A stretch of 64,000 nt of DNA, taken from Leptotrichia sp. oral taxon 221 (GTDB taxonomy: Bacteria > Fusobacteriota > Fusobacteriia > Fusobacteriales > Leptotrichiaceae). Of this stretch, positions 1-64,000 are shown in pieces (the stretch's first letter is position 1; every line of letters starts with the position of its first letter). The stretch covers positions 496,001 to 560,000 of the forward strand of contig NZ_CP072378.1 of the NCBI RefSeq assembly GCF_018128245.1, in the 5' to 3' direction. Made by a program: the position numbers and the translations under genes. The notes below the pieces were generated by a model, which saw only the letters and a list, made by a program, of their open reading frames with translations, searched no databases and was not told the origin of the DNA.

Positions 1-3
1 AAA

Positions 4-67
4 TTGTAACTGTTACAAAATTATTATAATTATTTTATTTTTGTAACCATTACAAAATTATTATACT
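4..67 (+). promoter_or_regulatory. Tandem 37-bp operator/promoter-like repeat
   Basis: Two near-identical units start at 4 and 41, with about 24 of 28 positions the same. Unit 1 holds the perfect palindrome TTGTAACTGTTACAA (4-18). Unit 2 holds an 8-3-8 palindrome with arms TTTTGTAA/TTACAAAA (39-57). Each is followed at the same distance by a -10-like hexamer: TATAAT at 25-30 and TATACT at 62-67. This looks like a duplicated repressor site overlapping promoter elements. The controlled gene may be pncB (start at 237) or a divergent gene off the left edge. The binding protein is not identifiable from the sequence. Confidence 0.55.
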
Positions 68-236
68 ACTTTTTGAAAAAAATGTCAAGGAATAAATAAA
101 ATTTTTTTTTGAAGAAATTATGAGTTATAATTATAGAGCAGTAAAGATTGTTTAGAGTAAGATTTTGAGATTGATAATTTTAAATAAAGTAATTAAAAAA
201 GATAGCAAAAATAGGAAAAGGTAGAAAGGGAAGAAT

Positions 237-1694
237 ATGAGAAAAGATAAATTTTATAAGTTTTTGAATTCAGATAGATATCAGTATACGGAAGCTGAAA
301 TTTATTTTGAAAATGGATTTGAAAATCAAGTTGCAACATTTGATGTGTTTGTACGGACTGAGAAAAAAAACGATTATGTTGTGGTTTATGGGATAAAAGA
401 AGTGTTGGAATTAATTGATATTTTGAATGGAACGGATTATGATACGAAAAAAGGGTATTTGAAAAAGTTGTTAGAGAATGAAGGATTGATAGAATACTTG
501 GCGAATATGAAATTTACTGGAAGTATAAAAGGATTAAGAGATGGAGAGATTGTTTTTTCAAATGAACCGATTTTAACAATAACAGCTCCAATTATTCAAA
601 CAAAAATTTTAGAAACGCCAATTTTAAATATATTAAATTATCAGATGCAGATTGCAAGTATTTCTTCACGAGTTGTTCGGGTTGCGAGAGGTCGAGGAGT
701 TGTATTTTTTGGAACACGGAGAATACAAGGATTTGAGGCGGCAATGTCGGCTGTGAAAGCAACGTATGTTACTGGAAATGTAGTTCATTCAAATTTAATG
801 GGAGAATATTATTACAATTTAAAAAGCATTGGAACAATGACACATTCGTACATTCAGAGTTTTGGAGTGACTAGAAATTCTGAATACGAGGCATTTGAAT
901 CGTTTATAAAAGTTCACAAAGAAAAAAAACGATCGTTGATTATGTTAATTGATACGTATGATACGTTGAAAATTGGAATAAAAAATGCGGTGAAAGCGTT
1001 TAAGAATAATGGAATTGATGATAATTATGGTGGAATTTATGGGATAAGAATTGATTCTGGTGATTTAGCGGAAACTTCGAAGGCGTGTAGAAAAATTTTG
1101 AAGGAAAATGGTTTTGAAAAGGCACATATTATTTTGACAAGTGGATTGGATGATAAGAAAATCGAGAAATTGTTTGAAAATGGTGCTGAGGTCGATAGTT
1201 TTGGAGTGGGAGATATTTTTGCAATGCCACCTAAAATGTTAACAACAGTGTATAAAATGTCGAAAATAAATGATGAAAATGTTATGAAAATTTCTGGAGA
1301 TAGGGAGAAAATGTCGTATCCTGGCGATAAGGAAATCTATCGGTTGGAAAAAGTTGAAAAAGAGAAAGATAAAAAAGAATTTGAAGATTTGGTAATTTTG
1401 GAGGAAGAGAGGGAATTGTTTGAAGATACGGAGATTGAGGGAGTTAAGAAAAATAGAATAACAGTAGATTTTATAGAAAAAGGAGTCAAAAATGAGGGAA
1501 ATTACAAGTTGTTAGAGTTGGAAGAGGCGAAAAAATATTATGAAAGCAATTTGAAATATTTGGATATGTTGGAAAATAGAGGAGAATATTTCTCTGAGAA
1601 AATATGTGGAAAAAAGCAGGAAATAGTGAGATTTTCAGAGAAGTTAGAGGATGTTAAAAATAGTATTTTAGAAAAAATTAGAGAGGAGAGCTAA
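237..1694 (+). CDS. pncB: Nicotinate phosphoribosyltransferase
   Basis: Converts nicotinate and PRPP to nicotinate mononucleotide in the cytosolic NAD salvage pathway. The 485-residue length fits the bacterial family. Family motifs are visible: FGTRRIQGFEAAM in the first third, THSYIQSFG with the histidine that becomes phosphorylated in this family, DTYDTLKIG, and GIRIDSGDLAE followed by ILTSGLDD in the phosphate-binding barrel. The ATG at 237 follows a GAAAGGGAAG ribosome site. It lies 23 bp before cobS and is probably cotranscribed with it. Its product is also the substrate of CobT, which could explain the neighbourhood. Confidence 0.93.
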   Translation: MRKDKFYKFLNSDRYQYTEAEIYFENGFENQVATFDVFVRTEKKNDYVVVYGIKEVLELIDILNGTDYDTKKGYLKKLLENEGLIEYLANMKFTGSIKGLRDGEIVFSNEPILTITAPIIQTKILETPILNILNYQMQIASISSRVVRVARGRGVVFFGTRRIQGFEAAMSAVKATYVTGNVVHSNLMGEYYYNLKSIGTMTHSYIQSFGVTRNSEYEAFESFIKVHKEKKRSLIMLIDTYDTLKIGIKNAVKAFKNNGIDDNYGGIYGIRIDSGDLAETSKACRKILKENGFEKAHIILTSGLDDKKIEKLFENGAEVDSFGVGDIFAMPPKMLTTVYKMSKINDENVMKISGDREKMSYPGDKEIYRLEKVEKEKDKKEFEDLVILEEERELFEDTEIEGVKKNRITVDFIEKGVKNEGNYKLLELEEAKKYYESNLKYLDMLENRGEYFSEKICGKKQEIVRFSEKLEDVKNSILEKIREES

Positions 1695-1717
1695 TAATTT
1701 TAGATTGTTAGGAAAAT

Positions 1718-2476
1718 ATGTGGAAAATAATAGAACAATTTTTGATTTTAATACAGTTTATGACACGGATACCAGTATTTATAAAGACAGAGTATAGCAA
1801 TAAGAAATTAGGAAAATCAATAAAATTTTTTCCATTGTTAGGATTAATTGTTGGTTTGATATTGTTTGGTGCGAGTATTATTTTTTGTAAGTTAGTCGGT
1901 ATGGAACCGTTACAGCGACAGATAGTGGCTTTGTTAATAATTCTTGTAGAAATTTTTGTTGTTGGGATTATTCATTTGGATGGGTTGGCGGATACTTTTG
2001 ATGCGTTATTTAGTTATGCAACAAAGGATAAAATGCTTGAAATAATGAAGGATTCACGAGTTGGGACAAATGGTGCTGTTGTGTTGATTTTGTATTTTAT
2101 TGCGAAAATATTGTTGATTTCGGAAATTTTGGCGATTGATGGAAGATATTTGATAATTTATCCGATTTTGGCAAGATTGTCAACTTCGATGAATGCTGGA
2201 TTGGGAGAGTATGCTCGAAAAACAGGAATGAGTAATGGAATAATTGATGAAAATGGACTAAAAGAAGCGATTTTTTCAATAATTTTAGCGACAATTTTAG
2301 TAGTGCTTATAAAAGGTGTAAAGGGCATAATTATTACAGTAGTTGCAATCTTATTTATTTTGTTTTTTAGAAGAAATGTTAGAAAGAAAATTGATGGGAT
2401 AACTGGTGATACAATGGGAGCTTCGCTTGAATTGGTGAATTTAGTCGTATTAATGGCAGGTGTTATATTGAAATAA
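1718..2476 (+). CDS. cobS: Adenosylcobinamide-GDP ribazoletransferase (cobalamin synthase)
   Basis: Joins adenosylcobinamide-GDP and alpha-ribazole to give adenosylcobalamin (or its 5'-phosphate) in the inner membrane. The 252-residue protein is hydrophobic, with about six predicted membrane spans. It carries the family motif HLDGLADTFDALFS near residue 90, with acidic residues that bind Mg2+. A second acidic stretch, GITGDTMGASLE, lies near the C-terminus and is also typical. It follows pncB closely and precedes a CobC-like phosphatase, so the lower-ligand assembly steps cluster here. No cobalamin riboswitch is visible upstream. Confidence 0.92.
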   Translation: MWKIIEQFLILIQFMTRIPVFIKTEYSNKKLGKSIKFFPLLGLIVGLILFGASIIFCKLVGMEPLQRQIVALLIILVEIFVVGIIHLDGLADTFDALFSYATKDKMLEIMKDSRVGTNGAVVLILYFIAKILLISEILAIDGRYLIIYPILARLSTSMNAGLGEYARKTGMSNGIIDENGLKEAIFSIILATILVVLIKGVKGIIITVVAILFILFFRRNVRKKIDGITGDTMGASLELVNLVVLMAGVILK

Positions 2477-2608
2477 AAATGAGAGAATTTTTTCTTTGAC
2501 TTTGAAAGTGAATAGTGATAACATATTGAAAGTAAAAGGTATTTTCGAGAATAAATTAGAGTGAAAATCTGAATAAAGAAATTTCAAAATTTGAAGAAAG
2601 GGAAGAGA

Positions 2609-3238
2609 ATGAGTGAAATATACGAAAAAAGCACGGAAATTATTTTCGTGAGACATGGACAGACGGATTTTAATAAACAAAGGTTGTATTTCGGTCATTT
2701 GGATCCGAAATTAAATGAAACAGGGATTAGTCAATTAAAAAATACAAAAAAACTTTTGCATAAATTGGAGAAGAATATATCGAAAGTCTATTCGAGTGAT
2801 TTGAAGAGATGTGTAGAAAGTATGAAATTGCTGGAAATTGATGCAGAAGTTGAGAAAATTTTGACTGAAGATTTACGGGAAATGAATTTTGGTGTTTTGG
2901 AAGGGAAGACTTTTGAAGAGGCTAAAGAAGAATTTCCAGGATTTGTTGAAAATTTGAAAAATAATTGGAAGAAATTGAGATTTGATGGTTCAGAAAGTGT
3001 TGAAGACTTATATTTTCGGGTGTCAGATAAATTATCTAAAATTGCTGAGGAAAATAAAGGAGAAAAAATTTTAGTTGTGGCTCATGCGGGTGTGATTCAA
3101 AGTTTATTGAGTTACTATTTGTTTGACTCGTTGGATGGATATTGGAAATTTAAAATTGATAATGGGTCGATATCGAAATTGCACATTACTTCTGATGGAT
3201 TTGCATACTTTGAATATGTGAATCGTGTTTTGATGTAG
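2609..3238 (+). CDS. cobC: Histidine phosphatase family protein, probable alpha-ribazole phosphatase
   Basis: A phosphoglycerate-mutase-like phosphatase of 209 residues. The catalytic motif FVRHGQTDFN is near the N-terminus, with the phosphohistidine in RHG, and the second histidine is in VVAHAGVIQS. Position after cobS suggests it dephosphorylates alpha-ribazole-5'-phosphate, as CobC does. The sequence alone cannot exclude another phosphatase of this superfamily. I chose the ATG at 2609, which has GGAAGAG just upstream. A TTG six codons earlier at 2591 would place the ribosome site inside the gene. Confidence 0.8.
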   Translation: MSEIYEKSTEIIFVRHGQTDFNKQRLYFGHLDPKLNETGISQLKNTKKLLHKLEKNISKVYSSDLKRCVESMKLLEIDAEVEKILTEDLREMNFGVLEGKTFEEAKEEFPGFVENLKNNWKKLRFDGSESVEDLYFRVSDKLSKIAEENKGEKILVVAHAGVIQSLLSYYLFDSLDGYWKFKIDNGSISKLHITSDGFAYFEYVNRVLM

Positions 3239-3306
3239 TTTTGAATTTTATAAAAATTATAGATTGGATATAGTAAAAATAGGATTGAAAAAATTAGGAG
3301 GTAGGA

Positions 3307-3783
3307 ATGTTTTTTCCAGTGTTTATTGATTTAGAAGGAAGAGAAGTGTTAGTTATAGGAGCTGGGAAAGTAGCTCACAAAAAAATTAAAAAATTAGTGG
3401 AATATGGTCCAAAAATAACGGTTTATTCGAAGGAAGTTAAGAATGAAGAAATTTCAAAATGTGAAAATGTGAAAATTATTTTAGAAAATGTAGAAGCTGA
3501 TAGTGAAAAAATTGAAAAATTAGTTGAAAATTATGCGCTTGTAGTTGCAGCGACTGATAATGTTGATTTAAATGAATTGATAGCAGAAATTTGTATTAGA
3601 AAAAATATTTTGGTAAATAATGTTTCATCTAAAACAAAGATGAATGCGATGTTTGGTGGAATTGTGAAAAATGATGAATTTCAAATAGCGGTTTCTACGA
3701 ATGGTGTTAATTGTAGAAGATCAAGAGCGATGAAAAGTAGAGTTCAAAAGGTTTTGGATGAAGTAGAAAACTTAGGAAAATAA
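3307..3783 (+). CDS. Precorrin-2 dehydrogenase (Met8p/CysG N-terminal type)
   Basis: NAD-dependent oxidation of precorrin-2 to sirohydrochlorin, for siroheme or cobalamin. The 158-residue protein starts with FIDLEGREVLVIGAGKVAHKK, a Rossmann GxGxxA motif after a strand, as in CysG and Met8p N-terminal domains. NNVSSKTKMNAMFGG matches the conserved region that follows (usually NVVDDPELCDF-like) but is quite divergent. It ends early and lacks the longer helical C-terminal part, so chelatase activity is doubtful. It is 23 bp upstream of hemB and has AGGAGG before its ATG. Confidence 0.82.
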   Translation: MFFPVFIDLEGREVLVIGAGKVAHKKIKKLVEYGPKITVYSKEVKNEEISKCENVKIILENVEADSEKIEKLVENYALVVAATDNVDLNELIAEICIRKNILVNNVSSKTKMNAMFGGIVKNDEFQIAVSTNGVNCRRSRAMKSRVQKVLDEVENLGK

Positions 3784-3806
3784 TTTTTTTGGAAAAGGTG
3801 ATTAGA

Positions 3807-4781
3807 ATGTATAAAAGACATAGAAAATTGAGAACTAGTGCGGTTATGCGAAATTTAGTGAAAGATGTTTATGTGTCAAAGGAAGATTTGATTTATCCAA
3901 TTTTTTTGGAAGAGGGAGAAAATATTAAGAATGAAATTGAATCAATGCCTGGAATTTTTAGATATTCGTTGGATAGAATTGACGAAGAATTAGATGCATT
4001 GGTGGAATTGGGAATAAATTCAATTTTGTTATTTGGGATACCTAAGCATAAGGATGAATGTGCAACTGAAAGCTACAAAGAAGATGGAGTCATTCAAAAT
4101 GCAATTCGATATATTAAGAAAAATTATCCGAATTTTTTGATTATTGGAGATGTTTGTTGTTGTGAATACACGAGTCATGGGCATTGTGGAATTTTAGATG
4201 AAAATGGTTATGTGAAAAATGATGAAACGTTGGAAGTTTTAGGAAAAATAGCGTTATCATATGCAAGAGCAGGAGTAGATGTAATTGCACCATCTGATAT
4301 GATGGATGGAAGAATTCAAAAAATTTCTCAAGTTCTTGAAAAAAATGGTTTTCACAACGTGGCATTAATGTCTTATGCGGTTAAATATTCATCAGCATTT
4401 TATGGGCCTTTTAGAGATGCAGCAGATTCTGCGCCAAAATTTGGGAATAGGAAAACTTATCAAATGGATTTTAGATATTCAAAAGATGCGATTGATGAAG
4501 TTAGAGAAGATTTGAAGCAAGGAGCAGATTTTATAATTGTAAAACCAGCCTTGTCTTATTTAGATGTTATGCAAAAAGTGAGTAACAATTTTAATGTACC
4601 AGTGATAGCTTACAGCGTTTCCGGAGAATATTCGATGACAAAAGCTGCCGCCTTGAAAGGATGGATTGATGAAAAAGCAATTGTTATGGAACAAATGTAT
4701 GCCTTCAAAAGAGCTGGAGCAAATGCAATTATTACTTATTATGCAAAAGATGTGGCAAAATATTTGAATGAATCAGACTAA
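3807..4781 (+). CDS. hemB: Delta-aminolevulinic acid dehydratase (porphobilinogen synthase)
   Basis: Condenses two aminolevulinate molecules to porphobilinogen, the first common tetrapyrrole. About 324 residues, full length. The zinc-binding cysteine motif is present as DVCCCEYTSHGHCGIL. The two Schiff-base lysine regions are YAVKYSSAFYGPFRDAA and IIVKPALSYLDV. The ATG at 3807 follows GGAAAAGGTG. A TTG at 3789 lies too close to the preceding stop to be likely. It pairs with the precorrin-2 dehydrogenase just upstream, suggesting a siroheme or cobalamin supply route. Confidence 0.95.
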   Translation: MYKRHRKLRTSAVMRNLVKDVYVSKEDLIYPIFLEEGENIKNEIESMPGIFRYSLDRIDEELDALVELGINSILLFGIPKHKDECATESYKEDGVIQNAIRYIKKNYPNFLIIGDVCCCEYTSHGHCGILDENGYVKNDETLEVLGKIALSYARAGVDVIAPSDMMDGRIQKISQVLEKNGFHNVALMSYAVKYSSAFYGPFRDAADSAPKFGNRKTYQMDFRYSKDAIDEVREDLKQGADFIIVKPALSYLDVMQKVSNNFNVPVIAYSVSGEYSMTKAAALKGWIDEKAIVMEQMYAFKRAGANAIITYYAKDVAKYLNESD

Positions 4782-4894
4782 AAAATCCAAAAAAAGATAC
4801 ATAATTTTTTGAAAATATGGTAAAATGTAGCAAGGAAGTTAGAAAAAATTTGAAAGGAGAGCATAGGATATTAAAGTTTTATGCGAAAGAATTT

Positions 4895-5788
4895 ATGAAA
4901 AAAAAGATATTATCAGTTTTTTTATTTTTGGCTACAACTTTAGCGGTTAATGCAGCACAACCGAAAAAACCAGCCAAAGCAAGCAAAACAAGTACAACAG
5001 TAAATGCACAAAGCAATCAAAATCAACAATATATGGATGTTTTGAAACAACAAATGCAAAATGCTGGAATTAAAAAATCTTCAATTTCAAGTTATGAGAA
5101 AGCTACAAATTCTAAACAAGAGGTAGAAAAAGAGAAACTTTATAAAAAAGCAATAAAAGAAGATGAAAAAAATATATATGCATACAATGATTTAGGAGTT
5201 TTATATATTAATCAAAAAAAATTTCAAGAAGCAGCTAACATTTTGGAAGAATCATTGAAATATTTTAATCAAAATACATCAATTTACCAAAATTTATTAA
5301 TAGCGTATAGAGGTGCTAATAATGCTCAAGGGTATGCAAATACTGTAGCTAAAATGGTGAATAATTTACCTGAATATCCAGACGGATATAGTTTAGGTGC
5401 TAATATTTTGATTGAAAGAGGACAATACGTACAAGCAGTACCTTATTTGGAAAAATTAGCATCAATTTATGAAACTGGAAATTTGAATGGAATTCCAGAA
5501 TATGTTCAAAATAAAAATGTGTATTTGAATAACACATATGCGTTGTTAATTGTTACACTTGTAAATGCTAAACAAACTCAAAAAGCAATAGATACTTTTG
5601 TTGCCAAGAGAGAATTTATGAAACAAATTAACCCAGGAAATGATAGTCAAATATTGGAAATGTTACAGAAGGTTAATGAAGAATTTAAAACAAATAAACA
5701 AGTTTACGAAAGTAATTTAAGAAAATTACAACTTCCTGTACCAACAACAGGGAAAACAAAAACAACAAGTAAAAAAAGAAGAAAATAA
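4895..5788 (+). CDS. Secreted TPR-repeat protein
   Basis: A 297-residue protein with a signal peptide at residues 1-20, ending LAVNA before AQPKK. A low-complexity K/S/T/Q-rich linker follows. TPR-like helix pairs then span roughly residues 75-200, with sequences such as NDLGVLYINQKKFQEA and LGANILIERGQYVQA. The tail is basic (TSKKRRK). It is probably periplasmic and used for protein contacts; no partner can be named. The start is uncertain: the ATG at 4895 begins the signal peptide, although the best GGAG motif lies about 35 nt upstream. A TTG at 4817 would give an unlikely charged extension. Confidence 0.7.
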   Translation: MKKKILSVFLFLATTLAVNAAQPKKPAKASKTSTTVNAQSNQNQQYMDVLKQQMQNAGIKKSSISSYEKATNSKQEVEKEKLYKKAIKEDEKNIYAYNDLGVLYINQKKFQEAANILEESLKYFNQNTSIYQNLLIAYRGANNAQGYANTVAKMVNNLPEYPDGYSLGANILIERGQYVQAVPYLEKLASIYETGNLNGIPEYVQNKNVYLNNTYALLIVTLVNAKQTQKAIDTFVAKREFMKQINPGNDSQILEMLQKVNEEFKTNKQVYESNLRKLQLPVPTTGKTKTTSKKRRK

Positions 5789-5799
5789 ATAAAAAAGTA

Positions 5800-5852
5800 A
5801 AAATCTTTTATGTTAGAATGGATAAATTGTGACTTTTGACATAAAAGATTTT
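5800..5852 (+). terminator. Hairpin terminator after the TPR gene
   Basis: A 14-bp perfect stem pairs 5800-5813 with 5839-5852 around a 25-nt loop. The trailing T-run is short, so termination strength is uncertain. Confidence 0.5.
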
Positions 5853-5909
5853 AAATTTTATAAAAATAATTAATTAAAAATTAATAAATAAAATAGAAAA
5901 GAGGTAAAA

Positions 5910-7262
5910 ATGCAAATAGTTGTAGTAGGTGCTGGTGTCGTGGGAGAAGCAATTTGTAAGGAATTGTCTGAAGAAGGACATGACATTGTACTGATTGAGC
6001 AAAATGAGGAAGTTCTGAATAGATTGGTTGAAAATCATGATATTACAGGATTGGTTGGAAATGGTGCTTCGTATGAAAATTTATTGGAAGCGAATACAGA
6101 TCATGCTGATATTTTTATTGCAGTAACAGAGGCTGATGAAATAAACATTATTTCTTGTATTATTGCAAGAAAATTAGGTGTGAAATATACAATGGCAAGA
6201 GTTAGAAATCCTGAATACAGTACAGATATGAAATTTGTTAGAGATGAATTAGGAATTTCAAGAATGTTGAATCCTGAGCAAGAAGCCGCTAGAAGTATTG
6301 TAAATAAATTGAAGTTTCCAAATGCTTTAGGAGTTGAAGAGTTTTTCATGGGAAAAGCGAATATCATAACTTTGAAAATCAATGAAGGAAGTAAACTTTT
6401 AGGTGTGAAAATAAAAGATATAGAATTTAAACAAGAAGAAAGAGTTTTAATTTGTATTATTCAGAGAGGAAGTAAAATTTTCATTCCAAATGGAGAAATA
6501 AAATTAGAATTGGGAGATTCTATTTCGGTAATTGGAACTATAGAGGCTGTTTCTAAATTTTATAATAGATTAGGATATAGAAATCGTTATATAAATTCTT
6601 CAATGATTATCGGTGGTGGAATGCTTTCACACTATTTGGTAGAAAAATTAATTAAAAATAATGTACAAGTAAAAGTTGTTGAAAAAAGTGAAAAACGAAC
6701 TGTTAAATTAAGTGAGAAATATCCAAAAGCAGAAGTTATTCTTGGAAAAGAAACAGATCAAGAATTTTTATTAAGCGAAGGAATTAAAAATTATGATTCG
6801 GTTGTAACTTTGACTGATAAAGATGAAGAAAATATTATAATATCAATGTTTGCAGATACAGTTACAGATGCTAAGGTTATTACGAAAATGAATAATACCT
6901 TGTTATTACCAATTTTAGAAAATCAGAATTTAACTTCAACAGTTGTTCCTAAAAAAATTATTACAGATATAATTGTTAGAGTAGTTCGTTCTAAGTCTAA
7001 TACAAGAGGATCAAAGATGAACACGCTTTATAGAATGAGTGATAATAAAGTAGAGGTTATTATTTTTGAAATAAATGGTAATAGTAAGGCGTTGAATATT
7101 CCTTTGAGAGACTTAAATATAAAATCAAATTACTTGATAGCTTGTATTTCTAGAGGAAATGAAATTATTTATCCAGGTGGAAATGATGTCATTTTAGAAA
7201 ATGATAGAGTCATGGTAGTAACGACCAAAAAAGCAACAGAAGTATTTGATGATATTATATAA
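5910..7262 (+). CDS. trkA: Trk potassium uptake NAD-binding subunit TrkA
   Basis: Cytoplasmic gating subunit of the Trk K+ transporter. The 450 residues hold two RCK units. The first Rossmann fold opens with MQIVVVGAGVVGEAI and an acidic residue at the end of strand 2 (VLIEQNEE). The second begins near residue 230 with SMIIGGGMLSHYL. Each is followed by a TrkA-C-like domain (around residues 140-225 and 370-450). The ATG follows AGAGG. It lies 25 bp upstream of trkH, forming a two-gene operon. Length and layout match E. coli TrkA. Confidence 0.94.
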   Translation: MQIVVVGAGVVGEAICKELSEEGHDIVLIEQNEEVLNRLVENHDITGLVGNGASYENLLEANTDHADIFIAVTEADEINIISCIIARKLGVKYTMARVRNPEYSTDMKFVRDELGISRMLNPEQEAARSIVNKLKFPNALGVEEFFMGKANIITLKINEGSKLLGVKIKDIEFKQEERVLICIIQRGSKIFIPNGEIKLELGDSISVIGTIEAVSKFYNRLGYRNRYINSSMIIGGGMLSHYLVEKLIKNNVQVKVVEKSEKRTVKLSEKYPKAEVILGKETDQEFLLSEGIKNYDSVVTLTDKDEENIIISMFADTVTDAKVITKMNNTLLLPILENQNLTSTVVPKKIITDIIVRVVRSKSNTRGSKMNTLYRMSDNKVEVIIFEINGNSKALNIPLRDLNIKSNYLIACISRGNEIIYPGGNDVILENDRVMVVTTKKATEVFDDII

Positions 7263-7287
7263 AATTAGAAAAACGTAGGAGAAAAAA

Positions 7288-8736
7288 ATGAATAAAAAAA
7301 TGATAGCCTTTATAACAGGAAAAATAATGATTTTAGAGGCGTATTTAATGATTTTACCACTAATAATCTCTTTTATTTACAAAGAAAATTTTCTTCATAA
7401 AGGAGCGTATTTTGGGGTAATAGCGTTATTATTAATATTAGGAAATGTTCTTTCTATAAGGCTTCCAAAAGATAATTTTATTCGAGGGAGAGAAGGTTTT
7501 GTAATAGTATCGTTGTCGTGGATTTTGATGTCTATTTTTGGAGCATTACCGTTTGTTATTACAAAAGAAATACCGTCGTTTATAGATGCTTTTTTTGAGG
7601 TTGTAAGTGGATTCACGACTACAGGTTCGAGTATAATTCCTGATTTGAATGTATTGAGTCATTCTAATTTGTTTTGGCATAGTTTTACTCACTTTGTAGG
7701 GGGAATGGGAGTGCTAGTTTTAGCATTAGCAGTTTTTCCAAAATATTCTTCAAGTTCGGTTCATATTATGAAAGCCGAAGTTCCAGGGCCTACATTTGGT
7801 AAGCTAGTATCAAAATTATCGTCTACGGCAAGAGTACTTTATTACATTTATATCGTAATGACAATTGTGGTAATTGTTTTGTTAATGTTTGGAGGTCTTG
7901 ATTTATTTGAGTCTTCGTTATTGGCATTTGGGACAGCTGGGACAGGTGGTTTTGGTGTAAGAAATGGAAGTATTTTGCCATATCACAGCGCTTATATCGA
8001 AATGGTTTTAGCAATCGGAATGTTAGTGTTCGGAGTAAACTTTAATATTTATTATTTTATTTTAATTGGAAAAGTGAAAGATGTTATAAAAAATGAGGAA
8101 TTAAAATACTATTTGTTAATAGTGTTCGTAAGTATTGCGTTAATCGTAATGAATATTGCTTCAAAATATCAATCAATTTGGCAATGTATAAGAGATGTGT
8201 TATTTACAGTTTCATCAATAATAACGACAACTGGATATTCGACAGCAGATTTTGGGAAATGGCCATTGTTCTCACAAGTGATTTTGCTATTAATAATGTT
8301 CTTTGGAGCGTGTGCTGGTTCGACAGCTGGAGGATTAAAAATTTCAAGAGTTATAATGATGGTAAAAATGTATGTTGCAGAAATTAGACAAATGATAAGT
8401 CCAAATAGAGTGATAACAGTAAAATATGAAGACAAACCACTTAGTGCAAAAATGCAAAAAAACGTAGCTGTATATTTCGTAGTTTACATGATTTTATTTA
8501 CAACAATGTTGTTAATTGTATCATTTTCATTAGGAGATTTTATGACAGCTTTCAGTGCAGTTGCAGCAACATTTAATAATATTGGGCCTGGATTAGGAAA
8601 AGTTGGTCCTGCATATAGTTTTGCTGATTTAAATAATGTTTCAAAAGTTGTATTGAGTTTTGGAATGTTGGCAGGAAGATTGGAAATATTCCCTATGTTA
8701 ATATTATTTGCACCAGCTACTTGGAAATTGAAATAA
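7288..8736 (+). CDS. trkH: Trk potassium uptake channel subunit TrkH
   Basis: The K+-conducting membrane subunit, 482 residues with about ten hydrophobic spans. Four pore-loop signatures are readable: SGFTTTGSS, GTAGTGGFG, ITTTGYSTAD and ATFNNIGPGLG. Each supplies a selectivity-filter glycine, the hallmark of the Trk/Ktr superfamily. It is cotranscribed with trkA, with AGGAG before its ATG. Confidence 0.95.
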   Translation: MNKKMIAFITGKIMILEAYLMILPLIISFIYKENFLHKGAYFGVIALLLILGNVLSIRLPKDNFIRGREGFVIVSLSWILMSIFGALPFVITKEIPSFIDAFFEVVSGFTTTGSSIIPDLNVLSHSNLFWHSFTHFVGGMGVLVLALAVFPKYSSSSVHIMKAEVPGPTFGKLVSKLSSTARVLYYIYIVMTIVVIVLLMFGGLDLFESSLLAFGTAGTGGFGVRNGSILPYHSAYIEMVLAIGMLVFGVNFNIYYFILIGKVKDVIKNEELKYYLLIVFVSIALIVMNIASKYQSIWQCIRDVLFTVSSIITTTGYSTADFGKWPLFSQVILLLIMFFGACAGSTAGGLKISRVIMMVKMYVAEIRQMISPNRVITVKYEDKPLSAKMQKNVAVYFVVYMILFTTMLLIVSFSLGDFMTAFSAVAATFNNIGPGLGKVGPAYSFADLNNVSKVVLSFGMLAGRLEIFPMLILFAPATWKLK

Positions 8737-8773
8737 ATTTTTTAAATTCCTTTTTTAAATTTCAATATAAAGA

Positions 8774-8802
8774 TTGACATTGTTACAAAAATGTAATAAA
8801 AT
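8774..8802 (+). promoter_or_regulatory. Promoter of tpx
   Basis: TTGACA, a 17-nt spacer and TAAAAT. The spacer holds an inverted repeat TTACA-AAAA-TGTAA, which could be an operator. The gene starts about 45 nt downstream with an AGGAGG ribosome site. Confidence 0.6.
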
Positions 8803-8847
8803 AATAGTGAAGGATGTTTGTATATGAAAATATAGGAGGAATTAATA

Positions 8848-9363
8848 ATGAGAGAAATAAAAGATAAAGTGACTTTTAAAGGGAATCCAGTAACAATTGT
8901 TGGAGAAGAAGTAAAAGTTGGAGAAAAAGCAAGAGATTTTACAGTGTTGGCAAGTGATTTAAGAGAAGTAAAATTAAGTGATTATGCTGGGAAAGTAGTT
9001 GTAATCACAGTATTCCCTTCAGTTGATACAGGTGTTTGTGCATTACAACTTGCGAGATTCAATCAAGAAGCAGCGAATTTTAGTGACGATGTTCAATTAT
9101 TGACAATTTCTGTTGATTTACCATTTGCATTGGGAAGATATTGTGCGGATAAAGGTATCAAAAATGCCTTGACAGCGTCAGATCACAGAGATTTAGATTT
9201 TGGATTAAAATATGGATTTGTAATTAAAGAATTAAGATTATTGACTAGAGGAACAATTATTGTAGATAAAGAAGGAATTATCAGATATGTAGAGTATGTT
9301 CCAGAAGTAGGACAAGAACCTAATTATGATGCAGCTTTAGAAGTTGTTAAAAAATTAGTATAA
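8848..9363 (+). CDS. tpx: Thiol peroxidase (atypical 2-Cys peroxiredoxin)
   Basis: Reduces hydrogen and organic peroxides using thioredoxin. At 171 residues it has the usual length. The peroxidatic cysteine is C64 in SVDTGVC and the resolving cysteine is C99 in GRYCADKG, matching the Tpx spacing. The family motif is normally DTPVC; here it reads DTGVC, a minor departure. It has its own promoter and a strong terminator, so it is monocistronic. It would protect an anaerobe from oxygen exposure. Confidence 0.93.
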   Translation: MREIKDKVTFKGNPVTIVGEEVKVGEKARDFTVLASDLREVKLSDYAGKVVVITVFPSVDTGVCALQLARFNQEAANFSDDVQLLTISVDLPFALGRYCADKGIKNALTASDHRDLDFGLKYGFVIKELRLLTRGTIIVDKEGIIRYVEYVPEVGQEPNYDAALEVVKKLV

Positions 9364-9390
9364 AATAAAATTCAAATGAGAAATGTATAA

Positions 9391-9436
9391 AAAAATGTGA
9401 ATTTAAAACCATTTTTGGCTTAGATTCACATTTTTT
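9391..9436. terminator. Terminator of tpx
   Basis: A stem of about 16 bp pairs 9391-9406 with 9420-9435 around a 13-nt loop, with T's on the right arm. The A-rich left arm means it could also work on the minus strand for htrA. Confidence 0.7.
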
Positions 9437-9473
9437 ATTTACACAATTATTTTCAAATATTCTATAAGTTTAT

Positions 9474-9564
9474 TATACTCAAAACTATTAAAAATTATGT
9501 GAATTTAAGAGTTGAGTAAAATAGTCATAGTTTTTGAGTTTAGCTTTAAAGCAGTTTTACTATA
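9474..9564 (+). repeat. Dispersed intergenic repeat, copy A
   Basis: This 91-bp stretch recurs at 22028-22103 (same strand) and 17086-17191 (opposite strand). It begins TATACTCAAAACTATT and ends with CAGTTTTACTATA. It contains an imperfect inverted repeat (ACTCAAAACTA near the start, TAGTTTTTGAGT near 9529-9540) and a small palindrome GCTTTAAAGC. It has no coding potential and lies between the tpx terminator and the 3' end of htrA. Confidence 0.85.
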
Positions 9565-9599
9565 TATTTTAAAAAGTAGTTTTCACAACATCACATATT

Positions 9600-10823
9600 T
9601 TATCTTCCAAAATTAGGATAAATTTGTTGCTGTTGTTCTTGCTGTTGCTGTTGCAACTGTTGTTGTTGAATTATTTGTTGTTGTGGTGTTTTTCCTAAAG
9701 TAGCAGTTACATTCATTTCTTTTCCATTTCTAACAATAGTCAATTGAACTTTATCTCCAGCTTTTTTAGCAGCAAGTTCTCCTATGAAAGAACCGCCAGA
9801 AATGATTGATTTTCCATTAACAGCTGTAATAACATCATTTGCTTGTAATCCAGCTTGAGCAGCAGGGCCATTTGGCGTAACTTTTGCAATAAGAACTCCA
9901 TTTGAAGATTTTAATTTTAATGCTTTTACAATTTCAGAGTCCAAGTTTCCTAAATAAGCTCCAAGGTAAGGTTTTTCAAATTTACCAGTAGAAATCAAAG
10001 AATCTTTAACAGCTACAACTAAATTAGAAGGAATTGCGAATCCAAGTCCAACACTTCCACCACTTTGAGATAAAATTGCAGTATTAACACCGATAACTTT
10101 ACCGTTAATATCAATTAATGGTCCACCACTATTTCCTTGATTTATCGCAGCATCTGTTTGAATGAAGTTTTCGATTTGCTCAATTCCTAAAGAACTTCTT
10201 CCTGCAGCACTAACTACCCCAACAGTCATCGAGTCATTCAATCCCATCGGATTTCCAAATGCAATCGACCATTGACCAATTTGTACATTATCAGAATCAG
10301 CAAATTCAAGTGGTTTGAATTTTTCATTCGATTGAATTTTTAATACAGCAATATCAACTTCAGGCGATGTCCCTACAAGTTTCGTTTTATACTCTCTTCC
10401 ATCAGAAAATTTTACAAAAATTTCATCAGCACCATCAATAACGTGATTATTTGTAACAACATATCCATTTTCAGATACAACAAATCCAGATCCCAAAGAA
10501 CCAGATTCTCTAGTTTCTTGCCGATTTCCTGAAGTTCCAAACAACAATTCTTCTAGTGGATTATACGTATTCACTTTCACAGTTTTTTTTGTTCTAATAT
10601 TTACAATCGAATCCTTCGTATTTTTATGAACTTGAACAAATGCACCTTGAATGTCAGTAGCATTTTGCGTATATTTTTTCAATTCTTTTGGCGAAGCTTC
10701 AACTTGCATTTTTTGATTATCATTATTTTTTGATGCATTAGCACTATCATTAGCTGGATTAGAACAACTTACAGCCAAAGTAAATAAAGCACTCATAGCA
10801 ATAATTTTTTTATTTATTTTCAT
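9600..10823 (-). CDS. HtrA/DegP-family serine protease with one PDZ domain and a Gln-rich tail
   Basis: Envelope quality-control protease of 407 residues. A signal sequence ends at LAVSC, so C20 may be lipidated. The trypsin-like domain has the catalytic triad H127 (TNNHVID), D157 (PEVDIAVLK) and S232 (GNSGGPL). One PDZ domain covers about 285-375. The C-terminus is unusual: 16 of residues 381-400 are glutamine, encoded by mixed CAA and CAG codons. One PDZ rather than two resembles DegS or bacterial HtrA, but DegS has a membrane anchor instead of a lipobox. The gene is monocistronic on the minus strand, with a GGAGGG ribosome site. Confidence 0.92.
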   Translation of the reverse strand: MKINKKIIAMSALFTLAVSCSNPANDSANASKNNDNQKMQVEASPKELKKYTQNATDIQGAFVQVHKNTKDSIVNIRTKKTVKVNTYNPLEELLFGTSGNRQETRESGSLGSGFVVSENGYVVTNNHVIDGADEIFVKFSDGREYKTKLVGTSPEVDIAVLKIQSNEKFKPLEFADSDNVQIGQWSIAFGNPMGLNDSMTVGVVSAAGRSSLGIEQIENFIQTDAAINQGNSGGPLIDINGKVIGVNTAILSQSGGSVGLGFAIPSNLVVAVKDSLISTGKFEKPYLGAYLGNLDSEIVKALKLKSSNGVLIAKVTPNGPAAQAGLQANDVITAVNGKSIISGGSFIGELAAKKAGDKVQLTIVRNGKEMNVTATLGKTPQQQIIQQQQLQQQQQEQQQQIYPNFGR

Positions 10824-11019
10824 ATTTTCCCTCCAAATTTAAGATATATAATAATTATTTTTCAATTTATTTTATTTCATAATATAATAAAACAAAAAAA
10901 TGTCTTTTCTGTGACAAAATAAAAATAATTTCATTCTATTTTTTATTATACAATATTTTTTATAAATAATGAATAAAAAATTTGAGTAAAATTTTGTAGT
11001 GAAATTTACAAAAATAAAT

Positions 11020-11049
11020 TTGAATAATCATTATATATTATGATATAAT
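11020..11049 (+). promoter_or_regulatory. Promoter of the kdsC operon
   Basis: TTGAAT at 11020-11025, an 18-nt spacer and TATAAT at 11044-11049, about 60 nt upstream of the kdsC ATG. The rest of the 288-bp htrA-kdsC divergent spacer is plain A/T-rich sequence. Confidence 0.55.
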
Positions 11050-11111
11050 TATATTAAAATAATACAAAAATCTAAAATATCCAAATAAAGTTTTGGTTTT
11101 AAGGAGAGAAT

Positions 11112-11606
11112 ATGATAAAATTAGTTTTGCTAGATGTTGATGGGACATTAACTGATGGTGGGATTTATCGTGGAAATAATGGTGAAGATATAAAGAAATT
11201 CAATGTTAAAGATGGCTACACAATTGTTAATGCACAGAAGGTTGGTATTGAATTTGGGATAATTACTGGGAAAGTTTCGCAATTGGTAAAAAATCGAGCT
11301 GAGGAATTGAAAATTAAGTATTTGTACCAAAATGTGGATGATAAGGTGATTATTTTAAATGAAATAATGCAGAAAGAAAAATTGAGTGCAGAAGAAATTG
11401 CGTACATTGGTGATGATTATAATGATTTGAAAATAATGAAAAATGTCGGATTATCAGGTGCTCCCAAAGATGCAGCAGAGGAAGTGTTAAAAATAGCAGA
11501 TTTTGTTTCAACCAAAAATGGTGGAGAAGGTGCAGTAAGAGATTTTGTAGAATTTATAATGAAAAAAGATGGGAAATTAGAAAAATTTTTTGATAATATA
11601 AAATAA
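11112..11606 (+). CDS. kdsC: 3-deoxy-D-manno-octulosonate 8-phosphate phosphatase
   Basis: HAD-superfamily phosphatase of 164 residues that releases KDO for lipopolysaccharide. Motif I is LLDVDGTLTDG with nucleophile D8 and D10. ITGK is motif II and YIGDDYNDLKIM is the Mg2+-binding motif IV. The short, capless form and DVDGTLTDG are typical of KdsC; the closest alternative is a related YrbI-like phosphatase. Its presence supports an outer membrane. It is 23 bp upstream of the DAK2-DegV gene, so likely in one transcript. Confidence 0.88.
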   Translation: MIKLVLLDVDGTLTDGGIYRGNNGEDIKKFNVKDGYTIVNAQKVGIEFGIITGKVSQLVKNRAEELKIKYLYQNVDDKVIILNEIMQKEKLSAEEIAYIGDDYNDLKIMKNVGLSGAPKDAAEEVLKIADFVSTKNGGEGAVRDFVEFIMKKDGKLEKFFDNIK

Positions 11607-11629
11607 TATATTTGTTACTAGGAGGAAAA

Positions 11630-14137
11630 ATGGCAATAAAATATTTAGACGCCAAGAGATTAAAAATAATGCTTATTGGTGGAGGAAAATGGGTTATAAA
11701 ACATGAGGAGTTATTGAATGATTTGAATGTATATCCGGTTCCAGATGGGGATACAGGAAGCAATATGTCAATGACAATGAATTCAATGATAACAGAATTA
11801 GAAAAACATGCAGACGAAAAAATATCAATGGAAAAATTAATTGATGTAGTAGAAGAAGCTGTATTAATGGGAGCTAGAGGAAATTCTGGGACAATTTTAT
11901 CACAAATAGTAACAGGATTTTTAAGAGGAATTGGAGAAAAAACAAAATTACTACCTGCTGATGTTGCCAAAGCATTAGTAAGTGCAAAAGAAACAGCTTA
12001 TAATGCAGTTAGTGAACCAATCGAAGGGACAATTCTTACAGTAATTAGAAAAATTTCTGAAAAAGCTGTAGAATGTGCTGAAAAGATGGATGATTTGGTA
12101 GCTTTCTTAAAAGAACTTGTTACTGCTGGAGAAAAAGCAGTAGAAGAAACACCAGAATTATTACCAAAATTGAAAGAAGCTGGGGTTGTAGATGCTGGAG
12201 GAAAAGGAATATTTTTCCTATTTGAAGGATTTTACAAAGTGACAACAGAGTTGAATTTATTGGTTGAATTGCAAAAATCACAAGTAAAAGAAAATGAATT
12301 TGACAAAACAATAGCAAATATTGATCACGATCCAGATAAAATAACTTACCAATATTGTACAGAATTTATAATTTTAAATGGAGATTTTGATACAGATGAA
12401 TATAAAAGAAGAGTATTAGAATTAGGAGATTCGGCAGTTTTTGCACAAACTTCAAAAAAATTCAAAACACATATTCATACAAACCATCCTGGAAAGGCTT
12501 TTGAAATAGCACTTGAATATGGACCGCTTGAAAAAATGAAAGTTGAAAATATGAAATTGCAACATGATAATTTACAAATTTTCAGTGAAAAAGATGAAGC
12601 TAAAATTTTTGTGAACGATAAAGTTAATAAAACTAAAAATGCTTACGTTATTTTAGCTGATACAGAAAATTTGAAAGATGAATTTTTGAAAAAAGGTGCA
12701 GATGTAGTAATTTTAGGTGGACAAAGTAAAAATCCAAGTGTTCAAGAAATAATGAACGCTATTGATAAAGCAACTAAAAAAAATATTTTTGTATTACCAA
12801 ATAATAAAAATGTTATTACAACAGCAAAATTAGCAGCTGAAAAAATAACTGGTAAAAATGTAATTGTTCAAGAAACAAGAACTATGTTAGACGGATATTT
12901 TGTGTTAAAAAATAAAGAAGAAGGTATAGAAGAAATTCTAAGTTCTTCAAAAAGAAATTATTCTATCGAAATTACAAAAGCTGTAAGAGATACAAAAATA
13001 GATGAGTTGAGCATTAAAAAAGATGATTTCATCGGTTTAGTAAATGGAAAAATAAAATATTCAAATTCATCGTTAAATAATTTAGTTGAAAATATGTTGG
13101 CAGAATTAGTGACTGAAAATACGGTTGTAGCCACTATTGTTGAAGGTTTAGATAAAGATGAAAAAGCGAAAGAAACAATAAAAAATGCGTTATCACAAGT
13201 AAAAACAACATTCATCAATGGAAATCAAGATAATTATTATTACTATATTTATCTTGAAAATAAAGATGAAAATATGCCTGAAATTGCGATAGTTACTGAC
13301 TCTACAGCTGATTTGGAAAAAGAAGATTTAGAAGGATTACCTATAAAAATTGTTCCATTGAGAATTGATTTGAAAGGTGAATTATATAAAGATGGAGTAG
13401 AAATCACTAAAAATGAATTTTGGCAAACAATGTTAAAAGATGATTTAGTTATAAAAACATCTCAACCATCACCACAAGATTTCTTAAATGTGTACAATAA
13501 ATTATTTGAAAAAGGTTACAAAAAAATAATTTCGATACATCCATCTTCTAAATTAAGTGGAACTATTCAAGCTGCAAAAGTAGGAAAATCATTGACAAAT
13601 AGAGAAGATGATATTGAATTAGTTGATAGCATGGGTATTTCGCTACTTCAAGGAGTTTTAGTATTAGGAGCTGCACAAAAAGCTGTTAAAAAAGAAGGAT
13701 TTGGACAAATTTTAAACTGGATCAATAATTTTAGAACAAAAGGTAAATTATTAATGATAGTGCCTGATTTAAAATACTTGGAAAAAGGTGGAAGAATTGG
13801 AAAAGCTGGTTCAGCAATTGCTGGAGCAATACACTTAAAACCTGTGTTGACAATTAATCAAGGAGAAATTGCAGTTGAGAAAAAAGTTTTAGGTGAAAGA
13901 AATGCACAAAAATACATTGAAAAATATGTTGAAAAAGAAGCTAAAAAACAAAGTTTAATAGTAGCAACTGGTTGGGGAGGAAATCCAAGCGAATTGGATA
14001 GCATCGTAAAGATTTATTCAGAATTAGAAAATAATTCAAAAATAAATCCATTGATCTTAAACAGACAAGTTGGTGCTGTAATTGGATCTCATGCAGGTCC
14101 TGTTTATGGAATTTTTATGTTCCCAAGATTGAATTAA
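11630..14137 (+). CDS. DAK2-DegV fusion, predicted fatty acid kinase (FakA-FakB in one chain)
   Basis: 835 residues. The first ~540 match the YloV/FakA kinase: a DhaL-type domain with VYPVPDGDTGSNM near residue 35 for ATP/Mg2+, then the linker and C-terminal domains. From residue ~549 (MPEIAIVTDSTADL) a complete DegV/FakB fatty-acid-binding domain follows, with SSKLSGTIQAA, KYLEKGGRIG and IGSHAGP. In Firmicutes these are separate proteins; FakB presents a fatty acid to FakA for phosphorylation. Here both halves look intact. The ATG at 11630 follows AGGAGG; the TTG at 11612 lies upstream of that site. Confidence 0.88.
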   Translation: MAIKYLDAKRLKIMLIGGGKWVIKHEELLNDLNVYPVPDGDTGSNMSMTMNSMITELEKHADEKISMEKLIDVVEEAVLMGARGNSGTILSQIVTGFLRGIGEKTKLLPADVAKALVSAKETAYNAVSEPIEGTILTVIRKISEKAVECAEKMDDLVAFLKELVTAGEKAVEETPELLPKLKEAGVVDAGGKGIFFLFEGFYKVTTELNLLVELQKSQVKENEFDKTIANIDHDPDKITYQYCTEFIILNGDFDTDEYKRRVLELGDSAVFAQTSKKFKTHIHTNHPGKAFEIALEYGPLEKMKVENMKLQHDNLQIFSEKDEAKIFVNDKVNKTKNAYVILADTENLKDEFLKKGADVVILGGQSKNPSVQEIMNAIDKATKKNIFVLPNNKNVITTAKLAAEKITGKNVIVQETRTMLDGYFVLKNKEEGIEEILSSSKRNYSIEITKAVRDTKIDELSIKKDDFIGLVNGKIKYSNSSLNNLVENMLAELVTENTVVATIVEGLDKDEKAKETIKNALSQVKTTFINGNQDNYYYYIYLENKDENMPEIAIVTDSTADLEKEDLEGLPIKIVPLRIDLKGELYKDGVEITKNEFWQTMLKDDLVIKTSQPSPQDFLNVYNKLFEKGYKKIISIHPSSKLSGTIQAAKVGKSLTNREDDIELVDSMGISLLQGVLVLGAAQKAVKKEGFGQILNWINNFRTKGKLLMIVPDLKYLEKGGRIGKAGSAIAGAIHLKPVLTINQGEIAVEKKVLGERNAQKYIEKYVEKEAKKQSLIVATGWGGNPSELDSIVKIYSELENNSKINPLILNRQVGAVIGSHAGPVYGIFMFPRLN

Positions 14138-14151
14138 ATTTTTAAATATAT

Positions 14152-14202
14152 TAGCACAAAATATTTTGAGTGTCATTACAAGATGTTTTGTGCTATTTTT
14201 TT
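14152..14202 (+). terminator. Terminator after the DAK2-DegV gene
   Basis: A 10-bp perfect stem pairs TAGCACAAAA at 14152-14161 with TTTTGTGCTA at 14186-14195, followed by a run of seven T's. Confidence 0.75.
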
Positions 14203-14358
14203 GAAAAATTATAAGTTTTAATGGAAAAAATTAACAGAGTGAAGTTATTTAAATAAATTTTTGAAAATGAAATATTTAAAATTATGAAGCAAGATTACAG
14301 TTAAAATCGATATTTTATAGATTTATAGTAAAATTTAACAAAAAAAATAAAAAAAGTG

Positions 14359-14387
14359 TTGCAAATTTTTTTAAAATATGATATACT
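14359..14387 (+). promoter_or_regulatory. Promoter of the tRNA cluster
   Basis: TTGCAA at 14359-14364, a 17-nt spacer and TATACT at 14382-14387. This is 23 nt before the first tRNA. Confidence 0.7.
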
Positions 14388-14410
14388 AATTGGGTAGTAA
14401 GAAATTAAAT

Positions 14411-14486
14411 GGTCGCATAGCTCAGTTGGGAGAGCACCTGCCTTACAAGCAGGGGGTCACTGGTTCGAGCCCAGTTGTGACCACCA
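14411..14486 (+). tRNA. tRNA-Val (anticodon TAC)
   Basis: 76 nt with an encoded CCA end. The acceptor pair GGTCGCA/TGTGACC allows one G-T. The D-loop reads AGCTCAGTTGGGAGAGC, the anticodon loop CTTACAA sits between CCTGC and GCAGG, and the T-arm contains GGTTCGAGCCC. Confidence 0.97.
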
Positions 14487-14493
14487 TTTTTTT

Positions 14494-14570
14494 GGAGGTG
14501 TAGCTCAGTTGGTTAGAGTGCTTGCCTGTCACGCAAGATGTCGCGAGTTCGAGTCTCGTCACTTCCGCCA
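14494..14570 (+). tRNA. tRNA-Asp (anticodon GTC)
   Basis: 77 nt with encoded CCA, starting GGAGGTG and ending CACTTCCGCCA. The anticodon loop CTGTCAC sits between CTTGC and GCAAG. The T-arm reads GCGAGTTCGAGTCTCGT. Confidence 0.97.
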
Positions 14571-14574
14571 TTAT

Positions 14575-14650
14575 GCCCAGATAGCTCAGTCGGTAGAGCA
14601 AGGGACTGAAAATCCCTGTGTCCGTGGTTCGATTCCGCGTCTGGGCACCA
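14575..14650 (+). tRNA. tRNA-Phe (anticodon GAA)
   Basis: 76 nt with encoded CCA. The acceptor stem is GCCCAGA/TCTGGGC. The anticodon loop CTGAAAA sits between AGGGA and TCCCT. Only four bases separate it from tRNA-Asp, so the three tRNAs are processed from one transcript. Confidence 0.97.
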
Positions 14651-14787
14651 TTTAAAATTAAAACATCAAAAAAAGTAATTATAATTTTTAAAATTAGCAT
14701 ATAGTTATTTTATGAGTTATTCATAAATAATATATGTTTTTTTATTTATAAGGAAAAATTATTAAATTTTTGAAATGGAGAAAAATT

Positions 14788-15105
14788 ATGAAAAAAATTA
14801 AAAGTTATGATGAATTACAAAAAATAATAAAAGAAGAAAAACAATTTATGTTATATGTTTCAATGAAAAATTGTAGTGTTTGTCATGTGGATATGCCTAA
14901 AATTGAGAAAATATCAGAAGAGAATAATTTTGTTAGTTGTAATTTGGAAGCGTCTGAAGTTCTTGAAGCAGTAGGACAGTTGAGTTTATTTGCTGTACCA
15001 GTTGTTATATTATTTTATGAGGGGAAAGAGTTTCACAGACAAGCGAAAATTATTGATTTTGAGGAATTAGAATATAGAATTGGACAAATATCAGAAAAAT
15101 ATTAG
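14788..15105 (+). CDS. Thioredoxin-like protein
   Basis: A 105-residue single-domain thioredoxin fold. The redox motif is CSVC (C29 and C32) after a LYVSMKN strand. A cis-proline follows in LFAVPVVILFYEGKE. This is close to the YtpP/thioredoxin-like family rather than classical WCGPC thioredoxin, so the partner is unknown. The ATG at 14788 follows TGGAGA. It is apparently monocistronic, between the tRNAs and murE. Confidence 0.8.
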   Translation: MKKIKSYDELQKIIKEEKQFMLYVSMKNCSVCHVDMPKIEKISEENNFVSCNLEASEVLEAVGQLSLFAVPVVILFYEGKEFHRQAKIIDFEELEYRIGQISEKY

Positions 15106-15277
15106 GAGAAAAGACTCTATTAAATTGAAATGTAAATTCATATGTGATACAATGACAATAGTAGTAAGAATTGATTTGAAAACTTACAATAATAATTAAT
15201 TAAAATAAAAGTTTGAAACGATAAATATTAAATAATTTAAAGATAGTCTTAGGATTGAAGGAGAAAGGATTTATAAA

Positions 15278-16738
15278 ATGTATAAAATATTTGAAAATAT
15301 CGCGTATGAAGAATTGCATAGAGGAAAAACATTTGAGATAGAGGGGATTGAGTTTGATTCTCGAAAAATTAAAGAAAATTTTGTGTTTGTTGCAATGATG
15401 GGGAGTGTTGTAGATGGACATAATTTTATTCAGAAGGCGATTGACAGTGGTGCCAAAATGGTTATTGTGGAAAAGAAAGTAAATGTTGAGGATTACAAAG
15501 ATTATGAAAATGTTACGTTTATTTTTGTGGAAAATGTAAGGAAAAAATTAGGAGTTATTGCTTCAAATTATTATGATTATCCGCAAAATAAGATAAAAAT
15601 TATTGGAATTACAGGGACAAATGGTAAGACAACATCAAGTTATATTTTAGAAAATATTTTAGAGAAAACTTCTAGAATAGGGACAACTGGAAATAGGATT
15701 TTGGATGAAGAGTTTCCAACTGTAAATACGACACCGGAATCATTGGAATTAATAAAATTGATTGATGAAAGTGTGAAAAAAGGAGCAGAATATTTTATAA
15801 TGGAAGTTAGTTCACATGCTTTGGAAATTGGGCGTGTAGATATGTTGGAATTTGATTCGGCAATATTTACAAATTTAACACAGGATCATTTGGATTTTCA
15901 TAAAACAATGGAAAATTATTTTAGAGCGAAGAAGAAAATTTTTAAAATGTTGAGAAAAGATGCTTTGGGTGTTGTTAATATTGATGATGAGCATGGAAAA
16001 ATTATTTATGATGAAGATAATAGCAAGTATCTGTCAGTGAGTATTAAAGATAAGAATGCTAATTTTTATGGAGAAATTATCGAGTATACAAATGATGGAA
16101 TGAAAATTAAAATTGTTGCAAAAGGAATAGAGGAAGTTTTAGATATTAATTTGGTTGGAGAGTATAACTTGTATAATGTGTTAGGATGTGTGGCTTCGAT
16201 TGTCTCGTTGGGAATTAATGTTGAATTTATTGTTGAGAAATTGAAACATATGTCGTCTGTTCCTGGGAGATTTGAAACGATAAAAAATAATTTGGGTGCT
16301 AGAATTGTAGTTGACTTTGCTCATACTGATGACGGGTTGTTAAATGTTGGGGAAACGTTGAAGGATATTACGGAAAATAGAGTAATTACAGTATTTGGAG
16401 CAGGTGGAGATAGAGATCACGATAAGAGACCTAAAATGGCAAAAGCTGCTGTTAAATTTAGTGATTTTATAATTTTAACATCAGATAATCCACGAACTGA
16501 AAATCCGACTGATATTTTGAATCAAATTAAGGAAGGATTAAAAGAAATTAATTTTTCAAAAGATAAATATATGATTATTGAAGATAGAGAAGAAGCTATA
16601 AAATATGCGATTGAAAATGTTTTATCAAAAGGTGATAGTTTATTAATTGCTGGAAAAGGTCATGAGACTTATCAAATAATTGGGAAAGAAAAGAAACATT
16701 TTGATGATAGGGAAATGGCTAGGAAGTATTGTAAATAG
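15278..16738 (+). CDS. murE: UDP-N-acetylmuramoyl-tripeptide synthetase MurE
   Basis: Adds the third amino acid of the peptidoglycan stem peptide. The 486 residues show the Mur ligase layout: an N-terminal UDP-binding domain, the ATP P-loop GTNGKTT at 113-119, TNLTQDHLDFHKT near 198-210, and a C-terminal domain with DNPR at 403-406. DNPR is the signature of ligases that add meso-diaminopimelate. In Fusobacterium nucleatum the same enzyme class adds meso-lanthionine, so either substrate is possible here. No other cell-wall genes adjoin it. Confidence 0.93.
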   Translation: MYKIFENIAYEELHRGKTFEIEGIEFDSRKIKENFVFVAMMGSVVDGHNFIQKAIDSGAKMVIVEKKVNVEDYKDYENVTFIFVENVRKKLGVIASNYYDYPQNKIKIIGITGTNGKTTSSYILENILEKTSRIGTTGNRILDEEFPTVNTTPESLELIKLIDESVKKGAEYFIMEVSSHALEIGRVDMLEFDSAIFTNLTQDHLDFHKTMENYFRAKKKIFKMLRKDALGVVNIDDEHGKIIYDEDNSKYLSVSIKDKNANFYGEIIEYTNDGMKIKIVAKGIEEVLDINLVGEYNLYNVLGCVASIVSLGINVEFIVEKLKHMSSVPGRFETIKNNLGARIVVDFAHTDDGLLNVGETLKDITENRVITVFGAGGDRDHDKRPKMAKAAVKFSDFIILTSDNPRTENPTDILNQIKEGLKEINFSKDKYMIIEDREEAIKYAIENVLSKGDSLLIAGKGHETYQIIGKEKKHFDDREMARKYCK

Positions 16739-16835
16739 AATTTTATTGATATAGTGATAGTTTGGATTTGAATTAGAAAAATAAAAAACTGGGACAGTTT
16801 ATAAAGGAAATAAAAATACTGAATAATAAAATTGT

Positions 16836-17029
16836 GAGAGAGTGTGTCCAGAATTTTGTGTAAACTCAAAATATAATATATGGTACAGGATAGTAATTTT
16901 ATCATCCTGTTTGAGAGTGTAAAATTTTTGTTGTAAATAGAATAAAAAGTACTGAATTTACTAGATTTATCTATTAGTTTACAAAAAATTCTAGATACTT
17001 TATTTAGTTTACACAAATTATAATTCTCA
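16836..17029. mobile_element. Relic of an insertion-sequence end or small MITE
   Basis: The left edge (16836-16872) contains GTGTCCAGAATTTTGTGTAA and recurs almost exactly at 43403-43437. Near 17007-17029 a partial inverted copy ends TTTACACAAATT. Between them is a hairpin, ACAGGAT/ATCCTGT around 16885-16909, and no open reading frame. The TGTGTAAA-type end resembles IS256-family inverted repeats. No transposase is present. The whole 454-bp murE-metF spacer holds only this and repeat copy C. Confidence 0.5.
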
Positions 17030-17085
17030 TATTTAGTAAGATTATTTTCAATTTATAAATTAGTTCCAGTTTTATATTATTATTT

Positions 17086-17191
17086 TATAGTAAAACTACT
17101 TTAAAACTAAACTCAAAAACTATGACTATTTGACTCAATTTTTAAATTTACATAATTTTAAATAGTTTAATTTTAAATAGTTTTGAGTATA
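17086..17191 (-). repeat. Dispersed intergenic repeat, copy C
   Basis: Read on the minus strand it begins TATACTCAAAACTATTTAAA and ends CTATA, matching copies A and B. It carries an internal duplication of about 15 bp that the others lack. It ends two bases from the metF stop codon. Confidence 0.85.
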
Positions 17192-17192
17192 T

Positions 17193-18059
17193 TTATCTAG
17201 CAAAAAAAATATTATTCATAATATCTCTTGCAGCTTCAACTTTATTCATTGTGTATAAGTGGATACCTTTTACATCATTTGCAAATAATTCGATAATTTG
17301 GTCAGTTGCGTAAAGGACACCAGCTTTTTGCATAGATTCAGGATTATCTCCATATTTTTCAAGAATACGTTCTAATTTTTTAGGAACAGAACATTTTGAC
17401 AATTCTACAATTCTTTTAATTTGTGCAGCATTTGTTATTGGCATAATTCCTGCCACTAAAGGAACGTTTATATCTAATTTTTCAGCTTGTTCTCTGAATG
17501 AGAAAAATCTTTCGTTATCAAAAAATAGTTGAGAAACTAAGAAATCAGCACCTTTTTCAACTTTATTTTTTAAATGAAACAAGTCAACTAAATCATTATT
17601 TTGGTAATGAGTTTCAGGATAAAATGCAGCTCCGATTGAAATATCAGAATTTGATTTTAATTCTTGAATCAATTCAGAAGCGTATTTAAAATCACCTCTA
17701 TCATAGATTTCTTCAGTTTCACCTTTTGGTACATCACCTCTTAAAGCTAAAATATTTTGAATATTATTTTCTTTAACTTCTTTCATGAAATTTTCAATTT
17801 CGCTTTTTTTACTTCCGACACAAGTAAGATGAGCTAAAACTTCAGTATTCAAAATATTTTTTATATATGAAGCCATTTCAATTGTACCACCTTTAGTTTT
17901 ACCACCAGCACCGTAAGTAACACTAATAAAATCAGGGTTTAGATTAACTAATTCAGCTGTTACAGCTTTTAATTTTTCTTCCGAGAAATTTTTATTTGGT
18001 GGAAAAATTTCAAAAGAAACAACACGTTCTTTTTGTTCAAAAATATTTTTTATTTTCAT
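17193..18059 (-). CDS. metF: 5,10-methylenetetrahydrofolate reductase
   Basis: Flavin-dependent reduction of methylene-THF to methyl-THF for methionine synthesis. 288 residues, the length of bacterial MetF. The N-terminal strand VSFEIFPPNKNFSEEKL has the catalytic glutamate. The barrel continues with DFISVTYGAGG, HLTCVGSKK, LALRGDVPKG, DFLVSQLFFDN and VPLVAGIMPI, all typical. It has a GGAG ribosome site before ATG and is alone on the minus strand, with a leader that contains a terminator-like hairpin. Confidence 0.95.
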   Translation of the reverse strand: MKIKNIFEQKERVVSFEIFPPNKNFSEEKLKAVTAELVNLNPDFISVTYGAGGKTKGGTIEMASYIKNILNTEVLAHLTCVGSKKSEIENFMKEVKENNIQNILALRGDVPKGETEEIYDRGDFKYASELIQELKSNSDISIGAAFYPETHYQNNDLVDLFHLKNKVEKGADFLVSQLFFDNERFFSFREQAEKLDINVPLVAGIMPITNAAQIKRIVELSKCSVPKKLERILEKYGDNPESMQKAGVLYATDQIIELFANDVKGIHLYTMNKVEAARDIMNNIFFAR

Positions 18060-18127
18060 TTTTATCAGCTCTCCTTTTCATTTTAATTTATTTGTTATTT
18101 GAAAAAATTGGGAAATATAAAAGGCAT

Positions 18128-18158
18128 AAAAAAGACCTAGTATTAAGAAAACCAGGTC
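18128..18158 (-). terminator. Terminator-like hairpin in the metF leader
   Basis: On the minus strand GACCTGG and CTAGGTC form a stem (34-40 with 52-58 of the 18100 block, one mismatch) followed by six T's. It lies about 70 nt upstream of the metF start, so it may attenuate metF. A nine-codon reading frame (18143-18172) overlaps its left arm. Confidence 0.45.
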
Positions 18159-18283
18159 ATCCTTTCATACATAAACAGCACAAAAAATATATAATAATAA
18201 ATTTTTACGATGATATAAAATATATATTCCCCAAAGATATATTAATTATTCTTATTTTTAATTATAAAAATTTACTATAATAA

Positions 18284-18310
18284 ATTATACTATATAAAAT
18301 GCTTTTTGAA
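18284..18310 (-). promoter_or_regulatory. Possible metF promoter
   Basis: Minus-strand TATAAT at 18284-18289 with a weak TTCAAA 15 nt upstream, giving a leader of about 220 nt. The surrounding 458-bp metF-sufC spacer is very A/T-rich, so other hexamer pairs are possible. Confidence 0.3.
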
Positions 18311-18424
18311 AAATTCATTAATTTTATATACATATATAAAATATATATGCTATAATAAAAGAAGATATTTGTTAATAAAAATAGTTAGAGAATAAAATAA
18401 TTTTAAGATATAATATTTTCATAA

Positions 18425-18453
18425 TTGACTTTATTACAATTTTTATGTACAAT
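18425..18453 (+). promoter_or_regulatory. Promoter of sufCBD
   Basis: TTGACT at 18425-18430, a 17-nt spacer and TACAAT at 18448-18453, about 65 nt before the sufC ATG. Confidence 0.6.
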
Positions 18454-18518
18454 AGTAGATATAGTAAAAAATAAAAATTTTAAATTAATAGTGTTTGAAT
18501 AATTTTGGAGGTAAAAAA

Positions 18519-19265
18519 ATGAGTTTATTAGATTTAAAGGGAGTTAAATCAGAAGTAGAAGGAAAAGAAATTTTAAAAGGATTAGATTTAACGATAAATA
18601 AAGGTGAGGTTCATGTTATTATGGGACCAAATGGTGCAGGGAAATCGACATTAGCAAGTATTTTAGTAGGTCATCCTAAGCATGAATTGATTGGTGGAGA
18701 CATTATATTTGATGGAGAAAAAATTAATGATTTGGGAGTGGATGAAAGAGCAAAAAGAGGGATTTTCTTGTCATTCCAATATCCAGAAGAAATTCCAGGA
18801 TTGACAGTGGAAGACTTTTTAAGAACAGCAAAAGAGGCTGTGACTGGAGAAAAACAATATATTATGCAATTTCATAATGAATTAGTTGAAAAAATGGAAA
18901 AATTACATATTAATCCTGAATATGCTGACAGACATTTAAATGTTGGATTTTCTGGTGGAGAAAAAAAGAAAAATGAAATTTTACAAATGGCAGTTTTAGA
19001 ACCAAAATTAGCAATTTTAGATGAAACAGATTCTGGATTGGATATAGATGCGACAAAAATCGTATTTGAAGGTGTACAAAAATTAAAAACTGACGATACA
19101 GCATTATTAATTATTACTCACTATGACAAAGTGTTGGATTACTTGAAACCAGATTTTGTTCATATTTTAATGAATGGAAAAATTGTTAAAACTGGTAGAA
19201 AAGAATTAGTTGAAGAAATAGAACAAAATGGATATGGAAAAATGAAAGAGGAATTAGGATTATAA
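18519..19265 (+). CDS. sufC: Fe-S cluster assembly ATPase SufC
   Basis: ABC-type ATPase that works with SufB and SufD as a scaffold for Fe-S clusters in the cytosol. 248 residues. The Walker A is GPNGAGKST, the signature is LNVGFSGGEKKK, and the Walker B is LAILDETDSGLD, the SufC form. The ATG at 18519 follows GGAGG. It is first in a sufC-sufB-sufD operon. Confidence 0.97.
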   Translation: MSLLDLKGVKSEVEGKEILKGLDLTINKGEVHVIMGPNGAGKSTLASILVGHPKHELIGGDIIFDGEKINDLGVDERAKRGIFLSFQYPEEIPGLTVEDFLRTAKEAVTGEKQYIMQFHNELVEKMEKLHINPEYADRHLNVGFSGGEKKKNEILQMAVLEPKLAILDETDSGLDIDATKIVFEGVQKLKTDDTALLIITHYDKVLDYLKPDFVHILMNGKIVKTGRKELVEEIEQNGYGKMKEELGL

Positions 19266-19297
19266 TCCTGATAAAAAAATAAAGGTGGTTTACATAA

Positions 19298-20710
19298 ATG
19301 GAAGATAGAAAAAAGACATATGTTGAGGACATCGAAAGAGGAGTTTACGATATAAAAGACGATGTTCAACCGAGATTTAAAACACAAAAAGGAGTAACAC
19401 CTGAAATTATTAGAAAGATTTCAGAGAGAAAAAATGAACCTGAATGGATGTTGGAGTTTAGATTGAAAGCGTTGGAAGTGTATAATTCTAAACCGATGAC
19501 AAGTTGGGGACCTGATTTATCTGATTTGGATGTTAATGATATAGTTCATTACTTGGAGCCGGATTCAGAACCGATGAATGAAAATTGGGATGATGTGCCA
19601 AGTTATATTAGAGATACTTTTGATAGATTGGGAATTCCTGAGGCTGAAAAACAATCGCTTGCAGGAGTTGGAGCGCAATATGATTCAGAAGTGGTTTATC
19701 ATAGCATTCATAAGGAATTGACTGAGCAAGGAGTAATTTATACTGATATCGAAACAGCAATAAAAGAACATGAAGATATTTTAAAAGAATATTTTATGTC
19801 ATTGATAACTGTTAATGATCATAAATTTGCAGCATTACATGGAGCTGTTTGGTCAGGAGGATCATTTATTTATGTGCCGAAAGGTGTTAAAGTAAGTATG
19901 CCATTGCAATCGTATTTTAGATTGAATGCACCAGAAGCTGGACAATTTGAGCATACGTTGATAATTGTTGATGAAGGAGCAGATTTACACTTTATTGAAG
20001 GTTGTTCAGCACCAAAATATCAAAAAAATGCATTACATGCTGGAGCGGTTGAATTATTCGTGAGAAAAGGTGCTAGACTTAGATATTCTACAATTGAAAA
20101 CTGGTCGAGAAATATGTATAATTTGAATACGAAAAGAGCACTTGTAGAAGAAGGCGGAGTTATGGAATGGGTATCAGGTTCATTTGGATCGAAGGTATCG
20201 ATGCTTTATCCAATGACAATTTTAAATGGGGAACGTGCAAGATGTGAGTTTACAGGAGTTACTTTTGCAGCTTCAGGTCAATTTTTGGATACAGGATGTA
20301 AAATTATTCATGCTGCACCGTATACTACGTCAACAGTTCATTCAAAATCAATTTCTAAAAATGGAGGAACTGCATTTTATAGAGGACTTCTTAAAGTTGA
20401 AAAAAATGCACACAATTGTAAATCAACAGTTGAATGTGAGTCATTAATGTTGGATAATCAATCGAGATCAGACACTATACCAATAATTGATATTAAAAAT
20501 GATAGCGTAGATATAGGACATGAAGCAAAAATTGGAAGAATTAGTGATGAAGCGATATTTTATTTGATGTCAAGAGGAATCAGTGAGGATGAGGCTAAAG
20601 CGATGATTGTAAGAGGATTTGTTGAGCCAATTTCAAAAGAATTACCGCTTGAGTATGCAGTAGAATTGAATAAATTGATTGAATTGGAATTAGAAGGAAC
20701 AATTGGATAA
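19298..20710 (+). CDS. sufB: Fe-S cluster assembly scaffold protein SufB
   Basis: 470 residues, the usual SufB length. Core beta-helix motifs include AALHGAVWSGGSFIYVPKGV, IEGCSAPKYQ and SVDIGHEAKIGRISDEAIFY near the C-terminus, where family members hold the cluster-assembly Cys (CKSTVECESL) and Glu/His residues. AAAGGTGG precedes the ATG. It forms the SufBC2D complex with its neighbours. Confidence 0.97.
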   Translation: MEDRKKTYVEDIERGVYDIKDDVQPRFKTQKGVTPEIIRKISERKNEPEWMLEFRLKALEVYNSKPMTSWGPDLSDLDVNDIVHYLEPDSEPMNENWDDVPSYIRDTFDRLGIPEAEKQSLAGVGAQYDSEVVYHSIHKELTEQGVIYTDIETAIKEHEDILKEYFMSLITVNDHKFAALHGAVWSGGSFIYVPKGVKVSMPLQSYFRLNAPEAGQFEHTLIIVDEGADLHFIEGCSAPKYQKNALHAGAVELFVRKGARLRYSTIENWSRNMYNLNTKRALVEEGGVMEWVSGSFGSKVSMLYPMTILNGERARCEFTGVTFAASGQFLDTGCKIIHAAPYTTSTVHSKSISKNGGTAFYRGLLKVEKNAHNCKSTVECESLMLDNQSRSDTIPIIDIKNDSVDIGHEAKIGRISDEAIFYLMSRGISEDEAKAMIVRGFVEPISKELPLEYAVELNKLIELELEGTIG

Positions 20711-20741
20711 GAAAGATAACGACGATGAAGGAGAAAAAAAG

Positions 20742-21869
20742 ATGTTAAACGAAACAAGTTTAAAAAATCTTGAGAATAGTGAATATAGATTAGAAATTTT
20801 TAAAAAATATTCTGCACTTGAGAAACCAGCTTGGAAAAGAGTGGACTATAAATATGAAGAACCAGCAGAATATAAGGATTTTAATAATACTACATTGAGA
20901 AATGATAAACAACAAGGGTTAGAAGTAAAAGATATAAAAAATTCTTTGGAAGATTTGAAAAGATTAGAGAGTGAAAATGAATATGGTTTAGGAGAATTTT
21001 TCAAATTACAAAATTTTGCTTTTTACAATGAAGGGAAATTTGTAAAAGTAAATAGAAAAACTGATGTAAAAGAGCCTGTTTATATCACTTATACGACTAA
21101 TAAAGAAAATAATTTTTTAGTAGATTACAATGTAATTGAAGTTGAAGATTTTGCGAAAGTGACAATTATTTTAACTTATACTTCAGGAGATGAGGAAGCA
21201 GCTTACCGTAATGGAGTTATTAGAGTATTTGCAGGTCAAAACTCAGAAGTAAATTTGGTGAAAATTCAAACATTGAATACTAATAGTTCAAATTTTGAAT
21301 CATCAAAAATTGAAACATTGGGTCAAGGAAAAGTGACTTATTCGAGCATTGAGTTGGGTGCAAAAATAAATGGAATTAGCCATAAAACATATTTATTGGA
21401 AGATTCGGCAGAAACTTATATTTTACCAGGATATTTGGCAGATGCTGATAGAAAATTGGATTTAGAATATTCTGTTGTGTTTAAAGGTAGAAGAACAATC
21501 GGAGAAATTCATGGAAAAGGAGCGGTAAAAGATACTGCTATGAAAGTATTTAGAGGAAATATGTACTTTGAAAGAGGTGCATCAAAATCTGAAGGAAGAG
21601 AGGGAGAATTTGCGATTTTGCTTGATAAAAATGTAAGAGTTCATGCAATTCCAACTTTATTCTGTAAAGAAGACGATGTAATTGGAGAACATTATGCTTC
21701 GATAGGAAAAGTAGATGAAGCACAATTATTTTATTTGATGAGTAGAGGGCTTTCAGAAGGTAGAGCTAAAAAATTAATTGTAGAATCATCATTTAGACCG
21801 ATTTTTGAAAATATCAATGATGAAGCTATTAGAAATCATCTTTTAGAAGAATTGGAAAGTAGAATATAG
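20742..21869 (+). CDS. sufD: Fe-S cluster assembly protein SufD
   Basis: 375 residues, paralogous to SufB. The C-terminal helix has IGEHYASIGKVDEAQLFYLM, the SufD equivalent of the SufB core. The start at ATG 20742 follows GAAGGAGA. An in-frame TTG at 20703 overlaps the end of sufB and would give an odd acidic leader. It is the third gene of the operon and is less conserved than SufB, as is usual. Confidence 0.93.
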   Translation: MLNETSLKNLENSEYRLEIFKKYSALEKPAWKRVDYKYEEPAEYKDFNNTTLRNDKQQGLEVKDIKNSLEDLKRLESENEYGLGEFFKLQNFAFYNEGKFVKVNRKTDVKEPVYITYTTNKENNFLVDYNVIEVEDFAKVTIILTYTSGDEEAAYRNGVIRVFAGQNSEVNLVKIQTLNTNSSNFESSKIETLGQGKVTYSSIELGAKINGISHKTYLLEDSAETYILPGYLADADRKLDLEYSVVFKGRRTIGEIHGKGAVKDTAMKVFRGNMYFERGASKSEGREGEFAILLDKNVRVHAIPTLFCKEDDVIGEHYASIGKVDEAQLFYLMSRGLSEGRAKKLIVESSFRPIFENINDEAIRNHLLEELESRI

Positions 21870-21897
21870 ACATTAGTAAGATTTAAGAAAAAAAGAT

Positions 21898-21946
21898 TTG
21901 CAAACGATACCCACTTAGTGCTATGATAGTATGGTACAAGTGGGTA
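21898..21946 (+). promoter_or_regulatory. Putative sufSU promoter with overlapping palindrome
   Basis: TTGCAA at 21898-21903, an 18-nt spacer and TATGAT at 21922-21927. A perfect inverted repeat, TACCCACTT (21908-21916) and AAGTGGGTA (21938-21946), brackets the -10. The left half also reads ATACCCACTTAGTGCTAT, with the ATA-to-TAT spacing seen in Rrf2/IscR-type sites. That would suit a suf promoter. The regulator itself is not in this window. Confidence 0.5.
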
Positions 21947-22027
21947 AATTTATAATAAAAGTTTTCTTTAAAAATATAAATTTAAAAATTACAATGATAT
22001 TTTAAATAGAAATATTATCAATCAAAG

Positions 22028-22103
22028 TATTCAAAACTATTTAAAATTGTGTAAATTTAATAGTTGAGTAAAATAGTCATAGTTTTAAAGCAGTTTTACT
22101 ATA
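22028..22103 (+). repeat. Dispersed intergenic repeat, copy B
   Basis: A shortened copy of the repeat at 9474 that lacks about 13 bp near its right end. It lies in the 317-bp sufD-sufS spacer, between the putative promoter and the sufS start. Confidence 0.85.
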
Positions 22104-22186
22104 AACAATAAATAAAAAAATGCAATTGAAAAAAATTTTACAAAAATTAAAAGAGAAGAGAAATAATTTTAAGAAAGGAAGGAAAT

Positions 22187-23404
22187 ATGGACTATAAAAA
22201 GAAATTTCCAATATTTAGTAATATTGAGAGTCATTATTTAGATACAGCTGCTACTGCTCAAAAGCCAAAAGTAGTGCTTGATAAAGTGGTTGAATATTAT
22301 GAGAATGATAATGGGAATCCTGGGAGAGGTTCACATGCGTTATCAATAAAAGCGGAAGAGCTTTTGACTGATGCGAGAAAAACTGTGCAAAAATTTATAA
22401 ATGCGAAAAAGACTGAAGAAATTATTTTTACAAAAAGTACGACTGAATCGATTAATTTGATTGCTTATTCATATGGATTAGACTATATAAATGAAGGTGA
22501 TGAAATTATTCTTGGAATTTCAAACCATCATGCGAATATTGTACCTTGGCAGTTCATTGCGAAGAAGAAAAAGGCGAAATTGAAATATGTTTATTTGGAT
22601 GATAATGATCAATTTGATTTGAATGATTTTAAGTATAAGATGTCAGATAAAACGAAGATTGTTGCGGTTTCAGCAGTTGTGAATGTGACAGGAGTTATTC
22701 AGCCTATAAAAGAAATTATTGAGATTGCACATAAGTGGAATGCTTTGGTTGTAGTTGATGCGGCTCAATCAGTACTTCATTTCAAACATGATGTTCAAGA
22801 GCTTGATGCTGATTTTCTTGTGTTTTCAGGGCATAAAATTTTTGCACCGATGGGAATTGGAGTGATGTATGGAAAAGAGGAGATTTTGAATAAAATGTCG
22901 CCATTTTTGTATGGTGGAGATATGATAGAATTTGTGACAGAGCAAGATTCGACATTCGCACAGTTGCCTAATAAATTTGAGGGTGGAACGCAAAATGTTG
23001 GTGGAGCAGTTGGACTTCAAGAGGCGATTAATTTTTTAGAAGAAATAGGTTATGAGAAAATTAATGAAGTTGAGGCTAGATTGTATGAAAAAGCGATGAA
23101 AGAGATGAACAAATTAGGATTTATCGAGACTTATTCTGATGAAAATGTTGAAAAAACAGGAGTTATTGCGTTTAATGTGAAAGGTGTTCACTCGCATGAT
23201 GTTTCATTTATCCTTGATTCGTATGATGTTGCGATAAGATCGGGTCATCATTGTGCTCAGCCTTTGATGAGTTATTTAGATGTACCATCTTGTTGTCGTG
23301 TAAGTTTTAGTATTTATAATGATGAGAAAGATGTTGATAAATTAATTGAAGGACTAAAAAAAGTTGGAGAGATTTTTTTATCGAAAGATGAATCGGAAAA
23401 TTAA
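22187..23404 (+). CDS. sufS: Cysteine desulfurase SufS
   Basis: PLP enzyme that takes sulfur from cysteine for Fe-S clusters. 405 residues. The PLP lysine is K217 in FSGHKIFAP. The catalytic cysteine is in RSGHHCAQPLM near residue 360, the group II (SufS/CsdA) form. YLDTAATAQKP near the N-terminus is also typical. It is paired with sufU 42 bp downstream, which is its usual sulfur-acceptor partner in Gram-positives. Confidence 0.96.
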   Translation: MDYKKKFPIFSNIESHYLDTAATAQKPKVVLDKVVEYYENDNGNPGRGSHALSIKAEELLTDARKTVQKFINAKKTEEIIFTKSTTESINLIAYSYGLDYINEGDEIILGISNHHANIVPWQFIAKKKKAKLKYVYLDDNDQFDLNDFKYKMSDKTKIVAVSAVVNVTGVIQPIKEIIEIAHKWNALVVVDAAQSVLHFKHDVQELDADFLVFSGHKIFAPMGIGVMYGKEEILNKMSPFLYGGDMIEFVTEQDSTFAQLPNKFEGGTQNVGGAVGLQEAINFLEEIGYEKINEVEARLYEKAMKEMNKLGFIETYSDENVEKTGVIAFNVKGVHSHDVSFILDSYDVAIRSGHHCAQPLMSYLDVPSCCRVSFSIYNDEKDVDKLIEGLKKVGEIFLSKDESEN

Positions 23405-23446
23405 TAGATTGAGAAATTTGATGTTTTAAGAAAGGAGTACGAAAAA

Positions 23447-23893
23447 GTGAATTTAGAAAAAATTTACCAGCAGACAATTTTAGAATATAGTGGTAAAAAG
23501 GATTTGAATAGAGAAATGGAAAATCCAACTTATGTGGAAAGGGGTCATAATCCAAATTGTGGAGATGACTTGACATTAGAAGTAAAGGTTAATGAGGATA
23601 ATGTTATCGAGGATGCTGCGTTTATCGGAACTGGATGTGCGATTTCAACGGCTTCGATGGCAATGCTAATTGATTTGATAAAAGGTAAAACGATGAAAGA
23701 GGCTGAAGAAAAGGTTAATCTATTTTTCAAAATGATGGATATTAGTGAGGATAAAGAAAAATTGACTTCGGAAGAAATGAAAAAATTGGGAGATGCTGTA
23801 TTGCTAGAATATGTTGCAAAAATGCCTGCTAGAGTGAAATGTGCTACATTGAGTTGGCATTCGCTAAAAGTGATAGTCGATAAAAGTAAATAA
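23447..23893 (+). CDS. sufU: Zinc-dependent sulfurtransferase SufU
   Basis: 148-residue protein that accepts sulfur from SufS and passes it to SufBCD. The three zinc/sulfur-carrying cysteines are C38 (NPNCGDDL), C64 (GTGCAIS) and C132 (KCATLSWHSL), with D40, matching SufU rather than IscU by the longer insert before C132. It starts at GTG after AAGGAG. Confidence 0.93.
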   Translation: MNLEKIYQQTILEYSGKKDLNREMENPTYVERGHNPNCGDDLTLEVKVNEDNVIEDAAFIGTGCAISTASMAMLIDLIKGKTMKEAEEKVNLFFKMMDISEDKEKLTSEEMKKLGDAVLLEYVAKMPARVKCATLSWHSLKVIVDKSK

Positions 23894-23973
23894 TTTATAT
23901 TATTTAAGGAAATTTAACAGAAATCTTTTTATAATAGAAATTAAGAGATGTTTGGAAATAGAAGGGAAGATAA

Positions 23974-24549
23974 ATGGGAGATTTAATTAAATTATTTGTA
24001 ACCTTTGCTAAAATGGGACTTTTCACATTTGGTGGAGGTTATGCGATGTTGCCGATGATTAAAAGAGAGGTTGTTGAGAAAAATGGATGGGCGACAGAGG
24101 ATGAAATTATGGATTACTATGCGATTGGGCAAGTAACACCAGGAGTTATAGCTGTAAATACTTCTACATTTGTAGGCCATAAAGTGAAAGGGCTTGTTGG
24201 TTCGATAGCTGCAACTTTGGGAATGATTGTTCCGCCGATAATAATTATAACTTTGATAGCGATATTTTTGAAGAATTTTTCAGATTTAAAAGTTGTGAAA
24301 TATGCGTTTAATGGTATAAGGGCCTGTGTTTGTGTACAAGTATTTGAAGCAATTGTAATGATGGCCAAAAAATCTTTGCCAGATAAAATATGCTTGACTA
24401 TTTTTATTTTAGTGATTATTTTATCGGTTACAAATATTTTAGATCCAACTTTGCTAGTAGTTTTGGCTGGTGTAACAGGAGTTATAATTAAAAATTTTGT
24501 TAGAAAAACTGGAAAAGAACATAAATTAGGAAGTGGAGGTACAAAATAA
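23974..24549 (+). CDS. Chromate transporter family protein, first half
   Basis: A 191-residue CHR-domain membrane protein with about six spans. FGGGYAMLPMIKREVV and YAIGQVTPGVIAVNTSTFVG are the hallmark N-terminal motifs. It overlaps the next gene by one base at TAATG, so the two are translationally coupled. Together they form the split version of the long ChrA. Substrate is uncertain: many such pairs lack tested chromate activity. Confidence 0.88.
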   Translation: MGDLIKLFVTFAKMGLFTFGGGYAMLPMIKREVVEKNGWATEDEIMDYYAIGQVTPGVIAVNTSTFVGHKVKGLVGSIAATLGMIVPPIIIITLIAIFLKNFSDLKVVKYAFNGIRACVCVQVFEAIVMMAKKSLPDKICLTIFILVIILSVTNILDPTLLVVLAGVTGVIIKNFVRKTGKEHKLGSGGTK

Positions 24550-25124
24550 TGGGAAATGAATTAATGAAATTGTTGCATTTGTCATTTGAATTCAGTAAAG
24601 TTGGCTTGTTTTCAGTTGGAGGAGGACTTGCAACGTTGCCATTTTTGTATCATATGGGTCAAAAGACAGGCTGGTTTACAGCTGGAGATGTGTCAGATAT
24701 GATAGCCATTTCACAATCAACACCAGGTCCAATGGGAATTAATATGGCGACTTCTGTTGGATATACTATAGCAGGACTTTGGGGAGCATTGATTGCACCA
24801 GTAGCTTTAGTAATTCCTTCAGTTATAATAATTATTATGATTTCTCATGCATTAAATAGATTTAAAGATTCTATTTTAGTGGCAGATATATTTTATGGTT
24901 TGCGTCCAGCATCCATTGGATTGATAGTAACTGCTGGGATAAGTGTTGCAAAAGGATCGTTATTCACTTTAGAAAAATATAATATTTCAAAACATATTGG
25001 AGATATTTTTAATTACAAATCAGTTTTGTTGGCAATATTTATAGCAATTTTGACAAAATTTAAAGTAAATCCAATTTTATCGATAGTAATTTCAGCAATA
25101 ATTGGAATAATTTTCAAATTTTAA
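24549..25124 (+). CDS. Chromate transporter family protein, second half
   Basis: 191 residues and clearly paralogous to its neighbour, with SVGGGLATLPFLYHMG and IAISQSTPGPMGINMATSVG in equivalent places. The pair probably forms an antiparallel heterodimer, as proposed for short CHR proteins. A terminator follows. Confidence 0.88.
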   Translation: MGNELMKLLHLSFEFSKVGLFSVGGGLATLPFLYHMGQKTGWFTAGDVSDMIAISQSTPGPMGINMATSVGYTIAGLWGALIAPVALVIPSVIIIIMISHALNRFKDSILVADIFYGLRPASIGLIVTAGISVAKGSLFTLEKYNISKHIGDIFNYKSVLLAIFIAILTKFKVNPILSIVISAIIGIIFKF

Positions 25125-25131
25125 CAAAATT

Positions 25132-25161
25132 AAAAAGAAAATTGAAAAATTTTCTTTTTTT
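25132..25161. terminator. Terminator after the chromate transporter pair
   Basis: A 12-bp perfect A/T-rich stem with loop GAAA pairs 25132-25143 with 25148-25159, followed by T's. Confidence 0.65.
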
Positions 25162-25233
25162 GTTTGACTTTAAAGGAAAAAGCTAATATAATTATAATTG
25201 TTAAATAAAAAGATAGGAGGAGTATAACTTTTA

Positions 25234-26241
25234 ATGAAAAAGATAGGATTGTTGATAATAGGAATGCTAATAATTGTTGCTTTTTGTGGTAAAAAAGGTG
25301 ATGATAGTCTTGAAAAAAGAGGTGAACAGAAAAAACAAACATTTTTGGAAAAAACAAAAGAAAATTATAGCGAGCATATTAAAATATATGACAGAATTTT
25401 AAATATAGACAAAGGATTGCTTTATTATTTTGAAGATGCTGGGATGGAAAGAGAATTTAGGAAAATTGATGCTGATGATATTGAAGTAAATATTGGAGTG
25501 GATCAAGCATTGATTGATAAGTTAAAATCAATTAAGGATTCTAAAGAGAAAAAAAGCGAGTTGGATAAAAAGGCAATTGCAATGCTTCCCGCTTTAGAAA
25601 CTATGTTACCGATTGTAAATGAAATGAAAACGTATTATGTTCAAAAAGGTTACAAAGTAGATAATTTTGTAAAGGCACAGGAATATCATACTAGATTGTT
25701 GGCTGTTACTGAAAAATTTAAACAAGTAGAAAGACCATATAAAGAACTTTTTGATAAAAAATCTAAAGAGATAAAAAAAGAGACAGCGAAGGAATTTGAC
25801 AAGAAGAAAGAGCATATTACTTACAATAGATTTTTATTTCTTGAAAATGGAGAAGCGTTCTTGGATGAAATTCATAAGCAAGGATTAGATGCTAGTGATT
25901 TTACTAGAGGAAATGTTAATAAATTTAAACCATTAAGAGATAAAATTAAGAAATCATTGGAAAAATTAGAAAGAAGTTCTAAAAATGAAAAACAAGCTAA
26001 AAAAGAAGGTTATAATTCAACAGACGACTTTATTATTTTCAATCAAAAAGCAAATAGATTTAGAGATATTGTAAATAAATTTATCATTAGAATCGAGAAA
26101 AAAGATAAGGCGTCACATTCTTCAGTAAGTGATAGCTTCTTTGCACAAACAGAGGAAGGAACTCCAGAAAATGTATTGAGCGAGTTTAATGAAGTTGTTG
26201 AAGAGCATAACAAATTATTAAATATGAAAAAAAATAAATAG
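25234..26241 (+). CDS. Exported DUF3829-like protein (YiiG type)
   Basis: 335 residues. Hydrophobic signal sequence MKKIGLLIIGMLIIVAFCGK; C18 might be a lipid site, but the residue before it (F) is a poor lipobox match. The rest is helical and charged, with a pattern (YDRILNIDKGL, YNRFLFLENGEAFLDEIH) like the YiiG/DUF3829 family. Function is unknown. An AGGAGG site is 10 nt before the ATG and a terminator follows, so it stands alone. Confidence 0.6.
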   Translation: MKKIGLLIIGMLIIVAFCGKKGDDSLEKRGEQKKQTFLEKTKENYSEHIKIYDRILNIDKGLLYYFEDAGMEREFRKIDADDIEVNIGVDQALIDKLKSIKDSKEKKSELDKKAIAMLPALETMLPIVNEMKTYYVQKGYKVDNFVKAQEYHTRLLAVTEKFKQVERPYKELFDKKSKEIKKETAKEFDKKKEHITYNRFLFLENGEAFLDEIHKQGLDASDFTRGNVNKFKPLRDKIKKSLEKLERSSKNEKQAKKEGYNSTDDFIIFNQKANRFRDIVNKFIIRIEKKDKASHSSVSDSFFAQTEEGTPENVLSEFNEVVEEHNKLLNMKKNK

Positions 26242-26254
26242 GATGTTATTTTTG

Positions 26255-26284
26255 GAGACGAGCAGAGAATGCTCGTTTCTTTTG
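26255..26284 (+). terminator. Terminator after the DUF3829-like gene
   Basis: A 10-bp stem GAGACGAGCA / TGCTCGTTTC with one G-T pair and a 5-nt loop, then TTTTT. Confidence 0.8.
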
Positions 26285-26315
26285 TAAAGTAGGGAGTTTT
26301 TAGAAAGGAGATTTG

Positions 26316-27980
26316 ATGGCAAAAAAAATAAATTCAAAAATGAAATCAAAGAAAAATTTTAAAACAAGTTCCAGTTTTACGCTTTTGTCGATTATAATTG
26401 GAATTATAGGGGCAGTTATCGTATCATCTAGTTCATTTTATACAGTATTAAAATTTGGTGCGTTGCCGTGGGCGTCAGTAATGGTAGCATTAATTTCAAC
26501 TTCAACATTAGTTTTTTTTAAAAAAGTCAATGGTAGAGAGGTTAGTATTGTTCATACGATTATGAGTGCTGGAGCAATGGTAGCTGGTGGAGTTGCTTTT
26601 ACAATGCCAGGATATTTAATTTTAGGTGGAAAACTTGAGAATATCGATAGAATGCAACTTTGGGTAACGGTTTTGTTTGGTTCGATTTTAGGTTGTATTT
26701 TTTCATTTATTTTTAAACAGAAATTATTGGAAAATGAAGAGCTTGAATTTCCAATTGGAGAGGCAACATTTAATGTTATAAATTCAGGTGAGAATAGTGA
26801 AAATATGACTTATGTTGGATTTGGAGCGTTGTTAAGTACGGTTATTGCGATTTTGCGAGATTTTAGTTTTATGCGTGGTAAAAAAACGATTTTACCGACA
26901 ATATATTCATTTAAAAAGGGATTTTTAAATTTTTATGTATCGCCATTATTATTAGGAATTGGCTATATTTTAGGAATTGCAAAAACATTCGCGTGGTTTT
27001 TAGGTGGAGCATTAATCTATTTTGTTTTTCAACCATTTGCTTTAATAAAAAAATTTGAAAATTTTGATATTATGAAAAATAATTTTGGAATGGGAATTAT
27101 TGTTGGTTTTGGAATTGCAGTAATTGTGAAATTATTTTTTTCAAAATATGAGGAGGAGTATAGAAAATCTTCAAATTTATTTTGGAAAATAGCTATTTTT
27201 GCTGGGATTGGGATATTTGGAATTAGCTGGATTTACAAGCTGCCAGTTTTCTTGTCGTTTATAGTTGTGATAATTTGTATTTTATGTATTATAATTTCAG
27301 GATATACTGTTGGTAAAACAGGATTGAATTTTCTAGAAATTTATGCAGTAATAACAATTTTAACAATTACTTTTTTTAATAAATTGTTAAATGGAATTCG
27401 AATGGAAAATGCAGTTTTTTCAACTAGAATAACAACATTAATGACTTTTTGTTTAGCGTGTTTTGTCGCAGTTGCTTGTGGTTTATGTGGAAATATTTTA
27501 AATAATTTAAAATTGGGAAGCCAAACAAAAATAGCACCTTCAAAACAGTTTTTTGGAGAATTAATAGGAGCAGCAATAGGTTCATTTGTAGTAACAAATT
27601 TATTTTTCATTTTATTTGATGTTTACAAAAATATTGGACCACATAATAATGCGGATTTAATGGCGTTACAAGCCTCTTTTATAACTTCATTTATTGATGG
27701 AATTCCATTTATTCAAATTTTTTGGTTAGGAGCTTTGATAGGTTTTGTTTTATACTTTTTTAATGTATCAGCTTTAACTTTCGGAATTGGAATATACGTT
27801 CCATTTTATATGACTTTAACAGTATTCTTAGGTGGAATTTTAAATTTTGTAGCTTCAAGAGTTTCCTCAAAATTTTCTGAAAAATGTTTATTAGTTTCTA
27901 ATGGATTAATGATTGGAGAGGCGATAGTAGGTGTTGGAATTTCGTTAATTACTTATTATTTTGTGCTATTTCAAAAATGA
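26316..27980 (+). CDS. OPT-family oligopeptide or metal-chelate transporter
   Basis: A very hydrophobic 554-residue protein with about fourteen spans. An early LPWASVMVAL segment and GEATFNVINSGE in the first third resemble the prokaryotic OPT family, as does the repeated GxxxG packing. OPT proteins import peptides or siderophore-like chelates by proton coupling; this substrate cannot be told. The ATG at 26316 follows AAGGAG; a TTG directly before it is less likely. Confidence 0.8.
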   Translation: MAKKINSKMKSKKNFKTSSSFTLLSIIIGIIGAVIVSSSSFYTVLKFGALPWASVMVALISTSTLVFFKKVNGREVSIVHTIMSAGAMVAGGVAFTMPGYLILGGKLENIDRMQLWVTVLFGSILGCIFSFIFKQKLLENEELEFPIGEATFNVINSGENSENMTYVGFGALLSTVIAILRDFSFMRGKKTILPTIYSFKKGFLNFYVSPLLLGIGYILGIAKTFAWFLGGALIYFVFQPFALIKKFENFDIMKNNFGMGIIVGFGIAVIVKLFFSKYEEEYRKSSNLFWKIAIFAGIGIFGISWIYKLPVFLSFIVVIICILCIIISGYTVGKTGLNFLEIYAVITILTITFFNKLLNGIRMENAVFSTRITTLMTFCLACFVAVACGLCGNILNNLKLGSQTKIAPSKQFFGELIGAAIGSFVVTNLFFILFDVYKNIGPHNNADLMALQASFITSFIDGIPFIQIFWLGALIGFVLYFFNVSALTFGIGIYVPFYMTLTVFLGGILNFVASRVSSKFSEKCLLVSNGLMIGEAIVGVGISLITYYFVLFQK

Positions 27981-28124
27981 TACAGCGGTAAATATTTTTA
28001 GTAATAGAGTACTTAATAACTTTCTATTGAAATATCAAAAATTAATGATAAAAAACTGAGAATTATTTTGAAAAATATTAACTGAAAATAAAAATTTAAA
28101 AATCAAAAAAAGAAGGAGGTTGTA

Positions 28125-28898
28125 ATGGAAAATAAATTTAATAACAATGTGTCGTGTGATGTTTTTATTGGAAAAGGTGCTGGAGCGAGTATAAAAGAGA
28201 GTTTTAAAAATGCTAAAAAATCAGTTACTATAATTTCTCCATTTTTAAGTGGAAATATGACTGCACAAGAAATCATTAAATTATTAGATAAAAATGTAAA
28301 AGTGAGCATTGTGACGAAAGATCATTTTCGTATTTATCCACTTTTAAAAGAAGTTATTTCCAAAAATCCGAAATTTTCTTCACTCGGAAGTTATCGTTCA
28401 AATGTTTCAAAATTGTTTTTAACATTTATTTTCGCTACAATCACTTTATTATTAATAAATATTTTATTATCTTTTGAATTTAATTTTTCGTTTATAAAAA
28501 ATATTACAATAAATTCTCAAATATTTTTAGTAGTGTTTTTGATTATCATAAATATTTTTTTATTGAAAAAAACTAGTGAAATAGATTTTGAATACTCAAT
28601 AAGAAAAAATTTAAACTTACATATTTTAAAAAAAGGATATCCACTACATAGTAAAATTTATATTATCGACAATAAAATCGCTTATTTAGGCTCATTAAAT
28701 TGTACAGATTCAGGTTTTAGATACAATCACGAAACGAGAATAAAAACAAAAGATAAGAAATTTATTTCAGATCTGAATAAACTTTACAAAGAATTTTTAG
28801 AATTACCAGCAATTCCCTTAAAAACACTACAAAAAAATATAAAAACATTTTCTAAAAAAGATGGTTTTGATGATGAATCATATACATTTTATGAATAA
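28125..28898 (+). CDS. Membrane protein with one phospholipase-D-like HKD motif
   Basis: 257 residues. A PLD-fold half begins DVFIGKGAGASIKESF. Two membrane spans lie at about 97-117 and 131-149. The catalytic motif HSKIYIIDNKIAYLGSLN gives H175, K177 and D182. Only one HKD is present, so it would have to work as a dimer, as bacterial Nuc does. Substrate (DNA or lipid) is unknown. It starts after AAGGAGG and has its own short transcript. Confidence 0.7.
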   Translation: MENKFNNNVSCDVFIGKGAGASIKESFKNAKKSVTIISPFLSGNMTAQEIIKLLDKNVKVSIVTKDHFRIYPLLKEVISKNPKFSSLGSYRSNVSKLFLTFIFATITLLLINILLSFEFNFSFIKNITINSQIFLVVFLIIINIFLLKKTSEIDFEYSIRKNLNLHILKKGYPLHSKIYIIDNKIAYLGSLNCTDSGFRYNHETRIKTKDKKFISDLNKLYKEFLELPAIPLKTLQKNIKTFSKKDGFDDESYTFYE

Positions 28899-29089
28899 TG
28901 AGGTTTTATTTTATCAAAATTAGTGTAATAAAATTCTATAAAGGTTTATATTTTAATAAAATTTAGAAAAAATTTTATAGATAGAGATAGTTCTAGAAAT
29001 TTTTAAATAGAAAAAATAAATTAAATATATAATTAAATATATCTTTTTTATCATAAATAATAATTATATCTCCTATTAAAACCTTATAT

Positions 29090-29118
29090 TTTACAAATGT
29101 ATAAAAGTGAGGTATACT
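29090..29118 (+). promoter_or_regulatory. Promoter of the trp operon
   Basis: TTTACA at 29090-29095, a 17-nt spacer and TATACT at 29113-29118. The leader peptide starts 44 nt further on, and trpE about 365 nt on. Confidence 0.65.
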
Positions 29119-29161
29119 CTTTTTGTAAAGAAAAAGAAATTAAAAATGGAGAGTGATTATA

Positions 29162-29257
29162 ATGAAAAAAGCGACTTGGTTATGGTGGGAAGCATATAAA
29201 CAATTTAATATTTTTTTCACCAGCAATTTAGAATTTAGTTATAGTTATTCTATATAA
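29162..29257 (+). CDS. trpL: trp operon leader peptide
   Basis: A 31-codon frame, MKKATWLWWEAYKQFNIFFT..., preceded by GGAGAG. Three of the first nine codons are Trp, in a WLWW cluster, which is what attenuation by tryptophan starvation requires. It lies between the promoter and the terminator hairpin upstream of trpE. It is too short for routine gene calling. Confidence 0.85.
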   Translation: MKKATWLWWEAYKQFNIFFTSNLEFSYSYSI

Positions 29258-29288
29258 AATTAGATAAATAATAATTGATAGATTGTAT

Positions 29289-29363
29289 GAAGCATTGGTG
29301 AGTTATCAATGCTTTTCTCGATTAAATTCTCTGTTACTTGGCGAAAGTGATAGAGGATTTTTT
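29289..29363 (+). promoter_or_regulatory. trp attenuator: antiterminator-type and terminator hairpins
   Basis: Hairpin 1 pairs 29289-29297 with 29307-29315 (GAAGCATTG with CAATGCTTT). Hairpin 2 pairs 29329-29339 with 29345-29355 (11 bp, two G-T pairs) and is followed by GATTTTTT, a standard intrinsic terminator. The sequence GGGAAGCAT at 29187-29195, over the tandem Trp codons, could pair with ATGCTTTTC at 29309-29317 and compete with hairpin 1. Which pairing acts as antiterminator cannot be decided without folding. Confidence 0.75.
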
Positions 29364-29483
29364 GTTTTAAAAGAAAATAAAAAATTATGTTATAATATTT
29401 ATAAGTACAAATATAAATATAAAATTATAGAAACAGAATTAAATAGAAATAAAAAATTAGAAAGAAAATCAGGAGGAAATTAT

Positions 29484-30761
29484 ATGTTACTAAAAGACCC
29501 TATTTACTACTATTCTCGTATAAGAGAGCATTACAAAAATTCGTATTTGGCAGAAGATACTCTTCAAGTGATAATTGGAATTGATTGTGAGTATGTCGAT
29601 TCTTACGAACATAATTACAAATCTTTGGAGCAATTTTATAAATCGCAGAAGTCGATTGCACCATTTGCAGGGCTTTTTGGGACTTTTGCGTATGAAACGA
29701 TACATTATTTTGAGAAAATTGATGAGATTGAAAAATCACAATTTAAATTTCCTGCATTTTTATTTGCTAATGCGAAGGCTTACTTGCATTATTCCAAGAT
29801 TAGCAAGGAATATTCATTTTATGGGGATAAAGAAAAATATTATTCGATTTTGAAGGATGAAGTTGAGAAAATAGAAAAAAATGATAATAAAGATACTTAT
29901 TATACGATAAAAACAGATTTAGATAAGGAAAAAGAACATTTTTATAAAATTGTTGAGAAGGCGAAGGAGTATATAAAATCTGGGGATATATTTCAAGTTG
30001 TTTTGAGTGAGCAGTTGAAATTGGAAACTAATATGGATTCGTTGGAATTTTATAAATATTTGTCTGAAGCGAATCCATCGCCATATATGTTCCATTTTCC
30101 GACAAAATATGGAGATGTTGTAGGGTCTAGTCCTGAAATATTAGTTGATGTCTTTTCTGATACAATCTACATTGCACCAATTGCAGGAACACGACCCCGT
30201 GGGAAAGATGCAAATGAAGATGAATTTTTGGCAAACGATTTGTTGAATGATCCGAAAGAATGCTCTGAACACAGAATGTTAGTTGATTTAGCAAGAAATG
30301 ATGTTGGAAAATTTTCAGAAAAGGGTACAGTTATTGTGAAAAACTTGATGCACATTAAGCATTATCAACATGTTATGCACATTGTTTCTGAGGTTTTTGG
30401 GAAGAAACGTTCGGATGTAACGATTTTTGATATTTTATCATCAGCATTTCCTGCTGGGACTTTGAGTGGTTCGCCAAAAATTCGTGCGATGGAGATTATT
30501 GCAGAATTAGAAGAATTTAAGAGAAATGTTTATGGTGGCGGAATTGGATTTATTAGATTTAATGGAGATTTGCAAATAGCGATTGTTATTAGAACGGCAT
30601 TTTTTGAGGCAAAAGAAGATGGCTCTGACGCACAAAAGGTATTCATTCAATCAGGTGCTGGAATTGTTTACGATTCTGTGAAGGAGAGAGAGTATAATGA
30701 AATTTGTCATAAGAGAGCTTCTGTAGTGGGAGTTTTTGAGAGAAATGCTAAGAAATTGTAA
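29484..30761 (+). CDS. trpE: Anthranilate synthase component I
   Basis: Converts chorismate to anthranilate with ammonia from TrpG. 425 residues. Catalytic-region motifs are DIFQVVLSEQL, NPSPYMFHFP, GSSPEILV, APIAGTRPRGKDA, LVDLARNDVGK, SAFPAGTLSGSPKIRAME and the C-terminal QSGAGIVYDS. The usual N-terminal LLES feedback-site motif is not obvious; NSYLAED occupies that place. The ATG at 29484 has AGGAGG. An upstream in-frame start at 29283 would read through the terminator hairpin and is rejected. Confidence 0.95.
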   Translation: MLLKDPIYYYSRIREHYKNSYLAEDTLQVIIGIDCEYVDSYEHNYKSLEQFYKSQKSIAPFAGLFGTFAYETIHYFEKIDEIEKSQFKFPAFLFANAKAYLHYSKISKEYSFYGDKEKYYSILKDEVEKIEKNDNKDTYYTIKTDLDKEKEHFYKIVEKAKEYIKSGDIFQVVLSEQLKLETNMDSLEFYKYLSEANPSPYMFHFPTKYGDVVGSSPEILVDVFSDTIYIAPIAGTRPRGKDANEDEFLANDLLNDPKECSEHRMLVDLARNDVGKFSEKGTVIVKNLMHIKHYQHVMHIVSEVFGKKRSDVTIFDILSSAFPAGTLSGSPKIRAMEIIAELEEFKRNVYGGGIGFIRFNGDLQIAIVIRTAFFEAKEDGSDAQKVFIQSGAGIVYDSVKEREYNEICHKRASVVGVFERNAKKL

Positions 30762-30891
30762 TTCATTAAAGGTATTTAAGAGAAAATTGGTTTATTCATT
30801 TGAAAAAATCTAAAATATTAGATTTGAATTTATAAAAAAGATGAAATTTATAAATAGAAAATTTATTTATGGAAGTAGATAGGAGAAAAAT

Positions 30892-32505
30892 ATGATTTTA
30901 TTGATAGATAATTATGATTCGTTTGTATTTAATGTGGAACAATATTTGAAGGAAATGACTGATGAGCAAGTGAAAACAGTTCGTAATGATAAAATTACTT
31001 TGGAAGAAATAAAAAAATTGAATCCGAGTAAAATTATTTTGTCACCAGGACCGAAACATCCAAAAGATAGCGGAATTTGTTTGGAGATATTGAAAAATAT
31101 TGATGATACGCCTATTTTGGGTATTTGTTTGGGACATCAGGCGATTGGATATGCGTTTGGTGGAGAGATAAAACAGTTGGAGGTTCCTTTACATGGGAAA
31201 ACTTCTGAAATTATTGTGAATAAGGAAGATTCATTGTTGTTTAAAGAATTGCCGAAAAAATTTAGTGTGATGCGTTATCATTCGCTTTATGTTAATGAGG
31301 ATAATTTACCAGAAGAATTAGAGGTTAGTGCAAAGTCAGATGATGGAATAATTATGGCTTTAGAACATAAAACAAAGGATATTTATGGAATTCAATTTCA
31401 TCCAGAGTCGTTTTTTACAGAATATGGTAAAAAAATAATTAAGAATTTTGTGGTATCGACTAATAAGAAAACGGTTGAAAATAAAGAGAAGGAGAAAAAC
31501 GAAAATTTGAAAAAATATTTAAAAAAATTGCAAGATAATATTGCGTTGACTGATGGTGATTTTAAGGAAATTTGTGCGATTATTGATAGTAAAAACTATA
31601 ATATTATTCAGCTCGGAGCGTTATTAGTTTTAATTTCAGAAAAAAGTCTTTATCCAGAGTCGCTTACGGCTTTTGTAAAAAATATTTTGGCTTATAGTAC
31701 GACGTTTGAGGATGAGTCGGATATGATAGATGTTTGTGGGACTGGTGGAGATGGATTTAAGACAATAAATATTTCTACGGCTGTTGCGTTTATTTTGGGA
31801 GCGATGGGAGTAACTGTTGCAAAACACGGAAATCGTGCGGTTTCAAGTAAGAGTGGAAGTAGTGATGTTTTAGATAAATTGGGAGTTCCTTTGGAAAAAT
31901 CATTGTTGGCTCAATTAGATAAACTTGAGAAAAAACATTTGGCATTTTTCCATGCACCGTTTTTTCATAAATTAGTTGGAGAAGTTAGAGAAGTTCGTCA
32001 GCAACTTGGAATAAGAACTGTTTTCAATGTTTTAGGACCTTTGTTACATCCTAATAAAAAATTAAAATATCAATTAGTTGGACTTTATCATGAACCTGTT
32101 CACAGATTGTATGCTGAAACATTGCAATTATTGGGAAGAGAGCATGCGTTGGTTGTGCGTGGAAATGATGGACTTGATGAAATTACAATTTGCGACGATA
32201 CAAAAATTATCGAAGTAAAAGGAGATCAAATTTTTGAATATACAATTTCTCCTGAGAGTTTCGGATTTAAAAGAGCTTTTCATTCTGAAATCGAAGGTGG
32301 AACGGCAGAAGAAAATGCTGAAATTTTAAAGAGAATATTAAAAGGTGAAGAAAAATCTGCAAAATTTGATATAGTTGTGTTAAATGCGATGTTTGGGCTT
32401 TATACTGCGAATGTAGTGGACCATCCTGCGAAGGCAAAGGAAATGATTTTGGAAGCGATTGAGAGTGGGAAAGTTTATGAATTTTATGAAAACTATGTGA
32501 AATAA
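30892..32505 (+). CDS. trpGD: Fused anthranilate synthase glutaminase and anthranilate phosphoribosyltransferase
   Basis: 537 residues joining two trp enzymes. The amidotransferase (about 1-190) has nucleophile C79 in ILGICLGHQAIGYAFGG and the His-Glu pair in FHPESFF. After a charged linker rich in Lys/Asn (about 192-210) the transferase domain starts, with DVCGTGGDGFKT, AKHGNRAVSSKSGS and DVLDKLG motifs. The same fusion occurs in E. coli (TrpD) and other groups. It sits 130 bp after trpE. Confidence 0.95.
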   Translation: MILLIDNYDSFVFNVEQYLKEMTDEQVKTVRNDKITLEEIKKLNPSKIILSPGPKHPKDSGICLEILKNIDDTPILGICLGHQAIGYAFGGEIKQLEVPLHGKTSEIIVNKEDSLLFKELPKKFSVMRYHSLYVNEDNLPEELEVSAKSDDGIIMALEHKTKDIYGIQFHPESFFTEYGKKIIKNFVVSTNKKTVENKEKEKNENLKKYLKKLQDNIALTDGDFKEICAIIDSKNYNIIQLGALLVLISEKSLYPESLTAFVKNILAYSTTFEDESDMIDVCGTGGDGFKTINISTAVAFILGAMGVTVAKHGNRAVSSKSGSSDVLDKLGVPLEKSLLAQLDKLEKKHLAFFHAPFFHKLVGEVREVRQQLGIRTVFNVLGPLLHPNKKLKYQLVGLYHEPVHRLYAETLQLLGREHALVVRGNDGLDEITICDDTKIIEVKGDQIFEYTISPESFGFKRAFHSEIEGGTAEENAEILKRILKGEEKSAKFDIVVLNAMFGLYTANVVDHPAKAKEMILEAIESGKVYEFYENYVK

Positions 32506-32526
32506 TTTTTTGGAAGTGGAATTTAG

Positions 32527-32862
32527 ATGATGTTAAAAACTTTGTATAAAGAAAAATGTTTGAGGTATTTTATAGCGCCTGACATAATATTACTTTTATT
32601 AGTTACAATTTTTTTCTACCCTATGTTAGAATTTTTATATTTTTTTGTTATTGGAAATATTCCTTTAATTTATATTTTGTTTAAAATAATAGTAATGTAT
32701 TTAAGTTCAAAAAAATTAAAAGAAATAAATAAAGTTGAAGATGAAGAAAAAAGAAAAAAATCTAAAAATAAATTAAAATTAGTAATTTTTTTAGTAAATT
32801 TAATAATGTTTAGTATGTATGTCAGTTTAGTAAAAAATGAAATTTTCATACCAAATATTTAA
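32527..32862 (+). CDS. Unknown small membrane protein in the trp operon
   Basis: 111 residues. Three hydrophobic segments (about 14-36, 38-58 and 83-102) with a basic, charged loop of KVEDEEKRKKSKNK between the last two. It begins 21 bp after trpGD and ends 16 bp before trpC, and codes on the same strand. It is not one of the known trp enzymes and I recognise no family. Codon use is like its neighbours. It could be a transporter accessory or an insertion that was kept. Confidence 0.6.
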   Translation: MMLKTLYKEKCLRYFIAPDIILLLLVTIFFYPMLEFLYFFVIGNIPLIYILFKIIVMYLSSKKLKEINKVEDEEKRKKSKNKLKLVIFLVNLIMFSMYVSLVKNEIFIPNI

Positions 32863-32878
32863 AAACAAAAGGAGAAAT

Positions 32879-33604
32879 ATGGATATTTTAGAAAAAATAA
32901 AAATAAAAAGAGATATACAGCTTAAAGAAGAATTAAAATCTTTTAAGCAGCCGTCGTTGAAAGAGGCATTGAAACAGGATGGAGTACGGATTATTGGAGA
33001 AATTAAAAGGGCTTCTCCATCGAAGGGAAAAATTGCGAAAGATGATTTTGATTTATTAAAACAGGCACAAAGTTATGTGGATAAAGGGGTTGCGGCTTTT
33101 TCGATATTGACAGAAAAGGAATATTTTAAAGGGGAGAATGATTTTATAAAAATTATAAGAGAGAAATTTCCAGAAATGCCGATTTTGAGGAAGGATTTTA
33201 TTTATATTCCGTTTCAGGTGGCTCATGCTAAGTTTTTGGGGGCTTCGGCGATACTTCTTATTGTGAGAATGTTGGATGACAAGACTTTGTGTGAGTTGCA
33301 TAAATTGGCACATGATTTGGAGCTTGATGTTTTGGTTGAGGTTCATGATGAGATTGAACTTGAGAGAGCGTTAAAAATACCTAATTTAGAAATTTTGGGA
33401 GTTAATAATAGAAATTTGAATACTTTTGAGGTAGATATTAAGACTACAAAGAAACTAATGGATAAAATTCCAGATGAAATGAAGGATAAACTCGTGCTTG
33501 TTGGCGAAAGTGGATTTCTTACGAAAGAGGATTTGGAGTATGCAAAAAGTATTGGGGTTGATGGTCTTTTGATTGGGGAAGCGCTTATGAGAGGTCTTCT
33601 TTAG
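32879..33604 (+). CDS. trpC: Indole-3-glycerol-phosphate synthase
   Basis: 241-residue TIM barrel. Catalytic stretches are GEIKRASPSKG, ILRKDFIYIPFQV, EVHDEIELERA, GVNNRNLNTFEVD and VGESGF. The ATG at 32879 follows AAGGAG; a start at 32837 would overlap the upstream gene. It is separate from trpF, unlike in E. coli. Confidence 0.96.
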   Translation: MDILEKIKIKRDIQLKEELKSFKQPSLKEALKQDGVRIIGEIKRASPSKGKIAKDDFDLLKQAQSYVDKGVAAFSILTEKEYFKGENDFIKIIREKFPEMPILRKDFIYIPFQVAHAKFLGASAILLIVRMLDDKTLCELHKLAHDLELDVLVEVHDEIELERALKIPNLEILGVNNRNLNTFEVDIKTTKKLMDKIPDEMKDKLVLVGESGFLTKEDLEYAKSIGVDGLLIGEALMRGLL

Positions 33605-33689
33605 GAAGTTATAATTTTGATAAAAAGTGGAAATTATTAAAAGTGAAAAATTGTATATTAATAAATTTAAATTTTTAGAGAGGAAAAAG

Positions 33690-34343
33690 TTGGAAGGAAA
33701 AGTTATTAAATTAAAGGTTTGTGGGATTCGTTCGATTGAGGAAATAGAAGAGTTGAAAAGTTTGGATATTGACTATTTTGGATGTATTTTTGCGAAAAGT
33801 CCGAGACAGGTAAGTGTGGAGTTGGCTAGGGAAATTACTGAGATTGCTCATAAGGCTGGGAAAAAAACAGTTGGAGTTTTTGTGAATGAGAGTGTTGAAA
33901 ATATTTTAGAAATTGTTGCGAAAACTGGTATTGATTGTGTTCAATTGCATGGGAGCGAAACGCCTGAATATTGTTTGGAATTATCTAAAAAATTTGATAA
34001 AATGAATAGTGATAGAAAAATTAACATTTGGAAAGTTTTTTTAGTGAATGATGAATTTCCAAATATTGAGGATTATTTAGGATATATTGAGTATCCGTTA
34101 TTCGATGCGAAAGGTGAAAATAGAGGTGGAAATGGAATTACATTTGATTGGAATATTTTGAAAGACTTGAAAGGTCAAAAATTTATTCTTGCTGGTGGAC
34201 TTTCTAAAGAGAATATTGCTAATGCATTGGAATATTCTCCGACAATTTTGGATGTGAATAGTAGAGTTGAGGTTGAAGATAGGAAGAATAAGGGGTTAGT
34301 AGAGGAAATTATAAATTTGATAGGTGGAGATATTTTTGAATAA
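33690..34343 (+). CDS. trpF: Phosphoribosylanthranilate isomerase
   Basis: TIM barrel of about 217 residues. KVCGIRSIEE holds the catalytic cysteine. FAKSPRQVS, VGVFVNE, VQLHGSE, the Asp-containing LFDAKGENRGGNG and LAGGLSKENI follow in order. The start is uncertain: TTG at 33690 has GAGAGG at the right distance. A GTG at 33627 gives a 21-residue N-terminal extension with a weaker site. Confidence 0.93.
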   Translation: MEGKVIKLKVCGIRSIEEIEELKSLDIDYFGCIFAKSPRQVSVELAREITEIAHKAGKKTVGVFVNESVENILEIVAKTGIDCVQLHGSETPEYCLELSKKFDKMNSDRKINIWKVFLVNDEFPNIEDYLGYIEYPLFDAKGENRGGNGITFDWNILKDLKGQKFILAGGLSKENIANALEYSPTILDVNSRVEVEDRKNKGLVEEIINLIGGDIFE

Positions 34344-34716
34344 AGAAGAGAAAAATTTGGTGGAAGAGGTTTTAATGTTATTTTCACGATATGAAAAGAG
34401 AGCATTGAGAGCGTTTTTTAGATCGGCTGAAAATGAGAAAATTGACGTTTCTGAAATTGATGAGAAATTTGAGAAAATAGCTGAGAAAAGTCGAAGAAAA
34501 AAAGGATTATTGAATGATATTAAAAATCTTTATGTAAAACAATTTAGATTTTTGAAGAAAATTTTAAAATTGGACGCTAAGGAAAAGGAAATTTATAGAA
34601 GAGAGAGATTAAGATTGATTTTAAAAATTGAGAATTTGAGAGGTTTGAGAAAGCTTGACGAAAATACAAGTGAAATTTTCAATATGTTGGAATTTTATTT
34701 GGAAATGGAAAATTAA
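34336..34716 (+). CDS. Unknown charged helical protein in the trp operon
   Basis: About 126 residues, rich in Lys, Glu and Arg, with predicted long helices and coiled-coil character (for example EIYRRERLRLILKIENLRG). The TTG start at 34336, with GGTGGAG before it, overlaps the end of trpF by 8 bp; GTG at 34324 is the alternative. It precedes trpB by 73 bp. No trp enzyme function or named family is recognised. It could bind RNA or another protein, but this is a guess. Confidence 0.6.
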   Translation: MNKEEKNLVEEVLMLFSRYEKRALRAFFRSAENEKIDVSEIDEKFEKIAEKSRRKKGLLNDIKNLYVKQFRFLKKILKLDAKEKEIYRRERLRLILKIENLRGLRKLDENTSEIFNMLEFYLEMEN

Positions 34717-34789
34717 TTTTGATTTATTTAATAATTTTGGAAGAAACTTGCTAGAAAGATAAAAGTTAGAAAAACAGAAGGAGATAAAT

Positions 34790-35983
34790 ATGGAAAATAA
34801 AAAATCTTATTTCGGAGAATTTGGAGGGCAATATGTTCCCGAAACTGTGATGACTGCGTTATTTGAGTTGGAAAAGGCGTATGAAGAATTGGAAGATGAT
34901 AAGGAATTTCATGAGAATTTTGAGTACTTGTTGAAAAATTATGTTGGGAGAGAGACACCGCTTTATTATGCAAAAAATTTGAGCGATCATTATAATCAGG
35001 ATATTTACTTGAAAAGAGAGGATTTGAACCATACTGGAGCACATAAAATTAATAATGCGTTGGGACAAGTTTTACTTGCGAAAAAAATGGGGAAAAAGAA
35101 AGTTATCGCTGAAACTGGGGCTGGACAACATGGGGTTGCGACTGCTACAGCTGCGGCACTTCTTGGGCTTGAATGCGATGTTTATATGGGAGCAGTTGAC
35201 ATTGAAAGACAAAAATTGAATGTGTTTAGAATGGAGCTTTTGGGAGCGAAAGTTGTTTCGGTTGAAGATGGGCTTAAAACGTTGAAAGAGGCGACTACTG
35301 CGGCAATTCAGGCTTGGGTTGCAGAAATTGAAACTGTATTTTATGTGATTGGTTCTGTTGTTGGACCACATCCTTATCCTACGATTGTTAGGGATTTTCA
35401 GTCGATTATTGGAAAAGAGGCTAGACATCAAATTGAAGATTTAGGGAAACATGCTGATCATGTTATTGCTTGTGTTGGTGGTGGAAGTAATGCGATTGGG
35501 ATTTTTAGTGGATTTTTAGATGATGAAACTACGAAATTGTATGGTGTTGAAGCTGGAGGTCTTGGAATTGATACGGATATGCATGCGGCTACATTAACGC
35601 TTGGTAGTGAAGGTATTATTCATGGAATGAAAACTTATGTGTTGCAAAATAAATATGGACAAATTTTACCAGTTCACTCAATTTCGGCTGGACTTGATTA
35701 TCCAGGGATTGGGCCTGAACATTCATATTTGCATGATATAAATAGAGCGATTTATGCACCAATTACAGATGATGAGGCGATGCAAGCATTGATCCTTGTT
35801 ACGAGAAAAGAGGGAATCATTCCAGCTATTGAAAGTGCGCATGCTTTGGCGTATTTAGAAAAATTGTGTCCGACACTTTCAAAAGATAAGAGGGAAACAA
35901 TAATTGTAAATGTTTCTGGACGTGGAGACAAAGATATGCACACAGTATTTTCAGTATTGAAGGGAGAAAATGTTCATGAATAG
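34790..35983 (+). CDS. trpB: Tryptophan synthase beta chain
   Basis: 397 residues. PLP lysine in [14 protein letters not shown], the phosphate-binding loop [10 protein letters not shown], and the conserved [10 protein letters not shown] near the C-terminus. This is the common TrpB1 type, which works with TrpA. It has AAGGAG before the ATG. Confidence 0.97.
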
Positions 35984-36743
35984 TATAAAACGTGTATTTG
36001 AAAGAAAAAAGCAAAATAATGAGAAAACAAATATTGGGTATGTTGTTGCAGGGTATCCTAGTGTAGATTTTACGAAAAATTTTCTTTCTAATTTAGATAA
36101 AACAAATATTGATATTTTGGAAATTGGAATTCCGTATTCGGATCCATTAGCAGATGGAAAATTGATTTCAGAGGCTTCTTTTAAGGCATCTCAAGCTGGA
36201 GTTACGACAGATACAGTTTTTGAATTGTTGACAGAAGTGAAGGATAAAGTTTCAAAACCACTTGTATTTTTGGTTTATTATAATTTGATTTTTTCTTATG
36301 GAATTGATAATTTCTTGAAAAAATGTACAGAAAGCAATATTCAAGGATTGATTATTCCAGATTTGCCGTATGAGGAATCAAAAGATTTATATGAAAAGAC
36401 AAAAGAAAATAGTATAGATTTAATTCCATTGGTGAGCGTGACTTCTCAAAATAGAATTTCAAAAATTTCATCTCATGGAAGCGGATTTGTTTATGCGATT
36501 GGGTCACTTGGAGTTACAGGATCAAAACAAGTTGATTTGCCAAGACTTGAGAAATTTATTGAAAATATACGAACTCAAACAAATTTACCAGTATCATTAG
36601 GATTTGGAATAAAAAATAATAACGATGTAAAAAGAATGCGTCAATTTGCTGATGGTGTAATAATTGGGACAAGTATTGTGGATTTGACTACTTCGAATAA
36701 TTTGGAATATACGATTAGTGAAATTAATAAATTTTTTGAGTAA
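35976..36743 (+). CDS. trpA: Tryptophan synthase alpha chain
   Basis: 255 residues. Catalytic Glu in [14 protein letters not shown] and Asp in [10 protein letters not shown], and phosphate-binding [10 protein letters not shown]. The start at 35976 overlaps the trpB stop by 8 bp, which suggests coupled translation and balanced subunits; ATG 35970 is possible. It is the last gene of the operon and is followed by a bidirectional terminator. Confidence 0.96.
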
Positions 36744-36863
36744 TTGAGTAATAAAGTTTTAAATATGGTACCATATCCAGAGATTGTAATTCTTAGATAG
36801 TTAAATTTTTATGTGATATATGTAATAGTAGTAGAACTTAATTCATTCAATATTTAATAATTA

Positions 36864-36917
36864 AAAAAATTCGATAATCTAAAAAATGTGATTTAATTTA
36901 GCTTTATCGAATTTTTT
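36864..36917. terminator. Bidirectional terminator between trpA and the oad operon
   Basis: A 14-bp stem pairs AAAAAATTCGATAA at 36864-36877 with TTATCGAATTTTTT at 36904-36917. The A- and T-runs in the arms allow termination of both converging operons. Confidence 0.75.
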
Positions 36918-36927
36918 ATACTAAAAT

Positions 36928-38046
36928 TTATTTAAAAATAATTAACAATGCTCCAGCTGCTACAGCCGAACCAATTACTCCAGCTACATTTGGTCCCATT
37001 GCGTGCATTAATAGGAAGTTGCTTGGATTTTCTTCTTGTCCAACTTTTTGAACAACTCTAGCTGCCATCGGAACGGCTGAAACCCCTGCTGCTCCGATCA
37101 TCGGATTAATTTTTCCACCACTGAATTTGCACATTATTTTTCCAAATAATACACCTCCAACAGTTCCCATCGCAAATGCAAATAGTCCCAAAGCGATAAT
37201 TCCCAATGTTTTCACATTTAAAAATGTTTGTGCATTAGCAGTTGCTCCAACAGTAGTTCCCAAAACAATTGTTATGATATACAACATCGCACCTCTCGCA
37301 TGATCAACTAAATTTGGTACAACTTCAGATTCTTTGATTAAATTACCAAGCATCAACATTCCGATTAATGAAGCTGCTGATGGAACCAATAAAATTACCA
37401 AAATTGTTACAACTATTGGAAATATTATTTTCTCTTTTTTACTTACTTCCCTTAATTGAATCATTTTTATTTGTCTTTCTTTTTTCGTTGTCAATAATTT
37501 AATAATCGGTGGCTGAATTACAGGTACCAAAGCCATATATGAGTAAGCTGCTACAGCTATTGGTCCTAGCATGTGTGGTGCCAATTTTGAAGTTGTGTAA
37601 ATTGCTGTCGGTCCATCTGCTCCTCCAATTATTCCAATAGAAGCGGCTTCTTTTCCAGTAAATCCTAATAAAATTGCACCAATAAATGCTGTAAATATCC
37701 CCAATTGTGCGGCTGCTCCCAGCAACAAACTTTTTGGATTAGCGATTAATGGTCCAAAATCCGTACTCGCTCCAATCGCTAAAAATATCAATGGCGGATA
37801 AATCCCTAATTTTACACCTTGATACAAATAATACAACAACCCACCTTTTTCCATAATTCCTTCATTTGGAACACCAGGCAAATTAGCTAAAAGCATTCCA
37901 AAAGCTATCGGTAGCAACAAATAAGGCTCGTATTCCCTTTTTATTGCCAAATATAATAATAATAACGCTACGATAATCATAATAGTTTGTTGAAAAGTCA
38001 ACATTGATAATCCTGTAGTACCGTAAAGGGTATTTAATAAATTCAT
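36928..38046 (-). CDS. oadB: Oxaloacetate decarboxylase beta subunit (Na+ pump)
   Basis: Membrane subunit of 372 residues with about nine to eleven spans. It decarboxylates carboxybiotin and exports Na+. The conserved GGADGPTAIYTTSKLAPH holds the essential Asp, and GNLIKESEVVPNL and PMIGAAGVSAVPMAARV are family motifs. Homologous subunits occur in methylmalonyl- and glutaconyl-CoA decarboxylases, but the alpha subunit in this operon favours oxaloacetate. Confidence 0.93.
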   Translation of the reverse strand: MNLLNTLYGTTGLSMLTFQQTIMIIVALLLLYLAIKREYEPYLLLPIAFGMLLANLPGVPNEGIMEKGGLLYYLYQGVKLGIYPPLIFLAIGASTDFGPLIANPKSLLLGAAAQLGIFTAFIGAILLGFTGKEAASIGIIGGADGPTAIYTTSKLAPHMLGPIAVAAYSYMALVPVIQPPIIKLLTTKKERQIKMIQLREVSKKEKIIFPIVVTILVILLVPSAASLIGMLMLGNLIKESEVVPNLVDHARGAMLYIITIVLGTTVGATANAQTFLNVKTLGIIALGLFAFAMGTVGGVLFGKIMCKFSGGKINPMIGAAGVSAVPMAARVVQKVGQEENPSNFLLMHAMGPNVAGVIGSAVAAGALLIIFK

Positions 38047-38076
38047 ATTCGATCTCCTTTCATTTTTAGCTGGTTT

Positions 38077-38436
38077 TTATTCAATAGTAACCAAAGCACT
38101 TCCTGTTTCTACAGTATCCCCTTTCGCAACATTGATACTTTGAATAATTCCATCTTTAGGAGCAACAATTGGATTTTCCATTTTCATTGCTTCAATAATT
38201 ACTAAGTTTTCCCCAGCCTTTACTTTTTGTCCAACAGTCACTTCAACGCTAAGAACAAGACCTTGCAATGGTGCTGTTACCACTTCTCCACCAGCTGAAG
38301 ATGATGAAGCAACAGAAGAATTTTCTTTAGTTTGAACAGGTTTATTCACCTCAATTTTTCCTTCTTTTTCTGAAACAGCCTCAACCTCTACTTCGTACAC
38401 TTTTTCCCCAATTTTTATTTTATATATTTTTATCAT
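38077..38436 (-). CDS. Biotin carboxyl carrier subunit of the decarboxylase
   Basis: 119 residues. The N-terminal part YKIKIGEKVYEVEVEAV resembles carrier subunits of Na+ decarboxylases. A Ser/Ala-rich hinge (SSVASSSSAGG) follows, then a biotinyl domain with EAMKMENP, whose lysine receives biotin. The carrier is a separate protein rather than the C-terminus of OadA. Confidence 0.9.
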   Translation of the reverse strand: MIKIYKIKIGEKVYEVEVEAVSEKEGKIEVNKPVQTKENSSVASSSSAGGEVVTAPLQGLVLSVEVTVGQKVKAGENLVIIEAMKMENPIVAPKDGIIQSINVAKGDTVETGSALVTIE

Positions 38437-38464
38437 AATCCTAACATCCTTTCATAATTGTTTA

Positions 38465-38803
38465 TTAATTTAATTCCTTTATAGATTTTACTCGAATATA
38501 AGCATTTGGAGTATTTCCAGCAGCTTCCATAACTGCCACTGCAACAGCAGCTAACATTCTGTCATCTTTAATATCTTCAGCACTAATCTTTTTAACTTGT
38601 TTTTTTGTTTGACTTACTGAAGGAGTTACTACAGTCTTTTTATTTTCTTTAGAAACAGTGTTTTTTTCAGTTGGAATGAATTTTAGCAATGATAATAAGA
38701 ACGAAATAAGAATCAAAACTAAAAATACAATTGCCATACTTACAATTGAAATAAATATTGCATCACCAAATCCAACATGATTATTCCCATACATTATATT
38801 CAT
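38465..38803 (-). CDS. oadG: Oxaloacetate decarboxylase gamma-chain-like small membrane subunit
   Basis: 112 residues with one N-terminal span (AIFISIVSMAIVFLVLILIS) and a cytosolic tail, the OadG layout. The tail contains DDRMLAAVAVAVMEAAG, resembling the C-terminal segment of subunits in related pumps. It anchors the alpha subunit to the beta subunit. The ATG at 38803 follows AAAGGAG; the longer frame starts inside the ribosome site. Confidence 0.85.
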   Translation of the reverse strand: MNIMYGNNHVGFGDAIFISIVSMAIVFLVLILISFLLSLLKFIPTEKNTVSKENKKTVVTPSVSQTKKQVKKISAEDIKDDRMLAAVAVAVMEAAGNTPNAYIRVKSIKELN

Positions 38804-38828
38804 TTTTTCTCCTTTCAATTAATAATTT

Positions 38829-40226
38829 TTAAAAAATAACATTAATAACTTGCTCTTCTATTTTTTTCTCTTTTCCAATTTTTTCAGGCTTATCCCGATT
38901 TTCCAAGTAAGTTTTAGCAACTTGTGGAAACATCGCATACATCAATACATCTTCATCTGACTTAGCCAAGTCCCCAATCTCTTGTTTAATTTTATCATAC
39001 TCATTTTCAATCAAGTCAGCTGGTCTTCCATTAAAAATCTCATCATCTCCAATAATTATTTTTTTCATCTCATCAGAAATTGGAACAGGCGATTTTCCAT
39101 AGAATCCTTTTACATAATCCTTAATTTCTTTAGGAATCATCTTGTAACGACTTCCTGTCAAAACATTGAACACAGATTGTGTCCCAACCATTTGGCTCAA
39201 TGGTGTTACTAATGGTGGATATCCCAAATCAGCCCTAACTTTCGGAATTTCCCTTAACACATCTTCATATTTATTCTCAGCTTTTTGTGCCTTCAATTGC
39301 GATAACATATTTGAAAGCATTCCACCTGGCAACTGATATTCCACAATATTAGGCTCTGTAAACAACGCTTGTGGATTTAAATCTCCACATTCCAAATGTT
39401 TTTTTCTAATAGGCTTAAAGTACTCAGCAATTTCCTTCAAAAGTTCTAAATCCAATCCAGTATCAAATTCTGTCCCTTGCAAAGTTCTTACCAATGATTC
39501 AGTCGCAGGTTGTGAAGTCCCGCTCGAAAATGGAGACATCGCAGTATCCACAATATCAACCCCAGCTTCAATCGCCTTAATACAAGTCATTTCCCCCAAT
39601 CCAGCAGTCGTATGCGTATGAATTTCAATCGGAACTTTTACAGTTTTTTTCAATTCTTTCACTAATTCATAAGCCCTATACGGCAACAAAATTCCCGACA
39701 TATCTTTAATCGCAATTGAATCAGCCCTCAATTCTTCCATTTCCTTCGCCAAATTTTTATAATATTCAATCGTATGAACTGGACTAATTGTATAACAAAT
39801 CGCCAATTGAGCATGAGCCCCATATTTTTTAGTACTTTCACAAGCCTGTCTAATATTTCTGACATCATTCAACGCGTCAAAAATTCTTATCACATCAATT
39901 CCGTTCTCTACTGATTTTTGCACAAATTTATCAACAATATCATCTGCATAATGACGATATCCCAATAAATTTTGTCCTCTTAAAAGCATTTGCAATTTCG
40001 TATTTTTTGCTCTCTTTTTAATTTCTCTCAATCTTTCCCAAGGATCTTCCTTCAAAAATCTAATTGATGCATCAAAAGTTGCCCCTCCCCACACTTCCAA
40101 TGCCTCAAATCCAACTTTATCCAATTTTTCAACAATCGGTAACATTTCCGCCGTCGACATCCTAGTAGCCATTAGAGATTGATGAGCATCTCTTAAAATC
40201 GTATCCGTTAATTTAACCTTTCCCAT
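38829..40226 (-). CDS. oadA: Oxaloacetate decarboxylase alpha subunit, carboxyltransferase
   Basis: 465 residues. A HMGL-like TIM barrel opens TDTILRDAHQSLMATRM with metal-ligand Asp. IEIHTHTTAGLGEM supplies the His-X-His metal pair, and KDMSGIL has the lysine that takes the carboxyl group. The conserved carboxylase domain follows from about residue 300. It lacks a fused biotin domain, which fits with the separate carrier gene downstream. AAGGAGG precedes the ATG and it is first in the operon. Confidence 0.94.
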   Translation of the reverse strand: MGKVKLTDTILRDAHQSLMATRMSTAEMLPIVEKLDKVGFEALEVWGGATFDASIRFLKEDPWERLREIKKRAKNTKLQMLLRGQNLLGYRHYADDIVDKFVQKSVENGIDVIRIFDALNDVRNIRQACESTKKYGAHAQLAICYTISPVHTIEYYKNLAKEMEELRADSIAIKDMSGILLPYRAYELVKELKKTVKVPIEIHTHTTAGLGEMTCIKAIEAGVDIVDTAMSPFSSGTSQPATESLVRTLQGTEFDTGLDLELLKEIAEYFKPIRKKHLECGDLNPQALFTEPNIVEYQLPGGMLSNMLSQLKAQKAENKYEDVLREIPKVRADLGYPPLVTPLSQMVGTQSVFNVLTGSRYKMIPKEIKDYVKGFYGKSPVPISDEMKKIIIGDDEIFNGRPADLIENEYDKIKQEIGDLAKSDEDVLMYAMFPQVAKTYLENRDKPEKIGKEKKIEEQVINVIF

Positions 40227-40345
40227 TTTTTTACCTCCTTATAACCTCAAGCCTCATAAACAGCCCCTTAATTCATATTACTTAACAATAATTTTATGCA
40301 CATATCAAACAATTATTTTTATTTTATAAAACTCCCTACAAAATA

Positions 40346-40373
40346 ATTATACCCCCTTTTTCTTTTAAGTAAA
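40346..40373 (-). promoter_or_regulatory. Promoter of the oad operon
   Basis: Minus-strand TTTACT (40368-40373), 16-nt spacer and TATAAT (40346-40351), about 120 nt upstream of oadA. Confidence 0.55.
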
Positions 40374-40722
40374 GTTATTTTAAAGAATAAAATTTTAGAG
40401 GGTATACAGGAGTAATATTTTTTAATGGAAAATTTTATGGAAATTTAGTGAAATTATGAGTAATGGTAGTTATTAAATGCAGATAAAATTATTTTTATTG
40501 GTATTCTAGTCTAATGTTCACTATTTTTATAACATTGTTAACATAACAAATATCGAATATACTTTATGATCATAAAAGTCCGCTCTTAAAAAGTCAGACA
40601 AGAGATTTTGAAATAAAAAACTAAAAGTACAAAAGAGCGTTTAAATAGCTTTATTTTAAATATCAAGTTGTGGTATAATTAATATATTGAAATTCAAAGA
40701 AAATAAAAGAGGGCATGATTTT
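40374..40722. other. Spacer between oad promoter and accessory patch
   Basis: No supported gene. A plus-strand extended -10, TGGTATAAT, with TATAAT at 40674-40679 lies 43 nt before the AAA-ATPase gene and probably drives it. CGCTCTT near 40574 and AAGAGCG near 40635 form a distant inverted repeat of doubtful meaning. The rest is A/T-rich with nothing recognisable. Confidence 0.4.
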
Positions 40723-42390
40723 ATGAGAACAAAAGCTGTTCCTGTGGGGATTGAAGATTTTGAAAGAATAATAAATGAAGATTATTATTATGTAGATAAA
40801 ACGATGTTAATAGAAGAATTATTGATAAACAGAGCTCCTGTGACACTTTTTACAAGACCTCGACGATTTGGAAAAACATTGAATATGTCAATGATTAGAT
40901 ACTTTTTTGATGTTAAAAATAAAAAGGAAAATAGAAAACTTTTTGAAAATTTGAAAATATATAATAGTGAATATATGAGTGAGCAAGGAAAATATCCTGT
41001 AATTTTCATTTCACTGAAGGATTTAAAGGGAGATACTTGGGAGAAATGTTTTGAAAATCTAAAAAAAACAATGTATAAAATTTTTAATAAATATGAATTT
41101 GTGAGAGAAAAATTAAATATTGTTGAAAAAAGACAATTTGATAAAATTTGGGAAATGAGAGATAGCAAACAAAGTTTTAAAACCTCACTCCTAGATTTGT
41201 CAAATTACTTAAATAAATATTATGGAGAAAAAGTCATAATTTTAATAGATGAATACGATGCTCCAATAATAAATGCTTTTGATAAAGGATATTACAATGA
41301 AGCAATGAACTTTTTTCAAATATTTTACAGTTCAGCATTAAAGACTAATAATTCTTTGAAATATGGTGTTTTAACAGGTATAACAAGGGTTATAAAAGAA
41401 GGAATGTTCTCTGGTTTAAATAATCTTTATGTAAATACAATTTTAAGTAAGGATTATTCAGAATATTTTGGATTTCTTGAAAGCGAAGTGATTGAAATGC
41501 TTGAGTATTTTGATATGAAGTATAAAATTGAAGAAGTTAGGGAATGGTATAATGGATATATCTTTGGAGAAAGTAAAGTATATAATCCCTGGTCCATTGT
41601 AAATTATGTAAGAAAAAAAGAAATTAAAGCATATTGGGCAAACGTTTCGGGAAATACATTTTTAGAAAATATGATTGATTATTCGGGAGAAAGTGTTTAT
41701 GAAGATTTAAAACGGTTTACTGATGGAGAAAGTATTGAAAAATATATTTCTGATGGAACAACAATAAAAAGTCTTTTAAGTAACGACGATGAGATATGGC
41801 AATTACTTTTATATAGTGGGTACTTAACAAAAGATGAAAAACAAAAAGAAATAGAAGTAACTTCAGAATATACAGATGTTTATAACTTGAGAATTCCAAA
41901 TAAGGAAATACGGAAATATTTTGGTAATATGTTTTTAAACAGATTTTTTGGAACAGAAGTAAAAACAAATATTTTGATAAAAGCGCTTGAAAATGGAGAT
42001 ATTAAAAAATTTGAAAAGACATTGGGAGAAATAATGATAAATATGTTGAGTCATTTTGACTTGGATAAGGAAATGGAAAAGATTTATCAAGTGTTTATGA
42101 TAGGGCTTGTAGGATTTTTGATGGGAAAATATGAAATTATTTCAAATGATGAAAGCGGATATGGAAGATATGACCTTGCAATGATTCCAATAAAAAGTAA
42201 CGAAAAAGCCTATCTTATGGAATTTAAAATATCGAAGACGAAAAAGGGAATGGAAGAGAAAGCACAGAAGGCGTTGAAACAGATTGATGAGAAGAAATAT
42301 GATACGAGATTGAAGGCAAGAGGGATAAGGAATATTTTGAAGATTGGGGTTGCGTTTTATGGGAAAGAAGTGAAGGTTGTTTTTAAATAG
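40723..42390 (+). CDS. AAA-ATPase-like protein with C-terminal PD-(D/E)XK nuclease-like domain (DUF1703 type)
   Basis: 555 residues. It begins with the family's VPVGIEDFERIINEDYYYVD. Walker A is RPRRFGKT at 45-52; Walker B is VIILIDEYDAP around 170. The C-terminal part has GYGRYDLAMIP and AYLMEFKISK, giving the D and E-x-K of a PD-(D/E)XK fold. These proteins are abundant in gut and oral anaerobes and often in several diverse copies. Their role is not established; defence or mobile-element control has been suggested. The ATG follows GAGGG. Confidence 0.85.
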   Translation: MRTKAVPVGIEDFERIINEDYYYVDKTMLIEELLINRAPVTLFTRPRRFGKTLNMSMIRYFFDVKNKKENRKLFENLKIYNSEYMSEQGKYPVIFISLKDLKGDTWEKCFENLKKTMYKIFNKYEFVREKLNIVEKRQFDKIWEMRDSKQSFKTSLLDLSNYLNKYYGEKVIILIDEYDAPIINAFDKGYYNEAMNFFQIFYSSALKTNNSLKYGVLTGITRVIKEGMFSGLNNLYVNTILSKDYSEYFGFLESEVIEMLEYFDMKYKIEEVREWYNGYIFGESKVYNPWSIVNYVRKKEIKAYWANVSGNTFLENMIDYSGESVYEDLKRFTDGESIEKYISDGTTIKSLLSNDDEIWQLLLYSGYLTKDEKQKEIEVTSEYTDVYNLRIPNKEIRKYFGNMFLNRFFGTEVKTNILIKALENGDIKKFEKTLGEIMINMLSHFDLDKEMEKIYQVFMIGLVGFLMGKYEIISNDESGYGRYDLAMIPIKSNEKAYLMEFKISKTKKGMEEKAQKALKQIDEKKYDTRLKARGIRNILKIGVAFYGKEVKVVFK

Positions 42391-42416
42391 AGGTTTAAGT
42401 AAAGGTGGGAAATAAA

Positions 42417-43400
42417 GTGAGTTTAAAAAAAATAAAAGAAAATTTTTTTGAAAATTTAAAAATGAATAAATTTGATTTATTAGTAACAGTAATTAATGAA
42501 ATAGGTAATTTTCCATATATAATGTCAGATATATATTTTAATAATGAAAAAGTAAGAAGTGGAGAATATCAAGGATTAGGTATAAATATCGGGTGGAATG
42601 ATGAAGATGAGACAGCATTGTATATTTTTGAATATGAAAATGAAATAGAAGATATAGAAAGGGTATATTATACTTATGAAGAGATGTTATGTTATCTTTT
42701 AATGTATCACTTGCAACATATGAATGAATATTCTGATATGATAGCTTTTGTAGAGCAGGAATTTTTAAATTATGTCAATCATATAGATGAATCAAAAAAA
42801 TATAAAATAAATATGGATTTAAATAGTATATTTGAAAGAGACAGATTAAGAAATTTTTTAATTAATTATGTCAAAAAAGAAAATCAATACAATATCGGAG
42901 CTATAAATTTTCATAAAAAAAAGATAGGATATTCAGATATAAATATACTAAAGAGATTTCTATCATATTTATTAGGGAAAGATGTATTAAAAGAGTTTTT
43001 ATCTAATCCACAAAAAAAATTTGGAATAAATCTAAAAAATTATTTTATTGATGATGGATATAATGAAATTTATAAGTTAACTATAGATAAATTGAGTATA
43101 AATATTGAATATTACTGTAGAGGTATGGGGTCTAATGGAAAATTGTTAGTTGGAGAACGTGGAATATTTTATGGAGATAGAAAAAGTTCTGATAAGTATA
43201 TCAGTGATTTTATAACAAAAAAAGAAGCAGAAATATTAATTTCAGAAAAATATAAAAATGAAAGAGAAAAGGAAAATGTAGAAATAATTTCTAAAAAAGA
43301 CTTTTTGAAAGAACTTGAAATTATTGTTAATGCTTATGAAGATATTTATAATGATAATGAAGTTCAGGAAATGTTTGAAAACTTTAAAGAAAATTTTTAG
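42417..43400 (+). CDS. Hypothetical protein, accessory patch
   Basis: About 327 residues, acidic and soluble, with no signal peptide or membrane span. Tyr-rich patches such as DIERVYYTYEEM and a C-terminal KKEAEILISEKYKNE are visible. I recognise no family. It starts at GTG 42417, with AGGTGGG upstream, 26 bp after the ATPase stop. An immunity protein or partner of the ATPase are both possible, neither supported. It ends directly at an insertion-sequence end relic. Confidence 0.6.
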   Translation: MSLKKIKENFFENLKMNKFDLLVTVINEIGNFPYIMSDIYFNNEKVRSGEYQGLGINIGWNDEDETALYIFEYENEIEDIERVYYTYEEMLCYLLMYHLQHMNEYSDMIAFVEQEFLNYVNHIDESKKYKINMDLNSIFERDRLRNFLINYVKKENQYNIGAINFHKKKIGYSDINILKRFLSYLLGKDVLKEFLSNPQKKFGINLKNYFIDDGYNEIYKLTIDKLSINIEYYCRGMGSNGKLLVGERGIFYGDRKSSDKYISDFITKKEAEILISEKYKNEREKENVEIISKKDFLKELEIIVNAYEDIYNDNEVQEMFENFKENF

Positions 43401-43402
43401 AA

Positions 43403-43437
43403 GAGAGAGTGTCCAGAATTTTGTGTAAATTCAAAAT
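43403..43437 (+). mobile_element. Insertion-sequence end relic, second copy
   Basis: Matches 16836-16872, sharing GTGTCCAGAATTTTGTGTAA and flanks, with a two-base difference in length near its left end. No transposase is nearby. It starts two bases after the preceding stop codon, so an element inserted or excised here. Confidence 0.55.
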
Positions 43438-43505
43438 CTAAAATATAAATTAAGATGGCACCCCATTATCTTGATTTTATAAATTCTACGAAAGGAAATA
43501 AAGAA

Positions 43506-44192
43506 ATGAAGGAAGTAGAAAGAACAATTCACTTATACAGAAAAGTAGACGTAAATGAATCAATGGAAGAAAGACATGAGAAAGTTATGGAAGGACTGTC
43601 AAAACTGGAAGCACCTTTAGGATTGAAAGATAGTGAAATTCCAGAAATACCTGACTTTGGGACAGAACTGGTATGTTTTTATGATGCTAAAAATATTAAA
43701 ACTAAAGGTGTTTCAATAGAAGGTGTATATAGGTGGAGAGGACTTAAATATGTAGTCTGGGATGAGTTACGTTATGAATTTAAGATAACATATAAGTTGA
43801 TAGACTATAAGAAAATAATATATGATGATCTTCCAAAAGTAATAAATATTTTTGATCCTTATATTGCTGATGTTTTTGTTTCCCCAAGTTATTCGATTGC
43901 TTATAAAGAAAGCTATAAATCAGAAATTTTAAAATTAGAGGAAAAAGGGTTAAAAGAACTTCAAGATGTATTATTTACACTATCTCCAGTGATGTACTTC
44001 AATGAAGAAAGTTATAATAAGCTGATAAAAGTACCAAAGGAAGAGCTTCTAGAAAGACTTAAGGGGAAAGCAAAGGTAGTGATGCTACTTGAAAAGGGTA
44101 TATACATTATCTTTAATGACAAGGCAGATATTACTTATGAAGAATTTGTGGAAATGAATAATATATTTAAGCCATTACTGGGATTAATTTAA
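43506..44192 (+). CDS. Hypothetical protein, accessory patch
   Basis: 228 residues from ATG 43506, chosen for its AAAGGAAA site. The ATG at 43455 adds 17 residues partly derived from the element's flank and is less likely. No transmembrane or signal segment. Motifs such as YRWRGLKYVVWDELRYEF suggest a beta-rich body. No known family is recognised. An immunity-like role is possible from context only. Confidence 0.55.
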   Translation: MKEVERTIHLYRKVDVNESMEERHEKVMEGLSKLEAPLGLKDSEIPEIPDFGTELVCFYDAKNIKTKGVSIEGVYRWRGLKYVVWDELRYEFKITYKLIDYKKIIYDDLPKVINIFDPYIADVFVSPSYSIAYKESYKSEILKLEEKGLKELQDVLFTLSPVMYFNEESYNKLIKVPKEELLERLKGKAKVVMLLEKGIYIIFNDKADITYEEFVEMNNIFKPLLGLI

Positions 44193-44276
44193 AATAGAGT
44201 TATAGAAATATTTAATTTCAAGTTTTTTAGGAAAAGAAGAAAATTTTGAAAGCTATTACAAGAGGAGGTATAAAAC

Positions 44277-44507
44277 ATGGAACGCAATAAAATAAAAAAA
44301 GTATATATGCTATATCATGAAACAGAAAGAAATAACGATGGGAAGTTAATAGGATTTTTTTCAACAAGAGAAAAAGCAGATATTGAGAAGGAAAAGTATA
44401 TAAAAATGAAAGGTTTCAAAGATTTTCCAGAAGGATTTAAAATAAAAACACTGACTATTGGAAAGAGCTATTATACAAAAGGATTTAAATCGAAAGCTAT
44501 AAAGTAA
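44277..44507 (+). CDS. Small single-domain protein, DUF7336-like
   Basis: 76 residues with the pattern VYMLYHE, LIGFFSTREKADIEKEKY, then KMKGFKDFPEGFKI and GKSYYTKGF. This strand-helix arrangement and the 'GF..FPEGF' box resemble small DUF7336-type proteins, though I name that family tentatively. The next gene holds two further copies of the unit. AGAGGAGG precedes the ATG. Confidence 0.6.
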   Translation: MERNKIKKVYMLYHETERNNDGKLIGFFSTREKADIEKEKYIKMKGFKDFPEGFKIKTLTIGKSYYTKGFKSKAIK

Positions 44508-44528
44508 ACATGAAAATGAGGTAAATAT

Positions 44529-45014
44529 ATGAATATATGGGTTTTGTCACATCAATATGATTATGGAGATTTATGTGATAAATACAAGTGGGATGAGGAA
44601 GGTAGAATATTAGGAGTTTATTACACAAAAAAAGAAGCTTTAAAATCATTAATTGAATATCAAAAAATAAAAGGATTTAGTTCACATTTAGATGGTTTTT
44701 GTATAGAGAAATGTAAACTTGATAAAAATTTAGGTTGGGAAGGTGGATTTGAAACAACTTATTATAGTGAAGTAAAAAATAATAATAATTTATTCCAAGA
44801 AATAAAAAATGATTCGCAAAAAAAAATATATTTAGTAGGTCATTTTCATTACATAAATAATAAACTTGATAAAAAATTTAGGATTTTATCAATATGTTCT
44901 TCTAAAAAAGAAGCAAAAATAAAAATTAAAAAATATCAAAAAATAAAAGGATTTTCTTCTTATATTTCTAATTTTTATATAGAAGAATACATTTTGGATG
45001 AAGTAGAAAAATAG
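44529..45014 (+). CDS. Protein with two tandem copies of the same small domain
   Basis: 161 residues. Copy 1 (about 1-75) and copy 2 (about 97-161) both run: a strand ending in V-x-S/G-H, then G/R-RIL, then a lysine-rich helix ending YQKIKGFSS, then a strand with F-x-IE. Both align with the 76-residue protein upstream. Internal duplication plus a single-domain neighbour indicates local gene amplification. Function is unknown; such arrays are common among immunity proteins, but no toxin gene is seen. Confidence 0.6.
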   Translation: MNIWVLSHQYDYGDLCDKYKWDEEGRILGVYYTKKEALKSLIEYQKIKGFSSHLDGFCIEKCKLDKNLGWEGGFETTYYSEVKNNNNLFQEIKNDSQKKIYLVGHFHYINNKLDKKFRILSICSSKKEAKIKIKKYQKIKGFSSYISNFYIEEYILDEVEK

Positions 45015-45157
45015 GCATAGGTAAATAATTTAAAGTATTAAATTGTTCATAAAAATTTTGGATGATCATTGTTATAAAAAGCAGCGATTATTTTGAATAT
45101 CCGTAATTTTATGTAAACAATAAATTATATGAAGATTGAAAAAATAAAGGAGGCAAT

Positions 45158-46216
45158 ATGAAATTATATAAATTTAATGAACTAGATTCGACAAATAAAT
45201 ATTTGAAAAAAAATCACAAATCATATGAAGAATATGATATTATTTCTGCTAAAAATCAAACACATGCAAAAGCTAGAAGGGGAAATGTTTGGTTTTCGAG
45301 TGAAGGGATGGCACTTTTTACTTTTTATATTAATCCAAAAGAAAATTTTAATGTTAATGAATATTTGAAATTACCGTTAGTTGCTGGGGTTGCAGTAATT
45401 AATGGATTGAAAAAAATAGAGCCATTAGATTACAAGTTTAAGTGGACGAATGATATTTATTTGAATGACAGAAAATTGACTGGGATTCTTTTGGAAAAGG
45501 CAGATGACAAATATTTTGTTGGAATTGGGATAAATATTAATAATATTTTGCCAAATGAAGTAAAAAATGTAGCGATTTCGATAAATTCTGTTACACAAAA
45601 AACATATGATATTGACGAAATTATTTTGTCGATAGTGACAGAATTTTCTGAATTAGTAAAAAAATTGGAAAATGGTTCTTGGAATGAAATATTGAGTGAG
45701 ATTAATGAATTAAATTATTTGAAAGATAAACAGATTACATTGAAAATAGATGAAAAAACAGTTTCAGGAATTGCTAAAAATATTGATTCTGATGGTAGGC
45801 TTGAAATTTTATATGATAATGAAATACATCATTTTTCGATTGGAGAAGTTTTGAAAGAGAGAATCATTACTGTTTTAACAAATGAAAATTCTTCTCTTGA
45901 AAATTTAGAAAGGTTAAAAAATTTGGGTTATGATCCGATTGGAGTGTACTTTTTCGATTCTAACAATAATCAAGATGATCTTCAAAAGATAGAAAATTTT
46001 ACTTTTGAAAATAAAATTAAGTTTGAAAAAGTTTTTATGGAAAATGGTCTTAAAAATGAAGGAGAGAATGAAAATTTAGTTAATGAAGAATTTTTAGAGA
46101 AGGTTGATTTTTTCTGTAAAAAATATAGAACTAATTGTATTTCAATTGAAAAAAAATTCACTAATGAAAAATTGTTAAATTATGTTGAAATGAAAGAATT
46201 AAAATTGTATAATTAG
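45158..46216 (+). CDS. birA: Biotin-protein ligase with an unusual C-terminal extension
   Basis: 352 residues. Residues 1-234 form the ligase core: LDSTNKYLKKN, RRGNVWFSSEG and KWTNDIYLNDRKLTGILLEK (K95), with a C-terminal SH3-like part to VLKE. No N-terminal DNA-binding domain is present, so it is a group I ligase and probably not a regulator. Residues 236-352 are extra. They begin ITVLTNENSSLENLERLKN and GYDPIGVYF, reminiscent of the start of an MnmA-like PP-loop domain whose loop is degraded. Likely partner is the carrier subunit of the nearby oad operon. Confidence 0.85.
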   Translation: MKLYKFNELDSTNKYLKKNHKSYEEYDIISAKNQTHAKARRGNVWFSSEGMALFTFYINPKENFNVNEYLKLPLVAGVAVINGLKKIEPLDYKFKWTNDIYLNDRKLTGILLEKADDKYFVGIGININNILPNEVKNVAISINSVTQKTYDIDEIILSIVTEFSELVKKLENGSWNEILSEINELNYLKDKQITLKIDEKTVSGIAKNIDSDGRLEILYDNEIHHFSIGEVLKERIITVLTNENSSLENLERLKNLGYDPIGVYFFDSNNNQDDLQKIENFTFENKIKFEKVFMENGLKNEGENENLVNEEFLEKVDFFCKKYRTNCISIEKKFTNEKLLNYVEMKELKLYN

Positions 46217-46264
46217 ATGAAAAAGATAGATTATTTTGAAGTGAAATAATGAGGAGATGGTGTT

Positions 46265-46726
46265 ATGAAAATAGCAATGGCTGGAGATCATGCTGGGTTT
46301 GCCTTGAAAAAAGAAATAAAAGAAATGTTGGAAAAAGAAGGACATGAAATTGTTGATTTTGGACCTTTTAGTGAAGAAGGGTGCGATTTGCCTGATTTTA
46401 TCTATCCTGCGTCACTTGCAGTTAGTAAAGGTGAAGTTGATAGAGGAATTTTTATTGATGGAGTTGGGTATGGAAGTGCATTGATTGCGAATAAAATTTA
46501 TGGTGTCTATGCAGCAGTTTGTCAAGATCCTTTCTGTGCTGGGTTGGCTCGTTCGCATTCGAATACGAATGTACTTTGTTTAGGAGGAAAAATAATAGGT
46601 TCAGCAATTGCCCAAGAAATCGTAAAAACTTGGATGACGACTGAATATCTTTCTGATAATCCAAGATATACAAAAAGAGTGGATAAAGTTATCGAAATTG
46701 CAGAAAAACATATAAAAAATATATAA
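46265..46726 (+). CDS. RpiB/LacAB-family sugar-phosphate isomerase-like protein
   Basis: 153 residues. It opens MKIAMAGDHAGFALK, the family's phosphate-binding start, and keeps the histidine H98 in RSHSNTNVLCLGG. The loop that normally reads CGTGxG with catalytic Cys is here IDGVGYG, with D65 where the Cys or Ser is expected. Activity on ribose 5-phosphate is therefore uncertain. GAGGAG precedes the ATG. Possible alternatives are another aldose-ketose isomerase. Confidence 0.75.
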   Translation: MKIAMAGDHAGFALKKEIKEMLEKEGHEIVDFGPFSEEGCDLPDFIYPASLAVSKGEVDRGIFIDGVGYGSALIANKIYGVYAAVCQDPFCAGLARSHSNTNVLCLGGKIIGSAIAQEIVKTWMTTEYLSDNPRYTKRVDKVIEIAEKHIKNI

Positions 46727-46802
46727 AACTTATGTTAAAAAAGTTTTTGGTATATAATAGTTTTTGTTAAAAAAAGAACTTGAAAAAATGTCAAAAAAAT
46801 GT

Positions 46803-46830
46803 TTGCTTTTCAGAAAATATGGGGTATAAT
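46803..46830 (+). promoter_or_regulatory. Promoter of pflB
   Basis: TTGCTT at 46803-46808, 16-nt spacer, TATAAT at 46825-46830, with a 200-nt leader. The leader contains the palindrome AATTCAATTGAATT at 46860-46873, a candidate operator. The rest of the 303-bp spacer shows no gene. Confidence 0.55.
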
Positions 46831-47029
46831 ATCTTTGTAATAAGGATAATATTGGAATTAATTCAATTGAATTTATTAATTACATTAGAATATTTGGAAA
46901 AATAAAAAATTTTCAAAAATTCTATATCGTGGAGATATCAATTTACAGATTAAAAATTACAAAAGATAATTCACATAATTATAATTAAAAATATTTGTTT
47001 AAAAATAAGAAAGGAAGTGCTAGAAAATA

Positions 47030-49261
47030 ATGGAAGCATGGAGAGGTTTTAAAGAAGGAAATTGGAATAAGGTAAACGATGTTACGGACTTTATTAGATT
47101 AAATTACACTGAATATACAGGAGATGAATCTTTCTTAGAAGGTCCAACAGAAGCAACAACTGCTTTATGGAAAAATTTATCTGAAAAATTCAAAGTTGAA
47201 AGAGAAAAAGGGATTTATGATACAGAAACTAAAATTCCTTCTCAAATTGATGCTTACGGACCAGGATATATTGATAAAGATTTGGAAAAAATAGTTGGTT
47301 TACAAACTGATGCACCTTTAAAAAGAGCAATCTTCCCTAATGGTGGATTAAGAATGGTTAAAAATAGTTTGGAAGCTTTTGGATACAAATTAGATCCTGA
47401 AACTGAAGAAATTTATACTAAATATAGAAAAACTCATAATGATGGAGTGTTCTCAGCTTATACTGATGAAATCAAAAAAGCTAGACATACAGGAATAATC
47501 ACTGGATTGCCTGATGCGTATGGAAGAGGAAGAATTATCGGAGATTACAGAAGAGTTGCTTTATACGGAGTTGACAAATTAATCGAAGAAAGACAAGCTG
47601 AATTCAAAAAACGTGATTCAAGTGAAATGACAGAAGAATTAATTAGAGTTAGAGAAGAAATCTTTGAACAAATTAAAGCATTAAAAGCATTAAAAAGAAT
47701 GGCAGCATCATATGGATTTGATATTTCAAAACCAGCATCTAACGCACAAGAAGCTATTCAATGGTTGTATTTCGCTTACTTAGCAGCAACTAAAGATCAA
47801 AATGGAGCTGCAATGAGTATCGGAAGAACTTCTACTTTCTTAGATATTTATATTGAAAGAGACTTAAAAGAAGGAACTTTAACTGAAAAAGAAGCACAAG
47901 AATTAATGGATCATTTCGTAATGAAATTAAGAATTATTAGATTCTTGAGAACACCTGAATATGATGCATTATTCTCTGGAGATCCAGTTTGGGTAACAGA
48001 ATCAATCGGTGGAATTGGATTAGATGGAAGATCATTAGTAACTAAAAATAGTTTCAGAATTTTACATACATTATACAACATGGGAACATCACCTGAACCA
48101 AACTTAACTGTATTATGGAGTGAAAACTTACCAGAAGCATGGAAAAAATTCTGTGCAAAAGTTTCAATTGATACTTCATCAGTTCAATATGAAAACGATG
48201 ATATCATGAGACCTCAATTTGGAGACAACTATGGAATCGCATGTTGTGTATCTCCAATGACTATTGGACATCAAATGCAATTCTTTGGAGCAAGAGTTAA
48301 CTTACCAAAAGCATTGTTATATGCAATTAATGGTGGTAAAGATGAAAGATACAAAGAATATGTATTACCAGAAGGAATGTTAGAACCAATTACATCAGAA
48401 TACTTAGACTTCGATGAAGTTTGGGCTAAATATGATAAAATGTTAGACTGGTTAGCAGAAACTTATGTTAAAGCATTAAATATTATTCACTACATGCATG
48501 ATAAATATTCTTATGAAGCTTTAGAAATGGCTTTACATGATGTTGACATTAGAAGAACAGAAGCATTTGGAATTGCAGGAATTTCAATTGTTGCAGATTC
48601 ATTAGCATCTATTAAATATGGTAAAGTAAAAGTTGTTAGAGATGAAGATGGAGATGCAGTTGATTATATCCAAGAAGGAGAATATGTTCCATTTGGAAAC
48701 AACGATGATAGAACTGACCAATTTGCAGTAGATATCGTAAGAATCTTCATGGATAAAATTAGAAGCCACAAAATGTATAGAAATGCAATACCAACTCAAT
48801 CAGTATTGACAATTACTTCAAACGTAGTATATGGTAAGAAAACAGGAAATACACCTGATGGAAGAAAAGCTGGAGCGCCATTTGGACCAGGAGCAAACCC
48901 TATGCATGGAAGAGATACAAGAGGAGCAGTAGCTTCATTGGCATCAGTAGCTAAATTACCATTTGAACACGCAAATGATGGAATTTCTTACACATTTGCT
49001 ATAACACCTGAAACTTTAGGTAAAAATATTGAAGAGAAAAAAGCTAACTTAGTAGGATTAATGGATGGATACTTCAATCAAACAGGACATCACTTGAATG
49101 TAAACGTATTCGGTAGAGAATTGTTAGAAGATGCTATGGAACATCCTGAAAACTACCCTCAATTAACAATAAGAGTTTCTGGATATGCAGTAAACTTTGT
49201 TAAATTGACAAGAGAACAACAATTAGATGTTATTAACAGAACAATTTCAAACAAAATGTAA
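47030..49261 (+). CDS. pflB: Formate C-acetyltransferase (pyruvate formate-lyase)
   Basis: 743 residues. It splits pyruvate to acetyl-CoA and formate by glycyl-radical chemistry in anaerobes. The catalytic cysteine pair is C405-C406 in GIACCVSPM. The glycyl radical site is G718 in [14 protein letters not shown] precedes the ATG. It is followed by a terminator and then its activase. Codon use is cleaner and more A/T-ending than neighbours, as expected for a highly expressed gene. Confidence 0.97.
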
Positions 49262-49308
49262 TAAAAAAGTAGTATATGTGTAAGATTGTTATGTTGTAAA
49301 ATATGAAA

Positions 49309-49351
49309 AATGTCGCATAGTTTCATAAATATGAGTTATGCGGCATTATTT
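49309..49351 (+). terminator. Terminator between pflB and pflA
   Basis: An 11-bp stem with one G-T pair (49309-49319 with 49337-49347), then ATTTTC. It should lower pflA relative to pflB, since the activase is needed only in small amounts. Confidence 0.7.
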
Positions 49352-49389
49352 TCTTAAAAGAGAAATAATAGAAGAAAAGAGGTTTTATC

Positions 49390-50121
49390 ATGGGAATAAA
49401 AGGTTACATACATTCTTTTGAATCTTTTGGAACGAAAGATGGACCAGGAATAAGATTTGTGCTGTTTTTACAAGGATGTCCACTTAGATGTTTGTATTGT
49501 CATAATGTGGATACATGGGATATAAGTGATAGAAAATTTATGATGGAACCTGAAGAGGTTATGCATGAAATATTGAAAGTAAAAGGATTTATAAAGACAG
49601 GAGGAGTGACTATTTCTGGTGGAGAGCCATTGATTCAGCCTGATTTTGTGAAAGAAGTATTCAAATTATGTAGAGAAAATGGGATTCATACGGCACTTGA
49701 TACATCGGGATACATTTTTAATGAGAAAGCGAAAGAAGTTTTAGAGTATACTGATTTAGTCTTACTTGATATAAAACATATAAATCCTGCTAAATATAAG
49801 ACTTTGACGTCGGTAAGATTAGAGCATACGTTGGAATTTGCTAAATATTTGAATAGCATTGATAAGCCTGTTTGGGTTAGATATGTTTTAGTTCCAGGGT
49901 ATTCTGATGATGAGGATGATTTGCATGAATGGGCGAAATTTGTATCGCAGTTTAAAAATGTGAAGAGGGTTGATATTTTGCCGTTTCATCAAATGGGACA
50001 ATTTAAGTGGGAAAAGGTTGGAAAAGAGTATAAATTGAAGGATACTCCGACACCTACTCGAGAGCAAATTCAAAAAACAGAAGAAATATTTAAGCAATAT
50101 GGTTTAAATGTAGGAATATAA
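49390..50121 (+). CDS. pflA: Pyruvate formate-lyase activating enzyme
   Basis: Radical-SAM activase of 243 residues that makes the PflB glycyl radical. The [4Fe-4S] motif is CPLRCLYCHN (CxxxCxxC). GGVTISGGEPL binds SAM. It has GAGG before its ATG. The Suf system would supply its cluster. Its length and layout match E. coli PflA. Confidence 0.96.
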   Translation: MGIKGYIHSFESFGTKDGPGIRFVLFLQGCPLRCLYCHNVDTWDISDRKFMMEPEEVMHEILKVKGFIKTGGVTISGGEPLIQPDFVKEVFKLCRENGIHTALDTSGYIFNEKAKEVLEYTDLVLLDIKHINPAKYKTLTSVRLEHTLEFAKYLNSIDKPVWVRYVLVPGYSDDEDDLHEWAKFVSQFKNVKRVDILPFHQMGQFKWEKVGKEYKLKDTPTPTREQIQKTEEIFKQYGLNVGI

Positions 50122-50130
50122 TTTTTGTAA

Positions 50131-50178
50131 AATAATGCGTAAAATTTGTGATAGCAATTTTTTACACATTATTTTTTT
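50131..50178 (+). terminator. Terminator after pflA
   Basis: A stem of about 14 bp with one mismatch pairs 50131-50144 with 50160-50173, followed by T's. Confidence 0.7.
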
Positions 50179-50210
50179 TAAATAAAAATACATATTGATA
50201 AATTTTGTGG

Positions 50211-50234
50211 TATAATATAAACGGAGGTATAAAA
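50211..50234 (+). promoter_or_regulatory. Extended -10 promoter and ribosome site before tmcAL
   Basis: TGGTATAAT gives an extended -10 (TATAAT at 50211-50216) without a clear -35. A GGAGG follows at 50223-50227, so the leader is very short and the upstream TTG at 50205 cannot be transcribed from this promoter. Confidence 0.45.
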
Positions 50235-51518
50235 ATTGGGAAGAAAATAGGAATAGTTGTAGAATATAATCCTTTTCACAATGGACATTTGTATCAAATT
50301 GAAAAAATAAGAGAAAAATTTGGGAATGAAGCTTTGTTGGTTGTTGTAATGAGTGGAGATTTTGTACAGCGAGGGGAGTTTTCATTTTTTAATAAGTGGG
50401 AAAAAACGGAAGTCGCTTTGAAAAATGGAGTCGATATTGTTGTGGAATTGCCACTTTATTATTCTATACAAAATGCAGAGATTTTTTCAAAAATGGCAAC
50501 TAGAATTTTAGAATATTTGGATTTAGATATTCAAGTTTTTGGAGCGGAAAGTAATGAAATTGAGAAATTAGAGAATGTGATAGAGTTGCAAGAAGAGATT
50601 GCTTATAAGAAAAAATTGATGGAGTATATGAAACAAGGAAATAGTTATGGGACTTCGCAAAAAAAGGCATTGGAAGAATATAGACTTGGAAATCTTGTAA
50701 AATCAAATAACATTTTAGCATTGGAATACATGAGAGAGATGAAAAATTCTAAACTGCGAATAAAACCTTATATTATAAAGCGTGAAGTTTCTGAATATAA
50801 TGAAAATAAAGTTGAAGATTCACGAGAAAAGTTTGCGAGTGCGTCATTTATACGGTCTGAAATTGAAAATTATCAAACCGATGATAAAGAAAAATTATTG
50901 AAATTGAAGGAATTTGTACCGATAGAAACTTTTGAAATTTTAAAAAATAAAGTGTTAAAGGTTGATGTGAAAAAAGAGGTTTTTAAATTATTTAAGTATA
51001 AATTTCTGATTTCTGAAAGAGAAGAGATTTTAAAAATTTATGATATGACAGAAGAAATATATTCTAGAATATTCTCAAAATTGAAAAATTCAAAGGATTT
51101 GAAGGAGTTTTTAAAAAATATGAAATCTAGAAATTTTTCTGGAAAGAGGATAGAGCGACTGATGTTAAATGTTGTTTTGAATATAAAAAAAGAGGTTTTA
51201 GATTTTGAGATTGAATATGTTAGAGTGTTGGGATTTAATCGAAAAGGTCAAGAATATTTGAAAAAGTTGAAGAATAGTGAGAAAATGAAAAAAGTATTTG
51301 TGAATTGGAAGGATATTGAGAAAAATAAAGGAGATCGGATTTCTTGTAACGAAAAAGGAAATTTAGAAGTAAAAGATTTTTTTGATTATAAAAAAGAAGA
51401 GATAAATAATGAAAAAATCAATTATTTAAAAATAGAAGTTGAAAAAATGGGATTTTTACTGAAGGAATTGTTTTTTGGAGAGAGTGAAAGATTGAATCCA
51501 GTGGTAAGAAAATCATAG
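50235..51518 (+). CDS. tmcAL: tRNA(Met) cytidine acetate ligase-like protein (YlbM type)
   Basis: About 427 residues. The nucleotidyl-transferase start GIVVEYNPFHNGH has the HxGH of the superfamily and matches TmcAL, which makes N4-acetylcytidine in elongator tRNA-Met. The GAESNE and RNFSGKR regions also fit. No ATG, GTG or TTG is present between the GGAGG and VVEYNPFH. The best-placed codon is ATT at 50235, seven bases after GGAGG, giving M-G-K-K-I-G. So a rare AUU start, or a sequencing error, is implied. Confidence 0.82.
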   Translation: MGKKIGIVVEYNPFHNGHLYQIEKIREKFGNEALLVVVMSGDFVQRGEFSFFNKWEKTEVALKNGVDIVVELPLYYSIQNAEIFSKMATRILEYLDLDIQVFGAESNEIEKLENVIELQEEIAYKKKLMEYMKQGNSYGTSQKKALEEYRLGNLVKSNNILALEYMREMKNSKLRIKPYIIKREVSEYNENKVEDSREKFASASFIRSEIENYQTDDKEKLLKLKEFVPIETFEILKNKVLKVDVKKEVFKLFKYKFLISEREEILKIYDMTEEIYSRIFSKLKNSKDLKEFLKNMKSRNFSGKRIERLMLNVVLNIKKEVLDFEIEYVRVLGFNRKGQEYLKKLKNSEKMKKVFVNWKDIEKNKGDRISCNEKGNLEVKDFFDYKKEEINNEKINYLKIEVEKMGFLLKELFFGESERLNPVVRKS

Positions 51519-51584
51519 TTAAAGATTAAAAATATTTATAAAATTAGTTTTTTGGAAAAGAATAAAAATTAATTAGGAGGCGGA

Positions 51585-52538
51585 ATGGGAGTATTAGAAA
51601 TAATAAATGTCTTATTTATGATATTTTTCTTCGTGATAGCTTATATATCAGTAAGATATTTTATAAATCAGATTGAGAAATATCCGAGAGTTACGCATGA
51701 AGAAGTTTATGATAGTAAAAAATTGAGAAAAAAATATAATCTTGAAGAAGGTAAGGCAAATCCACTAGATTATGGTTATAATTATAAAGATGTTGCATAT
51801 AAGTCTGGAAAATTAAATTTGTATGGTTGGTTAATAGAATCGAAAAATGCTAATAAAACTATGATTATTTGTCATGGTAGAGGTGTTAATAGACTTTGTT
51901 CGTTACAATATTTACAACTTTTGAAGGATGCTAATTTGGATAAAGATTATAATATTTTTATACCAGATTTTAGAAATTCTGGTGCTTCTGATGAAGCGAG
52001 AACAAAATTAGGGTATAATTTTGCTCAAGATATTCTTCATACGATGGAAATGTTGAAAGACAAGTATGGGCTGAACAATTTTACGTTATATGGATTTTCG
52101 CAAGGTGCAATGGGAGCGGCAATTGTATCGAAATTACATGTTGATTCATTGAGAAAAAAAGGACTTAAGGTTGATAAATTGATTTTAGATAGTCCAATAT
52201 CGAATGTTAAAAAGAGAATTAAACAAGATGCAAAAAAAAGAAAAGTGCCTAAATTTATAGTTAGTATTATAACTAGAATTTTTAATTTTAGAGTGGGTAA
52301 TCATTTGGAAAAACTTCGATTATCGTATTTGTTAAAAAGGGTGCCAACTTTAATATTACAAACAAAAAATGATAAAGCAACAACTTATGGAATGTTAATG
52401 GAAGAGTATAATAAAATAGCACAAAATTCGAATGTTCAATTAAAGGTGTTTGAAAAGGGTGCACATATAAGAATTTATGCTGAACCTGAATACAAAGAAG
52501 AATATACTAAAATTGTGGCTGATTTTCTTAGAAGTTAG
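51585..52538 (+). CDS. Membrane-anchored alpha/beta hydrolase
   Basis: 317 residues. One N-terminal span (about 5-26), then a lipase-like fold. ICHGRGVNR is the oxyanion region. The nucleophile is S172 in YGFSQGAMG. QTKNDKATTYG likely has the Asp and KGAHIRIY the His. It resembles the YqkD/BEM46-like group. Substrate is unknown. AGGAGG precedes the ATG. Confidence 0.78.
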   Translation: MGVLEIINVLFMIFFFVIAYISVRYFINQIEKYPRVTHEEVYDSKKLRKKYNLEEGKANPLDYGYNYKDVAYKSGKLNLYGWLIESKNANKTMIICHGRGVNRLCSLQYLQLLKDANLDKDYNIFIPDFRNSGASDEARTKLGYNFAQDILHTMEMLKDKYGLNNFTLYGFSQGAMGAAIVSKLHVDSLRKKGLKVDKLILDSPISNVKKRIKQDAKKRKVPKFIVSIITRIFNFRVGNHLEKLRLSYLLKRVPTLILQTKNDKATTYGMLMEEYNKIAQNSNVQLKVFEKGAHIRIYAEPEYKEEYTKIVADFLRS

Positions 52539-52639
52539 GGAAATCATTTCTAATTAATAATTTTAAAAATTAAATTAAAAAAATTGAATTTGAGAAATTA
52601 ATTATTAACAATTTATTCAAAAATAAGAGGAGTTGAAGA

Positions 52640-53965
52640 ATGTCTAAAAACATTTCAAGATTAACGAAAAAATCATATTGGTTTTATGGATTAGGTGTTT
52701 CGTATTTCATAATTGACCAACTGTATAATCAGTGGTTGCAGTATTATTATTTGCCACCAAATACTGAAAAAAGTTTAACACCGTTATTAAAACCACAATA
52801 TTTGATAATAGCATTTATTTTTGCAAGATTGATAGATGCAGTTTCAGATCCAGTAGTTGGTTATCTTTCAGATAATTCAAAATCTAAATTTGGAAAACGG
52901 TCATTTTTCATGATGATAGGAGGAATTCCATTAGGATTGTTGACAATAATGTATTTCTATCCAGTGAAATCTTCTCAAATTGCGACGCTTGTGTATTTAT
53001 CGATAGTTGGAGGACTATATTTTACGGCATATACACTGGTTGCGGCACCGTATAATGCGTTAATTCCTGATTTGGCTAATACAAAAGAAGAACGGTTAAA
53101 TTTATCAACGGTTCAATCTACGTTTAGGTTAATCTTTACAGGGATAGCAATGGTATTGCCAGGAATCTTAATAGCAAAATTAGGAAATGGAAATACTGAG
53201 GCTGGAATTAGAAAAACAGTAATTTTATTAACAGTTTTAGCAATTTTAGGAATTTATTTATGTATATTTTTCTTAAAAGAAAAGGATCTAACTGCAAAAA
53301 AAGAAAAGAAAAGATCACTTTCTTTTGGAAATTCATTAAAATATATATTTGAAAAAGAAATTTTGCTTTATTTTGGAGGATTTTTCTTTTTTTTCAGTGG
53401 TTTTAACATACTTAGAGGAGTGCTAACTTACTACTTAACGATAGTTATGGGAAGACCAATAGCACAATTGACTTTGGTGTCGGTGATTTTATTTGGAGTT
53501 GCGGGATTATTTTTCCCAATTACAAATAAATGGGGTAAAAAATATTCGTATAAAAAAATATTGGTATTAGATATTGCATTTCTAATGGTAGGTTCGTTTG
53601 GACTGCTTTTTATAACAAAAGAATTGTCAAAATGGGCTTATTTAATGTTTGTTATTTGTGGAATAGGACTTAGTGGATCGGCGTTTATTTTTCCACAAGC
53701 TATGTTAAGTGAGATTTCTGCAGAAATTTCAGAGAGAAAAAAAGTTGGACTGGAAGGATTTTTATTTGGAATACAAGGATTATTTCTAAAATTATCATTT
53801 TTAGTTCAACAAGTTGCGGTTTCGATTGTAATTGTGTTTGGAAGTCAAAAGTCTGTGACAGGATTGAAAACAGCAACTGATTTAGGAGTTAGAAGTACAC
53901 TTATAGTAGCATTTATTTTGTTCGGAATATCGTTGTTTTTTTATAATTTAAAGAAAGAAGATTAA
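52640..53965 (+). CDS. GPH-family sugar:cation symporter
   Basis: 441 residues with about twelve spans. RLIDAVSDPVVGYLSD followed by KFGKRSFFMMIGG is the melibiose-carrier signature between helices 2 and 3. The exact sugar is not determinable. The next gene begins 18 bp later, a transketolase half, suggesting that the imported sugar is a pentose or that a pentose-phosphate route handles it. Confidence 0.82.
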   Translation: MSKNISRLTKKSYWFYGLGVSYFIIDQLYNQWLQYYYLPPNTEKSLTPLLKPQYLIIAFIFARLIDAVSDPVVGYLSDNSKSKFGKRSFFMMIGGIPLGLLTIMYFYPVKSSQIATLVYLSIVGGLYFTAYTLVAAPYNALIPDLANTKEERLNLSTVQSTFRLIFTGIAMVLPGILIAKLGNGNTEAGIRKTVILLTVLAILGIYLCIFFLKEKDLTAKKEKKRSLSFGNSLKYIFEKEILLYFGGFFFFFSGFNILRGVLTYYLTIVMGRPIAQLTLVSVILFGVAGLFFPITNKWGKKYSYKKILVLDIAFLMVGSFGLLFITKELSKWAYLMFVICGIGLSGSAFIFPQAMLSEISAEISERKKVGLEGFLFGIQGLFLKLSFLVQQVAVSIVIVFGSQKSVTGLKTATDLGVRSTLIVAFILFGISLFFYNLKKED

Positions 53966-53983
53966 AAATTTATGGAGGTTTTT

Positions 53984-54793
53984 ATGGAAATTAATGAATT
54001 GCAAGCAATAGCAAAAGGTTTAAGAAGAGACATTGTTGAAATGATTTACAGAGCAAAATCTGGACATCCAGGAGGATCGTTATCAATCGCAGACATTTTA
54101 ACAGTATTATATTGGAAAGAAATGAATGTAGATCCAAAAAATCCTAAAATGGAAAATAGAGATAGATTTGTTTTAAGTAAAGGACATGCTGCACCAGCTC
54201 TTTATGCTGTATTGATGGAAAAAGGATTTGCGAGTAAAGATTTAATTCCTACTCTTAGAAGATGGCATTCACCATTGCAAGGACATCCTGATATGAAAAA
54301 ATTACCAGGTGTTGAAATGTCAACAGGTTCATTAGGACAAGGATTATCAGCTGCTAATGGAATGGCTTTAAGTGCTAAAATTTACAAAAATGATTACAGA
54401 GTTTACACAATTTTAGGAGATGGAGAATTACAAGAAGGTCAAGTTTGGGAAGCGGCAATGACTGCGGCTCATTACAAATTGGATAATTTAGTAGCTTTCG
54501 TTGATAGTAATAATTTACAAATTGATGGAAATGTAACAGATGTAATGAATGTTGCACCAGTAGCTGCTAAATTTGAAGCATTTAACTGGAATGTAATCGA
54601 AATTGATGGACATAACTATGAAGAAATAATTGCTGCATTAGAAAAAGCAAGATCTGTAAAAGGAAAACCAACTGTAATCGTGGCTCACACTGTTAAAGGA
54701 AAAGGAGTTTCATTTATGGAAAATAACGCTGGATTCCATGGAGCTGCTCCAAATGAAGATGAATACAAACAAGCAATGGAAGAATTAAAATAG
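53984..54793 (+). CDS. Transketolase N-terminal subunit
   Basis: 269 residues. [13 protein letters not shown] and the TPP motif GDGELQEG with VDSNN. It carries the pyrophosphate-binding half only. The ATG at 53984 is used because GGAGG lies just before it; ATG 53972 overlaps that site. It is 12 bp before its partner. Confidence 0.94.
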
Positions 54794-54805
54794 GAGGAAT
54801 CGAGA

Positions 54806-55732
54806 ATGGAAAAAAAATCAACAAGACAAGCATATGGAGAAGCTTTAGCTAAATTAGGAAAAGAAAATGAAAATGTAGTAGTATTAGAAGCAGATTTGTC
54901 AAAATCAACAATGACAGCATACTTTAAAAAAGAATTTCCAGAAAGACATATAAATGTTGGGATTGCAGAAGCTGATTTAATTGGAACAGCAGCTGGATTC
55001 GCTACAACTGGTAAAATACCTTTTGCATCAACATTTGCACTTTTTGCAGCAGGTAGAGCATATGACCAAATTAGAAACAGCGTTGCATACCCTAAATTAA
55101 ATGTTAAAATTTGTCCTACTCACGCAGGAGTATCTTTAGGAGAAGATGGTGGATCTCACCAATCAGTAGAAGATTTAGCTTTAATGAGAGCAATTCCTGG
55201 AATGGTAGTTTTATCGCCAGCTGATGCAGTTGAAACTGAAAAAATGATTTTTGCAGCAGCTGAATACGAAGGACCAGTTTATGTAAGATTAGGAAGATTG
55301 AATATTCCAGTATTATTCGATGACAACTATAAGTTTGAAATTGGAAAGGCTGTAACATTAACTGAAGGAAATGATGTGGCAATCTTAGCAACAGGATTAA
55401 TGGTTTACGAAGCAACTGAAGCTGCAAAACAATTAGCAGAACAAGGAATCAAAGCAAGAGTAGTTAACGTTTCAACAATTAAACCATTAGACGAAGAAAC
55501 TGTATTAAAAGCAGCAAAAGAATGTAAATTTATCGTAACAAGTGAAGAACACTCAGTAATTGGTGGATTAGGAAGTGCTGTGTCAGAATTTTTATCAGAA
55601 AACCATCCAACGAAAGTCATCAAACACGGAATTCAAGATGTATTTGGACAAAGTGCTGATGGAGATACAATGTTGAATAACTATAAATTGAGAGCGAAAG
55701 ATATTGTAGAAGTAGTTTTGAGAAATAGATAG
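54806..55732 (+). CDS. Transketolase C-terminal subunit
   Basis: 308 residues with the pyrimidine-binding and C-terminal domains. VGIAEADLIGTAAGFATTGK has the conserved glutamate. Together with the preceding gene it forms a split transketolase, common in archaea and anaerobes. A strong terminator follows. Confidence 0.94.
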   Translation: MEKKSTRQAYGEALAKLGKENENVVVLEADLSKSTMTAYFKKEFPERHINVGIAEADLIGTAAGFATTGKIPFASTFALFAAGRAYDQIRNSVAYPKLNVKICPTHAGVSLGEDGGSHQSVEDLALMRAIPGMVVLSPADAVETEKMIFAAAEYEGPVYVRLGRLNIPVLFDDNYKFEIGKAVTLTEGNDVAILATGLMVYEATEAAKQLAEQGIKARVVNVSTIKPLDEETVLKAAKECKFIVTSEEHSVIGGLGSAVSEFLSENHPTKVIKHGIQDVFGQSADGDTMLNNYKLRAKDIVEVVLRNR

Positions 55733-55748
55733 AATGAGAAATTTTTAG

Positions 55749-55777
55749 GAACGAGTAGAAGTGCTCGTTCTTTTTTT
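55749..55777 (+). terminator. Terminator after transketolase
   Basis: A 7-bp perfect stem GAACGAG / CTCGTTC with an 8-nt loop, then seven T's. Confidence 0.85.
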
Positions 55778-55927
55778 GTCTTTACTTTACCTCCAAATAA
55801 TGATAAACTATTAAAGGAAAGTAAAGAAAATCACTTTTGAAAAAGAAAATAAAAGTTTGAAAGAGTTAAAATAAAGATAAGATAAAAAAATTATAAAAAT
55901 TAGTGAAAATAGAGAAAGAGGTAAAAA

Positions 55928-56626
55928 ATGCAAAAAATAATTGGAATAAATCCTGTTACAGAGGCTTTGAGATCAGATAAAAATATTGAAAAGCTGGAAG
56001 TTTATAAAAAGATAAAAAAAGATACGATAAAAGAAATTTTGAATTTGGCGAGTAAAAGAAATATTAAGGTTTTTTATACAGATAGACGGACTGAAAATTC
56101 TCAAGGAGTTGTTGCGTTAGTATCGGATTTTGATTATTATATTGATTTTGTTGAGTTTTTGGAAAAGGTTTTACAAAAGAAAAAATCTAGAATTGTAATT
56201 TTAGATCAAGTTCAGGATCCGAGAAATTTTGGTGCGATTATAAGAAGTGCTGAATGTTTTGGTGTAGATGGAATAATCATTCAAGATAGAAATAGTGTAA
56301 AAGTGACTGAAACTGTTGTGAAATCTTCGACTGGAGCGATTGAATATGTTGATATCGTAAAAGTAACAAATATTTCTGACACAATAGATAAATTAAAACA
56401 ATACGGTTATACAGTTTATGGTGCAGAAGCAAATGGAGAAACTTACTATTATGAAGAAAAATATCCAGAAAAAACATGCCTAGTTTTAGGAAGTGAAGGA
56501 AATGGAATGAGAAAAAAAGTGAGAGAACATTGCGATAAAATTGTAAAAATTCACTTAGAAGGGAAAATAAATTCACTAAATGTTTCAGTAGCTGGGGGAA
56601 TTTTATTATCGGAAATTGCTAAATAA
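55928..56626 (+). CDS. rlmB: SPOUT rRNA methyltransferase, RlmB/TrmH type
   Basis: 232 residues with an N-terminal substrate-binding part (1-70) and a C-terminal knotted SPOUT domain. Motifs: LDQVQDPRNFGAIIRSA, VLGSEGNGM and NSLNVSVAGGILL. It most likely 2'-O-methylates 23S rRNA G2251, but TrmH-like family members are hard to tell apart. AGAGG precedes the ATG. Confidence 0.88.
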   Translation: MQKIIGINPVTEALRSDKNIEKLEVYKKIKKDTIKEILNLASKRNIKVFYTDRRTENSQGVVALVSDFDYYIDFVEFLEKVLQKKKSRIVILDQVQDPRNFGAIIRSAECFGVDGIIIQDRNSVKVTETVVKSSTGAIEYVDIVKVTNISDTIDKLKQYGYTVYGAEANGETYYYEEKYPEKTCLVLGSEGNGMRKKVREHCDKIVKIHLEGKINSLNVSVAGGILLSEIAK

Positions 56627-56716
56627 GAATTTCTTGTAAACTCTTTTATTTTATTTGAAAATGATGTATAATTATACTAGAAAGAAACTAGCATAATTTA
56701 AAAAATGAGGTAAGAA

Positions 56717-57598
56717 ATGAAATTAACTTTAGAAAAAGATATAAATTATGAAACTATGATAGAAGATTTTGGAGTAGAGCCGATAAATAGAAGAATTATA
56801 ACAACAGGCGATAAATTAATATTTTGGAAAAAAGGTAAGATTGAAAAAGAAATTACAAGAAAAATCAAAAAAAGCAATATAATAAAATATATTAAAGAAA
56901 AAAATCAGTTATTCGTATCAAGTATGTTTTTTGTGTCTAATAATGAAGGAAAAGTATATAAATGTGATGGAAATAAAAAGAAAATAGTTGAAGAAGTTTT
57001 AGACTTGGGGAAAGATATTACAGCTATAAATTTTACTACGAATGGTAGAATAATTTATATTTACAACGGTATATTATTTTCTTATGACACACGAAATAAA
57101 GAATTAATTTCTAATAATTGTATAACAGATGAAATAAAGGGTGGATATAGACTTTTTACAAGTGGTGAAAATGTTATTCTAAAATACCAAAAAATTGGTG
57201 ATGAAGAAAATCGAATTAGTATTTTTGAGGATAAATTAAAAAAAATTTTTGAAATAAAAACAGAAAATACTCATACATTTTCAAAAATTGTTGGAATTAA
57301 ATATTTAGGTGGGACTAAAGAAGGTGAAATTGAAGTTTGGAATATTTTAGAAAAAGAACTTTATGATTCTATAAAATTATCAGATAGTCAGATTACGTAT
57401 ATTGAAGAGATTGGTGATAAATACGTGATTGGATTAGAAACGGGAGAGCTGTTAATTACAGACGACAAATTTGAGATTTTAATGAAAAAGAAAATTACAG
57501 ATGATAAAATTTTGAAAATTTGTGTTTTGGAAAATGATATTTATGTATTGACGCTTGGAAATAAAATATTGGAATTAAAAATGATTGAAGAAAAATAA
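56717..57598 (+). CDS. Unknown protein with beta-propeller-like repeats
   Basis: 293 residues without signal or membrane span. It has short repeating strands such as VYKCDGNKKKIVEEV, GEIEVWNILEKELY and GLETGELLITDDKFE, with 40-residue spacing, suggesting a WD40-like propeller. No family is recognised. It is monocistronic with a TATAAT 40 nt upstream and a terminator downstream. Confidence 0.55.
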   Translation: MKLTLEKDINYETMIEDFGVEPINRRIITTGDKLIFWKKGKIEKEITRKIKKSNIIKYIKEKNQLFVSSMFFVSNNEGKVYKCDGNKKKIVEEVLDLGKDITAINFTTNGRIIYIYNGILFSYDTRNKELISNNCITDEIKGGYRLFTSGENVILKYQKIGDEENRISIFEDKLKKIFEIKTENTHTFSKIVGIKYLGGTKEGEIEVWNILEKELYDSIKLSDSQITYIEEIGDKYVIGLETGELLITDDKFEILMKKKITDDKILKICVLENDIYVLTLGNKILELKMIEEK

Positions 57599-57603
57599 TT
57601 TTT

Positions 57604-57647
57604 TAAAAAATGTACTTAAACGGATAATGGTTAAGTGCATTTTTTTG
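57604..57647 (+). terminator. Terminator after the propeller-like gene
   Basis: A stem of 10-11 bp with one mismatch and one G-T pair (TGTACTTAA with TTAAGTGCA) flanked by A's and seven T's. Confidence 0.75.
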
Positions 57648-57694
57648 TTTGTTTTTCTTTACAAAATTTTGTTGATTTGGGGAATATTTTTTCG

Positions 57695-57723
57695 TTGTAA
57701 AAATAAAATATAAATGATATAAT
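57695..57723 (+). promoter_or_regulatory. Promoter of the polyamine operon
   Basis: TTGTAA at 57695-57700, 17-nt spacer, TATAAT at 57718-57723. A 200-nt untranslated leader follows before speD, with no recognised riboswitch. The 327-bp spacer holds this and the preceding terminator. Confidence 0.6.
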
Positions 57724-57925
57724 CTGTAAGAAAATATAAGTGAAATATATGAAGTGATATATTTTATAAAAATTGTTTCTAAAATTAAGGATTTTTAACT
57801 TTTAACATAAATTATTAAAAATCCAGATAAAATTGAAAAATTAAATTAATGAAGGAATAAAAAATTGAATTTATAAGAAAATAAAGATTGAGAGCAGGTT
57901 AGATTCTCAAGAAAGAAAGGATGTG

Positions 57926-58777
57926 ATGAATGAGTTGGAAAAAAGTATAAAATTATATGGTTTTAATAATTTGACAAAAACATTAAGTTTTAATATTTAT
58001 GATGTTTGTTATGCTAAGACTGAAAGAGAGCAAAAAGACTATATAGCTTATATAGATGAACAATATAATTCAGATAGATTAACAAAAATATTAACAAATG
58101 TAGCGGGAATGATAGGAGCTCAAGTTTTGAACATTTCTAAACAGGATTACGATCCACAAGGAGCGTCTGTGAACATATTAATAGCAGAAGAGAGAATAAA
58201 TCCAGATAGTATCGATAAATCATGTAATAGAGGGATTCCGTTTTTCAATAGTGAAAGTTTATCGGAAGAAGAGAAAGATAAATTGACAGATACAGAAACT
58301 GTACACGCACATTTGGATAAAAGCCACATTACTGTGCATACTTTTCCAGAATATCATCCAGATAATTCTATATCAACTTTTAGAGTGGATATTGATATTG
58401 CAACTTGTGGAGAGATTTCGCCATTGAATACATTGAATTACTTGATTGATAGTTTTGATTCGGATATTATAACTATTGATTATAGAATAAGAGGATTTAC
58501 TAGGGATATTTCTGGGAAAAAGTTTTTTACAGATCATAATATTACGTCAATACAAGATTATATTGAACCTGCAAAATTGCGAATATATGATGCGATTGAT
58601 GTGAATGTTTATCAATCGAATATTTTTCATACAAAAATGTTAATTAAAGAAATTGAATTACAAAATTATTTGTTTAATCAAGATGTGTATGAAATATCGC
58701 CTAAAACACGGTTAGAAATAACAAATAGATTGAGAAAAGAAATGATAGAAATTTATAGTGGGATGAATATTTATTAA
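57926..58777 (+). CDS. speD: S-adenosylmethionine decarboxylase proenzyme (E. coli SpeD class)
   Basis: 283 residues. Self-cleavage between K132 and S133 in HLDKSHITVHTFPE makes the pyruvoyl group from Ser. This KSH motif, and the length, place it in the class of E. coli SpeD. Its product is the aminopropyl donor for SpeE. The ATG at 57926 has AAAGG before it; a GTG directly upstream is possible. It is followed 14 bp later by the decarboxylase. Confidence 0.95.
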   Translation: MNELEKSIKLYGFNNLTKTLSFNIYDVCYAKTEREQKDYIAYIDEQYNSDRLTKILTNVAGMIGAQVLNISKQDYDPQGASVNILIAEERINPDSIDKSCNRGIPFFNSESLSEEEKDKLTDTETVHAHLDKSHITVHTFPEYHPDNSISTFRVDIDIATCGEISPLNTLNYLIDSFDSDIITIDYRIRGFTRDISGKKFFTDHNITSIQDYIEPAKLRIYDAIDVNVYQSNIFHTKMLIKEIELQNYLFNQDVYEISPKTRLEITNRLRKEMIEIYSGMNIY

Positions 58778-58791
58778 CGAAGGAGGTAACG

Positions 58792-60243
58792 ATGGATAAA
58801 AAATTACAAGAAAAAACGGTTTTGTTTGATGCGATGAAAAAACATTTGGCTAACAGGGTTGTTAGATTTGATGTACCTGGTCATAAAGGTGGTCGTGGAA
58901 ATAAGCAATTTCGTGATTTTATTGGATTAGATGCGATGCAAATGGATGTAAATTCAATGAAACCTTTGGATAATTTATGTCATCCTACATCAGTTATAAA
59001 AGAGGCACAGGATATTGCAGCTGATGCTTTTGGAGCTAAGGAAGCATATTTTATGGTAAGTGGGACAACTGGGGCAGTTCAGGCTATGATTATGTCTACT
59101 TGTAAAGCAGGAGATAAGATCATTATTCCTAGAAATGTGCATAGAAGTGCAATTAATGCGATGGTTATTAACGGAACAATTCCTGTCTATATAAATCCTG
59201 GTCTTAACAAAAAATTGGGAATATCGCTAGGAATGTCTGTGAAAGATATAGAAAAGGCGATAAAAGAAAATCCTGATGCAAAGGCAATTTTAGTAAATAA
59301 TCCGACATATTATGGTATTTGTTCAGATTTAAAATCAATTGTAAAATTGGCACATAAGCATAATATGTTGGTTTTAGTGGATGAAGCGCATGGAGCACAC
59401 TTTTATTTTGGAGATAATTTACCAATTTCGGCAATGGCAGCTGGAGCAGATATGGCAGCAATAAGTATGCACAAAACAGGTGGTTCATTAACTCAAAGTT
59501 CGATTTTATTAAGTGGAGAAAGAATAAATGCTGATTATGTACGGCAAGTGATTAATTTGACTCAGACAACAAGTGCTTCATATTTATTGATGACTTCGCT
59601 TGATACTGCGAGAAAAAACATGAGTATTAATGGTAAAGAAATTTTTAAAAAGACAGTGGAATTTGCAGAATATGCTAGAGAGGAAATTAATAAATTAGGT
59701 GGATATTATGCGTATGGAAAAGACCTTATAAATGTCGATGATGTTTTTGATTTTGATACAACAAAATTGTCAATTTATACGAAGGATGTTGGACTTGCTG
59801 GGATAGAAGTTTATGATATTTTGAGAGACGAGTTTAATATTCAAATTGAATTTGGAGATTTAGATAATATTTTGGCGATAATTTCGGCAGGAGATAGAGC
59901 GATGGAAATTGAGAGATTAATTTCATCATTGGCAGAAATTAAACGGATTTATACAAAAGATCCAAAAGGAATGTTTGATCATGAGTATATTGCACCAACT
60001 GTAGTGTTGCCACCACAAAAGGCGTTTTATGCTGAGAAAAAAATGATACCAATTTCAGAAAGTTCAGGTCAAATTAGTGGTGAATTTGTTATGGCCTATC
60101 CGCCAGGAATACCGATTTTAGCACCAGGGGAAAAGATAACTGATGAAATTATTGATTATATCGAGTATGCGAAGGAAAAAGGTTGTCTTTTGACGGGGAC
60201 TGAAGATATGAAAGTAGAAAATATTAATGTGGTTATTGAGTAA
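58792..60243 (+). CDS. speA: Arginine/lysine/ornithine decarboxylase (fold I)
   Basis: 483 residues. PLP lysine K228 in SMHKTGGSLTQSS, DEAHGAHF with the cofactor Asp, and FDVPGHKGGRGNKQF at the start. This short form, lacking the N-terminal wing of the E. coli inducible enzymes, is like B. subtilis SpeA. The agmatinase gene downstream favours arginine as substrate, but lysine is not excluded. AAGGAGG precedes the ATG. Confidence 0.9.
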   Translation: MDKKLQEKTVLFDAMKKHLANRVVRFDVPGHKGGRGNKQFRDFIGLDAMQMDVNSMKPLDNLCHPTSVIKEAQDIAADAFGAKEAYFMVSGTTGAVQAMIMSTCKAGDKIIIPRNVHRSAINAMVINGTIPVYINPGLNKKLGISLGMSVKDIEKAIKENPDAKAILVNNPTYYGICSDLKSIVKLAHKHNMLVLVDEAHGAHFYFGDNLPISAMAAGADMAAISMHKTGGSLTQSSILLSGERINADYVRQVINLTQTTSASYLLMTSLDTARKNMSINGKEIFKKTVEFAEYAREEINKLGGYYAYGKDLINVDDVFDFDTTKLSIYTKDVGLAGIEVYDILRDEFNIQIEFGDLDNILAIISAGDRAMEIERLISSLAEIKRIYTKDPKGMFDHEYIAPTVVLPPQKAFYAEKKMIPISESSGQISGEFVMAYPPGIPILAPGEKITDEIIDYIEYAKEKGCLLTGTEDMKVENINVVIE

Positions 60244-60339
60244 TTAAAACAAAATTTATTGAGTAAGATGAAAAAAATTAGAGTATAATAATAAATGAAA
60301 GTATGAATTTTAGAAAAAATTTAAGAAAGGAGAGATAAA

Positions 60340-61188
60340 ATGGAGTTATGGTATACAGAAGAACATACGAAAAATGTTAGATTCTCGATAAAAGTTGACA
60401 AGCAATTGGTTACCAAAAAAAGTAAATTTCAAAGAATAGATATTTTTGAATCTAAAGAATTTGGAAGATTTTTGACATTAGATGGATTTATGATGTTGAC
60501 TGAAAAAGATGAGTTTATTTATCATGAAATGATTGTTCATATTCCGATGGCTGTGAAAAATGATGCGAAGAAGATATTGGTAATTGGAGCTGGTGATGGT
60601 GGAACGGTTAGAGAGCTTGTAAAATACGATAGTATTGAGAGAATTGATATGGTTGAGATTGATAAAGAAGTTGTTGATATTTGTCGTGAATATTTACCAA
60701 AAACAGCTTGTAAGTTAGATGATCCGAGAGTGAATCTTTATTATGAAGATGGCTTGAAATTTGTCCGTTCTAAAACGAATGAATACGATATTGTGATTGT
60801 TGATTCGACTGATCCGTTTGGGCCTGGAGAAGATTTGTTTACGAGAGAATTTTATGGAAATTGTTACAATGCTTTGAAAGAGGATGGAATACTTGTAAAT
60901 CAGCATGAAAGTCCGTATTATGAAGCGGATGCTGAAGCTACTCAAAGAGCGAATAAACAATTGAAAGCAGTTTTTCCAATAGCTACAGTTTATCAGTTGC
61001 ATATACCGACTTATCCGTCAGGACACTGGTTATTTGGATTTGCGTCAAAAAAATATCATCCTGTGAATGATTTGAAGGCGGATGAATGGAATAAATTAGG
61101 ATTGGAAACGAAATATTATAATACAGAATTGCACAAAGGTTCATTTGCTTTACCAAATTATGTGAAAAAATTGATTGGTCAAGAATAA
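60340..61188 (+). CDS. speE: Spermidine synthase
   Basis: 282 residues. Aminopropyltransferase Rossmann fold with LVIGAGDGGTVREL, the DMVEIDKEVVD strand and VDSTDPFGPGE with catalytic Asp. Length and motifs match SpeE. It uses decarboxylated AdoMet from SpeD and putrescine from SpeA plus SpeB. Confidence 0.95.
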   Translation: MELWYTEEHTKNVRFSIKVDKQLVTKKSKFQRIDIFESKEFGRFLTLDGFMMLTEKDEFIYHEMIVHIPMAVKNDAKKILVIGAGDGGTVRELVKYDSIERIDMVEIDKEVVDICREYLPKTACKLDDPRVNLYYEDGLKFVRSKTNEYDIVIVDSTDPFGPGEDLFTREFYGNCYNALKEDGILVNQHESPYYEADAEATQRANKQLKAVFPIATVYQLHIPTYPSGHWLFGFASKKYHPVNDLKADEWNKLGLETKYYNTELHKGSFALPNYVKKLIGQE

Positions 61189-61227
61189 AATTGTAAAAAA
61201 TAATAATAGGAGGAAAAAATTTAGGTG

Positions 61228-62091
61228 ATGAAAGAAAGAAACATACACACATTTATCGGATGCGAGGATGAATACGAAGAGAGTAAAATAGTAGTTTTCG
61301 GAGCACCATTTGATAGCACAACATCATTTAGACCTGGAACAAGATTTGCTTCAGCTACGATGAGAAACGAAAGTTTTGGGATTGAAACTTATAGTCCGTA
61401 TCAAGATAAAGATTTAGAAGATATTAATGTTTTTGATGCTGGAGATTTAGAATTGTCGTTTGGAAATTCAGAAAGTGCATTGAAGGATATTGAAGATGCA
61501 ACAGCAGAAATCTTGGAAGATGGGAAAATACCGTTTATGATTGGTGGAGAACATTCTGTGACACTTGGATCGGTTAGAGCAGCGGCTGAAAAATATCCAG
61601 ATTTACATATTATCCAATTTGATGCTCATACAGATTTGAGAGACGATTATTTAGGACAATATTATTCACACGCCTCTGTAATTAGAAGATGTTGGGATAT
61701 TGTTGGAGATGATAAAATTTTCCAATTTGGTATAAGAAGTGGAGAAAGAGCTGAGTGGGAATTTGCAAAAGAACATTTACATACAACTAAGTTTAATTTT
61801 GGGAATAATTTTGATGAATTGGATAAAGTTGTAGAAAAATTGAAAGGGAAACCAGTTTATTTCACATTAGATTTAGATGTTTTGGATCCTTCGGAATTTC
61901 CAGGAACAGGAACGCCTGAAGCAGGTGGAGTAACATTCGTAGAACTTCACAAAGCAATTGAAAAAATCTCAAAATTAAATATTGTTGGATTGGATATGAA
62001 TGAATTGTCACCAATTTATGACCATTCAGGACAATCAACAGCTTTGGCTTGTAAATTATTGAGAGAAATTTTGTTGTTTGTTTACAAATAA
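61228..62091 (+). CDS. speB: Agmatinase
   Basis: 287 residues, ureohydrolase fold. Mn2+ ligands are in GGEHSVTLG, QFDAHTDLRDDY and TLDLDVLDPS. It hydrolyses agmatine to putrescine and urea. Start ATG 61228; GTG 61225 just upstream is possible; AGGAGG lies near 61208. It fits with an arginine decarboxylase two genes upstream. Confidence 0.92.
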   Translation: MKERNIHTFIGCEDEYEESKIVVFGAPFDSTTSFRPGTRFASATMRNESFGIETYSPYQDKDLEDINVFDAGDLELSFGNSESALKDIEDATAEILEDGKIPFMIGGEHSVTLGSVRAAAEKYPDLHIIQFDAHTDLRDDYLGQYYSHASVIRRCWDIVGDDKIFQFGIRSGERAEWEFAKEHLHTTKFNFGNNFDELDKVVEKLKGKPVYFTLDLDVLDPSEFPGTGTPEAGGVTFVELHKAIEKISKLNIVGLDMNELSPIYDHSGQSTALACKLLREILLFVYK

Positions 62092-62213
62092 GTAAAAAAG
62101 TTTAAAATTCTGTAAATTATAAAGGAAAAAATGAAATTAAGCCAATTAGAATTTATTTTGAATTAGAAGAAATTGAATAAAAAAATTTTATAGAATAATT
62201 TTGGAGGTAAAAA

Positions 62214-63428
62214 ATGGGAAAAAAAGCGTTGATAATTGGAGCAGGTGGAGTTTCAAATGTAGTTTGTCACAAATGTGCTCAAAATTCAGAAGTATTTAGC
62301 TCAATAATGATAGCGAGTAGAACAAAATCGAAATGTGATGCAATTAAAGAAACAATTGAAAAAAGTAAATATGCAGGAAGAATAGAAATTCAAACAGCAA
62401 AAGTGGATGCAGATAATGTACCAGAATTAGTAGCTTTAATTAACGAATACAAACCAGATATCGTAATAAATGTGGCGTTGCCTTATCAAGATTTGACAAT
62501 AATGGATGCTTGTTTGGAAACTAAAACTGATTATTTAGATACAGCTAATTACGAGCCTTTAGATACAGCAAAATTTGAGTATAAATGGCAATGGGCTTAC
62601 AAAGAAAAATTTGAGAAAGCAGGAATTACGGCTATTTTAGGATGTGGATTCGATCCAGGAGTAACAGGAGTATTCTCAGCTTATGCACAAAAACATTATT
62701 TTGATGAAATAAACTATATTGATATTTTAGATGCAAACGCTGGAGATCATGGTTATCCATTTGCAACAAATTTCAATCCAGAAATTAATATTAGAGAAGT
62801 GACTGCAAACGGAAGTTACTGGGAAAATGGAAAATGGGTAGAAACTGAACCAATGGAAATTAAAAGAGTATACAATTTTCCACAAATTGGTGAAAAAGAC
62901 ATGTACTTGTTACACCACGAAGAATTGGAATCTTTAGCTTTGAATATTAAAGGAATTAAGAGAATTAGATTTTTCATGACATTTGGACAAAGTTATTTGA
63001 CGCACTTAAAAGTGTTGGAAAATGTAGGAATGACTTCGATTGAGCCAATTGAATTTGAAGGGCAACAAATTGTACCATTACAATTTTTAAAAGCAGTATT
63101 ACCAGATCCAGCTTCATTAGGGCCTAGAACAAAAGGATTGACAAATATTGGAAATATCTTTAGAGGTAAAAAAGACGGAAAAGATAGAACTTATTATGTT
63201 TACAATGTTTGTAACCATGAAGAATGTTATAAAGAAGTTAGCTCACAAGCAATTTCTTATACAACAGGAGTTCCAGCTATGATTGGTGCTGCGATGGTGT
63301 TGACTGGAGAATGGAAAAAACCAGGAGTGTACAATGTTGAAGAAATGGATCCAGATAAATTTATGGATGCGTTGAATAAATTTGGATTACCTTGGGTAGA
63401 AGATTTTAATCCAACATTAGTAGATTAA
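62214..63428 (+). CDS. Carboxynorspermidine/carboxyspermidine dehydrogenase
   Basis: 404 residues of the saccharopine-dehydrogenase-like family. It starts with ALIIGAGGVSNVVCHKCAQN, an NAD(P) Rossmann loop, and contains ILGCGFDPGVTGVFSAYAQ, typical of Lys1-like/CANSDH enzymes. The enzyme condenses aspartate semialdehyde with putrescine or diaminopropane. The matching decarboxylase (NspC) is not in the window but may follow. A GGAGG site precedes the ATG. Confidence 0.9.
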   Translation: MGKKALIIGAGGVSNVVCHKCAQNSEVFSSIMIASRTKSKCDAIKETIEKSKYAGRIEIQTAKVDADNVPELVALINEYKPDIVINVALPYQDLTIMDACLETKTDYLDTANYEPLDTAKFEYKWQWAYKEKFEKAGITAILGCGFDPGVTGVFSAYAQKHYFDEINYIDILDANAGDHGYPFATNFNPEINIREVTANGSYWENGKWVETEPMEIKRVYNFPQIGEKDMYLLHHEELESLALNIKGIKRIRFFMTFGQSYLTHLKVLENVGMTSIEPIEFEGQQIVPLQFLKAVLPDPASLGPRTKGLTNIGNIFRGKKDGKDRTYYVYNVCNHEECYKEVSSQAISYTTGVPAMIGAAMVLTGEWKKPGVYNVEEMDPDKFMDALNKFGLPWVEDFNPTLVD

Positions 63429-63458
63429 TTTATAAAGAAATTGAAAAGATTTAAAATT

Positions 63459-63497
63459 GGGGCTTTCTGTAAGAAATTTTTTCTTACAAGTCCCTTT
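63459..63497 (+). terminator. Terminator after the CANSDH gene
   Basis: A long stem, with TGTAAGAAA pairing TTTCTTACA and an outer GGG/CCC, followed by TTTTTG. Confidence 0.75.
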
Positions 63498-63521
63498 TTG
63501 TGCTAGATTTAGGAGAAAAAT

Positions 63522-64000
63522 ATGATTTACAAATTAAAAGAAAGAAAACCAAAAATAAGTAATAGTGCTTTTATTGCGAAAAATGCAGATGTTATTGGCG
63601 ATGTTGAAATAGGAGAAAATGCGAGTATTTGGTTTGGAGCAGTTCTTCGTGGAGATATTGAAAAAATAGTTATTGGAAAAAATAGTAATGTCCAAGATAA
63701 TAGCACTTTACACACTAAACAGGGAACACCTTGTATAATAGGAGAAAATGTGTCTGTTGGGCATAATGTAATATTGCATAGCTGTAAAATTGGAGACAAT
63801 GTTATAGTTGGAATGGGAAGTACAATTATGGATGATGCAGAAATACTCGATAATTGCTTAGTTGGAGCAAATTCGCTTGTAACTTGTTCTACACCAAAAG
63901 AAGAAGGCGTTTTGATTTTAGGAAGTCCAGCTAAAATTGTTAGAAAATTAACGGATGAAGAAATTAAAGGATTAAAAGCAAATGCAGATCATTATGTTGA
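63522..64000 (+). CDS. Gamma-carbonic-anhydrase-like hexapeptide protein, truncated by window end
   Basis: About 159 residues visible. A left-handed beta-helix of hexapeptide repeats: ADVIGDVEIGENASIWF, VIGKNSNVQDNSTLHT, IIGENVSVGHNVILHSC. Three histidines in LHT, GHN and LHS are the likely zinc ligands. It resembles YrdA/PaaY proteins; catalytic activity cannot be judged. The ATG at 63522 follows AGGAG. The frame is open at the last base. Confidence 0.88.
   Translation, partial: MIYKLKERKPKISNSAFIAKNADVIGDVEIGENASIWFGAVLRGDIEKIVIGKNSNVQDNSTLHTKQGTPCIIGENVSVGHNVILHSCKIGDNVIVGMGSTIMDDAEILDNCLVGANSLVTCSTPKEEGVLILGSPAKIVRKLTDEEIKGLKANADHYV

Follow-up and report, generated by a model that had tools for sequence, protein, structure and literature searches.

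In the trpL-type attenuator of Escherichia coli, a Shine–Dalgarno (SD) sequence and a short ORF with adjacent Trp codons are followed by the 1:2, 2:3, and 3:4 pairing logic and by a terminator before trpE, and the Trp codons themselves pair with segment 2. The trp leader of Leptotrichia sp. oral taxon 221, which lies within the 64,000-nucleotide stretch of DNA analyzed here (the window), shares the SD sequence, the adjacent Trp codons, the pairing logic, the pairing of the Trp codons with segment 2, and the terminator before trpE. However, it differs from the E. coli type in its tandem terminator-type hairpins, its AT-rich stems, a stop codon that lies beyond segment 2, and the absence of an Rfam hit within 28900–29600 at E values up to 10. 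Trp T-box leaders (RF00230) have the signal and the target gene in common with the window's leader, and one is seen before trpE in a relative (G035). Unlike the window's leader, they bind tRNA directly, and none was found at the window's trp operon.

According to the available text of one report, classical trp attenuators with double or triple UGG codons are known in Corynebacterium and Streptomyces (PMC1262725). These actinobacterial attenuators share with the window's leader the classical type, the adjacent UGG codons, and a place outside Proteobacteria, whereas the same text gives them GC-rich terminators, mentions no tandem pair, and concerns a different phylum (PMC1262725). In addition, a His leader peptide is described in bacilli in the excerpt available (PMC2965389). 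Because of these precedents, the earlier note on this DNA overstated the novelty when it held that a likely fusobacterium would show the mechanism outside Proteobacteria. The trpB motif SRC-39-1 of Firmicutes and Fusobacteria is a terminator-containing candidate element near Trp genes, for which its authors consider classical attenuation still possible; in the accessible part of the description, it sits before trpB or an amino-acid ABC transporter and no leader ORF is mentioned, which sets it apart from the window's element (PMC11109978). The same 2024 survey includes Leptotrichia buccalis, and the word trpE is absent from its main text (PMC11109978). In the available portions of other surveys, zero T-boxes are listed for two Fusobacteria/Thermotogae genomes (PMC2494555), Fusobacteria are among the phyla chosen in 2021 while peptide-type attenuators are described elsewhere (PMC8632094), and a main text mentions Fusobacteria once, as having too few genomes to judge (PMC4833913). 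Among the matches listed in the open-access literature, there was no report of a fusobacterial trp attenuator.

Leader region and trp operon of the window

The sequence and its comparison with relatives place a leader ORF with Trp codons, terminator-type hairpins, and conserved alternative pairings in front of a trp operon, all on the forward strand. A candidate sigma-70-type promoter, TTTACA-17-TATACT, with 10 of 12 consensus matches, lies at 29090–29118; the call is weak alone, with nine promoter-like sites around the leader and 5.8 in shuffles. By eye, relatives carry TATACT, TATATT, or TATAGT at a roughly equivalent position. The SD sequence GGAGAG (29148–29153), the GAG part of which is invariant in 15 aligned relatives, precedes a leader peptide ORF of 31 codons, MKKATWLWWEAYKQFNIFFTSNLEFSYSYSI (29162–29257), that contains Trp-Leu-Trp-Trp with the Trp codons at 29177–29179, 29183–29185, and 29186–29188. 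Complementarity also exists between the SD region (29145–29154) and the 5′ arm of terminator D, and the two are paired in several folds.

Segment 1 (29183–29192), made up of both adjacent Trp codons and 4 further nt, pairs in the minimum free energy (MFE) structure with segment 2 (TTTTTCACCA; 29213–29222), which, judged from folds and alignment, pairs with either segment 1 or segment 3. In the fold with a stalled ribosome, the 2:3 antiterminator encloses spacer hairpin B (29223–29286). The 3:4 pairing forms hairpin C (29289–29315), the first terminator-type hairpin (T1), which was assigned by folds and alignment and includes segment 3, TGGTGA (29296–29301); its U tract is a weak TTTTCTC in the window and better in most relatives. 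Terminator D (T2; 29324–29360), found by terminator scans, has a 16-bp stem and the tail TTTGTTTT, and the ATG of trpE lies 3′ of it at 29484, placing an intrinsic terminator between the leader ORF and the first gene. The leader fold of the window is more stable than 200 of 200 dinucleotide shuffles (z −5.4). Within 28900–29600, terminator D is the sole terminator-like site (shuffles: mean 0.0), and its 16 pairs make the longest stem among 12 such sites in 60 kb of the window, a scan that left out 40001–44000 and in which the overall site number was not above that of shuffles. The layout proposed in the earlier note, namely a promoter, an SD sequence, a 31-codon WLWW ORF, a hairpin, and a terminator before trpE, is indeed present at 29090–29483. 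Beyond that note, there are two terminator-type hairpins, and the Trp codons themselves constitute one arm of the first hairpin of the leader, helix 1:2.

The downstream genes, all on the forward strand, are trpE (29484–30761; PF00425, 5e-85), a trpG–trpD fusion of a GATase and an anthranilate phosphoribosyltransferase (30892–32505; PF00117, PF00591), trpC (32837–33604; PF00218), trpF (33627–34343; PF00697), trpB (34790–35983; PF00291), which adjoins trpA and is named from family and place, and trpA itself (35970–36743; PF00290). Two small genes inside the operon (32527–32862 and 34324–34716) had no Pfam match.

Leader peptides and other regulators across Fusobacteriota

A TrpE search over the phylum covered 98 genomes, 48 of which had any match. 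The TrpE set comprises the 36 genomes whose best match had E below 1e-73; the other 12, whose best matches were weaker (E 6e-62 to 1e-14), and second copies stand outside this classification, and 14 such places were viewed (L038–L051). In 32 of the 36 genomes, an SD-preceded leader ORF of 14–32 codons with adjacent Trp codons (WLWW, WIWW, WTWW, WSWW, WWW, or WW) lies upstream of trpE, so that the conservation of the leader peptide, on which the earlier note had staked its claim, is borne out. Such WW-type leaders occur in 19 of 19 cases within Leptotrichiaceae, the window's family, and in 13 of 17 outside it. Because the leader is conserved in relatives, its chance origin is very unlikely. Among the exceptions, the leader ORF is absent from L021; L033 has, by eye, a single-Trp ORF and then a terminator; L034 (G035) has a T-box before trpE (reverse strand, 663–392) with UGG at the specifier position as read from the alignment; and L035, which begins at a contig end, was entered as not judged. 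A Leptotrichiaceae metagenome-assembled genome (L052) encodes a TrpE 78% identical to that of the window, so that the earlier note was correct in taking the source for a fusobacterium.

With a loose Trp filter, the opposite strand of 30 upstream regions (L002–L031) yielded ORFs in L003 and L008 only, and in the later set also in L042. Additional forward-strand short ORFs from this filter (L003, L007, L010, L011, L014, and L031, and in the later set L034, L039, L044, and L050) were dismissed as unrelated, and a degenerate SD-ATG-TGGTGG pattern, which matched 98 of 98 genomes, was useless as a detector. A search with an RNA model of the leader for copies elsewhere than at trpE took in the window's genome and 12 sources; in the window's genome, it returned one strong copy, the trp leader, and a second match at E 0.04.

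Several loci depart from the common arrangement. In L016, from another genus, the leader is kept with changed segments (ACCCA:TGGGT, by eye). There (201–1440), the leader precedes what by eye is an ABC-transporter substrate-binding protein gene and then trpE, an order that suggests one attenuator for both trpE and an uptake gene. In L012 and L013, the distance from the leader to trpE exceeds that in relatives by about 850 nt, and no gene was assigned in the extra sequence between T2 and trpE. In G075, trpE is apparently split into two overlapping open frames (L018 and L046, the latter a piece of that gene).

The operon could instead be controlled by TRAP, TrpR, or a T-box, with the leader ORF incidental, and the UGG-specifier T-box before trpE in G035 gives this reading a foothold among the relatives. 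Against it, the TRAP gene (PF02081) was matched in 0 of 98 genomes with a positive Bacillus subtilis control, TrpR had no match in the window's genome, and Rfam 15 covariance models, that of the Trp_leader family included, gave no match in 28900–29600 at E up to 10. We therefore regard such control as extremely improbable. Across the 98 genomes, TrpR matches at E up to 0.001 were present in 34, of which eight were over the cut-off, and were clear in seven (E below 1e-22; g16 and g23). No T-box (RF00230) was found upstream of the window's trpE. The only T-box match in the window's genome (2.08 Mb in two contigs) is elsewhere, at L001 1501–1652; it is below the gathering score, and much of the model's 3′ part is missing from it. 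This match precedes, by eye, an asparagine-synthase-like gene, and its specifier position reads AAC (Asn) from the alignment. Comparing the leaders within one family, T-box and leader peptide appear to be two sensing systems that swap in front of trpE. In G035, a T-box precedes trpE, and a His leader peptide is found at the his genes.

His-run leader peptides, such as FHIHHHH, LHHHRH, and AHHHHHH, were also seen upstream of hisG in nine of 32 genomes viewed (37 have hisG). All nine loci (L085, L086, L087, L089, L090, L097, L120, L121, and L122) belong to family f2, probably Fusobacteriaceae, and terminator-like hairpins follow, by eye, in the five inspected. The His filter additionally picked up weak hits on the opposite strand (L091, L113, and L126), together with a chance-like one in L123. 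In seven Leptotrichiaceae genomes (L115–L119, L124, and L125), no His leader was found within up to 10 kb upstream of hisG (2.9 kb for one).

Alternative pairings and proposed ribosome stalling

The pairings were assessed in an alignment of 15 leaders (L002–L015 and L018; 14 distinct) that does not include L016 and three g9 leaders (L017, L019, and L020), g9 being perhaps Sebaldella, which is a guess. Applied to 11 leaders with no structure supplied, RNAalifold recovered 1:2 and hairpin C. In the 14 distinct sequences, helix 1:2 was 99.2% paired, and helix C was 100% paired with two-sided change in four of nine pairs. Taken jointly, 1:2 and 3:4 had 99.6% of cells paired and four pairs with two-sided change; 0 of 500 shuffles reached this pairing or these changes, slid versions were 42–71% paired, and the number of pair types was reached by 299 of 500 shuffles. 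Helix 2:3 was 96.9% paired, a count that is flattered because L016 and the g9 leaders are outside the alignment; one of 500 shuffles reached it, slid versions gave 29–55%, and its single pair with two-sided change was at a level reached by 95 of 500 shuffles. Segment 2 against the 5′ half of C beat mononucleotide shuffles in the window (p 0.02–0.03) and did not beat them in L003, L008, and the three g9 leaders. Thus, mutually exclusive antiterminator and terminator pairings are found across relatives, and the comparison lends good support to 1:2 and 3:4 and fair support to 2:3, which is the least well backed of these helices. Helix 1:2 has the adjacent Trp codons, TGGTGG, as its 5′ arm; segment 3 (TGGTGA) resembles these codons, and segments 1 and 3 would therefore compete for one CACCA.

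From this arrangement, we infer translation of the leader, ribosome stalling, an order of folding, Trp dependence, and the overcoming of terminator D. With abundant charged tRNA-Trp, the ribosome would pass the Trp codons, segment 2 would be covered or re-paired as 1:2, hairpins C and D would form, and RNA polymerase would terminate before trpE. As the stop codon of the window lies beyond segment 2, 1:2 would have to re-form behind the ribosome. When charged tRNA-Trp is short, the ribosome would stall at the WW codons and hide segment 1, and segment 2 would pair with segment 3 (TCACCA:TGGTGA) ahead of the synthesis of segment 4; hairpin C would then fail, and the operon would be transcribed.

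When the RNA was masked as far as the stalled ribosome and the transcript ended at segment 3, the window folded into 2:3 as its MFE structure (−19.4 kcal/mol). Once segment 4 was present, hairpin C was more stable (−24.8), which implies that the decision must be kinetic. In full-length folds, hairpins C and D both formed despite a stalled ribosome. Under the mask up to the ribosome and the end at segment 3, 2:3 was the MFE pairing in five of eight leaders (L002, L005, L007, L008, and L010), the window included; L003 blocked C via other pairs, and L017 and L019 were without 2:3. With only the footprint masked, the stalled window had 7.0 expected 2:3 pairs and zero 1:2 pairs, against 10.3 expected 1:2 pairs and 1.6 2:3 pairs with no ribosome. 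With the ribosome at the stop codon, the window gave a mixture (5.7 1:2 and 4.0 2:3 pairs) when the transcript ended at segment 3 and 1:2 alone when it reached D. The footprint mask also gave 2:3 at stall in L002, L003, L004, L007, and L018 and partly in L019 and L020. When the RNA behind the ribosome was free to pair, 2:3 at stall was weak or absent (≤1.4 pairs) in nine of 16 leaders, in which segment 2 was not free of other partners. The fold states therefore fit attenuation for the window and not for every relative.

Taken by itself, a short peptide containing Trp would be compatible with ribosome stalling by the sensing of free Trp, as in TnaC, rather than of uncharged tRNA-Trp. Sensing of tRNA instead fits Trp codons that lie side by side close to the start, mutually exclusive pairings, and intrinsic terminators ahead of biosynthetic genes, and on this comparison we consider a TnaC-like mode very improbable. 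The conserved ORF, the supported pairings, the right operon, and the lack in the window's genome of a TRAP or TrpR match and of a trp T-box make ribosome-mediated attenuation the best reading, and the window's element is very probably a ribosome-mediated transcription attenuator of the trp operon. This core of the earlier note's proposal for a fusobacterium stands.

Tandem terminators and the antiterminator strand

A strict automatic rule found both terminator-type hairpins in 15 of 18 Leptotrichiaceae leaders. The partner missed by this rule in L002, L003, and L008 is visible in folds, and both hairpins are present by eye in L016; tandem terminator-type hairpins are thus found in 19 of 19 leaders of the family by strict rule, fold, or eye. 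Outside Leptotrichiaceae, the strict rule returned a pair of sites for 12 of 13 leaders, and nine of these leaders were judged to have true tandem pairs. L022 and L025 were set aside with a weak first site at the ORF end, and L023 with a second site far downstream; L036 has one terminator only. A different and less elaborate scan, run over 60 kb of the window, found no two same-strand sites within 100 nt, a result that says little, as the scan also misses hairpin C and its sites are no more numerous than in shuffles. An open-access literature search on tandem terminators with attenuation found nothing. Given the tandem terminators, the element is a variant of the ribosome-mediated attenuator, whose testable features are found here.

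It is an evenly balanced possibility that just one of the two tandem terminators is regulated, the other serving as a pause hairpin or a constitutive partial terminator. Full-length folds contain D in all states tried, hairpin C of the window has its weak U tract, and four of 13 leaders outside the family (L022, L023, L025, and L036) have by judgement one clear terminator, all of which agrees with a single regulated site. The retention of both hairpins throughout the Leptotrichiaceae leaders argues the other way, and an unregulated strong D would be expected to hold the operon low.

We tentatively consider another arrangement, which we think somewhat less probable, in which one antiterminator strand serves both terminators in turn and one stalled ribosome opens two gates in series. 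In such a relay, segment 2 would pair with segment 3 and disarm T1; the T1 hairpin would then form too late to act, releasing segment 2; and the freed segment 2 would disarm T2 by pairing with its loop and 5′ arm. Complementarity between the 30-nt segment 2 and the 5′ portion of D (arm and loop) was compared with that of dinucleotide shuffles of segment 2. The p values were below 0.001 in L004, L007, and L018, 0.003 in L003, 0.007 in L016, and 0.016–0.046 in L005, L006, L009, L010, L011, and L015, and were not significant in the window (0.205), L008 (0.484), and L017, L019, and L020 (0.085–0.431). Fisher's combination over seven lineages, with hand-chosen representatives that include the best of the three g9 leaders, gave 3e-6, or 1e-5 with D shuffled instead; over six lineages with other representatives, it gave 2e-5 to 2e-4. 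From the leader ATG to C, no stretch more than 10 nt away outdid segment 2 as a partner of D in 13 of 16 leaders.

When the RNA was masked as far as the ribosome, the window was expected to form 13.8 2:D pairs with the ribosome stalled and 0.0 with it at the stop codon.

Several results speak against a shared strand. The window taken by itself is not significant, and in six of 16 leaders (L003, L004, L007, L008, L016, and L018), the 2:D pairs at stop were about or exactly as many as those at stall. In a cross-locus control, a leader's own D ranked first in only four of 11 leaders (L002, L003, L009, and L010), the relatives being partly near-identical. Equally good or better downstream stretches for segment 2 exist in 13 of 16 leaders, with 19 of 969 in the window and 716 of 972 in L020; L003, L004, and L007 have none. 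When the RNA behind the ribosome was free to pair, 2:D appeared only in L003, L004, L007, and L018, partly in L019 and L020, and in the window D preferred the leader SD region. Outside Leptotrichiaceae, two of 14 tests with mononucleotide shuffles (T1 in nine leaders, T2 in five) gave p ≤ 0.02 (L024 for T2 and L027 for T1). The complementarity of segment 2 to T2 in several lineages is suggestive only, and one strand may oppose both terminators.

Overall, the leaders place ribosome-mediated attenuation of trp, and from side observations that of his, widely within Fusobacteriota. The conserved double terminator raises the question of whether one antiterminator strand may open two terminators serially, with a tighter shut-off than a single attenuator would give.
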